A model generated the notes under the pieces. It saw only the letters and a program-made list of their open reading frames with translations, was not told where the DNA came from and did no database searches. Source: Propionibacteriales bacterium (GTDB lineage Bacteria > Actinomycetota > Actinomycetes > Propionibacteriales > Nocardioidaceae). Taken from it: 55,025 bases of DNA. Location: NCBI GenBank assembly GCA_025929075.1, contig JAICMS010000004.1, positions 1 through 55,025 on the forward strand, read 5' to 3'. Position 1 is the first letter of the stretch, and each line of letters opens with the position of its first letter. A program made the position numbers and the translations under genes. This document shows, piece by piece, positions 1-55,025 of this stretch.

Positions 1-208
1 GGAGGAGCAGCACCTGCTGGCCACCGAGCGCAAGGTCGAGGCGTTGTGGAAGGCGATTCAGCGGGCCATGGAGACCGGTGAGTGGCGACCCAATCCCTCG
101 CGGCTGTGTGATTGGTGTGACCACAAGCCGATCTGCCCCGCCTTCGGCGGCACCCCGCCTCCGCTCCCGGAGCTGGCAGTAGCGGCACCAGTCGAGCCGG
201 CTCAGTAG
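1..208 (+). CDS. RecB-like PD-(D/E)XK nuclease, 3' end only
   Basis: Only the last 68 codons are present, read from base 2 to the TAG at 206-208. The tail contains C-x2-C-x5-C (RLCDWC then PIC), the cysteine pattern that closes the 4Fe-4S cluster at the C-terminus of Cas4/AddB/RecB-like nucleases (PDDEXK_1 family), followed by a short Pro/Ala-rich end. The catalytic core lies outside the window, so activity cannot be judged. It converges on the peptide-transporter ATPase gene and the two stop regions overlap by 7 bases. Mycobacteria also carry a RecB-like exonuclease gene near metH, PAC2 and mshC, which supports the call. Confidence 0.75.
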   Translation, partial: EEQHLLATERKVEALWKAIQRAMETGEWRPNPSRLCDWCDHKPICPAFGGTPPPLPELAVAAPVEPAQ

Positions 209-1494
209 AGCAGGCAGGCGACCTCCACGTCGCCGTTTCGACGCAACACCGGATCCTCCCCGGAGTGGAAGCGGACCCGGACACCCTCCGGCTCCTCGCT
301 GATCTCGTCCACTCCCTCCCAGAACCGCGCTCCCTGATCCTCCCGGCGGACCTCGGACAGCAGGGCGACGAGGTCAGTGGGCGAGGCGTCGGTCGACGGG
401 CGGAGCACCGTCTCGCTCCCGCCGTCGGCACTGATGTCGTCGAGATTGGCGATCCGGCTGCGCTCGAGGTCGTAGGTCGAGGGGCTGGTGCGGAGCCAGT
501 GACCTTCAAGAGTGGCGACGAGGTCCCGAGGCTCCCACCCGCACCTGTCGAACGCGACCGGGCAACGCGGGTGGAACGAGCACCCGCTGGGCGGGCGCGA
601 GGCGTCGGGTATCTCACCCCTGAGAAGGTCTGCGGTCTTCGGCCGGCTCGGGTCGGGGTCGGGTATGGCGGCCAGCAGCGCCCTGGTGTACGGGTGCCGG
701 GGATTCTCGAAGATCTCGTTGGTGTCCCCGATCTCGACGATCCGGCCGAGGTACATGATCGCGATCCGGTTGCAGAAGAACTTCGCACTCGCCAGGTCGT
801 GGGTGATGTAGACGTAGGTGAGGTCGAGCTGGTCCTTCAGGTCGAGCATCAGCGTCAGGATCTTGGCCCGCACGCTCATGTCCAGCATAGAGATCGGTTC
901 GTCGGCGATCAGCACCGCAGGATCCATGATGATCGCCCGGGCGATGACGACCCGCTGCTTCTGTCCTCCGGAGAGGTCGCTCGGGTACTTCGACAGGAAC
1001 AGCTCGACCGGCGAGAGGCCGACCCGTTCCAGCGCCTCCACCACCCTCGGGCGGCGCTCGCCGGCGGGCACACCATGGATACGCAACGGGTCGGTGACCG
1101 CCTGCTCGACGGTCATCGCCGGGTTCAGCGCCGCGGAGGGGTCCTGGAACACCATCTGCACATGCCGTCGAAGCTCCCGCAGCCGCCGGCCGGACAGCGT
1201 CGCCAGGTCCTGTCCGCGGAACCAGATTGATCCTTCGCTGATTGGCGCCAACCCCAGCAGCGCCCTGCCGAGGGAGGACTTGCCACTGCCGCTCTCGCCC
1301 ACCAGGCCGACCACCTCGCCACGCTGCAGGCTGAGGTTGACGCCGTCTACGGCCCTCACCCTCCCGCCTCCGCGGCCGAACAGCCGACCGAGGAGGTTGC
1401 CGCCCAGGTCGAAGTGCACCGACAGCTGGCGGATGTCGAGGACGGCCTCGGTCTGTCGGGGCGAGGACAAGGCGGTATCAGGCTTCGTCGGCAA
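202..1494 (-). CDS. Oligopeptide/dipeptide ABC transporter ATP-binding protein (OppF/DppF type)
   Basis: Second ATPase of the importer. Walker A GESGSGKSS lies near residue 70, the signature LSGGQKQR and Walker B VLIADEP follow, and the switch region reads YITHDLA. After the ATPase come the oligopeptide-type C-terminal signs: HPYTRALL and the cysteine motif GCSFHPRCP. Roughly 100 further residues make this subunit longer than usual, with no motif I recognise. I chose the TTG at 1494-1492 because AGAGGAGA lies 6-7 bases before it; a GTG at 1530 has no such site and would overlap the upstream ATPase by 53 bases instead of 17. It is the last gene of the five-gene operon and its stop overlaps the convergent nuclease gene. 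Confidence 0.9.
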   Translation of the reverse strand: MPTKPDTALSSPRQTEAVLDIRQLSVHFDLGGNLLGRLFGRGGGRVRAVDGVNLSLQRGEVVGLVGESGSGKSSLGRALLGLAPISEGSIWFRGQDLATLSGRRLRELRRHVQMVFQDPSAALNPAMTVEQAVTDPLRIHGVPAGERRPRVVEALERVGLSPVELFLSKYPSDLSGGQKQRVVIARAIIMDPAVLIADEPISMLDMSVRAKILTLMLDLKDQLDLTYVYITHDLASAKFFCNRIAIMYLGRIVEIGDTNEIFENPRHPYTRALLAAIPDPDPSRPKTADLLRGEIPDASRPPSGCSFHPRCPVAFDRCGWEPRDLVATLEGHWLRTSPSTYDLERSRIANLDDISADGGSETVLRPSTDASPTDLVALLSEVRREDQGARFWEGVDEISEEPEGVRVRFHSGEDPVLRRNGDVEVACLLY

Positions 1495-2536
1495 CGCCGA
1501 TCTCCTCTCGTTCGAGCCGCTCAGTGCCACCGGGAGGGATCAGCTCATCGGGGCCTGACAGCCAACACTCGACGGAACCGCCGCCTTGTCGCACGGTCTG
1601 GACCGGGTCGTGGCCGGCGCAAACCCGCATCGCGTCGGGGCAGCGAGGATGGAACCGGCAGCCCGGCGGGGGGTCGATGAGGTCGGGCGGCGAGCCCGGG
1701 ATGTAATTCAGCCCGGTGGTGGACAGGCTGATGGTCGAACGCAGGAGCTCCCGGGTATACGGGTGTTGCGGCTTGCCGAAGACCGAGGTGACGCTCCCCT
1801 GCTCCACGATCTGCCCGGCATACATGACCGCGACCCGATCGCAGGCCTCCGCGACGATCCCCAAGTTGTGGGTGATCAGTAGGAGAGCGGTGTCGAAGTT
1901 GCGCCGCAGGTCGTTCAGGATCCCAATGATCTGCGCCTCCACCAGCACATCGAGCGCAGTCGTCGGCTCGTCCGCGACGATGAATGCCGGCCGCAGCACG
2001 AGAGCGAGGGCGATCATCAGCCGCTGCCGCATGCCGCCGGAGAACTCGTGCGGGTAGGACCGGTAGCGCGTCGGCGGGATGCCCATCAGGCGAAGCGCCT
2101 CGAGCGCACGCTCCCGGATTTCGGACTTGCTCAGGTCTGGCTCGTGCTGGGCGATGGTCTCCTGGAAATGCTCAGAGATCCGCATGAGTGGGTTGAGCCG
2201 AGTCAGCGGCTCCTGGAAGATCATCCCGACACTGGTGCCCCGGAGCCCGTACGCCTCCCGTTCCGACATCCGGAGGATGTCCCGCCCCCGGAAGAGCACC
2301 TGACCGTCACGCTTGGCGCCGGCCGGCAGCAGTCCCATCAGCCCGCGACCAAGAGTCGACTTGCCGCAGCCCGACTCACCCACCAGGCCCAGCGTCTCGC
2401 CGGGAGAAAGCCGCAGACTGACGCCGTCGACGGCCTGAATTGCGCCCCGAGTGGTGCCATACCAGACGCGCAGATCCGTCACGTCGATGACCGGAGTACT
2501 CCGGTCGAAGGGCGATCCTTCGATGGCCGGTGTCAC
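1478..2536 (-). CDS. Oligopeptide/dipeptide ABC transporter ATP-binding protein (OppD/DppD type)
   Basis: First ATPase of the peptide importer, 352 residues. It shows Walker [10 protein letters not shown] near residue 53, Q-loop [12 protein letters not shown], signature FSGGMRQR, Walker [13 protein letters not shown] and the H-loop ITHNLG. The C-terminal oligopeptide domain has HPYTRELL and the Cys-containing [12 protein letters not shown]. The GTG start at 2536 overlaps the TGA of the upstream permease gene (GTGA), the usual sign of translational coupling. With the following ATPase it should form the cytoplasmic heterodimer powering the two permeases. It is clearly an Opp/Dpp-type protein, but the transported peptide cannot be told from the sequence. 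Confidence 0.93.
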
Positions 2537-3540
2537 GTGGTCGACTCTCCCTCCAGCGAAGGTGCGGGGGCGGTCGTGGTCGTCGAGACCTCATCGCGGG
2601 AGCGCGGCGGCATGACAACGGGCAGCAGCCGGCGCTTGCGCAGCACCGGGTTCACCGTCTCGTTCAGGCCTTCGCCGACCAACGTGAGTCCGGTCACCAG
2701 CAGCACGATGGCCAGGCCTGGATACAGCGACGTCCACCAAACCCCGATGCCGGCGTCGTCGAGAGCCCGCTGCAGGTCGTATCCCCACTCGGCGGCCTCG
2801 TTCGGCTGAATCCCGATGCCGAGGAAACCGAGTCCGGCCAAGGTGAGGATCGCGTCAGCGGCATTCAGTGTGCCGATGACCGGCACGCTCTGGATGACAT
2901 TGCCGAACAGGTACCTCCGCATCACGACTCCCCCGCTGGCCCCCAGCGCACGGGCAGCTTCGACGTAGGTCGCCTGTTTGGCGCTGATCGTGGTGTTGCG
3001 TACGACGCGGAAGTACTGCGGAATGTAGATCACCGTCAGCGACATCGCAGCCGCGATGATGCCGCTCGAAAAGAAGAGCACGCTTGTCCCGATCACGTTG
3101 GTGAAGAGGAACGCGCACACGATCGCGAGCAGGAACGACGGGAACGCGTAGAGCGAGTCCATCACCAACACCAGCAGCCGGTCCGCCCAGCCGCCGACGT
3201 AGCCGGAGAGGATGCCGAGCACAAGCCCGATGACCAGGGACGCGATCACTGCAAGGGTGACTACCTCCAGCGCAGTCCGGGAGCCCCAGATGACGCGCGA
3301 GAGCACGTCGGTCTGCAAGTCGGTGGTACCGAACCAATGGTGCGAGTTGGGGTGGCCGAGCTTCGCGAAGTCACCGTGCGGTCCTTTGAAGGTAGCGAAC
3401 CCGTACGGCGCCAGCCAGGGTGCGAAGATCGCGAAGACGAGGAAAACACCAGAGATGGCCACACCAACCCCAAGCATCCACCGCGCCACTCCCTGCGTTC
3501 GTGAGAACGGCGAGACGATCGCGTTGAGCAGGCCACGCAT
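2533..3540 (-). CDS. Peptide ABC transporter permease (OppC/DppC type)
   Basis: A 335-residue inner-membrane permease. An N-terminal membrane segment (about residues 22-47, ISGVFLVFAIFAPWLAPYG) is followed by the OppC-like periplasmic stretch HHWFGTTDLQTDVLSRVIWGSR, typical of this subunit, and five more hydrophobic segments. The cytoplasmic EAA loop is present as YVEAARALGASGGVVMRRYL near residue 200. The basic, Ser/Thr-rich C-terminal tail of about 40 residues is longer than usual. Its ATG start shares one base with the stop of the upstream permease (TGATG). It pairs with the DppB-type permease encoded just before it. Confidence 0.93.
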   Translation of the reverse strand: MRGLLNAIVSPFSRTQGVARWMLGVGVAISGVFLVFAIFAPWLAPYGFATFKGPHGDFAKLGHPNSHHWFGTTDLQTDVLSRVIWGSRTALEVVTLAVIASLVIGLVLGILSGYVGGWADRLLVLVMDSLYAFPSFLLAIVCAFLFTNVIGTSVLFFSSGIIAAAMSLTVIYIPQYFRVVRNTTISAKQATYVEAARALGASGGVVMRRYLFGNVIQSVPVIGTLNAADAILTLAGLGFLGIGIQPNEAAEWGYDLQRALDDAGIGVWWTSLYPGLAIVLLVTGLTLVGEGLNETVNPVLRKRRLLPVVMPPRSRDEVSTTTTAPAPSLEGESTT

Positions 3541-4565
3541 CAGAACCTCACTCGTGGATCGATCAGGGCGTTCACGATGTCGATGAGCACACTGACGACG
3601 ATCACCACCAGCGCGAAGATCGTGATGATGCCCTGCACCGCACCGTAATCACGGCCAAGGATGTACTGCACGAGCTTCTGGCCGAGCCCGGGCCAGTTGA
3701 ATGTCGTCTCCGTCAGTACGGCACCGGAGAGCAGCAGCGCCACCTGCAGTCCGATCACTGTGATGACAGGAACCAGCGCGTTGCGCAGGGCGTGGTTCCG
3801 CATCACCTTGCCACGGGCGATCCCACGCGCCTGCGCCGCCTCGACGTAGTCGCTCTGCACCGTCTGCAGGATGTTGACTCGGACCAAGCGTATGAACACG
3901 CCGCAGATTCCGACGCCGAGGGTAAGTGCGGGCAGGGCGATGTGCTTCAGCACGTCCCCGATCGATGCCGGGTCTCCGCTGAGGAAGGCGTCGATCAACA
4001 AAATGTGGGTGCGCTCCGGAACGATGAAAAGTGTCTCCGGCGAAGCCTCGCCACCGGTCGGAAGTCCGAGATGCGGGGCGACGAAGATCTGGAGCAACAG
4101 CCCCGAGAAGAAGATGGGGGTCGCATACGTCACGATGCCGAAGATCCGGATCACCACGTCGGGAAACGTGTCCCGCAACCGGCCGGCGAGCAGGCCGAGC
4201 GGGATCCCGAGGAGCAGCGCCACGATGAAAGCCGCCAGCGTAAGGGACACCGTGGCGCCGCCGTTGTCACGCACCACATCGATCACCGGCTGGTTGTCGG
4301 TGAACGTGGTTCCGAAGTTGAGGTGGAGCACAGAGGAGAGGTAGTCCCAGTACTGCACGATCAGCGGCTTGTCCAAGCCGGCTCGGTGCTTGGCCGCCGC
4401 CAGCGCCTGCGGCGACAGTTTGCCGCCGAGCGCGGCGGAGATCGGGTCCCCCGGAGCGACGCGCATCAGCAGGAAGACCATCGTCATCAAGATCCACATC
4501 ATCGGGATGACGAGCAGCAGCCGCTGAACGATGTAGCGAGGCAGCGAGCCCGATGAAGCGCTCAT
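3540..4565 (-). CDS. Peptide ABC transporter permease (OppB/DppB type)
   Basis: A 341-residue permease with the DppB-type start: an N-terminal membrane helix (VIPMMWILMTMVFLLM) followed by VAPGDPIS, then five further hydrophobic segments. The EAA loop reads YVEAAQARGIARGKVMRNHA near residue 230. The ATG at 4565 is preceded by AAAGG at a suitable distance. It is the first permease gene after the binding protein, separated from it by 84 bases that hold a strong hairpin, so permease expression may be set lower than that of the binding protein. Confidence 0.93.
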   Translation of the reverse strand: MSASSGSLPRYIVQRLLLVIPMMWILMTMVFLLMRVAPGDPISAALGGKLSPQALAAAKHRAGLDKPLIVQYWDYLSSVLHLNFGTTFTDNQPVIDVVRDNGGATVSLTLAAFIVALLLGIPLGLLAGRLRDTFPDVVIRIFGIVTYATPIFFSGLLLQIFVAPHLGLPTGGEASPETLFIVPERTHILLIDAFLSGDPASIGDVLKHIALPALTLGVGICGVFIRLVRVNILQTVQSDYVEAAQARGIARGKVMRNHALRNALVPVITVIGLQVALLLSGAVLTETTFNWPGLGQKLVQYILGRDYGAVQGIITIFALVVIVVSVLIDIVNALIDPRVRF

Positions 4566-4584
4566 ACATGCCTTTCTACGAATC

Positions 4585-4622
4585 GCGCTGGGGAGGGGCT
4601 GGAGTCAGCCCCTCCCCAGCGC
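4585..4622 (-). terminator. 17-bp perfect hairpin between binding-protein and permease genes
   Basis: The arms 4585-4601 and 4606-4622 are exact reverse complements (17 bp, mostly G:C) around the 4-base loop GAGT. It lies just after the stop of the solute-binding protein gene and before dppB. No T-run follows on the minus strand, so it is better read as a partial terminator or mRNA-stabilising hairpin than as a full stop signal. Confidence 0.7.
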
Positions 4623-4649
4623 GTGAGTTCCGCGCGTCGCTCCGAGGGC

Positions 4650-6263
4650 TCAGCCCTTCGAGATCGTCCAAAGCCGGAAGATGTAGGCCGGGTCGAGCGT
4701 CTGCTTGACGCCCTTCATCCCGTCGACGTAGACGGCGGTGTTGTTGCCGACCCAGCTCGGGATGAACGGCACGTCGCGGGCCGCGATCTCCTGCATCTTG
4801 GCGAAGTCCTGGTCGCGGCTGCTCTGGTCGGTGGTGCCCAGCTCGTGGGCCGCCAGCGCGTCGACCTGCTTGTTGTCGTAGCCGTTCTGGAAGAAGCCGC
4901 CCTTGACCATGAAAGGCGACAGGTAGTCGTCGGCGTCCGGATAGTCCGGGTACCAGCCGAGCATCCACAGGTCGTAGGCGCCCTGCTTGTAGATCGTCTG
5001 GTACGTGTCCCATTCGGCGCTCTTGACGGTGACCGTGAACAGGCCGCTGGCCTGGAGCTCGCGACTCAGCTCGGTGGCCTCGTCGACCGCGTTCGGGCCG
5101 TAGTGGCTCGGCGTGTAACCGAGCGTGATGCTGACGGGGGTGCTCACTCCGGCCGCCTGCAGGGTCTGCTTGGCTGCACTCACGTTCGGCGTGGCGCCGT
5201 AGGCATCCTTGAACGCCTGCGTCGCGCCCTGCATACCGGGCGGCACGATCGAGTAGAGCGGAGTCACGGTGTTGTCGTAGGCGTTCTTCGCGATCGCGGC
5301 CCGGTCGATGATCTGTGCCGCTGCTTGCCGGACCGCCAGACTCTTGCCCGGCCCGCTGTTGGTGCGCCAGACCCAATACCGGATCGCGGCGCCGGCACCG
5401 GTAGCCACGGTCAGATCGCTCTGCTTCTTCAACGCCGCGAGGTCGGTCGGCCCGAGGGTGTCCCAGGCCACGTCGATCTCCTTGTTCTGGATCGCGAGCT
5501 TCAGGCCCGAGGAGTCGGAGTAATAGGAGATGAACACCTGGGAGGCCTTCGGCGCCCGGTCGCCTGTGTAGTTGGGGTTCGCCTCCAGCGTCGCCTGCTG
5601 ACCTGCCTGGTACTGCGTCAGCTTGTACGGGCCGGAGCCGATGACCTGGTCGTCGGGGAGCTTCTTGTCCATCGGGAAGACCTTGTGGTCCACGATGGCT
5701 CCGACGCCCGGGTAGGTGATCAGGGCCTGGAAGGTCACGTCCGGCCGGTTGAGGTGGAAGACCACCGTCCGGGCGTCGGGCGTGTCGATCGCGCCGGGCG
5801 CCAACCCCGTCACGTTGCCCTTCTTGTCGGTCTGGGCGATGTCGCCGAGCAGGTAGATCGCAGCGCCGTTCGGGTCACCGATGTTCAAGGCCCGCTCGAA
5901 GCTGTACTTGACGTCGGCCGAGGTGAGTGGGTCCCCGTTGGAGAACTTCAGGCCGGGCTTCAGCTTGCAGGTGAAGGTCTTCGGGTCGCTGTAGCTGCAA
6001 CTCTGTGCGGCGTCACCGACCGGCGTGGTGCTGCCCGGCGGGATGGTCAGCAGCGTCTGGAAGATGCTGTACTGCAACGTCGACGAACCGAGGTCGTAGG
6101 AACCGGCCGGGTCGACGGCGGTGACCGTGTCGGTCGTGCCCATCGTGAAGCTGCCGCCACCACCGCTACTGCCGTTGCCGTTGCTGTTGGATCCGCAGGC
6201 GGCGAGTGTCGCGACCAGTGCGGCCGCCCCACCCACTGCGAGGATCTTGTCGAGTTTGCGCAC
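4650..6263 (-). CDS. Peptide ABC transporter substrate-binding lipoprotein (SBP_bac_5 family)
   Basis: An extracellular solute-binding protein of family 5, 537 residues, that captures peptides for the DppBCDF-type importer encoded after it. I start it at the GTG at 6263 because GGGAG sits about 7 bases upstream. This gives a compact lipoprotein signal: KLDK, a hydrophobic stretch and the lipobox LAAC with Cys at about residue 23, then a Gly/Ser/Asn-rich linker. Family features include FTCKLKPGLKFSNGDPLTSADVKYSFER in the first lobe and the C-terminal LGWYPDYPDADDYLSPF region. An in-frame ATG at 6299 would put a charged stretch before the signal and is less likely. Confidence 0.93.
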   Translation of the reverse strand: MRKLDKILAVGGAAALVATLAACGSNSNGNGSSGGGGSFTMGTTDTVTAVDPAGSYDLGSSTLQYSIFQTLLTIPPGSTTPVGDAAQSCSYSDPKTFTCKLKPGLKFSNGDPLTSADVKYSFERALNIGDPNGAAIYLLGDIAQTDKKGNVTGLAPGAIDTPDARTVVFHLNRPDVTFQALITYPGVGAIVDHKVFPMDKKLPDDQVIGSGPYKLTQYQAGQQATLEANPNYTGDRAPKASQVFISYYSDSSGLKLAIQNKEIDVAWDTLGPTDLAALKKQSDLTVATGAGAAIRYWVWRTNSGPGKSLAVRQAAAQIIDRAAIAKNAYDNTVTPLYSIVPPGMQGATQAFKDAYGATPNVSAAKQTLQAAGVSTPVSITLGYTPSHYGPNAVDEATELSRELQASGLFTVTVKSAEWDTYQTIYKQGAYDLWMLGWYPDYPDADDYLSPFMVKGGFFQNGYDNKQVDALAAHELGTTDQSSRDQDFAKMQEIAARDVPFIPSWVGNNTAVYVDGMKGVKQTLDPAYIFRLWTISKG

Positions 6264-6311
6264 TTTCCGCTCCCTGTTCGAAGTGGCGCTACCGCCCAAG
6301 TTGATTAGTGG

Positions 6312-6341
6312 ACCCTAGTTGGTCGTGCGCTCCGATGTCAC
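6312..6341 (-). promoter_or_regulatory. Likely promoter of the peptide-transporter operon
   Basis: On the minus strand GTGACA (6341-6336) and TAGGGT (6317-6312) are separated by 18 bases, a fair sigma-70-type promoter. It lies about 50 bases before the GTG start at 6263, leaving a leader that carries the GGGAG ribosome site. Confidence 0.5.
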
Positions 6342-6349
6342 CCGGACAC

Positions 6350-6366
6350 GGTCACGACATGGTCAC
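6350..6366. repeat. Tandem GGTCAC repeats upstream of the transporter promoter
   Basis: GGTCAC occurs at 6350-6355 and again at 6361-6366, an 11-base phase (about one helical turn). A related TGTCAC at 6336-6341 coincides with the proposed -35. This arrangement fits a regulator site, but no regulator gene is next to it. Confidence 0.35.
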
Positions 6367-6390
6367 CGTTTGCTACCTGGAGACCATTTC

Positions 6391-9300
6391 CTAGCGTGCG
6401 TTGAAGTACTTCGCCTCGGGGTGATGGACGACGATCGCGTCGGTCGACTGCTCGGGGTGCAGCTGGCATTCCTCGCTCAGCGTCACCCCTATCTGGTCGG
6501 CGTCGACGAGACCGACCAGTTTGGCCCGGTCCTCGAGATCGGGACAGGCCGGGTAGCCGAAGCTGTACCGCGACCCCCGGTAGCCCTGCCGGAACACCTC
6601 GCCGAGGTCGGCGGAGTCGTCGGCACCGAAGCCCAGTTCGGACCGGACCCGGGCGTGCCAGAACTCCGCCAGCGCTTCGGTCAACTGCACAGAGAGCCCG
6701 TGCAGCTCCAGGTAGTCGCGGTAGGCACCCTTGGCGAACAGTTCAGCGGTCACGGCGCTGACCCGGCTGCCCATCGTCACGACCTGCAACGCCACGACGT
6801 CGGCCTCCCCGCTGTCATGTGGTCGGAAGAAGTCGGCGAGGCAGAGGAACCTGTCCCGTCGCTGACGCGGGAAGCGGAACCTCGCCAGTTCAGTCGAGCG
6901 GTCGGTCGGGTCGAGGACGACCAGGTCGTCGCCCTCCGACCAGCACGGCCAGTAGCCGTAGCGGACCGCCGGCTCGAGGATCTGCTCGGTGGCGATCCGG
7001 TCCAGCCACGCTCGCAGCCTCGGTCTGCCCTCGGCGGCGACGAGGTCGTCGTACGACGGCCCCTGACCGCGCGAACCGCGCAAGCCCCACTGACCGAGGA
7101 AGGTCGCCCGCTCGTCGAGGTAGGCGGCGAAGTCCGCGAGCGGCACGCCCCTGACGGTCCGCGGTCCCCAGAACGGGGGCTCGGGCACCGGATGGGTGCG
7201 GCTGACGTCTGACCGTCCTGGTGCCACCGGTTCGCCCGCAACGACCGCTGGGGCGTCAACGCGAACGCGCCGGGGTCGCAGTGGCGGGAGCGCAGCGTCG
7301 GGCTCCCCGCGCTTGACCGCCATCACCGCGTCCATCAGTCGCAGGCCCTCGAACGCGTCTCGTGCGTATCTCACCTCACCGTCGTAGAGCCCGGCGAGGT
7401 CGTTCTCGACGTACGCCCGGGTCAGCGCTGCTCCACCGAGGAGCACCGGCCAGCGCCCGGCCGCCGCTCGGGAGTTGATCTCCTCGAGGTTCTCCTTCAT
7501 CACCACGGTGCTCTTGACGAGGAGTCCGGACATGCCTATCGCGTCGGCGTCGTTGTCCTCTGCGGCCGCAAGGATGCTGCTGATCGGCTGCTTTATGCCG
7601 AGGTTGACGACGGTGTAGCCGTTGTTGGACAAGATGATGTCGACGAGGTTCTTGCCGATGTCATGGACGTCGCCTTTGACGGTGGCCAGCACGATCGTGC
7701 CGCGGCCGCGGTCGTCGACCTTGTCCATCGCGGGTTCGAGATGTGCGACCGACGCCTTCATGACCTCCGCCGACTGCAGCACGAACGGAAGTTGCATCTC
7801 ACCGGCTCCGAAGAGGTCGCCCACGACCTTCATCCCGGCCAGCAGGTCGTCATTGACGATGTCCAGCGCTGGCCGGCCGGTGGCCAGTGCTTCGTCGAGG
7901 TCGCCTTCGAGGCCGGCGCGAACGCCGTCGATGATCCGGCGTTGCAGCCGTTCGGAGAGCGGGAGTCCGGCGAGTTCCTCGGCGAGGCTTCGCCGGCTCT
8001 GCAGCTGGTCGGCAGTCGCGAACAGCTCGAGCAGCCGGGCAAGCGGGTCGTAGCCGTTCCGGCGGCGGTCGTGCACGAGGTCGAGCGCAGTCTGCCGCTG
8101 GTCGTCGGGGATGCGGGACAGCGGCAGGATGCGGGCCGCATGAATGATCGCCGAGTCCAGACCCGCCTTGACGCACTCGTGGAGGAACACCGAGTTCAGG
8201 ACGGCGCGGGCGACGGGTGACAGCCCGAACGAGACGTTGGACACGCCCAATGTCGTCTGCACGCGGGGGAACCGACGCTTGACCTCCGCGATCGCGTCTA
8301 TCGTTTCGAGGGCATCGCGGCGGGTCTCTTCCTGACCGGTGGCGATCGGAAAGGTGAGGCAGTCGACGATGACGTCGTCGGGGGCCATGCCCCACCTGCC
8401 GGTCAGGTCGTCGATCAGCCGGCTCGCCACGGCGACCTTGCGCTCGGCGGTGCGGGCCTGTCCCTCCTCGTCGATCGTCAGCGCCACCACCGCGGCCCCG
8501 TGCTCGGTGACCAGCGGCATCACCTGCGCGAAGCGAGACCCCGGGCCGTCGCCGTCCTCGTAGTTGACCGAGTTGACGATGCAGCGGCCGCCGAACGCCT
8601 CCAGACCGGCCTCGACGACCGCCGGCTCGGTCGAGTCGATCATGATCGGCAGCGTGGACGACGTCGCCAGCCGTGGCGCCAGCTGGCGCATGTCGGCGAC
8701 ACCATCCCGGCCGACGTAGTCGACGCAGAGGTCCAGCACATGCGCGCCGTCGCGGATCTGGGCCCGGGCGATGTCCACACAGTCGTCCCAGCGGCCGCCA
8801 AGCATGGCCTCGCGGAACGCCTTGCTGCCGTTGGCGTTCGTGCGCTCGCCGATGGACAGATATGAGGTCTCCTGACGGAACGGCACCTGTTGGTAGAGCG
8901 ACGAGACGGCAGGCTCTGGCCGCGGCCGACGGCCGGTCACCGGCCGACCGCCCACCCGCTCGACGACCGCGAAGACATGTTCGGGCGTCGTCCCGCAACA
9001 GCCGCCGACCAGCGCCAGTCCGAAGTCGCGGGTGAACGTGTCGTGGGCGTCGGCAAGCTCCTGGGGCGTCAGCGGGTAGCGCGCACCGTCGGTGGTCAGC
9101 TGCGGCAACCCGGCGTTGGGCATGCAGCTTAGGCCGATCCGTGTGGAGCGGGACAGATGCCGGAGGTGCTCGCTCATCTCGCTGGGGCCGGTCGCGCAGT
9201 TGAGCCCGATCAGGTCGATGCCGAGCGGCTCCAGCGCGGTGAGCGCAGCGCCGATCTCGGTGCCGAGGAGCATGGTGCCCGTCGTCTCGACGGTCACGCT

Positions 9301-9876
9301 GACCACGAGCACGGGCCGCTCGCCCTCCCAGCCAGCGAGTGCCCGCTGGACGCCGATCACCGCTGCCTTGGCTTGGAGCAGGTCCTGTGCGGTCTCGACG
9401 ACCACCGCGTCGACCCCACCTTCGAGCAAGCCACGCGCTTGCTCCCGATAGGCGTCCCTGAGCGCCGCGAAGCCGACCTGGCCGAGGCTGGGCAGCTTGG
9501 TGCCGGGACCGACCGAGCCGAGCACCCACCGCGGCCGGCCCGCGCTGGCCGAAGCATCCGCGCTGTCCCGGGCGATGCTTGCCGCGGCGAAGGCCAGCTC
9601 GTGGATCCGGTCCTCGATGCCGTACTCCGCCAGGTTCGCCAGGTTGGCACCGAACGAATTCGTCTCGACGCAGTCGGCTCCGGCCGCGAAGTAGGCGTCG
9701 TGAATGGCGCGCACAACGTCGGGTCGTGTGACGTTGAGTATCTCGTTGCAGCCGTCGAGCCCGGCGAAGTCGTCGGCGGAGAGGCTCTGCTGTTGGAGCA
9801 TCGTCCCCATCGCACCGTCTGCGACCACCACCCGCTCAGCAAGGGCAGCTCGCAGGGACCGAGGGTCAGAAGGCAC
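6391..9876 (-). CDS. metH: Cobalamin-dependent methionine synthase
   Basis: Transfers the methyl group of methyltetrahydrofolate to homocysteine via cobalamin. All four modules appear in order over 1161 residues: the homocysteine domain with zinc-cysteine motifs (LNCATGP, then GGCCGTTPEH near 300); the pterin-binding domain (SIGERTNANGSKAF, later LGVSNVSFGLSP); the B12-binding module with DVHDIGKN near residue 735 (the DxHxxG cobalt ligand) and GMSGLLVKST; and the C-terminal activation domain (RYSFGYPACPDLEDR). The frame stays open to 10071, but homology begins at VPSDPRSL, and a GTG at 9876 is preceded by TAGGCT-N7, the leaderless pattern seen in its neighbours. This start also avoids overlap with the divergent PAC2 gene. 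No cobalamin riboswitch fits in the 67-base gap. Confidence 0.96.
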   Translation of the reverse strand: MPSDPRSLRAALAERVVVADGAMGTMLQQQSLSADDFAGLDGCNEILNVTRPDVVRAIHDAYFAAGADCVETNSFGANLANLAEYGIEDRIHELAFAAASIARDSADASASAGRPRWVLGSVGPGTKLPSLGQVGFAALRDAYREQARGLLEGGVDAVVVETAQDLLQAKAAVIGVQRALAGWEGERPVLVVSVTVETTGTMLLGTEIGAALTALEPLGIDLIGLNCATGPSEMSEHLRHLSRSTRIGLSCMPNAGLPQLTTDGARYPLTPQELADAHDTFTRDFGLALVGGCCGTTPEHVFAVVERVGGRPVTGRRPRPEPAVSSLYQQVPFRQETSYLSIGERTNANGSKAFREAMLGGRWDDCVDIARAQIRDGAHVLDLCVDYVGRDGVADMRQLAPRLATSSTLPIMIDSTEPAVVEAGLEAFGGRCIVNSVNYEDGDGPGSRFAQVMPLVTEHGAAVVALTIDEEGQARTAERKVAVASRLIDDLTGRWGMAPDDVIVDCLTFPIATGQEETRRDALETIDAIAEVKRRFPRVQTTLGVSNVSFGLSPVARAVLNSVFLHECVKAGLDSAIIHAARILPLSRIPDDQRQTALDLVHDRRRNGYDPLARLLELFATADQLQSRRSLAEELAGLPLSERLQRRIIDGVRAGLEGDLDEALATGRPALDIVNDDLLAGMKVVGDLFGAGEMQLPFVLQSAEVMKASVAHLEPAMDKVDDRGRGTIVLATVKGDVHDIGKNLVDIILSNNGYTVVNLGIKQPISSILAAAEDNDADAIGMSGLLVKSTVVMKENLEEINSRAAAGRWPVLLGGAALTRAYVENDLAGLYDGEVRYARDAFEGLRLMDAVMAVKRGEPDAALPPLRPRRVRVDAPAVVAGEPVAPGRSDVSRTHPVPEPPFWGPRTVRGVPLADFAAYLDERATFLGQWGLRGSRGQGPSYDDLVAAEGRPRLRAWLDRIATEQILEPAVRYGYWPCWSEGDDLVVLDPTDRSTELARFRFPRQRRDRFLCLADFFRPHDSGEADVVALQVVTMGSRVSAVTAELFAKGAYRDYLELHGLSVQLTEALAEFWHARVRSELGFGADDSADLGEVFRQGYRGSRYSFGYPACPDLEDRAKLVGLVDADQIGVTLSEECQLHPEQSTDAIVVHHPEAKYFNAR

Positions 9877-9883
9877 GCTCGCC

Positions 9884-9889
9884 AGCCTA
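9884..9889 (-). promoter_or_regulatory. -10 box of metH (leaderless type)
   Basis: TAGGCT on the minus strand, 7 bases before the GTG at 9876, so transcription would begin at or next to the start codon. Confidence 0.55.
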
Positions 9890-9931
9890 ATGACCCGCCT
9901 CGCGAGACCAGTCCGGATGGCCTCGGCAAAG

Positions 9932-9937
9932 TAGGCT
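9932..9937 (+). promoter_or_regulatory. -10 box of the PAC2 gene (leaderless type)
   Basis: TAGGCT followed by 6 bases and the GTG at 9944. The divergent metH gene has the identical hexamer, so the 67-base gap carries two back-to-back leaderless promoters. Confidence 0.6.
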
Positions 9938-9943
9938 GACCCA

Positions 9944-10792
9944 GTGATCGAGATCGAGGCCGAGGCCGACCTCACCGACGCCACGGTGATCGCCGCGTTC
10001 GAGGGGTGGAACGACGCGGGCGAGGCGGCGAGCGATGCGGTCTCCCACCTTCTGGTCTCGTGGAAGGCCACCTTGCTCGCAGGCTTCGATCCCGAGGACT
10101 ACTACGACTTCCAGGTGAACCGGCCACATGTCGGCTTCGACTCCGAGGGAGAGCGTGAGCTGTCCTGGCGCACCACGTCGTTCTGGCGCTGTGGCGACGG
10201 GCCGGAGGGCCGTGATGTGGTGCTGGTCACCGGAATCGAGCCCAACCTGCGTTGGCGGGCGTTCGCCACGGAGTTCCTCGACTACGTGTGCGGCATCGGG
10301 GCGACGACATTGGTGACTCTCGGCTCGCTGCTCGCCGACGTCCCGCACACTCGCCCTGTCCCGGTCAACGGCATTTCGTCCGATCCGGCCCTCGCCGAGC
10401 AGCACGGTCTCGAGCCGTCCCGCTACACCGGACCGACCGGGATCGTGGGTGTCATCCAGGAGCTCGCGCAGGGCCGTGGGCTGGCAGCAATGTCGTACTG
10501 GGCCGCGGTGCCCCACTACGTCGCGCAGCCGCCGGCCCCTAAGGCGACGCTCGCTCTGCTCGGCCGGGTAGAGGATCTGCTCGGCACCACGGTGGACCTC
10601 CGCGGACTTCCGGACGAGGCCAAGGCTTGGGAGCGGGGTGTCGACGAGCTGGCCGAGGACGACTCCGACATCGCCGACTACGTCCGCTCGCTGGAGGACG
10701 AGCGTGACACCGCCGACCTCCCCGAGGCCAGCGGCGACGCCATCGCCCGGGAGTTCGAGCGCTACCTCAGGCGTCGCGGCGAGAGCAGCTGA
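9944..10792 (+). CDS. PAC2 family protein (proteasome-assembly-chaperone-2-like)
   Basis: A 282-residue soluble protein of the PAC2 family (PF09754), recognisable from AFEGWNDAGEAASDA near the start, the central GIEPNLRWRAF, and the Gly/Leu-rich TLVTLGSLLADVPHTRP. The C-terminal third is acidic and probably helical, ending in a short basic tail (RYLRRRGESS). Actinobacterial members are common next to metH and mshC; their biochemical role is not settled, and a link to proteasome assembly is only an analogy with the eukaryotic chaperone. GTG start with TAGGCT six bases upstream and no ribosome site, hence probably leaderless. Confidence 0.88.
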   Translation: MIEIEAEADLTDATVIAAFEGWNDAGEAASDAVSHLLVSWKATLLAGFDPEDYYDFQVNRPHVGFDSEGERELSWRTTSFWRCGDGPEGRDVVLVTGIEPNLRWRAFATEFLDYVCGIGATTLVTLGSLLADVPHTRPVPVNGISSDPALAEQHGLEPSRYTGPTGIVGVIQELAQGRGLAAMSYWAAVPHYVAQPPAPKATLALLGRVEDLLGTTVDLRGLPDEAKAWERGVDELAEDDSDIADYVRSLEDERDTADLPEASGDAIAREFERYLRRRGESS

Positions 10793-10825
10793 CGGCGGTC
10801 CCATCCCGCGCGGCGACCCCGCCCG

Positions 10826-12052
10826 TCAGAGGCTGACGCCCAGCGAATCTGCGACCACGGCGCGGACGAGGTCCGCGGCACCCTCGATCACGTGTCCCCC
10901 GCTCTCGGTCCACGCGTCGACGGCGGCCAGCGCACGCGGTGCGTCGAGGTCGTCGGCCAGGGCGGCTCGTACGTCGAGCGCACAGGACCCAGCGTCGGGC
11001 CCCCCGCGTTTGACTGCCTCCGACCAGCGCGAGAGCCGCTTCAGGCCAGTGTCGAGCACCTCGTCGGTCCACTCCCAGTCAGCTCGGTAGTACTGCCCCA
11101 GCAGGGCCAGCCTGATTGCCCGCGGGTCGACGTCATCGGCCCGCAAAGCGCTCACCAACACCAGGTTGCCAAGGGACTTCGACATCTTCTCGCCGCGGTA
11201 GCCGACCATACCGGCGTGGACGTAGGCCTTGGCGAACTCGACGGCGGGGTCGGCGACGTGCGCATGACTGGCCGACATCTCATGATGTGGGAAGCTCAGG
11301 TCGCTGCCGCCGCCCTGAACGTCGAAGGCGGCGCCGAGGTAGTGGCGCGCGATTGCGGTGCACTCCACATGCCACCCCGGCCGCCCCGGGCCGAGAGCCG
11401 TCGGCCAGGCCGGCTCTCCCTCCCGCTGGCGGCGCCACAGCAGCGGGTCGAGCGGGTCGCGCTTCCCGGCCCGGTCCGGGTCGCCTCCCCGGCCGGGGAA
11501 GAGCGCAAGCATCTCCTCCCTGCCGAGCCGGCTGACCGAGCCGAACTGGGGGTCGGCAGCGATCGGGAAATAGAGGTCGTCGTCGACGCGGTAGGTAGCC
11601 TCTCGCCGGCCGAGTTCCTCGACGAGGTCGACGATGATCGGGATCGCTTCCACCGCTCCGACGAAGTGGTCGGGCGGTACGACGGCAAGTGCCTCCATGT
11701 CGGTGCGGAACAGCTCGGTTTCGCGCTCGGCGAGCGCGGCCCAGTCTTCCCCGGTCTCTGCGGCGCGTTGCAGGAGCGGGTCGTCGACGTCGGTCACATT
11801 CTGCACGTAGTGGACCCGATGGCCGGCCTCGGTCCACGCGCGGACGGCGAGGTCGAACGCGACGTACGTGGCTGCGTGGCCGATGTGGGTGGCGTCGTAC
11901 GGCGTGATGCCGCACACGTAGAGGCGGACATCGCCGGCCGGCGTCACGTCACGCACAGTGCCCGACCGGTCGTCGTACAGAGTGAGGGATGGCGCATCAC
12001 CGAGGACGGACCTGGCATGCTCTGTCCGGACCGGCCGAGACCATGCACGCAT
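10826..12052 (-). CDS. mshC: L-cysteine:1D-myo-inositol 2-amino-2-deoxy-alpha-D-glucopyranoside ligase
   Basis: ATP-dependent ligase joining cysteine to GlcN-Ins in mycothiol synthesis, a paralogue of cysteinyl-tRNA synthetase. The class-I signatures are a HIGH-type THIGHAATY near residue 57 and KMSKS inside [10 protein letters not shown] near 295. Zinc-site residues typical of the CysRS fold are visible as YVCGITPYD and the later WHVECTAI and [12 protein letters not shown]. The length of 408 residues, without the long CysRS C-terminal domain, fits MshC rather than CysS. Neighbouring SCO1664-like, DUF3090 and phosphatase genes are its usual partners in actinobacteria. TAGGCT lies 7 bases before the ATG. 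Confidence 0.95.
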
Positions 12053-12059
12053 GGTCGCC

Positions 12060-12065
12060 AGCCTA
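12060..12065 (-). promoter_or_regulatory. -10 box of mshC (leaderless type)
   Basis: TAGGCT on the minus strand, 7 bases before the ATG at 12052, with no ribosome site between. It lies in the 27-base gap after the SCO1664-like gene, so mshC may have its own promoter. Confidence 0.55.
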
Positions 12066-12079
12066 AAGGAAGCGTCGAG

Positions 12080-12868
12080 TCAGAACGCCGGCCATGGGAT
12101 CGCGGGCCACGACTCGTCCGGGCTCGGCATCGCTGCTTCGCGCCGTAGTCGCCTGGCTCGGACCGCGAGCGCCTCGATCTCGCCAGCGGCGAGGCAGGCT
12201 TCGAGTCGCGACCGCAGCCGACCGGCCAGCGCATCCTCGAGCCGGTCCAGCGCCTCCAGATCGGCCTCGCGTAGCGATTCCCCGCCCCAACCCCACAACA
12301 CGGTGCGAAGTTTCGGGTCGTTATGGAAGCAGACGCCGTGGTCGCAGCCCCAGATGGAACCCGCCGGGTCGGGGAGGACATGGCCGCCCTTGCGATCAGC
12401 GTTGTTGACCACGACATCGAAGACGGCCATCGACCGCAGCCGGGGGTCGTCGCGGTGCACGAGCAACACCGGATCGCCCTTGTGGTCCTCGGCTTCCAGG
12501 ATGGGCATCCACCCCGGCTCCAGCCCGTCCGTCGCAACCACGTCGATGAACGACTCGTCGGTGACGTCGATCCAGCGCTGCACCATGCCGGTGCCGAACC
12601 GGCCGTCGCGGACAACCGTGGGCGGTACGAGGCTCCAGCCGCCGGCCTCCGACACCAGTCGGGCCGCCAGCTCGCGCCCGGCGAGCGTGCCATGCGGGAA
12701 GTCCCACAGCGGCCGCTCACCTGCCACCGGCTTGTAGATGCAGGTCAGGCTGACGCCGGACAGTTCAACGGTGCCGAGGAACGACGCGTTGGAGGCGTCC
12801 ACGAGCCGCCCCTGCAACTCCAGCGATCCGCGCAGCAGGATCTCTTCGACGTCGGCTTCGCCTGCCAC
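12080..12868 (-). CDS. SCO1664 family protein (phosphatidylinositol-kinase-like fold)
   Basis: About 262 residues, a conserved actinobacterial family found with DUF3090 and mshC. The central part resembles PI3/PI4-kinase or HipA-type catalytic loops: FDVVVNNADRKGGHVL (a DR..H loop) followed by WGCDHGVCFH, where the Asp would be a metal ligand; the N-terminal part has TCIYKPVAGERPLWDFP with a candidate ATP-contacting Lys. The substrate is unknown. The start is uncertain: I use the GTG at 12868 (VDVAGEADVEEILL), 11 bases after the DUF3090 stop region; TTG at 12889 would overlap that gene. Probably cotranscribed with DUF3090. Confidence 0.82.
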   Translation of the reverse strand: MAGEADVEEILLRGSLELQGRLVDASNASFLGTVELSGVSLTCIYKPVAGERPLWDFPHGTLAGRELAARLVSEAGGWSLVPPTVVRDGRFGTGMVQRWIDVTDESFIDVVATDGLEPGWMPILEAEDHKGDPVLLVHRDDPRLRSMAVFDVVVNNADRKGGHVLPDPAGSIWGCDHGVCFHNDPKLRTVLWGWGGESLREADLEALDRLEDALAGRLRSRLEACLAAGEIEALAVRARRLRREAAMPSPDESWPAIPWPAF

Positions 12869-12878
12869 GTCGACGGCG

Positions 12879-13508
12879 TCAGCCGGCAATGCGTTTGAAC
12901 CCGTTGGAGCGCGGGCAAAGGTGCCCGTCGGGATCGATCGGCCCACCACAGAACTGGCACGAAGGACGGCCTGCCGACACCACCGTCTGAGCCCGCTGCA
13001 CGAACGACCTTGCCCGCGCGGGGTCGAGCCGAACGATGACGACCTCGCTGGCTTCGACCTCGACACCGGCTTCCACCTCGACGAGAGCCTCCACATCCTC
13101 CTCCGCCGTGTCTTCCTCGTCTTCGGCGTCTCCGATCGACACGATCTCTGTCTCGTCGGAGACCGGGAAGAGCTCGATCACCACGACGCGGGCGTCGTCC
13201 TCCCAGCTCAGCGTCATCGTGCCGACTCGGAACTCCTCGTCGATCGGCTGGTCGAGTGGCTCGTTGTCCTCGAGGTCGGCGGGTGCGACGGCGGGAATGC
13301 TCGGGTCGCCGCCAGTGCGGCGAAGCGCCTCGTCGAGCAGCAGGTCGAGCCGCTCGGCGAGGATCGACACCTGCTGCTTCTCCAGGGCGACGCTGACGAG
13401 GCGGCTCTGCTGGCGGGCCTGCAGGAAGAACGTCCGCTGCCCCGGCGGACCCACGGTGCCCGCAACGAACCGCTCGGGCGCGTCGAAGTTGTGCACGACC
13501 ATGGCCAT
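12879..13508 (-). CDS. DUF3090 family protein (YPO-/Rv2134c-like conserved actinobacterial protein)
   Basis: A 209-residue protein starting MAMVVHNFDAPERFVAGTVG, the typical DUF3090 opening. The middle is a very acidic run (about residues 125-155, rich in Glu/Asp/Val), and the end carries a small zinc-finger-like cluster CQFCGGPIDPDGHLCPRS. Function is not known; the fixed association with a histidine phosphatase, a kinase-like SCO1664 protein and mshC suggests a shared process. The ATG at 13508 has TAGGCT six bases upstream; a second ATG two codons later is possible. Confidence 0.88.
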   Translation of the reverse strand: MAMVVHNFDAPERFVAGTVGPPGQRTFFLQARQQSRLVSVALEKQQVSILAERLDLLLDEALRRTGGDPSIPAVAPADLEDNEPLDQPIDEEFRVGTMTLSWEDDARVVVIELFPVSDETEIVSIGDAEDEEDTAEEDVEALVEVEAGVEVEASEVVIVRLDPARARSFVQRAQTVVSAGRPSCQFCGGPIDPDGHLCPRSNGFKRIAG

Positions 13509-13514
13509 ACGTCG

Positions 13515-13520
13515 AGCCTA
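13515..13520 (-). promoter_or_regulatory. -10 box of the DUF3090 gene (leaderless type)
   Basis: TAGGCT on the minus strand, 6 bases before the ATG at 13508, inside the 20-base gap behind the phosphatase gene. Confidence 0.55.
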
Positions 13521-13528
13521 CGGGCGGC

Positions 13529-14224
13529 TCAGACGCCGGTGTCGCCGCCCACGGCGGCGTCGCCGCTCCGCGGCCGCCTTCTCCGTCGGGGCGGCGCCAG
13601 ATCGGACAGGCTCCCATGCTCGTTGAGTCGCACCACGAACGGTCGTAGCGGCGTGTAGGTGATCACCGAGACCGATCCCGGGTCGACAACGATCCGCTGG
13701 AAGCTGTCCAGGTGCATCCCCAGTGCGTCGGCGAGCACGCTCTTGATGAGGTCGCCGTGGGTGACCGCGACCCACAAGGCGGCGTCGCCATGCTCGGCCG
13801 CCACGGCCGCGTCGGCGTCGCGCACCGCGGCCACCCCACGCGCCTGCATGTCCCGAAGGGACTCACCGCCAGGGAACGTCGCACCTGACGGGTACTGCTG
13901 CACGACCCTCCACAGCGGTTGCTTGGCGAGCCGCTTCAGCTCCTGGCCCGACCACTCGCCGTACGCACACTCCGTGAGCCGGGCGTCGACCTTCGTCGGC
14001 GGTGTCCCTGGATGGGCAGCCGCGATGGCCCGGGCCGTCTGGCGGCAGCGCTCCAAGGGGCTGGTCATGATCACTGCGATCGGCAGCCCGGCGATCCGAG
14101 CACCGATGTCTGCGGCCTGGCGGTGGCCGATCTCGTCGAGCGATACCCCGGGGGTGCGGCCGGCCAGCACGCCTGTGCTGTTTGCTGACGAACGCCCATG
14201 TCGCACCAGCAAGACCGTCGCCAC
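13529..14224 (-). CDS. Histidine phosphatase superfamily protein (MSMEG_4193 type)
   Basis: A phosphoglycerate-mutase-like phosphatase of 231 residues. The catalytic RHG motif is at the very start (VATVLLVRHGRSSAN); the second Arg is in MTSPLERCRQTA; the acid/base Glu is in LTECAYGEWSG; the second catalytic His is in VAVTHGDLIKS. The C-terminus ends in a basic and then Gly/Asp-rich tail. The GTG at 14224 puts the RHG at residue 8-10, normal for the family, and TAAGGT lies 7 bases upstream; the frame is open further but has no homology there. Substrate unknown. It heads the phosphatase-DUF3090-SCO1664-mshC row. Confidence 0.9.
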   Translation of the reverse strand: MATVLLVRHGRSSANSTGVLAGRTPGVSLDEIGHRQAADIGARIAGLPIAVIMTSPLERCRQTARAIAAAHPGTPPTKVDARLTECAYGEWSGQELKRLAKQPLWRVVQQYPSGATFPGGESLRDMQARGVAAVRDADAAVAAEHGDAALWVAVTHGDLIKSVLADALGMHLDSFQRIVVDPGSVSVITYTPLRPFVVRLNEHGSLSDLAPPRRRRRPRSGDAAVGGDTGV

Positions 14225-14231
14225 GCATGTC

Positions 14232-14237
14232 ACCTTA
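14232..14237 (-). promoter_or_regulatory. -10 box of the histidine phosphatase gene (leaderless type)
   Basis: TAAGGT on the minus strand, 7 bases before the GTG at 14224. Confidence 0.5.
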
Positions 14238-14261
14238 GAGGCCGCGATCGCCGCTGGGCGC

Positions 14262-14267
14262 GACAAT
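14262..14267 (+). promoter_or_regulatory. -10-like box of corA (leaderless type)
   Basis: GACAAT, 6 bases before the GTG at 14274. The first base departs from TANNNT, so this is weaker than its neighbours, but spacing and position match. Confidence 0.4.
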
Positions 14268-14273
14268 GGGCGG

Positions 14274-15257
14274 GTGATCGTCGACTGCGCGGTGTACAAG
14301 GGCGGTGTCCGGGTGACGCTGCCACCGGGCGACCGCGACATCGCCGCGGCCCTGGCGGCGGCCAAACACGAGAGTGCCTTCGTCTGGATCGGGCTGTACG
14401 AGCCGACCGACGAGGAGATGGGTCAGGTTGCGGACGCGTTCGGCCTGCATCCGCTCGCCGTCGAGGACGCCGTGCGTGCTCACCAGCGGCCGAAGCTCGA
14501 GCGCTACTCCGGCGATCAGCTCTTCATGGTCCTCAAGACGCTGTGGTACGTGGACGAGAGCGACGCGGTCGAGACCGGCGAGATCGCCATCTTCGTCGGC
14601 GGCAACTACGTCGTGACGGTCCGGCACGGGTCCGGCTCGGCGCTGGCCGTGACGCGCAAGGATCTCGAGGAGCGCCGCGACGTGCTCGGACACGGTCCCT
14701 ACTCGGTGCTGCACTCCGTCTGCGACCGGGTTGTCGACGCCTACGAGCAGGTCGCCCGCGAGCTGCAGATCGACGTGGACGAGATCGAGCTGTCGGTGTT
14801 CTCCGAGCGGCGGACCAAGGACTCTCAGCGGATCTACGCCTTGAAGCGCGAGGTGGCGGAGTTCCGGCGGGCGGTCGAACCGTTGCGCGAACCAGTGTCG
14901 CGCTTCGCTCAGTGCCAGGTGGCGGGCATGCCGACGGAGGCGGCCGCGTTCTTTCGCGACGTGTTCGACCACATCGTCCGGGTGCACGAGCAGGTCGAGT
15001 CGCTCGACCACCTGCTGTCGAGCGCCCACGACGCCCTGATGGCGCGGATCTCCGTGCAGCAGAACGACGACATGCGCAAGATCTCCGCGTGGGTCGCGAT
15101 GGCGGCGATCCCGACCTTGGTCGCCGGCATCTACGGGATGAACTTCGACAACATGCCGGAGCTGCACTGGACCTACGGCTACCCGATGGCGATCGGCATC
15201 ATGGCCGTGGCGTGTCTGGTGCTCTACCGGTTGTTCAAGCGGTCCGGTTGGCTCTAG
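14274..15257 (+). CDS. corA: CorA-type magnesium/cobalt channel
   Basis: A 327-residue pentameric divalent-cation channel. A long cytoplasmic helical domain (with HPLAVEDAVRAHQRPKLERY near residue 60) leads to two C-terminal membrane helices; the selectivity motif GMN occurs in IYGMNFDNMPE and the acidic loop MPE follows as expected. A short basic tail (LFKRSGWL) ends the protein as in other CorA members. GTG start six bases after GACAAT and no ribosome site, so translation may be leaderless. It stands divergent from the phosphatase gene with a 49-base gap. Confidence 0.93.
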   Translation: MIVDCAVYKGGVRVTLPPGDRDIAAALAAAKHESAFVWIGLYEPTDEEMGQVADAFGLHPLAVEDAVRAHQRPKLERYSGDQLFMVLKTLWYVDESDAVETGEIAIFVGGNYVVTVRHGSGSALAVTRKDLEERRDVLGHGPYSVLHSVCDRVVDAYEQVARELQIDVDEIELSVFSERRTKDSQRIYALKREVAEFRRAVEPLREPVSRFAQCQVAGMPTEAAAFFRDVFDHIVRVHEQVESLDHLLSSAHDALMARISVQQNDDMRKISAWVAMAAIPTLVAGIYGMNFDNMPELHWTYGYPMAIGIMAVACLVLYRLFKRSGWL

Positions 15258-15265
15258 TCCCCGCT

Positions 15266-16321
15266 CTAAGGCTCGGCCAGGTCGGCCCGGGCACATGCGT
15301 CGGCGGCAGCAGCCAGTACCGCGGCGAAGTCGCCTCCCTGGCTGGCGAACGGCAGCACGTTGAGCGTCGTCACGCCGGCGGCGGCGTAACGCTGCATCCC
15401 CTCGGCGATGCGCTCTAGAGGTCCCACCAGAGCCGTGGCGTCCACAAGCTCGAACGGAACGGCCGCGGCGGCGTCGCGGATGCGGCCGGCGAGGTAATGC
15501 TGCTGGATCTCCTGCGCCGCCGCCTCGAAGCCCAGGCGAGTCGCCTGCTCGTTGTAGAAGCTGTGCTCGCGGCTGCCCATCCCGCCGACGTATAAGGCGA
15601 TGTAGGGCCGGACCGCATCGGCACATGCCTGCAGGTCCGTGCCGACGCTGACCGGGATCGAAGCGGCAACGTCGAACGCCCGGCCCGAGCCCGCCGCTGC
15701 TCGTGACTGTCCGGTCTTGACTCGATCGAGTCCCACGGCGACGTGTTCGGGGGTGACGAGGATTGCCAACCAGCCGTCCGCTATCTCGCCGGCGAGTTCG
15801 ACGTTGCGCGGTCCGACTGCTGCGAGATAGATGGGCAGGTCGCGACGAGGTGGCTGGAGAGCGAGCCGGAGGGCCTTGCCCGCACTTCCCGGAAGCGGCA
15901 GCGGGAAGTGCTGCCCCTCGTGAGTAACCGGCTGCCCGGTCAGCACCAGTCGAACGACGTCGACGTACTCCCGGGTCCGTTGCAGGGGCGCCTCGAACCG
16001 GACGCCGTGCCAGCCTTCGGAGACCTGCGGACCGGACACGCCCAGGCCGAGCCGGAACCGACCGGCCGAGAGCAGGTCGAGGCTGGCCGCCGTCATGGCC
16101 GTCATCGCGGGACTGCGTGCTGGGATCTGCATGACGCCGGCACCGAGCCCGATCCGGCTGGTCTGCCCGGCGAGGTAGCCGAGCACCGAGGTCGAGTCGG
16201 AGCCGTACGCCTCGGCAACCCAGGCAACGGAGTAGCCCAGCGACTCCGCCGTGCGCGTCGTCTCGGCGAGGGCTTGGACATCGGCGGTGAGCCGGTAGCC
16301 CAGGTTGACACCGAGCCGCAT
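15266..16321 (-). CDS. LLM class F420-dependent oxidoreductase
   Basis: A 351-residue luciferase-like (TIM-barrel) protein. It opens with MRLGVNLGYRL, has the AWVAEAYGSDSTSVLGYLAGQTSRIGLGAGVMQIPAR block typical of F420-using members, then LGLGVSGPQVSEGWHG and the YVDVVRLVLTGQPVTHEGQHF stretch. In actinobacteria such proteins usually use F420 rather than FMN; the substrate cannot be predicted. The ATG at 16321 is six bases after TAGGGT. The gene converges on corA with only 8 bases between stops and diverges from the aldo/keto reductase. Confidence 0.9.
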   Translation of the reverse strand: MRLGVNLGYRLTADVQALAETTRTAESLGYSVAWVAEAYGSDSTSVLGYLAGQTSRIGLGAGVMQIPARSPAMTAMTAASLDLLSAGRFRLGLGVSGPQVSEGWHGVRFEAPLQRTREYVDVVRLVLTGQPVTHEGQHFPLPLPGSAGKALRLALQPPRRDLPIYLAAVGPRNVELAGEIADGWLAILVTPEHVAVGLDRVKTGQSRAAAGSGRAFDVAASIPVSVGTDLQACADAVRPYIALYVGGMGSREHSFYNEQATRLGFEAAAQEIQQHYLAGRIRDAAAAVPFELVDATALVGPLERIAEGMQRYAAAGVTTLNVLPFASQGGDFAAVLAAAADACARADLAEP

Positions 16322-16327
16322 GGGTCG

Positions 16328-16333
16328 ACCCTA
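16328..16333 (-). promoter_or_regulatory. -10 box of the LLM oxidoreductase gene (leaderless type)
   Basis: TAGGGT on the minus strand, 6 bases before the ATG at 16321. The divergent neighbour uses the same hexamer. Confidence 0.6.
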
Positions 16334-16356
16334 CGGCCCGGCATGGTGGGGACCGT

Positions 16357-16362
16357 TAGGGT
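16357..16362 (+). promoter_or_regulatory. -10 box of the aldo/keto reductase gene (leaderless type)
   Basis: TAGGGT, 6 bases before the GTG at 16369, with no ribosome site. Confidence 0.6.
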
Positions 16363-16368
16363 CGAGGC

Positions 16369-17337
16369 GTGCTGAAGCGCTACGTCGGCCGGACCGGCCT
16401 GGAGGTGAGCCGACTCGGCCTCGGCACGATGTCGTGGGGAACCGACATCGACGAGCACGAAGCGGCCGAGCAGCTCACAGCGTTCGTGGCCGCTGGAGGC
16501 ACGTTGGTCGACACCGCCGCGCCGTACGGCGGGGGCGCCAGTGAGGAGGTCCTCGGCACACTGCTCGCCGGTACCGTCTCGCCTGAGGACGTCGTCGTCG
16601 CGACCAAGGCCGGCAGCGGTCGCCGTGACGGTGAGCACTTCGTGGACGTCTCGCGTCGTGGCTTGTTGCGCACGCTGGAGGAGTCGCTGCAGCGGCTGGG
16701 CATCGACCACGTCGACCTGTGGCAGGTGCACGTGTGGTCCGACGACGTACCGGTCGACGAGACGCTGTCGGCGCTCGACGCCGCCGTAGCATCCGGCAAG
16801 ACCCGGTACGTCGGGGTGTCGAACTACTGCGGTTGGCAGCTGGCGTTGGCGGCCGGTCACCAGGTCGAGGCAGCCGGTCGCGAGCGTTTGGCCATGGACC
16901 AGGTCGAGTACTCACTAGTCGAGCGGGGCGTCGAACGCGAGGTCGTGCCGGCGGCCGAGGCGCTCGACGTCAGCCTGCTGCCCTGGTCGCCGCTCGGCCG
17001 GGGCGTGCTGACCGGCAAGTACCGCGCTGGGGTGCCGGCCGACTCACGCGCAGCGAGCAGCCGCTTCGAGAAGTACGTCGGCGTACACCTCAACCCACGG
17101 GCCGCCGGCATCGTGGAGGCGGTGTGCCGGGCCGCCGAGGGCCTCGACCTGACGCCCGCCCAGGTGGCGCTGGCATGGGTGCGGGACCGGCCGTCCGTGG
17201 CTGCGCCGATCGTCGGAGCTCGCACCCTCGCGCAGCTGCAGGAGTTGCTCGCAGCGGAGTCGGTGAGCCTGCCCGACGAGATCGTGGCCGCGCTCGACGA
17301 CGTGTCGGCGCCCGCGACCGGTTATCCGGAGAGCTGA
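16369..17337 (+). CDS. Aldo/keto reductase
   Basis: A 322-residue NADPH-dependent (beta/alpha)8 reductase. The catalytic tetrad can be placed: Asp in LVDTAAPYGGG, Tyr in the same segment, Lys in VVATKAGSG and His in LWQVHVW. The cofactor region near the C-terminus is present as APIVGARTLAQLQE. The family acts on many aldehydes and ketones (also potassium-channel beta-subunit-like proteins); no specific substrate can be named. Starts at GTG, probably leaderless. One base separates its stop from the stop of the convergent GH15 gene. Confidence 0.92.
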   Translation: MLKRYVGRTGLEVSRLGLGTMSWGTDIDEHEAAEQLTAFVAAGGTLVDTAAPYGGGASEEVLGTLLAGTVSPEDVVVATKAGSGRRDGEHFVDVSRRGLLRTLEESLQRLGIDHVDLWQVHVWSDDVPVDETLSALDAAVASGKTRYVGVSNYCGWQLALAAGHQVEAAGRERLAMDQVEYSLVERGVEREVVPAAEALDVSLLPWSPLGRGVLTGKYRAGVPADSRAASSRFEKYVGVHLNPRAAGIVEAVCRAAEGLDLTPAQVALAWVRDRPSVAAPIVGARTLAQLQELLAAESVSLPDEIVAALDDVSAPATGYPES

Positions 17338-17338
17338 C

Positions 17339-19135
17339 TCAGCTGGTGAGCTCCACCTGCGGCTCCCCGCGCTCCAGGGCCACGGCAGCCCGAACTAGGG
17401 CCAGATGAGAGAACGCCTGCGGGAAGTTGCCGACCATCCGACCACCTGCGGGGTCGTATTCCTCCGACAGCAGCCCGACGTCGTTGGTCAGCGCGACAAG
17501 CTTCCGCATCAGGGCGTGCGCGTCCTTGCTGCGGCCGGCAAGCTCGTAGGCGATCACCAGCCAGAACGAGCAGGCCAGGAACGGGTGCTCCTGTCCCTGC
17601 AGCCCGTCGACCCCGCTGCTGGTCCGGTACCGCAGCACCAGGCCGTCGTGGATCAGGTCCTCCTCCACCGCCTTGATCGTCCCGAGGACCCGCGGGTCGT
17701 CGCCCGGAAGGAAGCCCACTGCCGGGATGAGCAGCAGGGAGGCGTCGACCTCGGTGGTGTCGTAATGCTGGACGAAGGTGCCGCGCTTGTCGTCGAACCC
17801 CTGCGACAGCACCTCTTCGCAGACCTTGTCCCGGATCTCCGTCCAGCGCTCGACGTTTCCCTTGAGCCCGTGTTTGACACAGCCGCAGATCGCCCGGTCG
17901 AAGGCGACCCAGACCATCACCCTGGAGTAGGTGAAGTGTCGTCGGGGGCCGCGGATCTCCCACAGGCCGTTGTCGGGCTGCTCCCAGTTGTCGGCCATGC
18001 AGTCCACCAAGGCGCGCTGCATCTCCCACGACGCCCTCGGTTCGGCGACGCCGCGGCTCCTGGCATGTTCGAGCGCTGCCATGACCTCGCCCAGCACGTC
18101 GGTCTGGACCTGGTCGACCGCACCGTTGCCGGTGCGCACCGGCTTTGAGTCCGCATAGCCCGACAAGTGGTCGAGCTCCCGCTCGGGGATGTCACGGGCG
18201 CCGTCGACGGTGTACATGATCTGCAAATCCTGCGGATCACCGGCGACCGCCCGGAGCAGCCAGTTGCGCCACAGAAGGATCTCCTCGTCGTACCCCGCCG
18301 ACAGCAGGGCCTCGAGGGTGAGCGAGGCGTCGCGCAACCAGCAGAAGCGGTAGTCCCAGTTGCGCTCTCCGCCGAAGTCCTCCGGCAGCGAGGTGGTCGG
18401 GGCGGCGACGATGCCGCCGGTGCCCGAGTGCGTGAGCAGGCGCAGCACGAGCAGCGACCGCAGCACCGCGTCGCGGTAAGGCCCGAAGTAGTCGCAGGTC
18501 TTCGCCCAGTTCTCCGAACGCGCGATCGTCGCCTCCAGGCGCTCCTCCACATCGAGTTGTGCCGGGACTTGGTAATGCGACCGGACCCAGGTCAGCGAGA
18601 AGGTCAGCGTCTCCCCCGCCGCGACGTCGAACAGCTCGACGTGCCGACCGTCCTCTGCCTTTGGCAGCCGCGAGCCGCGCAGGGCCAGCATGTCCGGACC
18701 TGCCACGGCGGTGATCATCGGCTGGCCGTCGCCATCCTTGCCCCGGCTCACCCAGGGCCGGATCTTGCCGTAGCCGAACCGGACGATCCACTCATGTCGC
18801 ATCCGGACCCGCCCGGTGACGCCCTCGATCCGCCGCACGACGTCCGCTCGACCGTCGCCGATCGGCATCAGGTCGATCACCCGCACCTCGCCATCGGCGG
18901 TCCGGTGAGTTGTCTCCAAGACGAACGTGTTGCCCAGGTAGCGGCGCGTCGACTCGGCCTCCTCGGCAGGGCCGATCAGCCAGCGTCCGTTGTGCCGGTC
19001 GCCGAGCAGCGCGGCGAAGCAGGCGGCAGAGTCGAAGCGCGGCAGGCACAGCCAATCGATCGAGCCCGTTCGGCCGACCAGCGCGGCGGTACCGGTGTCG
19101 CCGAGGATGGCGTAGTCCTCGATGGGCAGCGTCAT
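17339..19135 (-). CDS. Glycoside hydrolase family 15 protein (trehalase-like)
   Basis: A 598-residue cytoplasmic enzyme: an N-terminal trehalase-like beta-rich domain (from PIEDYAILGDTGTAALVGRTGSIDWLCLPRFDS), then an (alpha/alpha)6 GH15 barrel with the family signature FGGERNWDYRFCWLRDAS near residue 255 and WEIRGPRRHFTYSRVMVWVAFDRA near 390, where a catalytic Glu is expected. Actinobacterial proteins of this architecture include the mycobacterial trehalase, so hydrolysis of trehalose or another alpha-glucoside is the best guess. No signal peptide. ATG seven bases after TACGCT. Confidence 0.9.
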   Translation of the reverse strand: MTLPIEDYAILGDTGTAALVGRTGSIDWLCLPRFDSAACFAALLGDRHNGRWLIGPAEEAESTRRYLGNTFVLETTHRTADGEVRVIDLMPIGDGRADVVRRIEGVTGRVRMRHEWIVRFGYGKIRPWVSRGKDGDGQPMITAVAGPDMLALRGSRLPKAEDGRHVELFDVAAGETLTFSLTWVRSHYQVPAQLDVEERLEATIARSENWAKTCDYFGPYRDAVLRSLLVLRLLTHSGTGGIVAAPTTSLPEDFGGERNWDYRFCWLRDASLTLEALLSAGYDEEILLWRNWLLRAVAGDPQDLQIMYTVDGARDIPERELDHLSGYADSKPVRTGNGAVDQVQTDVLGEVMAALEHARSRGVAEPRASWEMQRALVDCMADNWEQPDNGLWEIRGPRRHFTYSRVMVWVAFDRAICGCVKHGLKGNVERWTEIRDKVCEEVLSQGFDDKRGTFVQHYDTTEVDASLLLIPAVGFLPGDDPRVLGTIKAVEEDLIHDGLVLRYRTSSGVDGLQGQEHPFLACSFWLVIAYELAGRSKDAHALMRKLVALTNDVGLLSEEYDPAGGRMVGNFPQAFSHLALVRAAVALERGEPQVELTS

Positions 19136-19142
19136 GGGTTCG

Positions 19143-19148
19143 AGCGTA
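19143..19148 (-). promoter_or_regulatory. -10 box of the GH15 gene (leaderless type)
   Basis: TACGCT on the minus strand, 7 bases before the ATG at 19135. Confidence 0.5.
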
Positions 19149-19199
19149 GGGGGTCCACCGGTGACCGGCAGCCGCTAGCCTGGGCGGCCAGGAGGTGGG

Positions 19200-19430
19200 A
19201 TGGAGTACGAGTTCCGGCGCTTCCAGCTGCCCCGCACGATGGCTCGGTCAGCGGTCCGGCGACTGCTCACCGATCAGGCGGAGTACGGCGGGTGGGAGCT
19301 GGCCAGGGTCCGGCTCTACGCCGACGGGTCGCGCAAGGTCGAGCTCCGCCGCCGCATCATCCGCATCCGCCCGTTCCCGGCCCGCGACACCTCCGCCTAC
19401 GCCGGCACCCCACCCCTCCCCATGCTCTAA
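19200..19430 (+). CDS. DUF5703 family small protein
   Basis: A 76-residue basic protein (MEYEFRRFQLPRTMARSAV, then GGWELARVRLYADGSRKVELRRRI) that matches the DUF5703 family of short actinobacterial proteins, often next to an M20 peptidase as here. Function unknown. Unlike most genes around it, it has a clear ribosome site, AGGAGG at 19190-19195, four bases before the ATG, and a candidate -10 (TAGCCT, 19176-19181) that would give a short leader. It ends just before a large hairpin. Confidence 0.85.
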   Translation: MEYEFRRFQLPRTMARSAVRRLLTDQAEYGGWELARVRLYADGSRKVELRRRIIRIRPFPARDTSAYAGTPPLPML

Positions 19431-19438
19431 AAAATCCC

Positions 19439-19499
19439 GCCGAGGCGGCAAGAATGCCGCGGCTTTGTCGGCGTGTTGCGGCGTTCTTGGCGCCTCGGC
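19439..19499 (-). terminator. Rho-independent terminator of the M20 peptidase gene
   Basis: Arms 19439-19460 and 19478-19499 pair over 22 positions with one G:G mismatch and one G:T pair, around a 17-base loop. On the minus strand the hairpin is followed by GGGATTTTTT, a proper T-run, and it lies 26 bases after the peptidase stop. It may also slow transcripts from the convergent DUF5703 gene. Confidence 0.75.
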
Positions 19500-19525
19500 A
19501 GCTCGGGGTAGCCGAACTCGCGACT

Positions 19526-20830
19526 TCAGGCCCGGTCGAGGAAGTCGTCGAAGACCCGAGCGGAGAACTCCAACGCGTCCACGGGAACCCGTTCGTCGAC
19601 CCCGTGGAAGAGGCCGGTGAAATCGAGATCGGCCGGCAGCCGGAGCGGCGAGAAGCCGAAGCAGCGGATACCCAACCGGTTCCAGGCCTTGGCGTCGGTG
19701 CCACCGGACATCAGGAACGGGAGCACGGTGCCTTCCGGATCGGCGGCGATGAGGGACGCCGTCATCGCCTCGACGAGGTCGCCGTCGAAGGAGGTCTCCA
19801 ACGCGGCGTCATGGACGAGGAGCTCGTAGCTGACGTCGTGGGGCAGGAGCGACCGAACAGTCTCGAAGAACTCCTCCTCGTAACCGGGCAAGAAGCGGCC
19901 ATCGATGGCCGCGGTCGCTTCACCGGGTATGACGTTGTGCTTGTAGCCGGCCTGGAGCATCGTCGGGTTGGCCGTGTTCCGGATGACTGCTGCGAGCATC
20001 CGGGCGGCCGGCCCGAAGCTGTCCAGGAGGTCGTCGACGGTGTCTTCGTCGACGGGGCGACCGGTGAGCTCCGACACCTCCTCCAGAAGGGCGCCCATCG
20101 CTGGAGTGAGCCGCACCGGCCATCGGTGGCCACCGATCGCGGCGACCGCCTCCCCGATCGCCGTAACGGCGTTGTCGGTGTTGCGCATCGAGCCGTGGCC
20201 GGCAGTGCCATGGGCTCTCAGCCGTAGCCAGGCGATCCCCTTCTCGGCTGTCTCTACCAAGTAGAGCCGCTTGCCGGCCACCGTAGTGGAGAAACCGCCC
20301 ACCTCGCCGACGGCCTCGGTGCACCCTTCGAACAGGTCGGGTCGCTGGTCGACCAAGGCGTGCGCACCCGCCGTACTGCCTGCTTCCTCGTCGGCGGTGA
20401 AGGCGATCGTGAGCGCCCGTGCCGGCGGTTGGTCGGCGCGGACCCTGGAGCGGATGGTCGAGAGGATCGCGGCGTCGAAGTCCTTCATGTCGACCGCTCC
20501 CCGACCCCAGAGGTAGCCGTCCTGCACTTCTCCGGAAAACGGGTCGACCTTCCAGTCGGCCTTGGCTGCCGGCACGACGTCGAGGTGACCGTGCACCAGC
20601 AACCGGTCGGTCGCGTTCGGATCGCCCCAGTGGGCGACCAGCGACGTGCGCCCGTGCTCCGGTTCGAAGACCTCGGGCTCGAGCCCGACCTCGGAGAGCA
20701 GTCCGGCCACATGCTCGGCGACGGCTCGCTCCCCCGGCCCGGAGCCGTCGCCGTAGTTGGTGCTGTCGATGCGGATCAGGTCGCGACAAATCTCGGTGAC
20801 CTCCGCGGCGGGTTCATAGGGCTTGGTCAT
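19526..20830 (-). CDS. M20/M25/M40 family metallopeptidase
   Basis: A 434-residue di-zinc exopeptidase or amidohydrolase. Metal and catalytic residues are visible in order: HGHLDVVP (His and the nearby Asp), WGRGAVDMKDF (bridging Asp), TADEEAGS (catalytic Glu pair), and the C-terminal FHGVDERVP (His). The dimerisation domain lies between, including RAHGTAGHGSMRNTDNAV. Related proteins include DapE-like and carboxypeptidase-like enzymes; the substrate is not evident. The ATG at 20830 (MTKPYEP) has CAAGAT six bases upstream, a leaderless arrangement; the frame extends upstream without homology. Confidence 0.92.
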   Translation of the reverse strand: MTKPYEPAAEVTEICRDLIRIDSTNYGDGSGPGERAVAEHVAGLLSEVGLEPEVFEPEHGRTSLVAHWGDPNATDRLLVHGHLDVVPAAKADWKVDPFSGEVQDGYLWGRGAVDMKDFDAAILSTIRSRVRADQPPARALTIAFTADEEAGSTAGAHALVDQRPDLFEGCTEAVGEVGGFSTTVAGKRLYLVETAEKGIAWLRLRAHGTAGHGSMRNTDNAVTAIGEAVAAIGGHRWPVRLTPAMGALLEEVSELTGRPVDEDTVDDLLDSFGPAARMLAAVIRNTANPTMLQAGYKHNVIPGEATAAIDGRFLPGYEEEFFETVRSLLPHDVSYELLVHDAALETSFDGDLVEAMTASLIAADPEGTVLPFLMSGGTDAKAWNRLGIRCFGFSPLRLPADLDFTGLFHGVDERVPVDALEFSARVFDDFLDRA

Positions 20831-20836
20831 CCGTCC

Positions 20837-20842
20837 ATCTTG
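20837..20842 (-). promoter_or_regulatory. -10-like box of the M20 gene (leaderless type)
   Basis: CAAGAT on the minus strand, 6 bases before the ATG at 20830. The first base departs from TANNNT, so it is weak on its own. Confidence 0.4.
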
Positions 20843-20916
20843 CCCCGTTGAAGGGGATCGGGCGCCCCACCGCTTTGCTAAAGTGGCATGGCTGAGCCGC
20901 AGGCTCCGCACACCAC

Positions 20917-21005
20917 GTCCGGGTGGCGGAATAGGTAGACGCGCTAGCTTGAGGTGCTAGTGCCCGTATTAGGGCATGGGGGTTCAAGTCCCCCCTCGGA
21001 CACCA
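20917..21005 (+). tRNA. tRNA-Leu (anticodon GAG)
   Basis: Class-II tRNA folded by eye: acceptor GTCCGGG (20917-20923) pairs with CTCGGAC (20995-21001), followed by A and an encoded CCA. The anticodon stem CTAGC/GCTAG encloses the loop TTGAGGT, giving anticodon GAG (reads CUC/CUU). A long variable arm (TGCCC...GGGCA) and the T-arm GGGGG-TTCAAGT-CCCCC complete it. A possible promoter -10, TAAAGT, lies about 35 bases upstream. Confidence 0.95.
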
Positions 21006-21041
21006 CTCGCGAACTTGTCGGACACGTGGGGGTTCTGTTCC

Positions 21042-21197
21042 ATGAGGCCGGTCGCCTTGCCGGGGTCTCACCTGCGCACGCTGGACGCGCTGCCCCTCGC
21101 CACGGCGCTGAGGGTGGACGCGAGCGTGGTCCTGACGTACGACGAGCGCTAGGCGGCCGCCGCTAGGCGTCTGGGCTTGCCCGTCGAGTCTGCCTGA
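21042..21197 (+). pseudogene. VapC-type PIN-domain toxin, C-terminal remnant with internal stop
   Basis: Read from 21042, the frame gives LRTLDALPLATALRVDAS, then VVLTYDER, a TAG at 21150-21152, then AAAARRLGLPVESA and TGA at 21195-21197. This is the C-terminal third of VapC toxins (LDAxHLATAL ... TYDxR ... AARxLGLPV), with an amber stop where a sense codon is expected. Just upstream another frame gives HEAGRLAG, which fits the segment normally before LRSLDA, so a frameshift is also likely. The first two thirds, with the catalytic acids, are absent. It starts 37 bases after tRNA-Leu. Confidence 0.7.
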
Positions 21198-21203
21198 CCC
21201 GAT

Positions 21204-21464
21204 TCAGCGGCCGTAGTGGTAGCGGCACGCCGCGATCCGAATCTCGGTCTCCGTGACCTTGTAGACGAGCCGGTGCTCGTCGGTGACCCGTCGCGACCAA
21301 TAGCCGGCGAAGTCATGCTTGAGCGGCTCAGGTTTGCCGATTCCGGTGTTGCCGTTGCGCTGGATGTCTTGGATCAGCGTGTTGATCCGCTTGAGGATCT
21401 TGCGGTCCTGAGCCTGCCACCACAGATAGTCCTCCCAGGCATGCGCGTCCCAGACCAGGAGCAA
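21204..21464 (-). CDS. yoeB: Txe/YoeB family addiction module toxin
   Basis: An 86-residue ribosome-dependent mRNA interferase. Family marks are WEDYLWWQ near the start, the KPEPLKHDFAGYWSRRVTDEHRLVYKV core containing the catalytic Glu and Arg, and the C-terminal CRYHY (His/Tyr pair). It appears intact. The start is a TTG at 21464, which places the protein in register with other YoeB toxins; no ATG or GTG fits better. It follows the antitoxin gene by two bases, the usual antitoxin-first order. Confidence 0.92.
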   Translation of the reverse strand: MLLVWDAHAWEDYLWWQAQDRKILKRINTLIQDIQRNGNTGIGKPEPLKHDFAGYWSRRVTDEHRLVYKVTETEIRIAACRYHYGR

Positions 21465-21466
21465 AG

Positions 21467-21724
21467 TCAGTCGGCGTCGGACAGATCGTGCTGCTCGCCG
21501 CGGCCAGTCTCAAGACGCTCCATGGCGTCGAGCAGTCGACGAGCATTGGCCGGCGAGCGCATCAGATAGGCGGTCTCACGGAGCGATTCGAAGTCAGCGA
21601 GGGACACAATTACCACCGGATCATGTCCGGCACGGGTGATCACGATTTCCTCGCGGTCGTCAACCACGCTGTCGAGGACCTCGGCGTAACGGGCCCGCGA
21701 CTCGGTATAGCTCATTGTCTTCAC
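21467..21724 (-). CDS. yefM: YefM/Phd family antitoxin
   Basis: An 85-residue antitoxin and autorepressor. The N-terminal DNA-binding Phd/YefM fold is evident in MSYTESRARYAEVLDSVVDDREEIVITRAGHDPVVIVSLADFESL, and the C-terminal part (LMRSPANARRLLDAMERLETG) is the YoeB-binding tail. I take the GTG at 21724, since AGGAGG lies four bases before it; the ATG three codons later is 13 bases away. Upstream lies a twin TGTACG operator. Confidence 0.9.
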   Translation of the reverse strand: MKTMSYTESRARYAEVLDSVVDDREEIVITRAGHDPVVIVSLADFESLRETAYLMRSPANARRLLDAMERLETGRGEQHDLSDAD

Positions 21725-21735
21725 AACGCCTCCTA

Positions 21736-21753
21736 CGTACAGGAAAGCGTACA
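21736..21753 (-). promoter_or_regulatory. YefM-YoeB operator, twin TGTACG repeats
   Basis: On the minus strand TGTACG occurs at 21753-21748 and 21741-21736, separated by 6 bases, so the centres are 12 bp apart. The E. coli yefM-yoeB operator also uses TGTACA cores with 12-bp centre spacing (established knowledge). The repeats sit immediately upstream of the ribosome site of yefM and include a TACGCT that could be the -10. Confidence 0.6.
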
Positions 21754-21803
21754 TGGGCCTCCGGGCAGGCACAACCTCATTGCGGCACAGAAACCCCGAC
21801 AAT

Positions 21804-21843
21804 GGGCAAGGGCCGCCGCGAGCACGCGCGACGGGCCTTGCCC
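21804..21843. terminator. Possible stem-loop after the DGPF gene
   Basis: GGGCAAGG (21804-21811) pairs with CCTTGCCC (21836-21843); the GC-rich 24 bases between can pair further but imperfectly. It is 28 bases past the DGPF-gene stop, between it and yefM. No T-run, so termination is uncertain. Confidence 0.4.
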
Positions 21844-21870
21844 CTGCCCCTGTCTAAAGAGCACTTCATG

Positions 21871-22233
21871 TCAGGCGAGGCCCTCGAAAGGCCGGACCTC
21901 AACCTTCCCTCGGCAGGCCTTGGATCCCTCGGCCGCGAGCTTCAGCGCCACGTCGAGGTCTGGCGCGTCGATCACCCAGAAGCCGCCGATGACCTCCTTG
22001 GTCTCCAGGTAAGGGCCGTCGGTCACGACCGGTGACTCGCCCTGGCCGTCGACGACGGTCGCCGTCGATGCAGGCTCCAACCCGCCGGCGAACACCCAGT
22101 AGCCGTCAGCATGCAGCTTGTCGTTGAACGCCCCGGTTGCGGCGAACGCCTCCTCCATTTGCTCCTTGGAGCCGTAGTTGCCGAACTCGTTCCGCTCGGC
22201 GGGGCCGTGCACGGTCAAAAGGTAGTGCGTCAT
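21871..22233 (-). CDS. YCII-related / DGPF domain protein
   Basis: A 120-residue protein of the DGPF group (PF03795), with the name motif as DGPYLETKEVIGGFWVID and the opening MTHYLLTVHGP. Such proteins are often encoded beside ECF sigma factors, though none is here; some related YciI proteins have enzyme-like folds with a His-Asp pair, but activity is unproven. The ATG at 22233 has GGAGGAG seven bases before it, a leadered gene. Confidence 0.88.
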   Translation of the reverse strand: MTHYLLTVHGPAERNEFGNYGSKEQMEEAFAATGAFNDKLHADGYWVFAGGLEPASTATVVDGQGESPVVTDGPYLETKEVIGGFWVIDAPDLDVALKLAAEGSKACRGKVEVRPFEGLA

Positions 22234-22328
22234 CACACTTCTCCTCCGCTTCGGGCGGTCCGGATGACCGCCTTCACCCATACCACGGACGGCATTGCGC
22301 CGATACGACAAACTGCCACACTCGCCCT

Positions 22329-22652
22329 GTGGACATCGAGAGCTTTCACCAGCTAGTGGATTCGCTGGAGGGAGTTCGGCGCACCGGTACCGAAGGCGCC
22401 GCCCGGTGGCAATTCCGCGGTCGGTTGATTGCTCGACAGACCGACGCCTCCCACGTCGTCGTCAGGGTCCCCTTCGACGTACGCGACGTGCTGGTGCGCC
22501 AGCACCCCGACGCCTTCTCGGTGCCGCCGCGCTTGGCCAAGCACATGATGGTGGTGGCTGACCTCGCTGTTGCCGACGACGGAGCTCTGGAGGACGCTGT
22601 GAACTCGGCGTGGCGGCTCCAAGCGAGTGCGGGTCCGGGCCGGGACCCGTAG
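22329..22652 (+). CDS. MmcQ/YjbR family protein
   Basis: A 107-residue CyaY-like protein of the MmcQ/YjbR family, recognised from WQFRGRLIARQTDASHVVVRVPFDVRDVLVRQHPDAFSVPP and HMMVVADLAV near the end. DNA binding is assumed for the family from structure, without a defined role. The GTG at 22329 is six bases after CACACT (22317-22322), a weak leaderless-type -10, with no ribosome site. Divergent from the DGPF gene. Confidence 0.85.
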   Translation: MDIESFHQLVDSLEGVRRTGTEGAARWQFRGRLIARQTDASHVVVRVPFDVRDVLVRQHPDAFSVPPRLAKHMMVVADLAVADDGALEDAVNSAWRLQASAGPGRDP

Positions 22653-22684
22653 CTGATCCGATATCCGGTGGCCCTGGGCGGCGC

Positions 22685-23266
22685 ATGTCGACAAGCATGG
22701 CCAGAGTGAATGATCAAGCGACTCGATGGACCAAGGCCACCGTCTACCCCGACATGTGGGTTGATCCCGACGACGACCCCCGCAACAGTGACGGGGTCAG
22801 CCCGGACGGCGAGCTGGCGACTCTTCAGGACTATCTCACCAGCTACCGGCTCACGCTTCGCATGAAATGCGACGGCCTTGACGCCGAGCAGCTCGCTCGT
22901 CGGTCGGTGCCGCCCTCCACCATGTCGCTGCTCGGTCTGCTCCGGCATCTCGCCGCAGCCGAACGCGACTGGCGCAACTGGATCACAACTGGTGATTCCC
23001 TGTCGAAGTTGTACGGCGGCAGTGACGCCGACTTCGACGGCGCCCTCGCCGACCAGCAGGTGATCGACGACGCCTACGCAAACCTTGACCGCGAACAGGC
23101 CGCCACGGACGCGGAACTGGCTGAACACCGAGATCTCGGAGAGCGACTCGGGAAGGATCGCATCGCGGTCAGAGAGCTGCTGGTGCACCGGATAGAGGAG
23201 TACGCCAGGCACTGCGGTCACGCCGATCTCTTGCGAGAGTGCATCGACGGCCGCGTCGGCCAGTGA
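22685..23266 (+). CDS. DinB/DUF664 family protein
   Basis: About 193 residues, four-helix DinB-like fold of the DUF664 group, annotated by some as mycothiol-dependent transferases. Family marks are LQDYLTSYRLTLRMKCDGL, PPSTMSLLGLLRHLAAAERDW (first His ligand) and the C-terminal VHRIEEYARHCGHADLLRECIDG, with His residues of the metal-binding triad. The start is uncertain between ATG 22685 and ATG 22697; neither has a strong ribosome site. The next intact paralogue lies 95 bases downstream. Confidence 0.85.
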   Translation: MSTSMARVNDQATRWTKATVYPDMWVDPDDDPRNSDGVSPDGELATLQDYLTSYRLTLRMKCDGLDAEQLARRSVPPSTMSLLGLLRHLAAAERDWRNWITTGDSLSKLYGGSDADFDGALADQQVIDDAYANLDREQAATDAELAEHRDLGERLGKDRIAVRELLVHRIEEYARHCGHADLLRECIDGRVGQ

Positions 23267-23361
23267 GCTGAGCGACGGCCGGGCGCGGCGCCACCAAGGC
23301 CGCCGCGGGATCCACCCACGGAACCCCCTGCTCCGTGTTAGAGAGGGCCTGGAGGCAGTCA

Positions 23362-23862
23362 ATGACAACGTCCGATGAGAGCGCACTCCTGATCAGCGCC
23401 TTGGACTCCGTACGCCGACACGTGCTCGGCATCCTCGACGGGCTCGATGAGGAACAGTTGCGCAGACCTGTGCTGCCCTCGGGGTGGAGTTGCCTGACCC
23501 TGGTAAACCACCTGGCGATGGACGACGAGCGGTTCTGGTTCCGCGGCACGGTTGCGGCAGAGCCGGAGGTGATAGCCGATGTCGCCAACGGTGTGTCCGG
23601 ATGGGAGCTGCCGCCCGAGGTGTCGTCCGTGGAGGTCTTCGAGCGCTATCGCGTCGAGGCTCAGCGCACCGATGAGATCATCGAGGCGACCCCACTCGAC
23701 GCCGCACCGGCATGGTGGCCGGACGATCTGTTCGGCGGCTTCCGGATGGACAACCTCCGCGAGGTGATCGCGCATGTGCTCATAGAGACCGCCACTCACG
23801 CTGGCCACCTCGACGCCGCACGCGAGCTGATCGACGGCCGCACCTGGCTGGTGCTCGACTAA
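23362..23862 (+). CDS. DinB/DUF664 family protein, second copy
   Basis: A 166-residue paralogue of the preceding gene: VRRHVLGILDGLDEEQLRRP, SGWSCLTLVNHLAMDDERFWF and VIAHVLIETATHAGHLDAARELIDG carry the His metal-ligand pattern of the fold. Sequence identity with the first copy is limited, so this is not a recent duplication. The ATG at 23362 has GGAGG six bases upstream. Role unknown; a mycothiol-linked detoxification function is suggested only by family membership. Confidence 0.88.
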   Translation: MTTSDESALLISALDSVRRHVLGILDGLDEEQLRRPVLPSGWSCLTLVNHLAMDDERFWFRGTVAAEPEVIADVANGVSGWELPPEVSSVEVFERYRVEAQRTDEIIEATPLDAAPAWWPDDLFGGFRMDNLREVIAHVLIETATHAGHLDAARELIDGRTWLVLD

Positions 23863-23883
23863 CGCCGGCGGTGAGTCCGAGCG

Positions 23884-24372
23884 TCAGGCAGTGGGCTGCG
23901 AAGCCGAGGCGCTGGACTTGAGCAGCAGGTCGGCTCCCACGAGACGATCGGCCAGCGCCGTCAGCGCTGGGAGTGCCGACGCCAGGAGGGCACGCTGGTC
24001 GCCATCGAGGGTAGCGATCGCCTCGGCCAGCTCGCCAGTGCTCTCTGTCCGGAGTTGCTCCAGGGCCTGGCTGCCGCGATCGCTCAGGCTGAGCAAACAG
24101 GCCCGGCGGTCCGCAGGATCGGGCTCACGACGGATCCAGTCCCCCTCCTCGAGCACCTCGCTCAGCCGCGACATGCTCGCGGCGGAGATGTTGAGTACGG
24201 CGGCGAGGTCGCCTGCCCGAAGCGGCCCGGACTTGTCCAGGACCACCATCGCGGTGAGCCGGGTGGGCGTGACGCCCTGTCGGGCCAGCGGAGCGCGCAG
24301 CGCATACCCGAGTCGGTTGACGACCGTGCGCAGGCCGCCGGCCAGCTCGGCGACGTCCGCGCTGGCGCTCAC
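23884..24372 (-). CDS. MarR family transcriptional regulator
   Basis: A 162-residue winged-helix regulator. The DNA-binding part is LRAGDLAAVLNISAASMSRLSEVLEEGDWIRREPDPADRRACLLSLSDRG (helix-turn-helix, then the wing with the DxRR motif); flanking helices provide dimerisation. The GTG start overlaps the exporter stop (GTGA), so it is translated from the same message as the MFS pump and probably represses it. A palindrome in the promoter at 26211-26230 is the likely binding site. Confidence 0.93.
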   Translation of the reverse strand: MSASADVAELAGGLRTVVNRLGYALRAPLARQGVTPTRLTAMVVLDKSGPLRAGDLAAVLNISAASMSRLSEVLEEGDWIRREPDPADRRACLLSLSDRGSQALEQLRTESTGELAEAIATLDGDQRALLASALPALTALADRLVGADLLLKSSASASQPTA

Positions 24373-26168
24373 TCCGCGCCCTCGGCGACGAGCTCGGCGG
24401 GGAGCTCAGACTTCCCGTCGAGCGATGGCTCCTCCTCCACGTGAACGTACTTGCCGCCCCGGAAGGCAGACGCCAAAGCAGCGATCAGACAGGCGGCGAT
24501 CGCGAAGCCGAAGGCGACTCCGAGCCCGTCGGAGAACGCCGGGGAGATCAGCGAGGGGAAGAACTCGTGCCCGGTGAGGTGGTGCTGCGTCGCGGCTGGC
24601 AACGAGCCCAGGACGTGCGGTCCCAACAGGGACTGGATCGGGTTATAGCCCAGCAGCGACGCGAAGAGCACCCCGACCGGTGGCAGCCCGGCCACCCTCG
24701 CCGCGGCGTCATGTGGCACGCCGTTGCTCGTCAGTCCCACCATCAAGTGATGCGGGAGCGAGGACGACAGCCCGGTGATCATCAGCGAGAAGAAGATGCC
24801 GATCGACAGCACCATCGACGAGTTGCTGAAGACCGTGCTCATCCCGGCGCCGACGCCCCGCTGGTTGGCGGGCAGGCTGTTCATGATCCCGGTGCGGTTC
24901 GGCGCTGCGAACAGTCCCATCCCGAGGCCGTTTACCAGCAGCGCGAGCGCGAACTGCCAATAGCTGAACATCACCGGGAGGATGAGCAGCCAGACGAAAC
25001 TGCCGGCAGCGACCAGCATCCCGCCGGTGGCGAAGGTTCGTGCGCCGAACCGGTCCGACAGCCAGCCCGACGTCGGTCCGGCGATGAGGAACCCGGCTGT
25101 CATCGGCAGCATGTAGATGCCCGCCCAGAGCGGCGTCGTGGCGAAGCTGAAGCCGTGGACCGGCAGCCAGATGCCTTGGAGCCAGATGATCAGGATGAAC
25201 ATCAGGCCACCTCGGCCCAGCGCGCCGAGCAGACTGGCGAAGTTGCCGAAGGTGAACGCACGGATTCTGAAGAGGTTCAACCGGAACATCGGCTCGGCGA
25301 CGCGCGTCTCCACCCAGCAGAAGACGACGAGGACGGCCGTGCCCCCCAGCAGCGCGGCCAGCACCCAGGGGTTCGTCCAGCCCATCGTGTGGTCGCCGTA
25401 CGGCTGGATGCCGTAGGTGATGCCGACGAGTACGGCGATCAGGCCCACCGCAAACGTGAGGTTGCCCCACCAGTCCATCCGGGCATGTCGGGTCACCCCG
25501 GTGTCGTGCAGCTTGAAGTAGGCCCAGATCGTGCCGAAGAGCCCGAACGGCACCGACACCACGAAGACCATGTGCCACTCGATCGGAGCCAGCAGGCCAC
25601 CGACGATCAACCCGATGAACGAGCCGGCGATCGCCGCCACCATGTTGAGCCCGAGGCCGAGACCACGCTGGTCGACGGGGAAGGCGTCGGTGATGATCGC
25701 GCTGGAGTTCGCCATCAGCATGGCCCCGCCGACCCCTTGGAAGATCCGCATCGCCACCAGCCAGAGGCCGCCCGGCACCCCGTTGAGCCAGGTGATCGCA
25801 AGCATGATGGAGAAGAACGTGAAGATGGCGAAGCCGGCGTTGTAGATCCGCACCCGGCCGTACATGTCGCCAAGCCGGCCAAGTCCGACGACCAGGACGG
25901 CCGTCACGACCATGTAGCCCATGATCAGCCAGAGCAGCAGGCTGGTGTTGCCGGGTGTGAGCGGGTTGATGTGGATCCCGCGAAAGATGTCCGGCAACGC
26001 GATCAACAGGATCGACGAGTTGATGGTCGCGATCAGCACACCGAGGGTCGTGTTGGACAAGACGACCCACTTGTAGCGGGGATTCGCAGTGTCCCGACGG
26101 GCTCGTTGCCGCGCTCGGTCGGCGCGGATGAGTGATCGGCCCTGCTTGGCGCTGACGTCAGTGCCCAC
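24369..26168 (-). CDS. MFS transporter, DHA2-type (14-helix) drug exporter
   Basis: A 599-residue membrane exporter. After a basic cytoplasmic N-terminus come about 14 hydrophobic segments; the motifs LGRLGDMYGRVRIYNAG (motif A, loop 2-3) and GVGGAMLMANSSAIITDAFP (motif C region) are typical of EmrB/QacA-type drug pumps. A loop of about 80 residues lies before the last helix. I use the GTG at 26168, which has GAGGAGG nine bases upstream. MarR follows in the same message. The drug or metabolite exported is not evident. Confidence 0.93.
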   Translation of the reverse strand: MGTDVSAKQGRSLIRADRARQRARRDTANPRYKWVVLSNTTLGVLIATINSSILLIALPDIFRGIHINPLTPGNTSLLLWLIMGYMVVTAVLVVGLGRLGDMYGRVRIYNAGFAIFTFFSIMLAITWLNGVPGGLWLVAMRIFQGVGGAMLMANSSAIITDAFPVDQRGLGLGLNMVAAIAGSFIGLIVGGLLAPIEWHMVFVVSVPFGLFGTIWAYFKLHDTGVTRHARMDWWGNLTFAVGLIAVLVGITYGIQPYGDHTMGWTNPWVLAALLGGTAVLVVFCWVETRVAEPMFRLNLFRIRAFTFGNFASLLGALGRGGLMFILIIWLQGIWLPVHGFSFATTPLWAGIYMLPMTAGFLIAGPTSGWLSDRFGARTFATGGMLVAAGSFVWLLILPVMFSYWQFALALLVNGLGMGLFAAPNRTGIMNSLPANQRGVGAGMSTVFSNSSMVLSIGIFFSLMITGLSSSLPHHLMVGLTSNGVPHDAAARVAGLPPVGVLFASLLGYNPIQSLLGPHVLGSLPAATQHHLTGHEFFPSLISPAFSDGLGVAFGFAIAACLIAALASAFRGGKYVHVEEEPSLDGKSELPAELVAEGAE

Positions 26169-26210
26169 GACCGAGCGCCTCCTCGACCACACTGACGACG
26201 TGGTCAGATC

Positions 26211-26230
26211 GTTAGTTGTTGTGCACTAAC
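26211..26230. promoter_or_regulatory. Palindromic operator upstream of the MFS-MarR operon
   Basis: GTTAGT (26211-26216) and ACTAAC (26225-26230) form a 6-bp inverted repeat with an 8-base spacer, 43 bases upstream of the exporter start and next to a TAACGA -10-like sequence. Size and place fit a MarR-family site; the MarR encoded downstream is the natural candidate. Inference only. Confidence 0.5.
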
Positions 26231-26247
26231 CGTTTTACCACGACGAC

Positions 26248-28566
26248 TCACCCGGCCGACCCCGCCGGACCGGAGACCGGCCGGAACCGCCGCAGCCGAA
26301 GGCTGTTGGTGACCACGAAGACCGAGGAGAAGGCCATCGCCGCCCCGGCGATGAGCGGGTTCAGCAACCCGAGACCAGCAAGTGGAAGCGCTGCGAGGTT
26401 GTACCCGAACGCCCAGACCAGGTTGCCCTTGATCGTCCGCAGGGTGCGGCGTGACAGCCGGATCGCATCGACGGTCGAGCCTAGGTCGTCTCGGACCAAC
26501 GTCAGGTCGCTTGCCTCGATGGCGACGTCGGTCCCGGATCCCATGCTGATGCCGAGATCGGCAGTGGCGAGTGCCGCGGCGTCATTGACCCCGTCGCCCA
26601 CCATCGCGACCACCGCACCGGCCTCTTGGAGCCGCCGTACGACGGCTGCCTTGTCGGCCGGCAGCACCTCGGCCACGACCTCGTCGATCCCGACCTGATC
26701 GGCCACCCGTCGGGCCGAGCGGGCGTTGTCGCCTGTGAGCAGGACCGGCCGCAGCCCAAGACCGCGCAGATCGGCCACTGCCTGTGCGCTGGTCGGCTTG
26801 AGCCTGTCGGCGACGACGACCAACCCGCGCGCGACGCCGTCCCAGCCGATCGCCACGACCGTCCTGCCGATCGCCTCCTCGTCGGCCAGGCCGGCTTCGA
26901 GCGCCTCCGGCAACGGCTGGCTCCACTCCTCGGCGAGCCACTTCGGCCGGCCCGCGACCACGGCGCGGCCCTGGACAACGCCGGAGACACCGAGGCCCTG
27001 CCAGGACCGGAACTCAGCCACCTCGGGCAGCGGGTCAGCCAGCCGGGCCGCGGCGCCCCGAGCGACAGCGGCACCGATCGGGTGCTCCGAGGCACCCTCG
27101 ATGGCCGCCGCATACGACAGCAGTTCGGACTCCTCAACATCGGCCGCCGGAAGCACCGCGACAAGCTCCATCCGACCCGTGGTGACCGTCCCGGTCTTGT
27201 CCAAGATGACCGTGTCGACCTGCCGAGTGGCCTCCAGCACCTCCGGGCCCTTGATCACCACGCCGAGCTGGGCACCGCGACCGGTGCCCACGAGCAGCGC
27301 GGTCGGCGTCGCCAGACCGAGCGCGCACGGACAGGCGATGATCAACACTGCGACAGCCGCGGTGAAAGCTGCCGAGGCGGAATGACCCGTAAGCAGCCAG
27401 GCCCCCAGCGTGCCCACCGCCAGAGCGATGACCACGGGGACGAAGACCGCGGACACCCGGTCCGCCAGGCGCTGCACCGGCGCCTTGCCGCTTTGCGCAG
27501 CGGCCACCAACTGGGCGATCTGCGCCAGTTGCGTCTCGCTGCCGACGCGCGCCGCTCGAACGACCAGCCGACCACCGGCGTTGACCGTCCCCCCCACGAC
27601 CTCCGCACCGGGGCCGACCTCGACCGGGACCGGCTCGCCGGTCACCATCGAGGCGTCCACGGCCGACGTACCGGACTCGACCCGTCCGTCGGTTGCGATC
27701 TTCTCGCCCGGCCGTACGACGAACAGGTCGCCCACTGTCAGGTCGGAGATCGGAATCCGCGCCTCCGACAGGACTCCGTCGGTCTCGTGGAGCACCGCAA
27801 CGTCTTTGGCGCCGAGGTCGAGCAGCGCCCGCATTGCCGCGCCGGACGCCCGCTTGGCGCGAGCCTCGAGGTAGCGGCCGGCCAGCAGGAACGTGGTCAC
27901 GGCAGCAGCCACTTCCAGATACAGGTGGGGTGCGCCGGACTGGTCCGTCGAGAGCAGTTCGAACCGCATCCGCATGCCGGGCATGCCGGCGTCGGTGAAG
28001 AACAGCGCCCAACAGGACCAGAGGAAGGCAGCCCCCACCCCGACCGAGATCAGCGTGTCCATGGTGGCGGCGCCGTGCCGGGCGTTGAGGAACGCTGCAC
28101 GGTGGAACGGCAGCGCTCCCCAGATCGCGACCGGCGCCGCCAGGGCGAATACCAGCCACTGCCAGTTGCGGAACTGAAACGTGGGCGTCATCGACAGGAC
28201 GACAACGGGCACACTCAGCGCGGTCGACACGAACAGGCGCTGCCGCCAGCGGGCTGCTTCAGACTGCTCCGCTTCGGGTTCCCGGCGGCCGTCTGCGTGG
28301 TGGTCCGGCGATGGTGCCTCGATGACACTGGCCGAGTAACCGATGCGCTCGACGACGTCGACCAGGTCCTGCGTCGTCACGGTCGTCGGAGCCGACACGT
28401 GCGCCCGCTCGGTGGCGAAGTTGACCGAGGCGGAGACGCCCTCGAGCTTGTTGAGCTTCTTCTCGATGCGCGCCGCACACGACGCACACGTCATCCCGCC
28501 GATGTCCAGCTCGACGGTGTCTGTCGCAGCCTCCGCGGTTGCGCTAGGCGGTTGCGGGCGAGTCAT
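26248..28566 (-). CDS. copA: Copper-translocating P-type ATPase
   Basis: A 772-residue P1B-ATPase exporting Cu(I). In order: one N-terminal HMA domain with GMTCASC near residue 25; membrane helices; the actuator loop with MVTGEPVPV; the CPC metal site in IIACPCALG near 412; the phosphorylated Asp in ILDKTGT near 454; SEHPIG (HP motif); GDGVND near 645; and two final helices. CPC together with YN and MxxS-type segments in the last helices ([19 protein letters not shown]) points to Cu+. Its ATG overlaps the stop of the copper chaperone gene by 4 bases. Confidence 0.95.
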
Positions 28567-28790
28567 CCGTTACCCTCCGTCAGCCGGTAGTCGCCGGCCT
28601 CGTCCAGAGCGGCAGCCACCTGATCGCGCCCCAGCGGTTCGGCGCTCGTGACTCGCACACTCGACACTCCCCCGGGCACCAGTTCGACAGCCACGTCGTC
28701 AACTCCCACGAGCTCGCGTAGCTCCGCGGCGACGGCGGCTTCGCAGTGCGAGCAAGTCATCCCGGTGACCTGGAACGTCTGAACAGTCAT
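28563..28790 (-). CDS. copZ: Copper chaperone, heavy-metal-associated domain (CopZ type)
   Basis: A 75-residue HMA-fold protein with the metal site GMTCSHC at residues 10-16 and a C-terminal [15 protein letters not shown], the normal length of CopZ chaperones that hand Cu(I) to CopA. GGGAG precedes the ATG by seven bases. It sits between csoR and copA, all in one direction with a 13-base gap and a 4-base overlap. Confidence 0.92.
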
Positions 28791-28803
28791 TGGTCTACTC
28801 CCA

Positions 28804-29103
28804 TCAGGATCGGACGAGCCGGGCGATGGCGGCCGAGGCCTCGTCGAGCTTGGCGTCGGCATCCGGACCGCCCCTGCGGGCGGCATCGGCGACGCAGTGC
28901 CGCAGGTGGTCATCGAGCAGGGTGAGGGCGACCTGTTCCAGTGCCCGCGTCGCAGCGGACACCTGGGTGAGGACGTCGATGCAGTAGGACTCGTCGTCGA
29001 CCATCCGCTGCAGCCCACGCACCTGGCCTTCGATCCGGCGCAGTCGGTTGCGGAGTGCGGCCTTGTCGTCGACGTACCCCGGCTGCGTGTGTGCGCGGCT
29101 CAT
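28804..29103 (-). CDS. csoR: Copper-sensing repressor
   Basis: A 99-residue all-helical CsoR/RcnR-family repressor. The Cu(I) ligands are all present as Cys in SYCIDVL, then His and Cys in HLRHC (the C-H-C set). The N-terminal half carries RNRLRRIEGQVRGLQRMV, the DNA-contacting helix of the family. A strong ribosome site (AAAGGAGG) precedes the ATG. It controls itself and copZ-copA from the operator at 29134-29150, releasing DNA when Cu(I) binds (family knowledge). Confidence 0.95.
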   Translation of the reverse strand: MSRAHTQPGYVDDKAALRNRLRRIEGQVRGLQRMVDDESYCIDVLTQVSAATRALEQVALTLLDDHLRHCVADAARRGGPDADAKLDEASAAIARLVRS

Positions 29104-29130
29104 GAAGTCCTCCTTTGAACGTCAAGCCTC

Positions 29131-29159
29131 ATCATACCCCCTGTGGGTATTCCGCTCAA
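29131..29159 (-). promoter_or_regulatory. csoR-copZ-copA promoter with CsoR operator
   Basis: Minus-strand -35 TTGAGC (29159-29154) and -10 TATGAT (29136-29131) are 17 bases apart, a near-consensus promoter. Between and overlapping them lies ATACCC-N5-GGGTAT (29134-29150), a perfect 17-bp palindrome of the CsoR-box type, so bound CsoR would block polymerase. Confidence 0.85.
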
Positions 29160-29193
29160 ATCACAACCACATGGCACCGAGGCAAGCGAGGGC

Positions 29194-29199
29194 TACGGT
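29194..29199 (+). promoter_or_regulatory. -10 box of the PPOX-like gene (leaderless type)
   Basis: TACGGT, 7 bases before the GTG at 29207, no ribosome site. Confidence 0.5.
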
Positions 29200-29206
29200 T
29201 AGCCGC

Positions 29207-29734
29207 GTGCACGAAACCGAAGAAGAGATCAGGGGGTTGCAGCGCCTGCTCGACCACTCGCACGCGCGGTCGAGCGAGCACCTACGCGGAATCATCAACG
29301 CAGACCGCCGGCTGAGCGCCACAGACGTCGCGGCCCTCTTAACCGGCATGAAGGTCCTCTCGGTAGCCACCGTCACCGCAGGTGGTGAACCCCGGATCAG
29401 CGCGCTGGATGGTCACTTCCTGCACGGCACCTGGACGTTCAGCACGAGCGGTACGGCGATCAAGGCCCGCCATCTGCGGGTCCGGCCAGCCGTCAGCGTG
29501 GCCCACATCGACAACGAGGAACTGGCCGTCTTCGCGCACGGCGTCGTGGAGCGGATGGAGCCGGGAGAGCCGGGCTGGGACGCAACCATCGAGCACTGGA
29601 CCAACCACTACGGAAGCTCCCCGCTGGGCTGGGGGCCGGAGATCGTCATGTACCGGATGCGGGCACAGTGGATGGTCGGCTACGCCTGGAAGCGCGACGA
29701 GCTGCTTGCCAAGCGGGGTGTCCGCAGTCAGTGA
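29207..29734 (+). CDS. Pyridoxamine 5'-phosphate oxidase-like (split beta-barrel FMN-binding) protein
   Basis: A 175-residue protein of the flavin/F420-binding split-barrel superfamily: KVLSVATVTAGGEPRISALDGHFLHGTWTFSTSGTAIKARHLRVRPAVSVAH is the strand set of the barrel, and the C-terminal part has WGPEIVMYRMRAQWMVGYAWKRDELL. An N-terminal helical stretch of about 40 residues precedes the barrel. Cofactor (FMN or F420) and substrate cannot be assigned. GTG start, leaderless pattern. Its end overlaps the convergent flippase gene by 7 bases. Confidence 0.82.
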   Translation: MHETEEEIRGLQRLLDHSHARSSEHLRGIINADRRLSATDVAALLTGMKVLSVATVTAGGEPRISALDGHFLHGTWTFSTSGTAIKARHLRVRPAVSVAHIDNEELAVFAHGVVERMEPGEPGWDATIEHWTNHYGSSPLGWGPEIVMYRMRAQWMVGYAWKRDELLAKRGVRSQ

Positions 29735-30792
29735 GGAGCCACACTCGCGCCGACCTCTGAGGAGGCGGAGCGCCGGCGCCGGCGCCGCTCGGCCACAATC
29801 GACAGATAGGCGATCAGTCCGGTGGGTAGGGGAAACCAATAGTTGAACAACCGCCAGGTCAGGACGCCGAGCACCGCCGTGCTCCCCGGCGTGCCGAAGC
29901 TGGTCAGGACCGGGACAAGCGCTCCCTCGACGACGCCGAGGCCCGCGGGACTGATCGGCAGCGCCGCGACGACCTGGGCCAGGCAGAACGCCGCCATCAG
30001 CAGGATGAAGCCCGGCGGATGCCGGAAGGCGTGCATCGACGCCCACAGGCAGGCCAGGTCGAAGAGCCAGTTTCCGAGCGACCAGGCGGCCACCCAGGCC
30101 AGCCGCGCCGGTGTGGCGATGAGTGAGCGCAGGTGCTTGCCGAGCTCGTCCACGACCCGACCGACGCGCTCTTCGCTGGCGGCGGGAATCCAGCGGGACA
30201 GCTTGCTGACCCGGCGCGCCCACAGCACGATCCGGCGGATGAGGTCTGGTCGGGCACCGAGCAGGACAGCCATGGTCACCACCGACGCGACGATCACCGT
30301 GCCGGCGGCGACCAGACCGATCGTGGCGGCGGACTGGCCGTAGACGACGATCTCGAGCGCGAGCGAGACCCCGAGAAGCGTTTGCAGGAGGACGCTCGAC
30401 AACAGCGTCTGGGTGATCTTGACGAACCCGGACTCGACTCCGCTGACCCCTTCCTCCTCGAGCAGTTCGTAGCCGAGCGCCGTCCCGGCAGCGGCGCCGA
30501 TCGGTACCGCGTGACTCAACGCCACGGTCACCAGGTCGACCCGGATGATGCGGGGAAAGCTCGGCCGGTTGCCCGGCTCGATCAGCGACCAGGTGACCAC
30601 GCTGAATGCCAGCAGCGAGAGCGCCTGTGCGACGAAGGCGATGACCAGGTACCACACCCCTACCCGATGGAGGTTTCCCAACGACCGCAGTGCCTCCTCG
30701 ACGCGAGGTGCGAGGAAGAAGCCGGCAACGGTGAGGGTCGCGACCAGCAGTGCCCACCTGAGGAGCCGGCCGACGCGCCACCGCTTGGTCAC
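29728..30792 (-). CDS. Lysylphosphatidylglycerol synthase-type / flippase-like integral membrane protein
   Basis: A 354-residue membrane protein of the UPF0104/LPG-synthase-TM type, with about eight hydrophobic segments and the family region VRVDLVTVALSHAVPIGAAAGTALGYELL plus PISPAGLGVVEGALVPVL. It lacks the soluble aminoacyl-transferase domain of MprF, so a lipid flippase-like role is more likely than lysyl transfer. The start GTG overlaps the glycosyltransferase stop by four bases (GTGA), making it the third gene of a coupled PAP2-GT-flippase operon. It ends in a strongly basic Arg run before a short tail. Confidence 0.87.
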   Translation of the reverse strand: MTKRWRVGRLLRWALLVATLTVAGFFLAPRVEEALRSLGNLHRVGVWYLVIAFVAQALSLLAFSVVTWSLIEPGNRPSFPRIIRVDLVTVALSHAVPIGAAAGTALGYELLEEEGVSGVESGFVKITQTLLSSVLLQTLLGVSLALEIVVYGQSAATIGLVAAGTVIVASVVTMAVLLGARPDLIRRIVLWARRVSKLSRWIPAASEERVGRVVDELGKHLRSLIATPARLAWVAAWSLGNWLFDLACLWASMHAFRHPPGFILLMAAFCLAQVVAALPISPAGLGVVEGALVPVLTSFGTPGSTAVLGVLTWRLFNYWFPLPTGLIAYLSIVAERRRRRRSASSEVGASVAPH

Positions 30793-31967
30793 GAGCGCTC
30801 GCCGGCCTTGGCATCCCCGGCTGCCGCGTCGCCGGACGGGGGCGGCTCCTCACCTCGCAGCAACGCGGCCAACCGCGCTGTCGCGGCCTCCCAGGTCCAG
30901 TGCTGCAACACCCACTGTCGGCCGGCCCGGCCGATCGCAGCAGCGCGGTCCCGGTCGGTGAGCAGGGCCAGCAGAGCCTCCGAGATCGCCTCGGCCCGCG
31001 TGGCGTCGACCAGCAGGCCGGTCTCACCGTCCTTCAGCGAGGCAGGACTCCCGCCGGACCGCCCGACCACCACGGGGAGCCCGGCCGCCGACGCCTCCAG
31101 CGTCGACAGCCCGAGACCCTCCGTCTGCAGGCCGCGTCGGTCGTCGCGGCTGGGAAAGACGAACACGTCCGCTGCGGCGTAGTAGCCCGGGAGTAACTCC
31201 GGTGCGATCGGACCGGTCACGACGACGGAGCCGGGAAACCGCCTGGCCGCCTCATCGGACAGTCCCGCGAGCATCGGCCCGTCGCCGACGATGACCAGCT
31301 TCGCCTGCGGCACCCGCGCCAACACCGTCGGCCATGCCTGGAGCAGCAGGTCATGACCCTTGCGGCGGACCAGCCGCGACACACTCAGGACCACGGGGCC
31401 GCCGCCGAGGTGGTGCCGTTCCTTGATCGTGGAGGCGTCGACGTACGGGCTGAACCTGTCTGTGTCCACGCCGCCCGCGAGACGGTGCAGCGCTGCCCGC
31501 CCGGCGAAGACGGGCTCCAGCTCCGCCAGCGTGGCTGGACTGAGGTACGTCACGGTGTCGATCGTCCGGCTCACCGCTCGCAGGGCCAGCCGGGTGGGCG
31601 CAGCCCGGATCCAGCCGATCTCCTGCCCGTGGGTCGAGGCGACCAGCCGCTTCACTCCTGAGCGCCGCACCAGCGGCGCATACATCCCGAACGGCGCCAT
31701 CGCGGTCAGCCAGGCTGTCTGGATGCCGTACCTCTTGACCAGGGCCCGAAGTCCGCGAAAGAGCAAATAGCCGTGTCGGCGGACGACCGGAAACCCGAGG
31801 CCCGCGTCGAACTCTGCGGCGCCGGGCCAGGACGGGGCGACGACCACCAGTCGGTCCGCCTGCAGTCGCCTGACGAACTCCCAGGTGAAGGTCTGCACAC
31901 CGCCGGGCTCTGGAGGGAAGTGCCCGGTGACGACGACGGTTGGCGGGATGGACGGCGGGTCACTCAT
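30789..31967 (-). CDS. Glycosyltransferase family 4 protein (PimB-like)
   Basis: A 392-residue GT-B enzyme. The N-terminal lobe opens with VVVTGHFPPEPGGVQTFTWEFV, typical of GT4 mannosyltransferases; the C-terminal lobe has SVSRLVRRKGHDLLLQAW, VIVGDGPM and the donor-site E-x7-E in TEGLGLSTLEASAAGLPVVVG. This resembles PimB-type phosphatidylinositol mannosyltransferases, but donor and acceptor are not proven. The ATG overlaps the PAP2 stop by four bases, and its own stop overlaps the flippase start, so all three should be made together at the membrane. Confidence 0.9.
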   Translation of the reverse strand: MSDPPSIPPTVVVTGHFPPEPGGVQTFTWEFVRRLQADRLVVVAPSWPGAAEFDAGLGFPVVRRHGYLLFRGLRALVKRYGIQTAWLTAMAPFGMYAPLVRRSGVKRLVASTHGQEIGWIRAAPTRLALRAVSRTIDTVTYLSPATLAELEPVFAGRAALHRLAGGVDTDRFSPYVDASTIKERHHLGGGPVVLSVSRLVRRKGHDLLLQAWPTVLARVPQAKLVIVGDGPMLAGLSDEAARRFPGSVVVTGPIAPELLPGYYAAADVFVFPSRDDRRGLQTEGLGLSTLEASAAGLPVVVGRSGGSPASLKDGETGLLVDATRAEAISEALLALLTDRDRAAAIGRAGRQWVLQHWTWEAATARLAALLRGEEPPPSGDAAAGDAKAGERS

Positions 31968-32794
31968 GTCTGTGCCGACTCAGAGGCAGGCTCCCCGACC
32001 GGTCCTGGGGAGGGTAACGAGGCCTCGGTCGGTACGGCGAGTGGTGGAGCAGTCAGTGATGGTGCACGCGCCAATCGAGCCCGGCGCACCCGGGTCACGA
32101 CCCGGCCGCGCGCCCACTCGATGCCGAGGGCGAGCGCCACGGCCAGGCCACCGGCGACCACGTCGAGCACATAGTGGTTGCCGGTCGCCACCACGACGAC
32201 AGCCGTGACGGCCAAGTGCAGCAGGGCGAGCCCGTAGCCGAGCCGGCTCGCCTTGACCCGGAGCGTCACCACGGACACCCACACGGCCCAACCGATGTGC
32301 AGGCTGGGCATCGCGGCGTACTGGTCTGCGCTGTTGGCGACGGTGCCGCCGCCCCACGAGAGGATCGGGTGGTGGATGGCGACGACGTCGGCGAAGCCGC
32401 TGCCCGGGAGCAGCCGCGGCGGAGTGGTCGGCCACAGTGCGAAGCAGGCGATGGCCAGCGCGGTCGTCCAGACCAGCGTGTTGCGCGCCCATGGGTAGTC
32501 CTTGGGGCGGCGCCACCAGGCCCAGGCCAGCACGATCATGGTCGTGACGATGTAAGTCGTCGCGTACTCCCACGCTGCGAGCCAGCCGAGCACGGGGCGG
32601 ACAGCCAGCCACTTGTCGGTGACCAGCTCGACGTCGAGATGCATCCACCGCTCGACGGCAAGCAGTGTGCGACCTCGAGCATCGGCCGCGCCGACGTCGG
32701 CGTCGAGCACATGGGCTACAACAAGATAGACGCACCACAGGGCCAAGCCAGCCACGATCTGCAGCAACCCGTGCGTCAGCCGGCTGCGACCCAT
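31964..32794 (-). CDS. PAP2 superfamily membrane phosphatase/transferase
   Basis: A 276-residue protein with about six membrane segments. PAP2 catalytic motifs are MPSLHIGWAVW and the histidine motif TGNHYVLDVVAGG, together with the GSGFADVVAIHHP loop. The architecture matches the inositolphosphoryl-transferase-like PAP2_3 group. The ATG at 32794 has GAAGGGG seven bases upstream; a TTG one codon earlier is less likely. First gene of the PAP2-GT4-flippase operon; a role in making or moving a phospholipid-linked sugar is an inference. Confidence 0.88.
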   Translation of the reverse strand: MGRSRLTHGLLQIVAGLALWCVYLVVAHVLDADVGAADARGRTLLAVERWMHLDVELVTDKWLAVRPVLGWLAAWEYATTYIVTTMIVLAWAWWRRPKDYPWARNTLVWTTALAIACFALWPTTPPRLLPGSGFADVVAIHHPILSWGGGTVANSADQYAAMPSLHIGWAVWVSVVTLRVKASRLGYGLALLHLAVTAVVVVATGNHYVLDVVAGGLAVALALGIEWARGRVVTRVRRARLARAPSLTAPPLAVPTEASLPSPGPVGEPASESAQT

Positions 32795-32893
32795 CAAGCG
32801 TCCCCTTCATGCTTGGGCATCGATCGCAAGGTTCCCGTTCACCGCGACGCTACCAGCACGATCGGACGATTCCCGCGACCGCGCGGAAACGGG

Positions 32894-33049
32894 TCAGACG
32901 AGCATCATGACGTACGGCGTGAGGTAGATGTAGAGGAAGAGCAGACCGAGGACGGGCGTCGCCTCGGCGATCCGCCCGACGGCGATCAGGTACACCCCCG
33001 CTGCGATGATCAGTATCTCGACCACCGACTTCATGATCATCGGCGCCAC
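32894..33049 (-). CDS. Small membrane protein, 51 residues
   Basis: The sequence from VAPMIMKSVVEILIIAAG to the end TPYVMMLV has two hydrophobic stretches (about residues 9-26 and 33-49) separated by VGRIAEAT, so a hairpin-like membrane protein is likely. I do not recognise a family. The start may be the GTG at 33049 (AGGAGG four bases upstream) or the ATG at 33040, which overlaps the stop of a 12-codon open frame. It stands divergent from the rhodanese gene. The upstream extension of this frame on the opposite strand of the rhodanese gene is not coding. Confidence 0.55.
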   Translation of the reverse strand: MAPMIMKSVVEILIIAAGVYLIAVGRIAEATPVLGLLFLYIYLTPYVMMLV

Positions 33050-33075
33050 CGCGCCTCCTCCCCCGACCCGCTCAC
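33037..33075 (-). CDS. Possible 12-residue leader peptide
   Basis: A GTG at 33075 with GGGAGG about 6 bases upstream opens a frame encoding VSGSGEEARWRR and ending TGA at 33039-33037. That TGA overlaps the ATG at 33040 (ATGA), which would couple translation of the small membrane protein to this leader. Pattern-based only. Confidence 0.3.
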   Translation of the reverse strand: MSGSGEEARWRR

Positions 33076-33226
33076 GAGTCCTCCCTCGGTCGTTGAACAC
33101 ATGACCGCGGTGGTTGCTGACTCCACGGTACCCACTACGGGCCGGCCGACACCAGTGCCCACGCCCGCGGGAAGATGAGGGGAGTCGGCGTCGTTGCCGA
33201 GAGTCGAGCGAAGGAGGTGCGTCTGG

Positions 33227-34135
33227 ATGGCGCTGCCCTACGATCCGGACCCGAAGTTTGCGGAGTACTCCGATCCCGGTCGCCTCGTGAGCACGAGCTG
33301 GCTGGCCGAGCACCTCGGCGACGAGGGCCTGGCCGTCGTAGAGAGCGACGAGGACGTGCTGCTCTACGAGACCGGCCACATCCCGGGGTCGGTGAAGGTC
33401 GACTGGCATCTGGACCTCAACGACCGGGTGAACCGCGACTACGTCGACGGTGAGCGGTTCGCAGAATTGATGGGCTCGCGGGGCATCGGGCGGGACACGA
33501 CCATCGTCGTGTACGGGGACAAGAGCAACTGGTGGGCGGCGTACGCCCTCTGGGTGTTCACCCTCTTCGGCCACCCCGACGTCCGGCTGCTCGACGGTGG
33601 ACGCGCGAAGTGGCAAGCCGAGGGCCGGCCGATGACGACCGACGCGGCCAAGCCGAGCCCTGTCGACTACCCGGTTGTCGAGCGCCAGGACGATGACATC
33701 CGGGCTTTCAAGGACGAGGTCCTTGCCCACCTCGGTGAGCCCATCGTCGACGTCCGCTCCGCGCCCGAATACACCGGCGAGCGCACTCATATGCCCGACT
33801 ACCCCGACGAAGGCGCCTTGCGCGGCGGACACATCCCTGGCGCGAAGTCCGTGCCATGGGGACGGGCGGCCGCAGAGGACGGCACCTTCAAGGACCGGGC
33901 CTCGCTTGAGGCGATCTACCAGGAAGAGCAAGGCCTGTCGCCGGGCGACGACGTCATCGCCTACTGCCGGATCGGCGAGCGGTCGAGTCACACCTGGTTC
34001 GTGTTGCAGCACCTGCTCGGGTTCGGCAAGGTCCGCAACTACGACGGGTCGTGGACCGAGTGGGGCAACTCCGTTCGGGTTCCGATCGTGAAGGGGGAAG
34101 ACCCCGGTTCGGTGCCTGGAGCCCGGGAGGTTTGA
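33227..34135 (+). CDS. Sulfurtransferase, tandem rhodanese domains (SseA/CysA type)
   Basis: A 302-residue protein with two rhodanese domains (about 20-140 and 165-290). The second holds the active-site loop CRIGERS, with the persulfide-carrying Cys; the first lacks it, as usual for thiosulfate sulfurtransferases. WG-type C-terminal motif: [12 protein letters not shown]. The ATG at 33227 has AAGGAGGTG eight bases upstream. Its TGA overlaps the sufE start (TGATG), so sulfur handed from thiosulfate may be passed on to a SufE-type carrier. Confidence 0.93.
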
Positions 34136-34590
34136 TGGCGACGCTGACCGCCGACCTACCGCCGGCGCTGGCGGAGATCGTCGAGGAGTTCCACCAGCTC
34201 ACCGTGCCCGACCGGTTGCAGCTGCTGCTCGAGTTCAGCACCGAGCTGCCTCCGCTGCCCGACCGGTACACCGACCATCCCGAGCTGCTCGAGCCGGTAC
34301 CGGAGTGTCAGTCGCCGATCTTCGTCGCGACCGAGGTGGACGGCTCCGGCCCGAAGGCCGCCGTCGCGCTGTACTTCTCCGCGCCGGCGGAGGCGCCGAC
34401 GACTCGGGGGTTCGCCGAGATCCTGCGGGCCGGTCTTGACGGCCTGACTGTCGAAGAGCTGCTCGCGGTGCCCGTCGATCTGGCCCAACGGCTGGCCCTG
34501 GAGGAGGCGGTCAGCCCGCTGCGGCTCAACGGGATGACGGGAATGCTGGCCCGGATCAAGCGGCAGGCGGCCGCAAAGGCTACCGACTGA
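34135..34590 (+). CDS. sufE: SufE family sulfur-acceptor protein
   Basis: A 151-residue SufE-like protein: EIVEEFHQLTVPDRLQLLLEFS, then the loop PECQSPIFV with the acceptor Cys, and the C-terminal FAEILRAGLDGLTVEELLAVPVD...LGLxxxLSPLRxNG-type segment (here AVSPLRLNGMTGML). SufE normally accepts sulfur from a cysteine desulfurase; here it is coupled to a rhodanese, a common actinobacterial pair. GGGAGG precedes the ATG. Its end overlaps the convergent Rieske gene by 11 bases. Confidence 0.93.
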   Translation: MATLTADLPPALAEIVEEFHQLTVPDRLQLLLEFSTELPPLPDRYTDHPELLEPVPECQSPIFVATEVDGSGPKAAVALYFSAPAEAPTTRGFAEILRAGLDGLTVEELLAVPVDLAQRLALEEAVSPLRLNGMTGMLARIKRQAAAKATD

Positions 34591-35791
34591 CGCTGGCCGC
34601 CTCGGTCTCCTGCCGCTGCTTGCCGAGCCCCCTGCCCTGGTAGGCGCGAGCCATCATCGTGACGAAGTGGTAGACGCCGTCCTCGGCCGGCGCCATCGGG
34701 CCGGGCCGGAAGTGCGGTGCCGCCATCCCGCGCTGCACCGACTCACACGCGGCCCAGTCCTGCCGGTTGGTCAGGTCCCAGAAGTCCACGGCATACGACG
34801 GGTCGAAGCCCTCTCTCTCGACGGCCGCCGGCGGGAATGCCCAGGTGCACGTCACCCGGGTGGTTCCGGCGTCCACCGGCGCCAACAGGTGGCTCATGAC
34901 GTAGTCGGGGTGCAGGCTGATGAGCAGGTTGGGCAGCACGGCGACGTACATGACCGTGCGCTGCTCGTGCTCGTCGAGGCGCGCCATGACCACACCTGTG
35001 CTCCGCCCGTCGAGCGACATGGTGTCGGCGTCGGCGCGCAGGTCCATCCAGCCACCGACCCAGTTACCATGCCGGTCGAGGTTCTCGCCGCTGTCCGGCG
35101 GACTGACCCGGCACAGCTCCGGATGAATCATCGAGCAGTGATAGCACTCCTGGTAGTTCTCGACGATCACCTTCCAGTTCGCTGCCACGTCGTACTCGTG
35201 AGTGACAGCAGTGCGCAGACTCCCCGCGTCGTATGGCGCCACGATCGCCTCGAGATCACCGACGTGGTCTTCGAAGTCCGGTGCCGCGCCGGAGGGGTCG
35301 ACGAACAGCCAACCGTGCCACTCCTGCAGCCGGACGCCCAGCAGGCCGAACTCCGACTTGTCGAAGCCGACGTAGCGCTTGAAACCCGGGGCACCTCGCA
35401 GCGACCCGTCGAAGTCGTAGGTCCACGCGTGGTAAGGGCAGACGATCGAGCGGGGACTCGCGTGGGTGCCGCAGGGCAACAGCTCATGCCCGCGGTGTCG
35501 GCAGGCATTCTCGAACGCTCGCACGTTCCCGTCGCCGTCACGGGTGACGAGGATGCCGCTGACTCCCACCGAGACGGCTGCGATGGCTCCTTCGGCGAGC
35601 AGCTGCTCGGTCCGGCCGATGCAACGCCACCCCGAGAAGACATACCGGCGCTCCCACTCCAGCACGTCGGCTTCCAGGTAGGACGCCCGCGGCAGCATTC
35701 GACTGCTGCCAAAGGGCTCGAGGCAGCGAGCGACCTCCTGTGAGTCGAGCGGGGCCGGCTCGGTTACCAGGGTCCCGGGCTGTTTGAACAT
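34580..35791 (-). CDS. Rieske [2Fe-2S] ring-hydroxylating/demethylating oxygenase alpha subunit
   Basis: A 403-residue oxygenase. The Rieske cluster ligands are CRH and CPYH (CRHRGHELLPCG ... VCPYHAWTYDFDG) near residues 90-115, and the mononuclear-iron site is in ENYQECYHCSMIHPEL near 210 (two His, with an Asp expected later). The C-terminal DLTNRQDWAACESVQRGM region is like that of amine- or betaine-demethylating oxygenases such as glycine betaine monooxygenase. A ferredoxin reductase partner is not in the window. The ATG at 35791 follows TACCCT by six bases, so the gene has its own leaderless promoter although it is 17 bases behind potC. Confidence 0.88.
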   Translation of the reverse strand: MFKQPGTLVTEPAPLDSQEVARCLEPFGSSRMLPRASYLEADVLEWERRYVFSGWRCIGRTEQLLAEGAIAAVSVGVSGILVTRDGDGNVRAFENACRHRGHELLPCGTHASPRSIVCPYHAWTYDFDGSLRGAPGFKRYVGFDKSEFGLLGVRLQEWHGWLFVDPSGAAPDFEDHVGDLEAIVAPYDAGSLRTAVTHEYDVAANWKVIVENYQECYHCSMIHPELCRVSPPDSGENLDRHGNWVGGWMDLRADADTMSLDGRSTGVVMARLDEHEQRTVMYVAVLPNLLISLHPDYVMSHLLAPVDAGTTRVTCTWAFPPAAVEREGFDPSYAVDFWDLTNRQDWAACESVQRGMAAPHFRPGPMAPAEDGVYHFVTMMARAYQGRGLGKQRQETEAASVSR

Positions 35792-35797
35792 ACAGTC

Positions 35798-35803
35798 AGG
35801 GTA
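35798..35803 (-). promoter_or_regulatory. -10 box of the Rieske gene (leaderless type)
   Basis: TACCCT on the minus strand, 6 bases before the ATG at 35791, within the 17-base gap after potC. The overlapping segment 35781-35798 matches 12 of 18 bases of the TetR-type operators found elsewhere in the cluster. Confidence 0.5.
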
Positions 35804-35808
35804 GCCGA

Positions 35809-36720
35809 TCACACCTCGCCGGTGAAGACGTCGAGGCCGCGGGCGTCCGCCCGCTCGCCCCGCGTGAAGAACCGGTACGCGAGGAAGCCGAGGACGACCA
35901 CGAGGAGGGAGCCGACCAGCAGGATGCTCGCCACGGCGTTCAGCGCCGGGGTGGGCGCGGCCCGCGCACTGTTGTAGATCTTCACCGACACCGGCTCGGT
36001 CGAGGCGTCGCCGGACAGATAGCGGACGATGACGAAGTCGTCGATCACGTCGGCGAAGACGAGGACCGTGCTGGCAAAGATGGCAGGCACCAGCATCGGG
36101 AGGAGCACCCGCCGGATCGCGCCCCATGCCGAGGCGCCGAGGTCGATCGCCGCCTCCTCGTAGTGCTTGCCGATCGTGAGCAGCCGACTGCGGACGATCA
36201 CCACCGGATAGGAGAGCTGGTAGGTCACCAGCCCCAGGACCTGGCCCCACAGCCCCAAGTGCAGCGGGGTGTGGAGCGTGGTGGCCACGAAGAGAAGCGC
36301 GACGGCCAGCAGGATCTCGGGCAGGACGAACGAGAGCAGTACGGCGACGTTCGCGCCGGCCGGGATCCGCCCCCGCCACCGGTCCAGACCGAGCGCCATG
36401 GCGACGCCGAGCGGAATCGTGATCAATGTCGTGAGCAGTCCGAGCCGGAAGGTGTGCACGACAGCGGTGTGCAGGCTGGGGTCGTGCCATACCGAACGGA
36501 GCGGGTCCCCGTAGTACCACCTCGTCGAGAAGCCCTGCCAGACGGTGCGCGACTTGCCCGCGTTGAACGAGAAGAGCACGGCGATGAGCACCGGCAGCAG
36601 CGACCACAACAGGTAGAGCAGCGTCACGACGAGCAGGACGCTCGGCCGCCGGCGCCGGCGAGTGGTCTCGCGGCCATCCCTGCTCACCGCCGCCTTGGGT
36701 CGGGTGTCGAGGACCGTCAC
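35809..36720 (-). CDS. potC: Spermidine/putrescine-type ABC transporter permease (PotC)
   Basis: A 303-residue permease with six hydrophobic segments. After a basic cytoplasmic N-terminus come a membrane helix (VTLLYLLWSLLPVLIAVLFSF) and FNAGKSRTVWQGFSTRWY, typical of PotC-type subunits; the EAA loop is EEAAIDLGASAWGAIRRVLLPML near residue 195. The GTG start overlaps the potB stop by four bases. It pairs with PotB, PotA and PotD to import a polyamine-like or otherwise cationic small molecule. Confidence 0.92.
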   Translation of the reverse strand: MTVLDTRPKAAVSRDGRETTRRRRRPSVLLVVTLLYLLWSLLPVLIAVLFSFNAGKSRTVWQGFSTRWYYGDPLRSVWHDPSLHTAVVHTFRLGLLTTLITIPLGVAMALGLDRWRGRIPAGANVAVLLSFVLPEILLAVALLFVATTLHTPLHLGLWGQVLGLVTYQLSYPVVIVRSRLLTIGKHYEEAAIDLGASAWGAIRRVLLPMLVPAIFASTVLVFADVIDDFVIVRYLSGDASTEPVSVKIYNSARAAPTPALNAVASILLVGSLLVVVLGFLAYRFFTRGERADARGLDVFTGEV

Positions 36721-37649
36721 GACCGAACCTCGTCCCCGAGCCGGTTGCTCCGGACGTAAAGAATCATGGGAACCACTGAGATGAGCAGCACCAGCAGGAC
36801 GAACGCCCCGGCCTGCCCGGTCTGGCCCGGTGTCAGCACCGAGTTGTTGATCAGGTTGCCGACCATCGATGTCTGCGGCGCCGCGGACAGCAGGTCGTTG
36901 GTGAAGTAGTCGCCCAGCATCGGCAGGCAGGTCAGCAGGAGGCTCACGACCACCGCCGGGCGGCTGAGCGGCCAGGTCACTCGGCGGAAGGTCTCGAACC
37001 GGTTCGCCCCGAGGTCTCGGGCCGCCTCGAGCGTTGCCGCGGGGATGCGGTCAAGCCCGGCGAACAGTGGCAGGATCATGTAGGGGACATAGCCGTAGAC
37101 CAGCCCGAGGACGACCGTGGACGCGTGGCCGCTCAGCCAGTTCACGTGGATGTCGAAGACGCCGCCGAAGCTGAGGGCCCGGTTGACCAAGCCGTCGTTT
37201 TGCAGCAGGTTGATCCAGGCCAGCATCCGCATCATGTAGCTGATCCAGAACGGTGCGATGAGCAGCGCCAGGAGCAGGCCTCGATGTCTGCCCGCGCCTC
37301 GCGCCGTGTAGTAGGCAACCGGATAGGCGATGAGCAGGCACAACGCGCTGGCGACCAGCACGTAGACCGCGGTTCTGACTAGCGCCGGTCCGAAGAACCC
37401 GTCCGGGCCGATGATGTGGTCGAGCACGTACCGGAACTGGCCGAGGTCCCAGTCCACGGGGTTCCAGATCGGGACCGGCTGGCGCAGGATCGGGTCGACG
37501 GTGCCGAAGAGGATCGCGACGACGACGTACATCGGCGCCAGGAACAGCACAACCAGCCAGACCGTGCCAGGAAGGGCGAGCGCCGGCCAGATCAGCCGGG
37601 GGGCACGGCCGTTGCTGCGGGTGAGGCGGCCGTGGCGCCGGTCAGCCAC
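36717..37649 (-). CDS. potB: Spermidine/putrescine-type ABC transporter permease (PotB)
   Basis: A 310-residue permease with six hydrophobic segments and an EAA loop LEAARDLGANRFETFRRVTWPL near residue 205. PotB-type N-terminus: WPALALPGTVWLVVLFLAPMYVVVAILFGTVD. The GTG at 37649 overlaps the potD stop by eight bases; an upstream open frame on the same strand has no homology. Order potD-potB-potC with overlapping ends indicates one message. Confidence 0.92.
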   Translation of the reverse strand: MADRRHGRLTRSNGRAPRLIWPALALPGTVWLVVLFLAPMYVVVAILFGTVDPILRQPVPIWNPVDWDLGQFRYVLDHIIGPDGFFGPALVRTAVYVLVASALCLLIAYPVAYYTARGAGRHRGLLLALLIAPFWISYMMRMLAWINLLQNDGLVNRALSFGGVFDIHVNWLSGHASTVVLGLVYGYVPYMILPLFAGLDRIPAATLEAARDLGANRFETFRRVTWPLSRPAVVVSLLLTCLPMLGDYFTNDLLSAAPQTSMVGNLINNSVLTPGQTGQAGAFVLLVLLISVVPMILYVRSNRLGDEVRS

Positions 37650-38883
37650 CAGCTTTGAATTCCTGCCAGATCTGGTGGTATTCGTTGTCTGCCTGGGGCG
37701 GCAGTTGCAGCAGCCGCGAGCCTTCCACGAAGTACCGCGGCAGGACGGTCGCCGTCGCCAGGTTCTTCGGCACAAAGCCGTCGGCCACGATCTCGTTCGG
37801 GTTGATCGATCGTTGTGGCGGCTGATAGCCGATGTAGCCGAAGTTTCTCGCCGCGGTCTTCGAGTCGAGCATGTAGTTGATGAAGTAATGGGCGGCCACC
37901 GGGTTCTTGCCCTGGGCCAGCACGACCATCAGGTCGTTGTCGACCATGCCCTTGCCGTCGCTGGGGAACCAGTAGCGCAGCACGTCTGGCGACTGTCCCT
38001 TCGGCAGGTAGTAGACGGCGTTGACGACGTCGCCCGACCACATCTGACAGAGACCGTACTGACCCGCCGGCAGGTCGTTGTACATGGTGATAGTCACCTT
38101 CGGATGGGTCACCTGAAGCATCTGCATCATCTGCTTGCGCATCAAGCTGATGTCGGAGGCCTTGGTCGTGTTGATGTCGTCGATGCCGTTGCGCAGCAGC
38201 ACCATGCCCATCATCGTGTGCCAGTCATCGATGACCGCGAGGTTGCTGGCGTACTTCGGGTCCCAGAAGACGTCGTAGGGGTTCTGCCGCTGGGCGATGT
38301 CCTCCGAGACCATGTCGGTGCGCCAGGCGATGCCTGTCGTGTAGACGGTGTAGGGGACGGAGTACTCCCACCCCTCGTCGTACCAGGGGTTCTTGAACTG
38401 CGGCCACAGGTTGTCGATGTTGTTGATGTAGTCATGGTTGAGCGGCCGCAGCAGGTCCGCTTGGACCATCTTGCCGAGCGAGTCGTAGCTGGGGAAGTAG
38501 AGGTCGAAGGAGAGGTCGCCGGAGGCGATCTTGGTCAGCGCCTCGTCTTCGTCGTTGAAGGTAGACAACGTGATCGTGACGTTGTGCGCGGCCTCGAATT
38601 CCTTGATGAGCTTGGGGCTGAGGTAGTCGGCGTAGTTGTAGATCCGCAGCGTCGTGCCCGCCTGGATCTGCTGCCCGGACTTGATGGGAGGGTTCTTCTT
38701 GCTGATCGGCCAGCGCACCGGGTTGTTGGGTGCCGGGATCTTCGACGCGCTTCCGGAGGTGGTGTCTGAGGCACCGCAGGCCGACAGCAGCGCCGGCAGC
38801 GTGGGCACCGCAACGCCCGCCGCTACTGCTCTGGCAATGAACGAGCGTCGGCTCAGCCCCTGATTGTGCCGAGGTGTGCTCAT
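37642..38883 (-). CDS. potD: Spermidine/putrescine-type ABC transporter substrate-binding protein (PotD), Tat lipoprotein
   Basis: A 413-residue solute-binding protein. The signal region GLSRRSFIARAVAAGVAVP then LLSAC combines a twin-arginine motif (SRRSFIA) with a lipobox, suggesting export folded via Tat and lipid anchoring. The mature part shows the PotD/PotF fold: LRIYNYADYLSPKLIKEFE near residue 80 and VKVTMYNDLPAGQYGLCQMWSGDVV-like region further on. The ATG at 38883 has GGGGG a few bases before it. An operator palindrome lies 62 bases upstream, in the region shared with the aminotransferase promoter. Confidence 0.92.
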   Translation of the reverse strand: MSTPRHNQGLSRRSFIARAVAAGVAVPTLPALLSACGASDTTSGSASKIPAPNNPVRWPISKKNPPIKSGQQIQAGTTLRIYNYADYLSPKLIKEFEAAHNVTITLSTFNDEDEALTKIASGDLSFDLYFPSYDSLGKMVQADLLRPLNHDYINNIDNLWPQFKNPWYDEGWEYSVPYTVYTTGIAWRTDMVSEDIAQRQNPYDVFWDPKYASNLAVIDDWHTMMGMVLLRNGIDDINTTKASDISLMRKQMMQMLQVTHPKVTITMYNDLPAGQYGLCQMWSGDVVNAVYYLPKGQSPDVLRYWFPSDGKGMVDNDLMVVLAQGKNPVAAHYFINYMLDSKTAARNFGYIGYQPPQRSINPNEIVADGFVPKNLATATVLPRYFVEGSRLLQLPPQADNEYHQIWQEFKAGG

Positions 38884-38918
38884 TGCGACCCCCAAGGCGC
38901 CGTGGCGGTGGTGTGTTG

Positions 38919-38960
38919 TTGCCGCTCGACACGACGGTCGCATAGACTGAACGATCAGTC
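38919..38960 (+). promoter_or_regulatory. Promoter of the aminotransferase-potA operon with TetR-type operator (site A)
   Basis: Plus-strand TTGCCG (38919-38924) and TAGACT (38943-38948) are 18 bases apart. The palindrome GACTGA-N4-TCAGTC at 38945-38960 covers the -10 and start point. The same 16-bp repeat recurs at 42257 and 45571. It is also upstream of the divergent potD, so one site could control both directions. Confidence 0.75.
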
Positions 38961-39021
38961 AATGGGCTGGCCACGAGAAACCGTCGACGAGCCAGCCAGC
39001 ATCCCCACTACAGGAGTGGAC

Positions 39022-40413
39022 GTGTCCTCCACTGTCGTCCCGCGTACCGACGAAGCTCTCGACGAGCTGATCGAGACTCAGACCGAGGAGTTCCGCCGCC
39101 GCCAGGCGCGGAGCCGAGACCACATCGACCGGGCAGCCGCCAGCCTTGCCGGCGCCGCGACCTCCAATTGGCAGATTGCCGAGCCGCACGCTGTCTGGAT
39201 GAGCCATGGCGCCGGCTCCAAGGTGTACGACGTCGACGGCAACGAGTACTCCGACTTCCACGGTGGCTACGGCGTCTCGCTAGTCGGGCACGCCCACCCA
39301 GCCATCGTCGCGGCGGTCGGCGAACGGGTCAGGCGCGGGACCCACTTCGCCCAACCCACCCAGGATGCGATCGTGGTGGCCGAGGAGCTCAGCCGCCGGT
39401 TCGGCCTTCCCTTGTGGAGGTTCGGCAACTCCGGCACTGAGGCCACGATGGACGCCGTCCATCTGATGCGGGCGGCGACCGGACGGGACCGGATCATCAA
39501 GGTCGAGGGCTGCTACCACGGCCACCACGATTCGGTTCAGGTCTCGGTGCTGCCCGATGCCGACGAAGTCGGCCCCGCCGACCGACCCAACCGGGTGCCC
39601 GGCACCAACGGCATCCCCGCGGCGATCATCGGTCTCGTCGACGTGGTGCCCTTCAACGACCTCGACGCCGTCCAGCGCGTGCTCGAGGAGCGCCCCGACG
39701 AGGTCGCGGGCATGATCCTCGAGCCGATCATGATGAACGCGGGCATCATCCATCCCGACCCTGGTTACCTCTCCGGACTTGCCGATCTGCTCCATGCCCA
39801 TGGGGCGCTGCTCGCCTTCGACGAGGTCAAGACCGGGTTCACCGTCGGGCCTGGCGGCGTGTGCGGTCTCACCGGTGTGGTTCCCGACCTGGTCTGCCTG
39901 GCGAAGGCGATGGGCGGCGGCCTCTCGACCTCGGCCATCGGCGGGACGTCGCGGCTGATGGAGCTGGTCGCCAACGGCGAGTACGAGCAGGTCGGCACCT
40001 TCAACGGCAACCCGCTGGCGATGGCGGCGGCGCGGGCAACGCTCACAGAGGTGCTGGTCCCTGACGCCTATGCTCGCATCGAGCGCCTGAGGAACCGGAT
40101 GGTCGAAGGGATCACCGCAGTGATCGACTCGCGGGAGCTGCCGTGGCACGTCGTCACCGCGGGTGCGAAGGGTTGCATCACGTTCCTCCCCGAGCCGGTC
40201 CGCAACTACCGCGACTTCCTCCGCATCGACGGCCGGCTCGGCCAGGCCCACTGGCTCGTCCAGCACAACGGCGGGGTCTTTCTGCCGCCATGGGGCAAGG
40301 TCGAGCAGTGGCTGATCTCCGTCCAGCACGACGATGCCGACGTGGATCGTTTCGTCGACAATGTCGGGCGGCTCGGGCACGAACTGGCCGGTGCCGGGGC
40401 AGGAAGTGACTGA
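39022..40413 (+). CDS. Class-III PLP-dependent aminotransferase
   Basis: A 463-residue fold-type-I transaminase. The cofactor-binding features are GNSGTEATMDAV (phosphate loop), CYHGHHDSV, the Asp in AFDEVKTGFTVG and the Schiff-base Lys in CLAKAMGGG near residue 290. Sequence style resembles glutamate-1-semialdehyde-aminomutase-like enzymes, but the context argues for an omega-amine or amino acid substrate rather than heme synthesis. The GTG at 39022 is chosen because AGGAG lies five bases before it; an ATG at 38962 would start inside the operator region. The end overlaps potA by eight bases. Confidence 0.9.
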   Translation: MSSTVVPRTDEALDELIETQTEEFRRRQARSRDHIDRAAASLAGAATSNWQIAEPHAVWMSHGAGSKVYDVDGNEYSDFHGGYGVSLVGHAHPAIVAAVGERVRRGTHFAQPTQDAIVVAEELSRRFGLPLWRFGNSGTEATMDAVHLMRAATGRDRIIKVEGCYHGHHDSVQVSVLPDADEVGPADRPNRVPGTNGIPAAIIGLVDVVPFNDLDAVQRVLEERPDEVAGMILEPIMMNAGIIHPDPGYLSGLADLLHAHGALLAFDEVKTGFTVGPGGVCGLTGVVPDLVCLAKAMGGGLSTSAIGGTSRLMELVANGEYEQVGTFNGNPLAMAAARATLTEVLVPDAYARIERLRNRMVEGITAVIDSRELPWHVVTAGAKGCITFLPEPVRNYRDFLRIDGRLGQAHWLVQHNGGVFLPPWGKVEQWLISVQHDDADVDRFVDNVGRLGHELAGAGAGSD

Positions 40414-41587
40414 CCTCGGTCAGCTGACGCTGCGCCGCCTGGTCAAGCGGTTCGGCGACGACATCGCCGTCGACAGGCTCGACCTCGACATCCGGGCCGG
40501 GGAGTTCTTTTCGCTGCTCGGGGCATCCGGGTGCGGCAAGACCACCACGCTGCGGTTGATCGCCGGGTTTGAGGAGCCCGACGACGGCGAGATCGTCCTC
40601 GACGGCACTGACCTGGTCGACGTACCAGCTCACCGTCGGCCGGTGAACACCGTCTTCCAGTCCTACGCCCTCTTCCCGTTCCTCAGCGTGTGGGACAACG
40701 TCGCCTTCGGCCTGCGCTATCAACACGCGTCGAAGAAGGAGGCGAACGAGCGGGTCGGGCGGGCCTTGGAGCTTGTCGAGATGACGTCTCGCAGCAAGCG
40801 CCGGCCCCATCAACTGTCTGGTGGTCAGCAGCAACGGGTCGCGTTGGCTCGGGCGTTGGTGCTGCAGCCGACGGTGTTGCTGCTCGACGAGCCGCTGGGC
40901 GCGCTGGACGCCAAGCTCCGCAAGCAGTTGCAGGCCGAGCTGCGAGAGCTGCAGCGGACAGTCCACACGACGTTCGTCTACGTGACGCACGACCAGGAGG
41001 AGGCGCTCACCATGTCGGACCGCCTCGCGATCCTGGTCGACGGGCACGTCGAGCAGGTCGGCTCCCCCAGTGACATGTACTCGTCTCCGGCCACCGCCTA
41101 TGTCGCCGGCTTCCTGGGCACGGCGAACCTGTACGACGCCAAGGTGGACTCCATTCACGACGGTGTGGCCGACTGTCGGGTTGGCGACCTACGGATCCTC
41201 GCTCGGACAACGGGCCACGTTGCGAACGGCGAACCCGTCAGCGTCGTCGTCAGGCCGGAGCGGGTGGAGCTGTGTGAGCTCGGGGCCGAGCGGTCTGACT
41301 CCCATACGAACACCTACCCGGCGCGAGTCGACCGGCTCACCTTCCTCGGCGCGCAGACACATGTGACGCTTGCGATCGACGGCGAGCGAATGGTGGCGGA
41401 GGTCGCCAACCTGCACGGGCAGCCACCGGCGTGGCTGCACGAGGGCGAGCGCATCGGGGTCTGCATCTCGACAAGCGCTGCTCAGCTGATCCCCGGTTCG
41501 CGCAGTCCGCAGGAGGATCAGCCTGCTGACGGTGTCAGCGACGGGTCGAAGCCGACGACCGGCGCCGACGCTTCGCTCGTCGACTGA
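40406..41587 (+). CDS. potA: Spermidine/putrescine-type ABC transporter ATP-binding protein (PotA)
   Basis: A 393-residue ATPase. Walker A GASGCGKTT near residue 46, Q-loop NTVFQSYALFPFLSVWDNV, signature LSGGQQQR, Walker B VLLLDEPLGALD, H-loop THDQEEALTMSD; the C-terminal TOBE domain (VVVRPERVELCELG onwards) is typical for PotA. The GTG at 40406 overlaps the aminotransferase stop, so the ATPase is produced with that enzyme rather than with potDBC. Convergent with tetR, overlapping it by 53 bases. Confidence 0.92.
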   Translation: MTDLGQLTLRRLVKRFGDDIAVDRLDLDIRAGEFFSLLGASGCGKTTTLRLIAGFEEPDDGEIVLDGTDLVDVPAHRRPVNTVFQSYALFPFLSVWDNVAFGLRYQHASKKEANERVGRALELVEMTSRSKRRPHQLSGGQQQRVALARALVLQPTVLLLDEPLGALDAKLRKQLQAELRELQRTVHTTFVYVTHDQEEALTMSDRLAILVDGHVEQVGSPSDMYSSPATAYVAGFLGTANLYDAKVDSIHDGVADCRVGDLRILARTTGHVANGEPVSVVVRPERVELCELGAERSDSHTNTYPARVDRLTFLGAQTHVTLAIDGERMVAEVANLHGQPPAWLHEGERIGVCISTSAAQLIPGSRSPQEDQPADGVSDGSKPTTGADASLVD

Positions 41588-42194
41588 TGCCCAAAGTGCC
41601 GGCGGCGAAGTCCATGGCGATGCCGTAGGCGCGCTGCGGGTCGACCTCGGGGTCCTCGAGCGCGGTCTGGATGGACAGCCCGTCGAGCAGGGCCGCGAAC
41701 GTGACGGCGAACTGCTTCGCGTCGACCTCGGCAATCTCGCCGGCCCGGATCCCGTCCCTGACGATCCGCTCGATGATCGACCGCCACCGCTGGTCGAGCT
41801 CGACCCTGTCGCGCTTCACCTCTGGGTGACGGAACGCCTGGGCCCAGAGGTCGAACCACAAGCCCCAGGCACCGGGGATGTCGTCGTAGTCCTGCGGGAT
41901 GCAGGTCAGCTGCACGAGCGCGTCGAGCCGCTTCTCGATGGACGAGGTGCTGGCCAGCAGCCGGTCGGCCGCAGCGTAGAAGGACTGCTCGGAGAAGCGC
42001 AGCGCCTCGGTCAGCAGCCGGTCCTTGGTGCCGAAGTAATAGATGACAAGTGCCGGACTTGCCCCCACCCGCTTGGCGACATCGGCGATGCGGGTGTCGG
42101 CGAAGCCTCGCTCGGCAATCAGCTCCGCGGCCGCCCGCAGCATGGCGTCACGACGCTGGTCTGCCGATCCTTCGGTTGCCGGCCGTGCTGCCAT
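41535..42194 (-). CDS. TetR family transcriptional regulator (BetI-like C-terminal half)
   Basis: A 219-residue repressor. The helix-turn-helix is RRDAMLRAAAELIAERGFADTRIADVAKRVGASPALVIYYFGTKDRLL near residues 13-60. The ligand-binding half has GIRAGEIAEVDAKQFAVTFAALLDGLSIQTALED, of the BetI-type C-terminal domain seen in betaine/choline regulators. A basic Arg/Ser tail ends the protein. The ATG at 42194 has GGGGAGG just before it. It lies among the genes carrying the three GACTGA-N4-TCAGTC operators and is the obvious candidate to bind them. Confidence 0.92.
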   Translation of the reverse strand: MAARPATEGSADQRRDAMLRAAAELIAERGFADTRIADVAKRVGASPALVIYYFGTKDRLLTEALRFSEQSFYAAADRLLASTSSIEKRLDALVQLTCIPQDYDDIPGAWGLWFDLWAQAFRHPEVKRDRVELDQRWRSIIERIVRDGIRAGEIAEVDAKQFAVTFAALLDGLSIQTALEDPEVDPQRAYGIAMDFAAGTLGISRRAKRRRRSSASTRR

Positions 42195-42230
42195 GGTTCC
42201 TCCCCAGCACCCCGACTACGGGCCGTGGCC

Positions 42231-42272
42231 TTGTCGGCTCAGGGTAGCACTCCTTAGACTGAACGGTCAGTC
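42231..42272 (+). promoter_or_regulatory. Promoter of the acyl-CoA synthetase gene with TetR-type operator (site B)
   Basis: TTGTCG (42231-42236) and TAGACT (42255-42260) are 18 bases apart, the same geometry as site A. The palindrome GACTGA-ACGG-TCAGTC occupies 42257-42272, overlapping the -10. It is about 60 bases from the divergent tetR start, so autoregulation is possible. Confidence 0.75.
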
Positions 42273-42296
42273 AGTTGCACTGAGCGGGAGGTGTGC

Positions 42297-44360
42297 GTGG
42301 AGCCGCTTCGTCGGATGCTCGAGGCGCGCTCCGTCGCGGTGGTTGGCGCCAGTGACCGGGCCGGGTCGTTCGGCAGCCGGCTGGTCACCGAGGCGCTGCG
42401 CAGCCCGGCGTACGAGAAGGTCCATCTGATCCACCCCAAGCACGCAACTCTTCGCGGTCGGCCATGCCTGCCGTCTCTCGCCGACCTCCCTGAGCCTGTC
42501 GACCTCGTCCTGCTCGGGGTGCCCGATGCCGCTGTCGTCGACCAGGTGGCCGCCGCTGCGCAGCGCGGCGACGGTGGCGCGGTGGTGTTCGGCAGCATGG
42601 CCGGCCGAGGTGAGGAGCTGCGGTCGGCGGCCGGGCTGATGCCGGTCTGCGGCGCGGGCTGTATGGGCTTCGTCAACACCGTGGCGGGAGTCCGTGCCAT
42701 CGGCTACCTCGAGCGCGACCCACTGCCGAGCGGTCCGGTTGCGTTGGTCACCCACTCCGGCTCGGTCTTCTCGGCGTTGCTGCGGACCCACCGGCGGCTC
42801 GAGTACAGCCTCGCCGTGTCGTCCGGTCAGGAGCTGGTGACGACGACGGCCGACTACCTCGACTATGCGCTGGAGCTTCCCCAGACGCGTGTGGTCGCCC
42901 TCTTCCTCGAGACGGTCCGCGACCCCGCTGCCCTGCGTCGCTGCCTCGCGCGGGCCGCCGACCGAGACATCCCGGTGGTGGCGGTGGCCGTGGGCGGCTC
43001 GACGCTGGGCAGCCGGCTCGTCACCGCGCACTCGGGTGCGATCGCCGGTGCCGATGCCGGCTGGGAGGCGCTCTTCGACGCCTACGCCGTGCATCGAGCC
43101 GCGAGCCTCGACGAGCTGGTGGACACCGTGGAGGCGTTCGGGATCGGCAGGCGGCTGCCGGCGGGCCGACCGGTCAACGGCATTGCGACCGTGCACGACT
43201 CCGGTGCTGAACGGGTCCTCGTCGCCGATGTAGCCGCCGCCTTCGGCGTACCCTTCGCGCCGCTGTCGGAGCAGACCAAGCGCCGACTCGCCGGCCTCCT
43301 CGGAGAGGGCCTCGCCCCCGACAACCCGCTCGACGTGTGGGGCACGGGTGCCGACACTCGGGAGCTGTTCACCTCCTGCATGCAGGCATTGGCGGACGAC
43401 CCAGCAGTCGACATCGTGGTGCTGGCGATCGACCTGGTGCCGGAGTACGACGGCGACGACTCCTATCCCGAGGCAGCGCTCACCGTCCACGTCGGCACCG
43501 ACAAGCCGGTCGTCGTCCTGGCCAACGTCGCGGCCGCCGTGGACCAACGAGCGGCAGTCCGGCTGCGTGCCGCCGGCATCCCGGTGCTGGAGGGCAGCGT
43601 TCCCGGTGTCCGGTCGCTGTCTCATCTGCTTGCCGACGCCGAAACGGTCGAGCCGGTAAAGCCGGTCGTCGACACCGACCGCCGGTCACGATGGCTGGCC
43701 CGACTGTCGCATCGACTCAGTCCGTTGGAGTCGCTGGACCTGCTCGCCGACTACGGGCTGTCCGTGGCTGCCAGCCGGGTGGCCGGTTCGTTCGAGGAGG
43801 CCCTCGTCGCGGCCACCGCCATCGGCTATCCGGTGGCGCTGAAGACGGCCGCCCCCGGGGCCGATCACAAGACCGACGTCGAGGGCGTCCTGCTCGGTGT
43901 GGCGGATGAGACGGCGCTCGAGGCTGCCTATCGGTCTCTGGCCGACCGGCTCGGAGCAGCGGTGCTCGTCCAGCGGCAGGTCGCGGCCGGAGTGGAGCTC
44001 GCCCTGGGCATCGTCCGAGACCCGACGATGGGCCCGTTGCTCGTGCTCGCGGCCGGCGGCACGCTCGTGGAGGTTATCCGGCAACGCCGGGTTGCGCTGC
44101 CACCGGTCGGGCGGGCAGGTGCCGAGCGAATGCTGGCCGCCAAGGAGCTCGCCGAGCTGGTTGCCGGGGCCCGCGGCTCGCAGCCGGTCAACGCTGTCGC
44201 CATACTGGACGCGATTCAGGCAATGTCGCAACTGGCCGTCGAGCTGGGCGATGCCATCGACGCACTCGACGTCAACCCGCTGATCGCCGGAGCTCGCGAG
44301 GTGGTCGCGGTTGATGCGCTGGTGGTCAGCCGGCCAGCTGTGGCGACTGGGCGGCAGTAG
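42297..44360 (+). CDS. ADP-forming acyl-CoA synthetase (acetate--CoA ligase family)
   Basis: A 687-residue fusion with three parts: an N-terminal CoA-binding Rossmann domain (AVVGASDRAGSFGSRLV), a succinyl-CoA-ligase-like middle (SGSVFSALLRTHRR, HSGAIAGADAGWEALF), and a C-terminal ATP-grasp domain (LLADYGLSVAASRVAGSFEEALVAATAIGYPVALKTA; AGVELALGIVRDPTMGPLLVL). It can make acyl-CoA plus ADP reversibly. Starts at the GTG at 42297, with GGGAGG five bases upstream. Operator B lies just before it. The acid used is unknown; an acid released by the oxygenase/aminotransferase steps is the simplest guess. Confidence 0.9.
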   Translation: MEPLRRMLEARSVAVVGASDRAGSFGSRLVTEALRSPAYEKVHLIHPKHATLRGRPCLPSLADLPEPVDLVLLGVPDAAVVDQVAAAAQRGDGGAVVFGSMAGRGEELRSAAGLMPVCGAGCMGFVNTVAGVRAIGYLERDPLPSGPVALVTHSGSVFSALLRTHRRLEYSLAVSSGQELVTTTADYLDYALELPQTRVVALFLETVRDPAALRRCLARAADRDIPVVAVAVGGSTLGSRLVTAHSGAIAGADAGWEALFDAYAVHRAASLDELVDTVEAFGIGRRLPAGRPVNGIATVHDSGAERVLVADVAAAFGVPFAPLSEQTKRRLAGLLGEGLAPDNPLDVWGTGADTRELFTSCMQALADDPAVDIVVLAIDLVPEYDGDDSYPEAALTVHVGTDKPVVVLANVAAAVDQRAAVRLRAAGIPVLEGSVPGVRSLSHLLADAETVEPVKPVVDTDRRSRWLARLSHRLSPLESLDLLADYGLSVAASRVAGSFEEALVAATAIGYPVALKTAAPGADHKTDVEGVLLGVADETALEAAYRSLADRLGAAVLVQRQVAAGVELALGIVRDPTMGPLLVLAAGGTLVEVIRQRRVALPPVGRAGAERMLAAKELAELVAGARGSQPVNAVAILDAIQAMSQLAVELGDAIDALDVNPLIAGAREVVAVDALVVSRPAVATGRQ

Positions 44361-45552
44361 GGAACGGCAGCGCGATCGGGTCCGGCGCGAGACGGCTGTG
44401 GCCCTCGGCATCAAAGCGGTCGAGGCCCAGGTCGGAGGTGTCCACGACCTCCGACTGCCCGGTCAGCAGCAGGTCAGCGGCGACCTTGCTGATCGCCGGT
44501 CCCCACATCATCCCGTGGCCGCCGGCCGCCGCGACAACCGTGCCCTCGACTGGTCCCTCTGCCTGCAGGAGAGGACCGATGATCGGCAGGTGATCGGGCG
44601 TATAGTCGATCGTCGCCGCCCACGCCTTGCGCCACCCAAGCTCGGCGGTGACGGGCAGCAGCATGGCCACTCGCTCACGCATCGCCTCGAAGTAGCCCGC
44701 GTCGAAGCGCAGCGCCTCACCTGGCAGTTCGGCCGGGTTGCTCATCCCCCACAGCACGCCGTCCTCCTCGGGACGCCAGTAGATGCCAGAGGCTACGTCG
44801 AAGACCATGGGCAGTCGATCGGGCGCCAAAGCGGGATGCGGCTCGGTGACGACCACCTGGTGGCGCACCCCGCTGGCAGGTACGGCGACACCCGCGGCCC
44901 GACCGACGGCGCCCAGCGTCGGGCCACCTGTGAGGACGACGCGGCTCGTCGAGACCGTGCCGTCAGACGTCTGCACTCCGACTACTGCTCCCCTGCTTGT
45001 CTGCAGTCCGATGAAGCTCGTGCCTTCCACCACGGTTACGCCGGTGACGGCCAGCGCCGAGGCGTAGGCCAGCACATTGCGAGGTGGATCGATGTAACCG
45101 TCCTCGGCTGCATAAGAGGCACCGAGCGTCTTGCCTGGCGAGACGGCTGGGTTCATCGCGTCGAACTCGTCGCCCTCCACCCAACGGACGTCGAGTCCGA
45201 GCCGCTGCTGCATCGCGATGCGGTCGTGCGCTTGCTCGAGTTGGTCTGCGTCGAAGCAGGGCATGAAGTAGCCCTGCTCGACGAACCCGGAGTCGAAGGG
45301 CAAGGCGTCGGCCTGGCCACGGTAGAACTCGCGCGCGAAGAGGCCGAGCCGCACAGCGGTTTCGGTACCGCCTTGAGCTCGCACCATTCCCGCTGCCCGC
45401 GAACTCGAGCCGTAGCCGAGTCGGTGCGCCTCGACAAGCACGACCTCGGCGAGCCCTGCCTCCTTGAGGAACCACGCGCACCAGCCACCGATCGTGCCAC
45501 CTCCGACGACCACAGCGTCGGCGCGCCGCGGCAGCGGCGGAGAACTGGTCAT
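44326..45552 (-). CDS. FAD-dependent amine/amino acid oxidoreductase (DadA/GlpO type)
   Basis: A 408-residue flavoprotein. The FAD dinucleotide motif is AVVVGGGTIGGWCAWFLKEAG at residues 12-32, followed by VLVEAHRLGYGSSSRAAG; further FAD contacts are in the C-terminal DYTPDHLPIIGPLL and AAAGGHGMMWGP segments. This DAO superfamily includes sarcosine, dimethylglycine and glycine oxidases. The ATG at 45552 lies 19 bases from operator C, shared with the divergent acyl-CoA dehydrogenase. Its end overlaps the CoA synthetase by 35 bases. Confidence 0.9.
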   Translation of the reverse strand: MTSSPPLPRRADAVVVGGGTIGGWCAWFLKEAGLAEVVLVEAHRLGYGSSSRAAGMVRAQGGTETAVRLGLFAREFYRGQADALPFDSGFVEQGYFMPCFDADQLEQAHDRIAMQQRLGLDVRWVEGDEFDAMNPAVSPGKTLGASYAAEDGYIDPPRNVLAYASALAVTGVTVVEGTSFIGLQTSRGAVVGVQTSDGTVSTSRVVLTGGPTLGAVGRAAGVAVPASGVRHQVVVTEPHPALAPDRLPMVFDVASGIYWRPEEDGVLWGMSNPAELPGEALRFDAGYFEAMRERVAMLLPVTAELGWRKAWAATIDYTPDHLPIIGPLLQAEGPVEGTVVAAAGGHGMMWGPAISKVAADLLLTGQSEVVDTSDLGLDRFDAEGHSRLAPDPIALPFPTAAQSPQLAG

Positions 45553-45570
45553 GGCGCCGACGCTCGCATA

Positions 45571-45586
45571 GACTGAACGGTCAGTC
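45571..45586. promoter_or_regulatory. TetR-type operator site C between FAD oxidoreductase and acyl-CoA dehydrogenase genes
   Basis: GACTGA-ACGG-TCAGTC, overlapping a plus-strand TAGACT at 45569-45574. The 31 bases around it (45558-45588) match site A (38932-38962) at 29 positions, well beyond the palindrome. Confidence 0.75.
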
Positions 45587-45605
45587 AAGGTCCCACGGAG
45601 GCCGC

Positions 45606-46772
45606 ATGTACGGGCTGTCGCAAGCCGACCTCGAGATCCAGCAGCGAGCGCGATCCTTCGCGAACGAGCTGATCCCCCACGAGATCGACGCCGAGCTCAA
45701 TGGCGGCCGGTTGTCCGAAGAGGTCTCCAGTCGTCACCACGATCGCGCCATCGAACTGGGCCTTTACGCCACGAACATGCCGACGAGCGTCGGCGGTCGC
45801 GGCTGCACCTCACTCCAGCAAGTGCTCGTGCAGGAGCAGGCCGGGCGCGTCACGAACGCCCTCGGCTGGTGCATGCACACTCCGCCTGCGTGGTGGCCCG
45901 ATGTGGCCAACGACTACCAGCGTGAGCGCTGGCTGCTTCCGACGGTCCGAGGTGAAACCCAGGAGTGCTACGCGATCACCGAGGAGTTTGCCGGCTCCGA
46001 TGTTTCCGAACTCCGGGCTACGGCGCGTCGAGAGCGCGACGGATACGTCCTCAACGGCGAGAAGTGGCATGTCACCTCCTACAACGAGGCCGGCTATGCC
46101 TTCGTGCAGGCGGTGTTGACCGACGGCGAGTACGCCGGGCGACAGGCGCTTTTCGTCGTCGACCTGCCCAGCGATGGAGTCCGGGTGGTCCGCACCCCGT
46201 CGTACAGCCACACCATCGGACATGAGCACCCGATCGTCGCGTTCGACGACATCCGCGTGCCGGCGGAGCATCTGGTCGGCAGCGAGGCGGACGGCATGTC
46301 GTTCGTCTACGAGTGGTTCCGGTTTGAGCGGTTGATGGTGGCGGCTCGCTGTCTCGGCGCCGCAGAGCGACTCATCGACGAGTCGGCTACCTTCGCCAAA
46401 GAGAGGATGGTCGGCGGACAGCCGCTCATCGAACGCCAACTGGTCCAGGGGCTCCTAGCCGACAGCGCGACGGAGTTGTTTGCAGCGCGAGCGATGACGT
46501 ACGAGACCGCGCGATCAGTTGACGAGGGAGTCGACAAGAAGGTGCTGCACGGGCGCTGCTCCATGGTCAAGCTGTTTGCCTCCGAGATGGCGAACCGGGT
46601 CGCCGACCGCGCGGTGCAGATCTTCGGCGGCCGTGGCTATATGCGTGAGAACGTTGCCGAGCGGTTCTTCCGCGAGCTCCGAGTCGAGCGCATCTGGGAG
46701 GGGGCGAGCGAGATCCAGCAGGTGATCATCGCCGACCAGCTCGCCAAGCGCGGCCTCTCAGCACTCGTCTGA
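45606..46772 (+). CDS. Acyl-CoA dehydrogenase family protein
   Basis: A 388-residue FAD enzyme of the usual length. FAD/substrate-binding parts are ECYAITEEFAGSD (normally TEPxAGSD) and WHVTSYNEAGYAFV, the latter replacing the common xxKxWITNG; FERLMVAARCLGAAERLID and QIFGGRGYMRENVAERFFRELRVERIWEGASEIQ follow, with a catalytic-type Glu in WEGASEIQ. GGAGG precedes the ATG. Its promoter holds operator C. It is probably part of the acid-degradation branch of the cluster, acting on the CoA ester made by the synthetase. Confidence 0.92.
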   Translation: MYGLSQADLEIQQRARSFANELIPHEIDAELNGGRLSEEVSSRHHDRAIELGLYATNMPTSVGGRGCTSLQQVLVQEQAGRVTNALGWCMHTPPAWWPDVANDYQRERWLLPTVRGETQECYAITEEFAGSDVSELRATARRERDGYVLNGEKWHVTSYNEAGYAFVQAVLTDGEYAGRQALFVVDLPSDGVRVVRTPSYSHTIGHEHPIVAFDDIRVPAEHLVGSEADGMSFVYEWFRFERLMVAARCLGAAERLIDESATFAKERMVGGQPLIERQLVQGLLADSATELFAARAMTYETARSVDEGVDKKVLHGRCSMVKLFASEMANRVADRAVQIFGGRGYMRENVAERFFRELRVERIWEGASEIQQVIIADQLAKRGLSALV

Positions 46773-46787
46773 ACCACCTCTCAGCAG

Positions 46788-47913
46788 TCAGAGTTTGCCG
46801 AGGGGGATGGTGCCGGTGTGGTCGACGAGGTAGTGGTAGGCGTGTGGTGAGGTCCACAGCCACAGTCCGGACCGGAGCTGTCTGACTTTCCATCGGCCGT
46901 GGGTCTTGATCCGATGCTGGAGCCGGCTCAGCCGGCCGAGGTTGTCGACCCGGGTCTGGCCCGGTGGCCCACCCTCGTCGGGGACTTGTAGGGCTCGGTG
47001 TGGTCCAGGTCGCCGCGGCGGCGGCTGGTGGAGGTGGCGTGCGGGAAGCAGTCGGCCGGAGAGCGCAGGTGGACGGCGTCGGCGATGTCGACCGGCACCT
47101 CGTAGCAGTCCGCTGCCCGGGTCGGCCGGTTCAAGTCGATCACCGGCTTCAGGACCACGTTGCGGTGGCCCAGCCAGTCCTTGACCTGGTCGAGGAGGAC
47201 CGGGCCGAGGTCCTCCACCCGCGCCACCCCATACCGGCCACAAAGCCCGGCCCCGGCCAAGTGGATAGAGAGCATGGCACGCCCAACGCCTTTCGCGCGA
47301 CGCACGTCCAGGTTGTCGGTGTCGCCCCAGTCGGCCAGCTTGCCGGCGATCACGTCCAGCCGAGCGTCCAGAGCGTCCAGGTCCGGGGCGGCGCCGCGGG
47401 CGAACAGCTTCTTGTAGCCGAGCTCATGGTCGCGACTGACCCAGACCCCCTGCGCATCGCGAACCATCTCCGCTCGCGGTCGGGCGGCGTCGGGGGTCGG
47501 CCGCGAGCACCGCCGCGGCCGTGATCGCCTGCAACCGGCCCCAGCCGACCCGACTCGCATACCGCGACACCGTCCCATCCACCTCGGCGGCTGCGTCCTG
47601 GGTCAGGTCGCGGGTCTCTGCGGCGACCCAGCGGGCCAACCCGGGCCGGACCACCCCGGCACATACCTGACCCCACAGCTTGGGCAGCCGATGCCGCAGA
47701 TCCAGCGCGTCAGCGACCAGGAAACTCCCCGCCACCGGACTCAATCCCAGCTGGGCGGCCAGCTCGGCCGGCGCGAACTCCGCCACCACCGGCGTCCCCG
47801 CCCCGCCCAGTCGGATCAGACGCTCCATCCCCGGCAGCCCGGCGGACTGCGACGGATCCAGGTCGGTGTTGGCGTCTGCCCACGCACAGGCCAGCCCATA
47901 CCCCGAGCACTAG
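46788..47913 (-). pseudogene. DUF222 / HNH endonuclease (13E12-repeat type), frameshifted and 5'-truncated
   Basis: Three overlapping minus-strand frames together spell one 13E12-type protein. Frame 1 (from a TAG near 47911 to about 47460) has AWADANTD, then MERLIRLGGAGTPVVAEFAPAELA and LADALDLRHRLPKLW-like DUF222 text; frame 2 (about 47495 to 47000) has MVRDAQGVWVSRDHELGYKKLF, IDLNRPTRAADCYEVPVDIADAVHLRSP; frame 3 (about 47000 to 46788) has QTRVDNLGRLSRLQHRIKTH and GLWLWTSPHAYHYLVDHTGT, the HNH end. At least two frameshifts separate them, and the N-terminal start of the DUF222 domain is missing. No inverted repeats or transposase are seen around it. Confidence 0.8.
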
Positions 47914-48003
47914 AACCGACCACCGACAGTTTTTGATTCCAAAAGCCCTTATACACAAGGACTGTGAGAGACTTTCTAGGCTGCCCCGGTAGCCTTAACG
48001 GCG

Positions 48004-48279
48004 CTACCCAACCGACTCCTCAAGGAGATGGGAGGGTACGGCGGCCAGCGCGGCCTCGATGGCGTCGACGAGCTGCCGAGCCGACGTAGCGGTGAGCTCG
48101 ACCGCCACTCGCGCGGCTGCTCCGCGCGACGGGTTGGCGAAGTCGATATTCAAGGTGTGGACAGCCTGAGCGTGCACCGGGTGGTCGAAGTACACGGTTG
48201 CTGTCGACAGCGGAAACCAGCCGGCGCTGCCCTTGCCGCTGCCCTCGATCACACGTTGTTCGGTGTTGTACGTGCACAT
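48004..48279 (-). CDS. DUF6295 family protein
   Basis: A 91-residue protein beginning MCTYNTEQRVIEGSGKGSAGWF, followed by VYFDHPVHAQAVHTLNIDFANPSRGAAARVAVEL. This conserved short pattern is that of DUF6295, found beside dienelactone hydrolases in actinobacteria. Function unknown. The ATG at 48279 is seven bases after the hydrolase stop, so both are probably on one message. The 90 bases downstream (47914-48003) are AT-richer than average and hold no gene I can support. Confidence 0.82.
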   Translation of the reverse strand: MCTYNTEQRVIEGSGKGSAGWFPLSTATVYFDHPVHAQAVHTLNIDFANPSRGAAARVAVELTATSARQLVDAIEAALAAVPSHLLEESVG

Positions 48280-48286
48280 CAGCGCC

Positions 48287-49033
48287 TCACTCGACTGCCA
48301 GGTGTCGGCCGAAGAAGTCATGGACGAGCTCCCAGCCCTCCCCCGCGGCACTCTGGCGGTAGGCCGGGCGGTCGACTGCGAAGAAGCCGTGGCCGGCACC
48401 CGCGAAGGAATGGAACTCGTGCTCCTTGCCGAGCTGGACCAGGACGCGGTCGAGCTCGGCCACCTCGGCCGGTCCCGGGTGGGAGTCCTCTTCGCCGAAG
48501 AGGCCGAGCAAGGGGCAGCTCAGGTCCGGCAGTAGGTCGACGATCGGCTCAAGTTTCAGCCCGGACTGGTCCGGCGGCAGGTCGAGGACGAAGGCCCCGT
48601 AGCAGTCGACGGCCGCCTCCAGCGGCAATCGGCATGCGGCCAGCACCGACTGCCGGCCACCGGAACAGAAGCCGATGGTGCCGACCTTGCCATTGCTTGC
48701 CGGCTGCGAGCGCAGGTACTCAGCGCTTCCGGCCACGTCGTCGACGAGCCGATCGTCCAGCACTCCGCCGGCGGCTCGGGTTGCGGCCGCCGCGTCGTCC
48801 GAGGCGGCGCCGGGGGCGGCGCGGTAGTGGAGGTTCGGGCAGACGGCGTCGTACCCCCATACCGCGAAGCGGCGGGTGATCTCGTGAGTGGCGCTGTCGA
48901 AGCCAGGCATGTGGTGGATCACCACGACACCTCCGCGGGCGGTCGCTGCCGCGGGGTGCGCCACGTAAGCCTCGATCTCGTCACCCGCGCGGCTCGTCAC
49001 CGTGGTCATGCCCGCGCGGATCTCGTCGCGCAT
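48287..49033 (-). CDS. Dienelactone hydrolase family protein
   Basis: A 248-residue alpha/beta hydrolase. The catalytic triad is Cys in GFCSGG (nucleophile elbow), Asp in LLGLFGEEDSHP and His in FAGAGHGFF. N-terminal RGGVVVIHHMPGFDSATHEI marks the oxyanion side of the family. The normal dienelactone route is not otherwise present, so a general carboxyl-ester or lactone hydrolase is the safer name. A ribosome site GAAGGAG precedes the ATG by five bases; a TAGACT further upstream may be its -10. Confidence 0.9.
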   Translation of the reverse strand: MRDEIRAGMTTVTSRAGDEIEAYVAHPAAATARGGVVVIHHMPGFDSATHEITRRFAVWGYDAVCPNLHYRAAPGAASDDAAAATRAAGGVLDDRLVDDVAGSAEYLRSQPASNGKVGTIGFCSGGRQSVLAACRLPLEAAVDCYGAFVLDLPPDQSGLKLEPIVDLLPDLSCPLLGLFGEEDSHPGPAEVAELDRVLVQLGKEHEFHSFAGAGHGFFAVDRPAYRQSAAGEGWELVHDFFGRHLAVE

Positions 49034-49090
49034 GGTCGCTCCTTCGCCAGGGATGTCCCCACGCGAGTCTAGGGACCGTGCGACGCTCGC

Positions 49091-49096
49091 TACGGT
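49091..49096 (+). promoter_or_regulatory. -10 box of the acylphosphatase gene (leaderless type)
   Basis: TACGGT, 7 bases before the ATG at 49104, no ribosome site. Confidence 0.5.
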
Positions 49097-49103
49097 GTTG
49101 GTC

Positions 49104-49376
49104 ATGACCACTGCACGAGTGAGGGTGCACGGTGCGGTGCAAGGGGTGTTCTTCCGTGACACCTGTCGCCGCGAAGCGCTGTCGCGCGGTGTGACCGGGT
49201 GGGTCTGCAACAACGACGATGGGTGCGTCGAGGCGCTGTTTCGCGGGGATGGCGAAGACGTCGACGCCCTCTGCCGCTGGTGCGAGCACGGACCTCCCGG
49301 TGCGCGCGTCGATCACGTCGAGCATCTCGCCGTACGCGACGACGAGCCGACGGCGACGACTTTCGCGGTGCGCTGA
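49104..49376 (+). CDS. acyP: Acylphosphatase
   Basis: A 90-residue enzyme hydrolysing acyl phosphates. The phosphate-binding loop GAVQGVFFRDTC contains the catalytic Arg, and the catalytic Asn is in GWVCNNDDGCVEALF. Length is normal for the family. The ATG follows TACGGT by seven bases. It is divergent from the dienelactone hydrolase gene and precedes the LigD-like gene, which runs in the other direction; the ends are 22 bases apart. Confidence 0.92.
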   Translation: MTTARVRVHGAVQGVFFRDTCRREALSRGVTGWVCNNDDGCVEALFRGDGEDVDALCRWCEHGPPGARVDHVEHLAVRDDEPTATTFAVR

Positions 49377-49398
49377 GCGGTGGGCGGCGAGCCGCCCC

Positions 49399-49974
49399 TC
49401 ACGGGAGGTCGTCGACGGTCCGGCCGGTGAGCACAGACTTCCGCTGCGTCGAGGTTGGTCGGCGGCGGGCGTCGGCTCGCTCGTCGCGGCGCTTCACCAG
49501 GATCCAGTTGTCCCCGGTCCGGGTCAGCGACCAGCCTCCGATGAGCTTGATGCCGTCGAGCCAGATCGACAGGTGGCCATCGGCGAGGGCGTCGGCCACT
49601 GGCACCTCTGCGCCGTCGTGTTCGGTGAGGTTTCGGTAGACCCCGACATCCCACACGATGACCGACCCTCCGCCGTACTCGCCGTGGGGAATCGTGCCCT
49701 CGAAGCTTGCGTACTCCATCGGATGGTCTTCGGTGGGTACGGCGAGCCGTTTGTCGCGCGGGTCGGTCGAGGGGCCTTTCGGCACTGCCCAGGAGACGAG
49801 TACGCCGTCGACCTCCAGCCGGAAGTCGAAGTGATGGCTGGACGCCGCGTGCTCCTGGATGACGAACATGGGGTCGGCGCCCTTGCGCCGGCGACCGCGG
49901 GTGGGCCGCGGCTCGGCTGTCGAGCCGAAGTCGCGCTTGGCGCGGTAGCGGTCGAGCTTGTCCGGGCCCACCAC
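49399..49974 (-). CDS. Stand-alone LigD-type 3'-phosphoesterase domain
   Basis: A 191-residue protein consisting only of the PE domain of bacterial NHEJ ligase D: RYRAKRDFGSTAEP, FVIQEHAASSHHFDFRLEVDGVLVSWAVPKGPS (His/Arg/Asp metal site), RLAVPTEDHPMEYASFEGTIPHGEYGGGSV and IWLDGIKLIGGWSLTRTGDNWILVKRRDE. It lacks polymerase and ligase domains. This domain trims 3' ends at breaks. It is divergent from an ATP-dependent DNA ligase gene with only 55 bases between, so the ligase function is encoded separately. Start GTG at 49974, uncertain; a second GTG follows at once. Confidence 0.9.
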   Translation of the reverse strand: MVGPDKLDRYRAKRDFGSTAEPRPTRGRRRKGADPMFVIQEHAASSHHFDFRLEVDGVLVSWAVPKGPSTDPRDKRLAVPTEDHPMEYASFEGTIPHGEYGGGSVIVWDVGVYRNLTEHDGAEVPVADALADGHLSIWLDGIKLIGGWSLTRTGDNWILVKRRDERADARRRPTSTQRKSVLTGRTVDDLP

Positions 49975-50029
49975 GGTCGGGTACCCGACGGACGGCCGCC
50001 GAATCGGGTATCACCTCGGTGTGGAGCGG

Positions 50030-50986
50030 ATGAGCGACGTGCCAGGGCCGGCCCTGGCGACTCTTGCGCGCGAGCCCTTCTCGCGCAAGGGCTGGCTCTT
50101 CGAGCGCAAGCTCGACGGCATGCGTGTGCTCGCGACGCGGGAGGGCGACCGGGTCCGCCTGCGCAGCCGCAGCGGAGCGAGCGCCGATGCAAGCTTCCCG
50201 GAAGTGGCCGAGGCATTGACCGCCGAGCACACCCCGGACTTCGTGGTGGACGGGGAAGTGGTCGCCTTCCAAGGCCGGCAAACCAGTTTCGCCCGGCTGC
50301 AACCGCGGATGCACGTCAGCAACGCCGACAAGGCGCGACGCAGCGGTCTCGAGATCTACTACTACATCTTCGACCTGCTTCATCTCGACGGGCAGAGCAC
50401 TCGCGACCTGCCGCTTCGCGACCGCAAGCAGTTGTTGCGCGAGCTCTTCGACTGGCACGACCCACTGCGCTACACGACACATCGCAACAGCGACGGCAAG
50501 CGGTACTACACCTTGGCCTGCTCTCGTGGCTGGGAGGGAGTCATCGCCAAGAGAGCCGACGCTCCCTACCGGTCGGGCCGGACGACCGACTGGCTGAAGT
50601 TCAAATGTGAGCTGGGCCAGGAGTTCGTGATCGGTGGCTGGACCGACCCCCAGGGATCACGTGTCGGACTTGGTGCGCTGCTGCTCGGTTATTACCAGCG
50701 CGACGGCTCGCTTGCCTACGCGGGCAAGGTCGGCACCGGGTTCGACCGGGCGACGCTGCGCCGGATCGCCGGGCGGCTGAAGGGTATCGAGCGCTCGACG
50801 TCGCCATTCGACACCTCGACGATCCCCCGCAGGGCCGCTGCCAGCAATGGCGTGCACTGGGTGCAGCCGACCGAGGTCGGCGAGGTCAGGTTCACCGAGT
50901 GGACGCGCGATGGGCAGTTGCGCCATCCCCGGTTCCTCGGCCTCCGGGTCGACAAGGCGGCGAGGGACGTCGTACGCGAAGTCTGA
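50030..50986 (+). CDS. ATP-dependent DNA ligase
   Basis: A 318-residue nucleotidyl transferase with an OB-fold domain. Adenylation motif I is FERKLDGMR with the nucleophilic Lys near residue 30; motif III-like IYYYIFDLLHLDG, motif IV EGVIAKR and motif V WLKFKCE follow; the C-terminal OB-fold ends RFLGLRVDKAARDVV. Size matches LigD's ligase core or LigC-type proteins. The ATG at 50030 has a GGAGCGG just upstream. Paired head to head with the phosphoesterase gene. No Ku gene is in the window. Confidence 0.92.
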   Translation: MSDVPGPALATLAREPFSRKGWLFERKLDGMRVLATREGDRVRLRSRSGASADASFPEVAEALTAEHTPDFVVDGEVVAFQGRQTSFARLQPRMHVSNADKARRSGLEIYYYIFDLLHLDGQSTRDLPLRDRKQLLRELFDWHDPLRYTTHRNSDGKRYYTLACSRGWEGVIAKRADAPYRSGRTTDWLKFKCELGQEFVIGGWTDPQGSRVGLGALLLGYYQRDGSLAYAGKVGTGFDRATLRRIAGRLKGIERSTSPFDTSTIPRRAAASNGVHWVQPTEVGEVRFTEWTRDGQLRHPRFLGLRVDKAARDVVREV

Positions 50987-51022
50987 CCCCTCGGCGGACG
51001 AAGCGTGACCCTCGGCGGACGA
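50984..51022. repeat. Short direct repeat after the DNA ligase gene
   Basis: A 17-18-base unit, TGACC(C)CTCGGCGGACGA, occurs at 50984-51001 and 51006-51022, each beginning with TGA; the first TGA is the stop of the ligase gene. Probably a local slippage duplication. Confidence 0.6.
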
Positions 51023-51027
51023 GGGGG

Positions 51028-52944
51028 CTAGCGGTAGCGGCGGGCCAGGTTGGGGCGCGTCGACGGGCCGGGTTCCCACTCGGCGATCCAGGGACCGGTG
51101 CCTTCGGAGGCGTCGACGACACCGGCCTCGAGCCACCTGATGTCCCCGTCGAGCAACCTGTCGGTCAGCCGCCGGTCAGATGCGTCGGTGTTGTCCCACA
51201 GGGAGTCGAACAGCACCTTGACCCGCTGCCGGGCCTGGCGGCAGAACGCATCGGCCAGCCCGACGGCCGACTCGCCCGCAGCCCCCCCGCGCTCGTGCAG
51301 CATCTGGGCACGCACGCAGCTCGCAGCCATGGCATAGAGCTCGGCTCCGATGTCGACGATCCGCCCGAGGAACGCCTGCCGGTGCTCCAGCCCCGCCTGC
51401 CAGCGGCTCATCCCGTAGAACGTCTGGCGCGCGAGCCGGCGCGACGAGCGCTCGACGAAGCGCAGGTGAGTGGCCAGCGGTCCGAAGTCGCCGTACGACG
51501 ACGGGACGGTCCCCTTGCCGGCGACGAGCTTCGGCAGCCACTGGGCGTAGAAGCCGCTGGCCGCCACGGCCGCCTTCGCCTTCGCGCCGAGATCGGCATC
51601 TGGCGACGCCAGGTCTCCCGCTGCCGACAGATGCGCGTCGACCGCCTCGCGCGCGATGAGCAGCCGCATGATCTCCGACGAGCCCTCGAAGATGCGGTTT
51701 ATCCGCAGGTCGCGGAGCACCTGCTCGGCCGGCACCGCTCGCTCTCCCCGAGCTGCCAGAGAGTCCGCGGTCTCGTAGCCACGGCCGCCGCGAATCTGGA
51801 CGAGATCATCGGAAATCCGCCAGGCCATCTCGCTGCACCACAACTTCGCCAGCGCCGCCTCGATCCGGATGTCCTTCGTGCCGGCGTCGGCCAGCTCGGC
51901 GGAAAGGTCGAACACCGACTCCAGCGCGAACGCGGTAGCGGCCATGAACGCCAGCTTGCTGCCGACCGCCTCGTGCCGACCAACCGGCTGCCCCCACTGC
52001 ACCCGGGCCAGTGACCACTCGCGGCCGATCTTCAGGCACCACTTGCCCGCACCTGCGCAGAGCGCCGGGATCGACAGCCGACCTGCGTTGAGCGTCGTGA
52101 GGGCGATCTTGAGCCCCTGGCCCTCTTCCCCCAGCCGGTTCTCGGCGGGCACCTGCACGGCGGAGAAGCGGGTCACACCGTTCTCGATGCCCTTGAGGCC
52201 CATGAACGAGTTGCGGTTCTCCACCGTGATGCCCGGGGAGTCCGTCTCGACGACGAAGGCGGTGATGCCACCCCGCCCCCCTGCATGCGGCGGCACCGCA
52301 GCCATCACCACGACGAGCTCGGCGATGACCCCGTTCGTGGTCCACAGCTTCACGCCGTCGAGAACGTACGACGAGCCGTCGGCCACCGGCGTCGCGGTGG
52401 CTGCCAACCGAGCCGGGTCGGAGCCCACATCGGGCTCAGTCAGTAAGAAGGCGGTCACGGCGCCGGCGGCGCAGCGTGGCAGGAAGCGCCTCTTCTGCTC
52501 CTCAGTCCCGAACAGACGCACCGGCTCCGGCACGCCGATTGACTGGTGGGCCGACACCAGCGCGCCGATGGTGGGATGGACCGAGCCGAGCAGCATCAGC
52601 GCCCGGCCATATCCGGACGAGGAGAGCCCCAGGCCGCCGTACTCCCTCGGCACCTTCATGCCGAAGACGCCGAGCTCGGCCATTCCCTTGAGGTAGTCGT
52701 CGGGCACCTGCGCCTCGCGCTCGACAAGCCGACCGTCCATCGTGTGGCAGAAGCGCTCGAGCTCAGCGAGGAACTGGTCGGCGCGGGCGGCCTCGTCAGC
52801 GGGCGGCCGCGGGTAGGGATGGATCAGTGAGAGGTCGACCCGCCCGAGGTACAGGCCCTTGGCGAAGCTCGGTCTGGTCCACTCCGTCTCTCTGGCCTGC
52901 TCGGCCACCTCGCGTGACTGCCGGGCGCTGACCTCGGGGACCAT
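51028..52944 (-). CDS. Long-type acyl-CoA dehydrogenase (FadE family, about 640 residues)
   Basis: A 638-residue flavoenzyme, with a standard dehydrogenase core and an extra C-terminal helical domain as in very-long-chain enzymes. The core has FLLTEPDVGSDPARLAATATPV, KLWTTNG, the FMGLKGIENG segment, RGGRGYETADSL and the catalytic-type INRIFEGSSEIMRLL. The C-terminal 180 residues (LPKLVAGKG...) are helical and basic. I start at the ATG at 52944, which has GAGGTG six bases upstream; an ATG at 52986 is also open. The open frame further upstream overlaps the divergent gene and is not coding. Confidence 0.9.
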   Translation of the reverse strand: MVPEVSARQSREVAEQARETEWTRPSFAKGLYLGRVDLSLIHPYPRPPADEAARADQFLAELERFCHTMDGRLVEREAQVPDDYLKGMAELGVFGMKVPREYGGLGLSSSGYGRALMLLGSVHPTIGALVSAHQSIGVPEPVRLFGTEEQKRRFLPRCAAGAVTAFLLTEPDVGSDPARLAATATPVADGSSYVLDGVKLWTTNGVIAELVVVMAAVPPHAGGRGGITAFVVETDSPGITVENRNSFMGLKGIENGVTRFSAVQVPAENRLGEEGQGLKIALTTLNAGRLSIPALCAGAGKWCLKIGREWSLARVQWGQPVGRHEAVGSKLAFMAATAFALESVFDLSAELADAGTKDIRIEAALAKLWCSEMAWRISDDLVQIRGGRGYETADSLAARGERAVPAEQVLRDLRINRIFEGSSEIMRLLIAREAVDAHLSAAGDLASPDADLGAKAKAAVAASGFYAQWLPKLVAGKGTVPSSYGDFGPLATHLRFVERSSRRLARQTFYGMSRWQAGLEHRQAFLGRIVDIGAELYAMAASCVRAQMLHERGGAAGESAVGLADAFCRQARQRVKVLFDSLWDNTDASDRRLTDRLLDGDIRWLEAGVVDASEGTGPWIAEWEPGPSTRPNLARRYR

Positions 52945-53037
52945 CGACCACACCTCGTTTCGTCGGAGCCTTCCGACTCTCTCCATTGTTACCAAGAAGT
53001 AGTCGATTTCGAAGGCCGGGTGGCCACCGACCCTCAC

Positions 53038-53043
53038 TAGGAT
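53038..53043 (+). promoter_or_regulatory. -10 box of the DUF4129-MoxR operon (leaderless type)
   Basis: TAGGAT, 6 bases before the GTG at 53050, no ribosome site. Confidence 0.55.
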
Positions 53044-53049
53044 GTGCGC

Positions 53050-53751
53050 GTGGCCGGCCGGCGCGGGCTCATCCTCGGCGCGACAGCTGCGACGCTCGTC
53101 CTCGTCGCGGCCGTCGCCGCCGCCTCGCCCGTCCACATCTGGCACAGCGTCGGGTTCAGCACCCGGCCGCGGCCGCCGGCGGGCCTTCGACTCGGCCATG
53201 GCATTCGGGGCCATCAGCCGCAGGGTTTGTGGTCGATGCCGTCCTGGTTGGACGCGTTCGTCGTCGTCCTCCTCCTGCTGCTGGCCTTGTCCCTTGCGGC
53301 CCTGCTCGCCTACGGCTACTACGGCTGGCGGCGCTCCCGTAAGGAAAGCCGGCTGCTGCTGAGCGAGCCGGACCCCGATGCCCTCGAGGTGCCCGACCTG
53401 CCGGAGCGGCTCACCAAGACCACTGCGGACCAGTTGGCTGCCCTCTACCAAGGAGCGCCGCGCAACGCGATCGTCGAGTGTTGGCTCGCGCTCGAGACAG
53501 CGGCCGCCGATGTGGGTATCCCACGACGAGCGGCGGAGACGTCGGCCGAGTTCACCCGGAGGGTGCTGGGTCATTACGTCGTCGATGGCACCGCGATCGG
53601 GCAGTTGGCGGCGCTGTACCGAGAAGCACGGTTCTCTGAACACGAGCTCACCGAGACCCACCGCCGGACAGCGATCGGGGCGCTGGAGGCCCTGGACGCC
53701 GGTCTGCGTCGGCGCCTCGCCGTCGCGGACGCCGGAAACGTGAGTGGCTGA
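53050..53751 (+). CDS. DUF4129 domain protein with two membrane segments
   Basis: A 233-residue protein: a signal-anchor-like first segment (LILGATAATLVLVAAVAAA), an exported stretch, a second segment (AFVVVLLLLLALSLAALLAYG), then a cytoplasmic DUF4129 part with QGAPRNAIVECWLALETAAADVGIPRRAAETSAEFTRRVL and the final helical region. DUF4129 proteins usually sit beside MoxR ATPases and DUF58 proteins and may help assemble them. GTG at 53050; an in-frame GTG two codons earlier is inside the -10 spacing and unlikely. Confidence 0.88.
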   Translation: MAGRRGLILGATAATLVLVAAVAAASPVHIWHSVGFSTRPRPPAGLRLGHGIRGHQPQGLWSMPSWLDAFVVVLLLLLALSLAALLAYGYYGWRRSRKESRLLLSEPDPDALEVPDLPERLTKTTADQLAALYQGAPRNAIVECWLALETAAADVGIPRRAAETSAEFTRRVLGHYVVDGTAIGQLAALYREARFSEHELTETHRRTAIGALEALDAGLRRRLAVADAGNVSG

Positions 53752-54237
53752 CATGTGGGCGGCGTGGACGCACCGACTGCTGGCCACCGCCGGCGCATTC
53801 GCAGTGCTGTGGGCCTACGGCTGGCTGAGCGACCGGGAGCCTGAGCCAGCCCTGCTCGCCTTCGCGGTGGTGGCGCTTGCCGGTGTCGTCTGGCTGGCGC
53901 GCGACACCCTCGATCCCAGCCTCGGAGTGCAGTGGCAGATCAGTCCCCGCTTTGCGCCGAGTCGGCGCGGCTTCGACGCCCGGTTCTCTCGACTGGCGCA
54001 GGACCTGTCGGAGTCGAACGACCGAGAGGCCGTCGCGTTCGAGGTGCACTCGGTGCTTGCTCGAGTGGCCGAGGACCTGCTGCGCAGCAAGTACAACGTC
54101 GACCCCACAACTGACCCGCAGCATGCCCGCGAGATCCTTGGCGAGCCGCTCGCCGACTACCTGGCCAACCGGCCGCAGTACCCACGGCGTGGTTACGACC
54201 GACAGATCGGGCGACTGCTCGAACGATTGGAGTCGCT

Positions 54238-54241
<4 letters not shown>
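53744..54241 (+). CDS. Membrane protein of the MoxR operon, unknown
   Basis: A 165-residue protein with two hydrophobic segments near the N-terminus (LLATAGAFAVLWAYGWL and ALLAFAVVALAGVVWLA), then a soluble region ending YDRQIGRLLERLESL. I do not recognise a named family; its place between DUF4129 and MoxR suggests a partner of that system. Start uncertain: GTG at 53744 overlaps the DUF4129 stop, ATG at 53753 follows it. The stop overlaps the MoxR start by three bases. Confidence 0.75.

Positions 54242-55025
<784 letters not shown>

Follow-up and report, generated by a model that had tools for sequence, protein, structure and literature searches.

Three genes lie in tandem on the minus strand of the window, i.e. 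the whole 55,025-nucleotide stretch of a Propionibacteriales draft genome that was analysed (contig JAICMS010000004.1), and the following features were located:

31964..32794, minus strand, PAP2_3 membrane phosphatase/phosphotransferase-type protein (P0001; PF14378; TTG start possible at 32797)
30789..31967, minus strand, GT4 glycosyltransferase (P0002) of a flippase-linked sister family of PimB′ (PF00534, PimB′ relatives, tree)
29728..30792, minus strand, LPG_synthase_TM/TIGR00374 flippase-like membrane protein (P0003; PF03706, TIGR00374)
31964..31967, minus strand, ATGA overlap of the PAP2 stop and the GT4 start
30789..30792, minus strand, GTGA overlap of the GT4 stop and the flippase start

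The first-pass annotation had described a PAP2-GT4-flippase set joined by 4-base overlaps at 29728-32794; all three ORFs were found in place with both joints, and the ATGA and GTGA joints uphold its reading of the genes as one operon. For PAP2, the ATG at 32794 is the better start because GGGGA lies 6 nt before it, the in-frame TTG at 32797 directly preceding. In themselves the overlaps are unremarkable: a crude gene set of the window contains 25 adjacent co-directional pairs, of which 6 have a −4 overlap, the PAP2/GT4 and GT4/flippase joints among them. The joints are thus a sign of an operon, but of nothing beyond that. GTGA or ATGA also joins GT4 and flippase genes at 10 of 18 other junctions read (11 of 19 with the window included). 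Promoter and terminator scans yielded nothing above shuffles, and a plasmid collection gave two weak partial matches. A literature search of partial coverage returned precedents of related kind, and no paper on a PAP2-GT4-flippase operon among them.

P0003 (354 aa) carries LPG_synthase_TM as its sole Pfam domain (PF03706, 3e-32, 112.7 bits versus a cut-off of 33.4) and matches TIGR00374 as well (3.3e-27, 95.8 bits versus 43.2), while it scored only 63.7 bits versus 600 against the MprF model NF033480 and the aminoacyl-phosphatidylglycerol synthase domain is absent; the earlier description of an LPG-synthase-type membrane protein without its catalytic soluble domain is thus accurate. The solved-structure search by sequence gave no real match for P0003, and its AF2 model (pLDDT 87.7) matched no PDB fold other than MprF entries at E ≤ 0.001. 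P0003 therefore shares the membrane-domain fold of MprF and differs in having no aminoacyl-transfer domain, the lipid-modifying enzyme being encoded apart, by the GT4 gene, except in locus L224, where the GT4 is fused to it. It is the sole PF03706 match found in its draft genome. Flippase genes of this type mostly have no P0002-like GT4 neighbour, as such a gene lies beside only 1 of 33 further loci examined (of 49 matches), where the absence concerns P0002-like GT4s only, since the P0002 query misses distant ones. Judged from the modelled fold, P0003 is probably the lipid translocase of the GT4 product.

P0002 matches Glycos_transf_1 (PF00534, 1.1e-37), and its best solved relatives are the Corynebacterium glutamicum PimB′ structures 3okc (1.6e-61) and 3oka (1.7e-61). 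Compared with the PimB′ lineage, R198, K203, E283 and E291, which we take to be conserved GT4 donor-site residues, are common to both, whereas N15, D16 and R20 are lost, namely that TGHFPPE stands in place of the PimB′ signature N-D-[FY]PP-R. P0002 differs from PimB′ further in being coupled to a flippase gene and in that another PimB′-like gene (at C38) resides in the same genome. This second gene adjoins an NlpC/P60 gene, and none lies within 6 kb of the window GT4; the neighbourhood of the second gene resembles that reported for C. glutamicum, where cg2400 is PimB′ and cg2401 a putative secreted peptidoglycan-lytic protein (PMC7775120). As a PimB′-like gene with the PimB′ gene order is kept elsewhere in the genome, the window GT4 is a paralogue. 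The earlier label of a PimB-like mannosyltransferase thus holds in so far as PimB′ is nearest among solved structures, but it overlooks that P0002 is a paralogue without the PimB′ signature.

To place this paralogue, 96 distinct loci of the GT4 family were compared, comprising the window, GT4 matches (found at 1e-60 in 258 of the 394 genomes in the class) and related fetches, after dropping 17 duplicates under two ids and the distant GT4s of the own genome (L077-L082); the sample is non-random, partly chosen as second copies. The signature, which was derived in this analysis from the loci without flippase and allows F or Y, is present in 71 of the 96, and a flippase gene lies beside 0 of these 71, although a partner could be missed in three loci that end soon after the GT4 (L085 after 3 bases, L239 after 473 and L100 after 595). 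In the 25 loci without signature, a flippase gene is adjacent or fused in 25 of 25, which are not 25 independent cases since 22 come from one family (f21). In two loci, L186 (TNDYPPR) and L032 (TGHYPPD), the segment at the signature position was read by eye before the final count. The single fusion, L224, is one ORF of 854 aa with both domains. In a 50-row GT4 tree, from which 6 further near-copies were left out, 19 flippase-linked GT4s formed one clade with 95/95 support; the flippases linked to GT4 did not group in one clade, the others in that comparison being flippases without a P0002-like GT4. The GT4-flippase link exceeds chance, and the pair recurs in other genomes. The acceptor of the flippase-coupled family probably differs from that of PimB′.

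P0001 is a clear PAP2_3 protein (PF14378, 3.7e-49, 167.6 bits versus a cut-off of 27), in which R128, S165, H167, H208 and D212 do not vary across 30 aligned sequences. The solved-structure search by sequence gave no real match for it, and its AF2 model (pLDDT 89) lies nearest to IPC synthase 9vj4, Aur1-Kei1 9ivc and LpxE 6ebu; that the closest of these folds are phosphoinositol transferases runs counter to the pathway considered below. Loop charges place the catalytic loops on the outer side. A tree was built from the best 30 loci of a search giving 48 of 394 genomes at 1e-35, and here the window PAP2 fell inside a clade with 99/98 support, its 7 companions there being without exception PAP2-WS/DGAT fusions (six by Pfam, the seventh by phmmer) that retain HHxxxDG; P0001 differs from them in having no acyltransferase domain and in sitting before a GT4-flippase pair. 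Another relative, L151, carries a fused domain that resembles processive diacylglycerol glucosyltransferase (2.3e-11; 6.8e-29 against diglucosyl-diacylglycerol synthase, below the cut-off). This kinship with diacylglycerol-consuming fusion proteins and the L151 fusion point to diacylglycerol as the predicted PAP2 product.

A PAP2 gene adjoins the GT4-flippase pair in only 1 of 25 loci, the window itself, which speaks against these very proteins recurring as a set of three. In the wide neighbourhoods read for 24 non-window PAP2 loci, five (L157, L158, L159, L162 and L163) combine PF03706, a distant GT4, a PIG-L deacetylase and PAP2, which speaks against PAP2 as a mere local addition; the GT4s of L157-L159 and L162 were found only with the L163 GT4 as query, and in two of these five sister clusters GT4 and PAP2 are directly joined by GTGA. 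Co-occurrence of the three families was thus found at the Pfam level, and for the same three proteins in the window only. Among the models, MshB gave the best score for the sister-cluster PIG-L proteins (128 bits versus a cut-off of 224), and the GT4 of these clusters is related to PimA and MshA at about the same distance. Such an MshB-like deacetylase fits an inositol lipid as well, which weighs against a diacylglycerol route. The phosphoinositide product suggested at first pass is not borne out: the fusion partners of PAP2 relatives point to diacylglycerol, and the sister-cluster deacetylase keeps an inositol lipid possible.

Taken from sequence, the operon may, with a little less than an even chance, make one glycolipid and move it outward. 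PAP2, with its active site at the outer face, would dephosphorylate phosphatidate to diacylglycerol, which would cross the membrane by itself; the cytosolic GT4 would glycosylate this diacylglycerol or a glycosyl-diacylglycerol, perhaps with mannose taken from GDP-mannose as PimB′ does; and the LPG_synthase_TM protein, built like the MprF translocase domain, would take the glycolipid to the outer leaflet. Against this reading, flippase genes of the P0003 type mostly lack a P0002-like GT4 neighbour. Diacylglycerol supply by PAP2 would not be general, as only one of the 25 pairs has a PAP2 neighbour, and PAP2 could serve triacylglycerol, given that a stand-alone WS/DGAT gene occurs elsewhere in the genome.

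That last point feeds a reading in which PAP2, acting as a phosphatase of the triacylglycerol pathway or of lipids in general, is merely on the same transcript, with only GT4 and flippase cooperating. The rarity of PAP2 at such pairs, its kinship with the WS/DGAT fusions and the role of characterised actinobacterial PAP2 enzymes in TAG synthesis (PMC3599759, PMC8225852) agree with it; the ATGA coupling to GT4, the five of 24 other loci that hold PAP2 with GT4 and flippase families and the glycosyltransferase-like domain fused in L151 make it improbable. LpxE is a phosphatase, and its being almost as near in fold tells against a further reading, PAP2 as an Aur1/IPC-synthase-type phosphotransferase that would add a phospho-headgroup to the glycolipid once it has been flipped outward. 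Although its closest solved folds and outward catalytic loops, where a flipped lipid would arrive, suit that role, P0001 reached only 17.3 bits versus a cut-off of 480 against the phosphoinositol dihydroceramide synthase model and its nearest relatives are fused to diacylglycerol-consuming acyltransferases, leaving the role distinctly unlikely.

Unlikely too is a phosphatidylinositol route, in which GT4 would glycosylate phosphatidylinositol or its mannosides, PAP2 would dephosphorylate a phosphatidylinositol phosphate and the flippase would export the product. PimB′ as the best solved GT4 relative, the shared putative donor-side residues, the MshB likeness of the sister-cluster PIG-L (MshB being an inositol-GlcNAc deacetylase) and the nearness of the sister GT4 to PimA and MshA argue for it, but N15, D16 and R20 are absent in 25 of 25 flippase-linked GT4s, the C. 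glutamicum-like neighbourhood belongs to the other PimB′-like gene and no flippase accompanies the 71 signature-bearing loci. AglD, which has a GT2-type catalytic domain, offers another comparison. With an N-terminal glycosyltransferase and a C-terminal UPF0104 domain, the latter a proposed flippase of glycosylation pathways, it is arranged as the L224 fusion, yet it acts in archaeal N-glycosylation (PMC5898192) and the enzyme here is a PimB′-type GT4. A polyprenyl-phosphate sugar as in that pathway, with PAP2 recycling the carrier, is highly improbable, since the acceptor in the PimB′ fold group is a glycerolipid and oligosaccharyltransferase or polymer genes were not recognised among the neighbouring genes checked.

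The glycolipid-export reading is closest to gpgSDF of Pseudomonas aeruginosa, encoding the GlcNAc-PG synthase GpgS, the deacetylase GpgD and the UPF0104 protein GpgF, likewise three genes in one operon, where a GT4 and a predicted UPF0104 (COG0392) flippase serve the glycosylation of a membrane lipid (PMC12713373). GT4-UPF0104 operons are thus already known, and the window operon is a variant of the theme, differing in its PimB′-related GT4 (49.2 bits versus a cut-off of 480 against the GpgS model NF053787) and in having PAP2 instead of a deacetylase as third gene. The five sister clusters share with gpgSDF the set of GT4, deacetylase and flippase, their deacetylase being PIG-L. A bolder conjecture, possible though rather doubtful, is a 'glyco-MprF', i.e. 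an unnamed PimB′ sister family with its own translocase in every examined locus, encoded next door or within one polypeptide, making an undescribed surface glycolipid in actinobacteria, beside a parallel GT4/PIG-L/PAP2/flippase kit for an amino-sugar glycolipid in other actinobacteria, with PAP2 as a general partner in flippase-coupled lipid glycosylation.

Annotation tends to label PimB′ homologues PIM mannosyltransferases, and the split of 71 to 0 versus 0 to 25 provides a simple sequence and neighbourhood rule separating PimB′ from the flippase-coupled paralogue family. PAP2 proteins are pointed to as partners of GT4-flippase pairs, and since enzyme and translocase come either paired or fused, they would allow the substrates moved by UPF0104 proteins to be tested cleanly.

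The first-pass annotation had described three minus-strand genes locked together by four-base overlaps, and re-reading of the sequence located the three ORFs and both overlaps at the same positions:

31964-32794, minus strand: PAP2 protein (PF14378, 3.7e-49)
30789-31967, minus strand: GT4 glycosyltransferase (PF00534)
29728-30792, minus strand: flippase-like third protein (PF03706, no other domain)

The PAP2 start ATG at 32794 has GGGGA 6 nt upstream, and an alternative longer start, TTG at 32797, immediately precedes it. At its 3′-end the operon lies tail-to-tail, with a 7-base overlap, with a plus-strand ORF (29048-29734) weakly matching the PNPOx family, while a divergent rhodanese gene (33194-34135) flanks its 5′ side. 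Four-base overlaps are common in the window, being found in 6 of 25 co-directional pairs of a crude gene set, two of these six being the operon joints. A possible 48-aa hydrophobic small protein (MIMKSVVEIL...; 32894-33040, minus strand), encoded 100 nt upstream of PAP2, perhaps belongs to the operon transcript. Near the operon, a copper-type P-type ATPase and a heavy-metal-domain protein, both assigned by eye, and a metal-sensing repressor (Trns_repr_metal) stand in a row (26248-29103, minus strand).

The window GT4 has PimB′ of C. glutamicum as its nearest solved structure, and a search of 394 genomes from the class gave homologues at E ≤ 1e-60 in 258. Among 96 distinct GT4 loci (36 from first fetches, window included, plus 20 and 40 from later ones), 71 carried the PimB′-type signature N-D-[FY]PP-R, which was derived from these very loci, and none had a same-strand adjacent flippase gene; the other 25 lacked the signature, and all 25 had a flippase gene, adjacent or fused. 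The signature position reads TGH[FY]PP in the window, L032 and L033, and ADKFPP in the other 22 linked loci. These 22 all come from one family of source genomes (f21); the link thus reaches four families (f1, f17, f21 and f26), yet its counts come mainly from one. In a 50-locus GT4 tree, a single branch (support 95/95) split 19 flippase-linked loci from 31 others, and 0 of 500 label shuffles reached as low as observed; the exact position of the window inside the linked group is less certain, owing to the long branch of its row. The non-linked side holds the second GT4 copy of the window's own genome, as well as the GT4s with an NlpC/P60 neighbour, an arrangement resembling the C. glutamicum PimB′ neighbourhood cg2400/cg2401 (PMC7775120). 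Of 19 GT4-flippase junctions inspected, that of the window among them, 11 have GTGA or ATGA, and in L224 both domains (GT4 and LPG_synthase_TM) occupy a single 854-residue ORF (374-2938, minus strand).

The linked flippases fall into more than one lineage, with a 35-row tree, which contains several long branches, needing at least two label changes by starred branches alone. The GT4 family has probably become linked to flippase-type proteins repeatedly, or has exchanged partners, and either would favour function over hitch-hiking. The converse rule, that such a flippase gene implies a GT4 like that of the window, does not hold: such a GT4 was found near only one of 33 further loci of the third protein's type drawn from 49 matches (L204; 7.7e-41), and none was seen at the other such loci from earlier searches. 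In its own draft genome (2.69 Mb, 93.9% complete), the window gene has no second PF03706 match beside it. Its product's predicted structure (pLDDT 87.7) had MprF as sole fold match at E ≤ 0.001, and the PAP2 model (pLDDT 89.0) matched IPC synthase, Aur1-Kei1 and LpxE. PAP2 residues R128, S165, H167, H208 and D212 (window numbering) are invariant in a 30-sequence alignment and, judged by loop charges and the positive-inside rule, would lie on the outer face.

A PAP2 gene adjoins the GT4-flippase pair in 1 of the 25 linked loci, the window only. The co-occurrence of the three families across actinobacteria, proposed as a check in the first-pass annotation, was nevertheless present in a different edition: in wide neighbourhoods of 24 non-window PAP2 loci (L045, L144-L166), five combined PAP2 with an LPG_synthase_TM gene, a distant GT4 (about 1e-16 at best to that of the window) and a PIG-L deacetylase:

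L157, 2794-6701: flippase-GT4-PIG-L-PAP2, all in one direction
L158, 5788-10197: flippase-GT4-PIG-L-PAP2, all in one direction
L159, 2026-6705: flippase-GT4-PIG-L-PAP2, all in one direction
L162, 4742-8475: GT4 and PAP2 joined by GTGA; flippase and PIG-L on the opposite strand
L163, 4842-8656: GT4 and PAP2 joined by GTGA; flippase and PIG-L on the opposite strand

A sixth locus, L166, has PIG-L, GT4 and PAP2, with no flippase match in the available stretch. The five PAP2s form one clade (97/93) together with the other PAP2 of the window's own genome, near which no flippase, GT4 or PIG-L cluster neighbours were seen. The GT4s of these clusters are roughly equally close to PimA and MshA, and their PIG-L proteins are nearest to MshB, below the MshB cut-off.

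The nearest relatives of the window PAP2 are PAP2-WS/DGAT fusions (identity up to 54%), and the other seven members of its clade (99/98) are all such fusions, six identified via Pfam and the seventh via phmmer. HHxxxDG is intact in all seven (L115-L121), which are possibly bifunctional phosphatidate-to-triacylglycerol enzymes. In a further relative (L151, 5201-7798, minus strand, 865 aa), PAP2_3 is joined to a domain resembling DAG glucosyltransferase/MGDG synthase, and in two more it is fused behind a GT87 domain (L126 and L127, by Pfam; further rows in their clade were counted as GT87 fusions from ORF length alone). Since its relatives are fused to diacylglycerol-consuming enzymes, the window PAP2 is suggested to convert phosphatidate to diacylglycerol, a reaction demonstrated for other actinobacterial PAP2 proteins (PMC3599759, PMC8225852).

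In the most likely flow, PAP2 would produce diacylglycerol from phosphatidate, the GT4 would turn diacylglycerol or glycosyl-diacylglycerol into a glycolipid, and the flippase would translocate it, the sugar and acceptor of the GT4 being assignments that we infer. An inositol lipid is a possible product, in keeping with the MshB-like deacetylase seen in the PIG-L-containing clusters. PAP2 may serve triacylglycerol synthesis, as the own genome has one WS/DGAT match, on a contig (C70) with no PAP2 match.

GT4-UPF0104 operons as such are already known: gpgSDF yields GlcN-PG, and hexSDF of C. difficile is termed analogous to it (PMC12713373), while a flippase role for UPF0104 proteins was proposed in 2015 (PMC5898192). 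The five PIG-L-containing clusters recall gpgSDF, like a gpgSDF-type kit plus PAP2. As far as searches of an open-licence library go, what is new is a flippase-coupled paralogue family within the PimB′ group, and PAP2 as a recurring partner of GT4-flippase sets.
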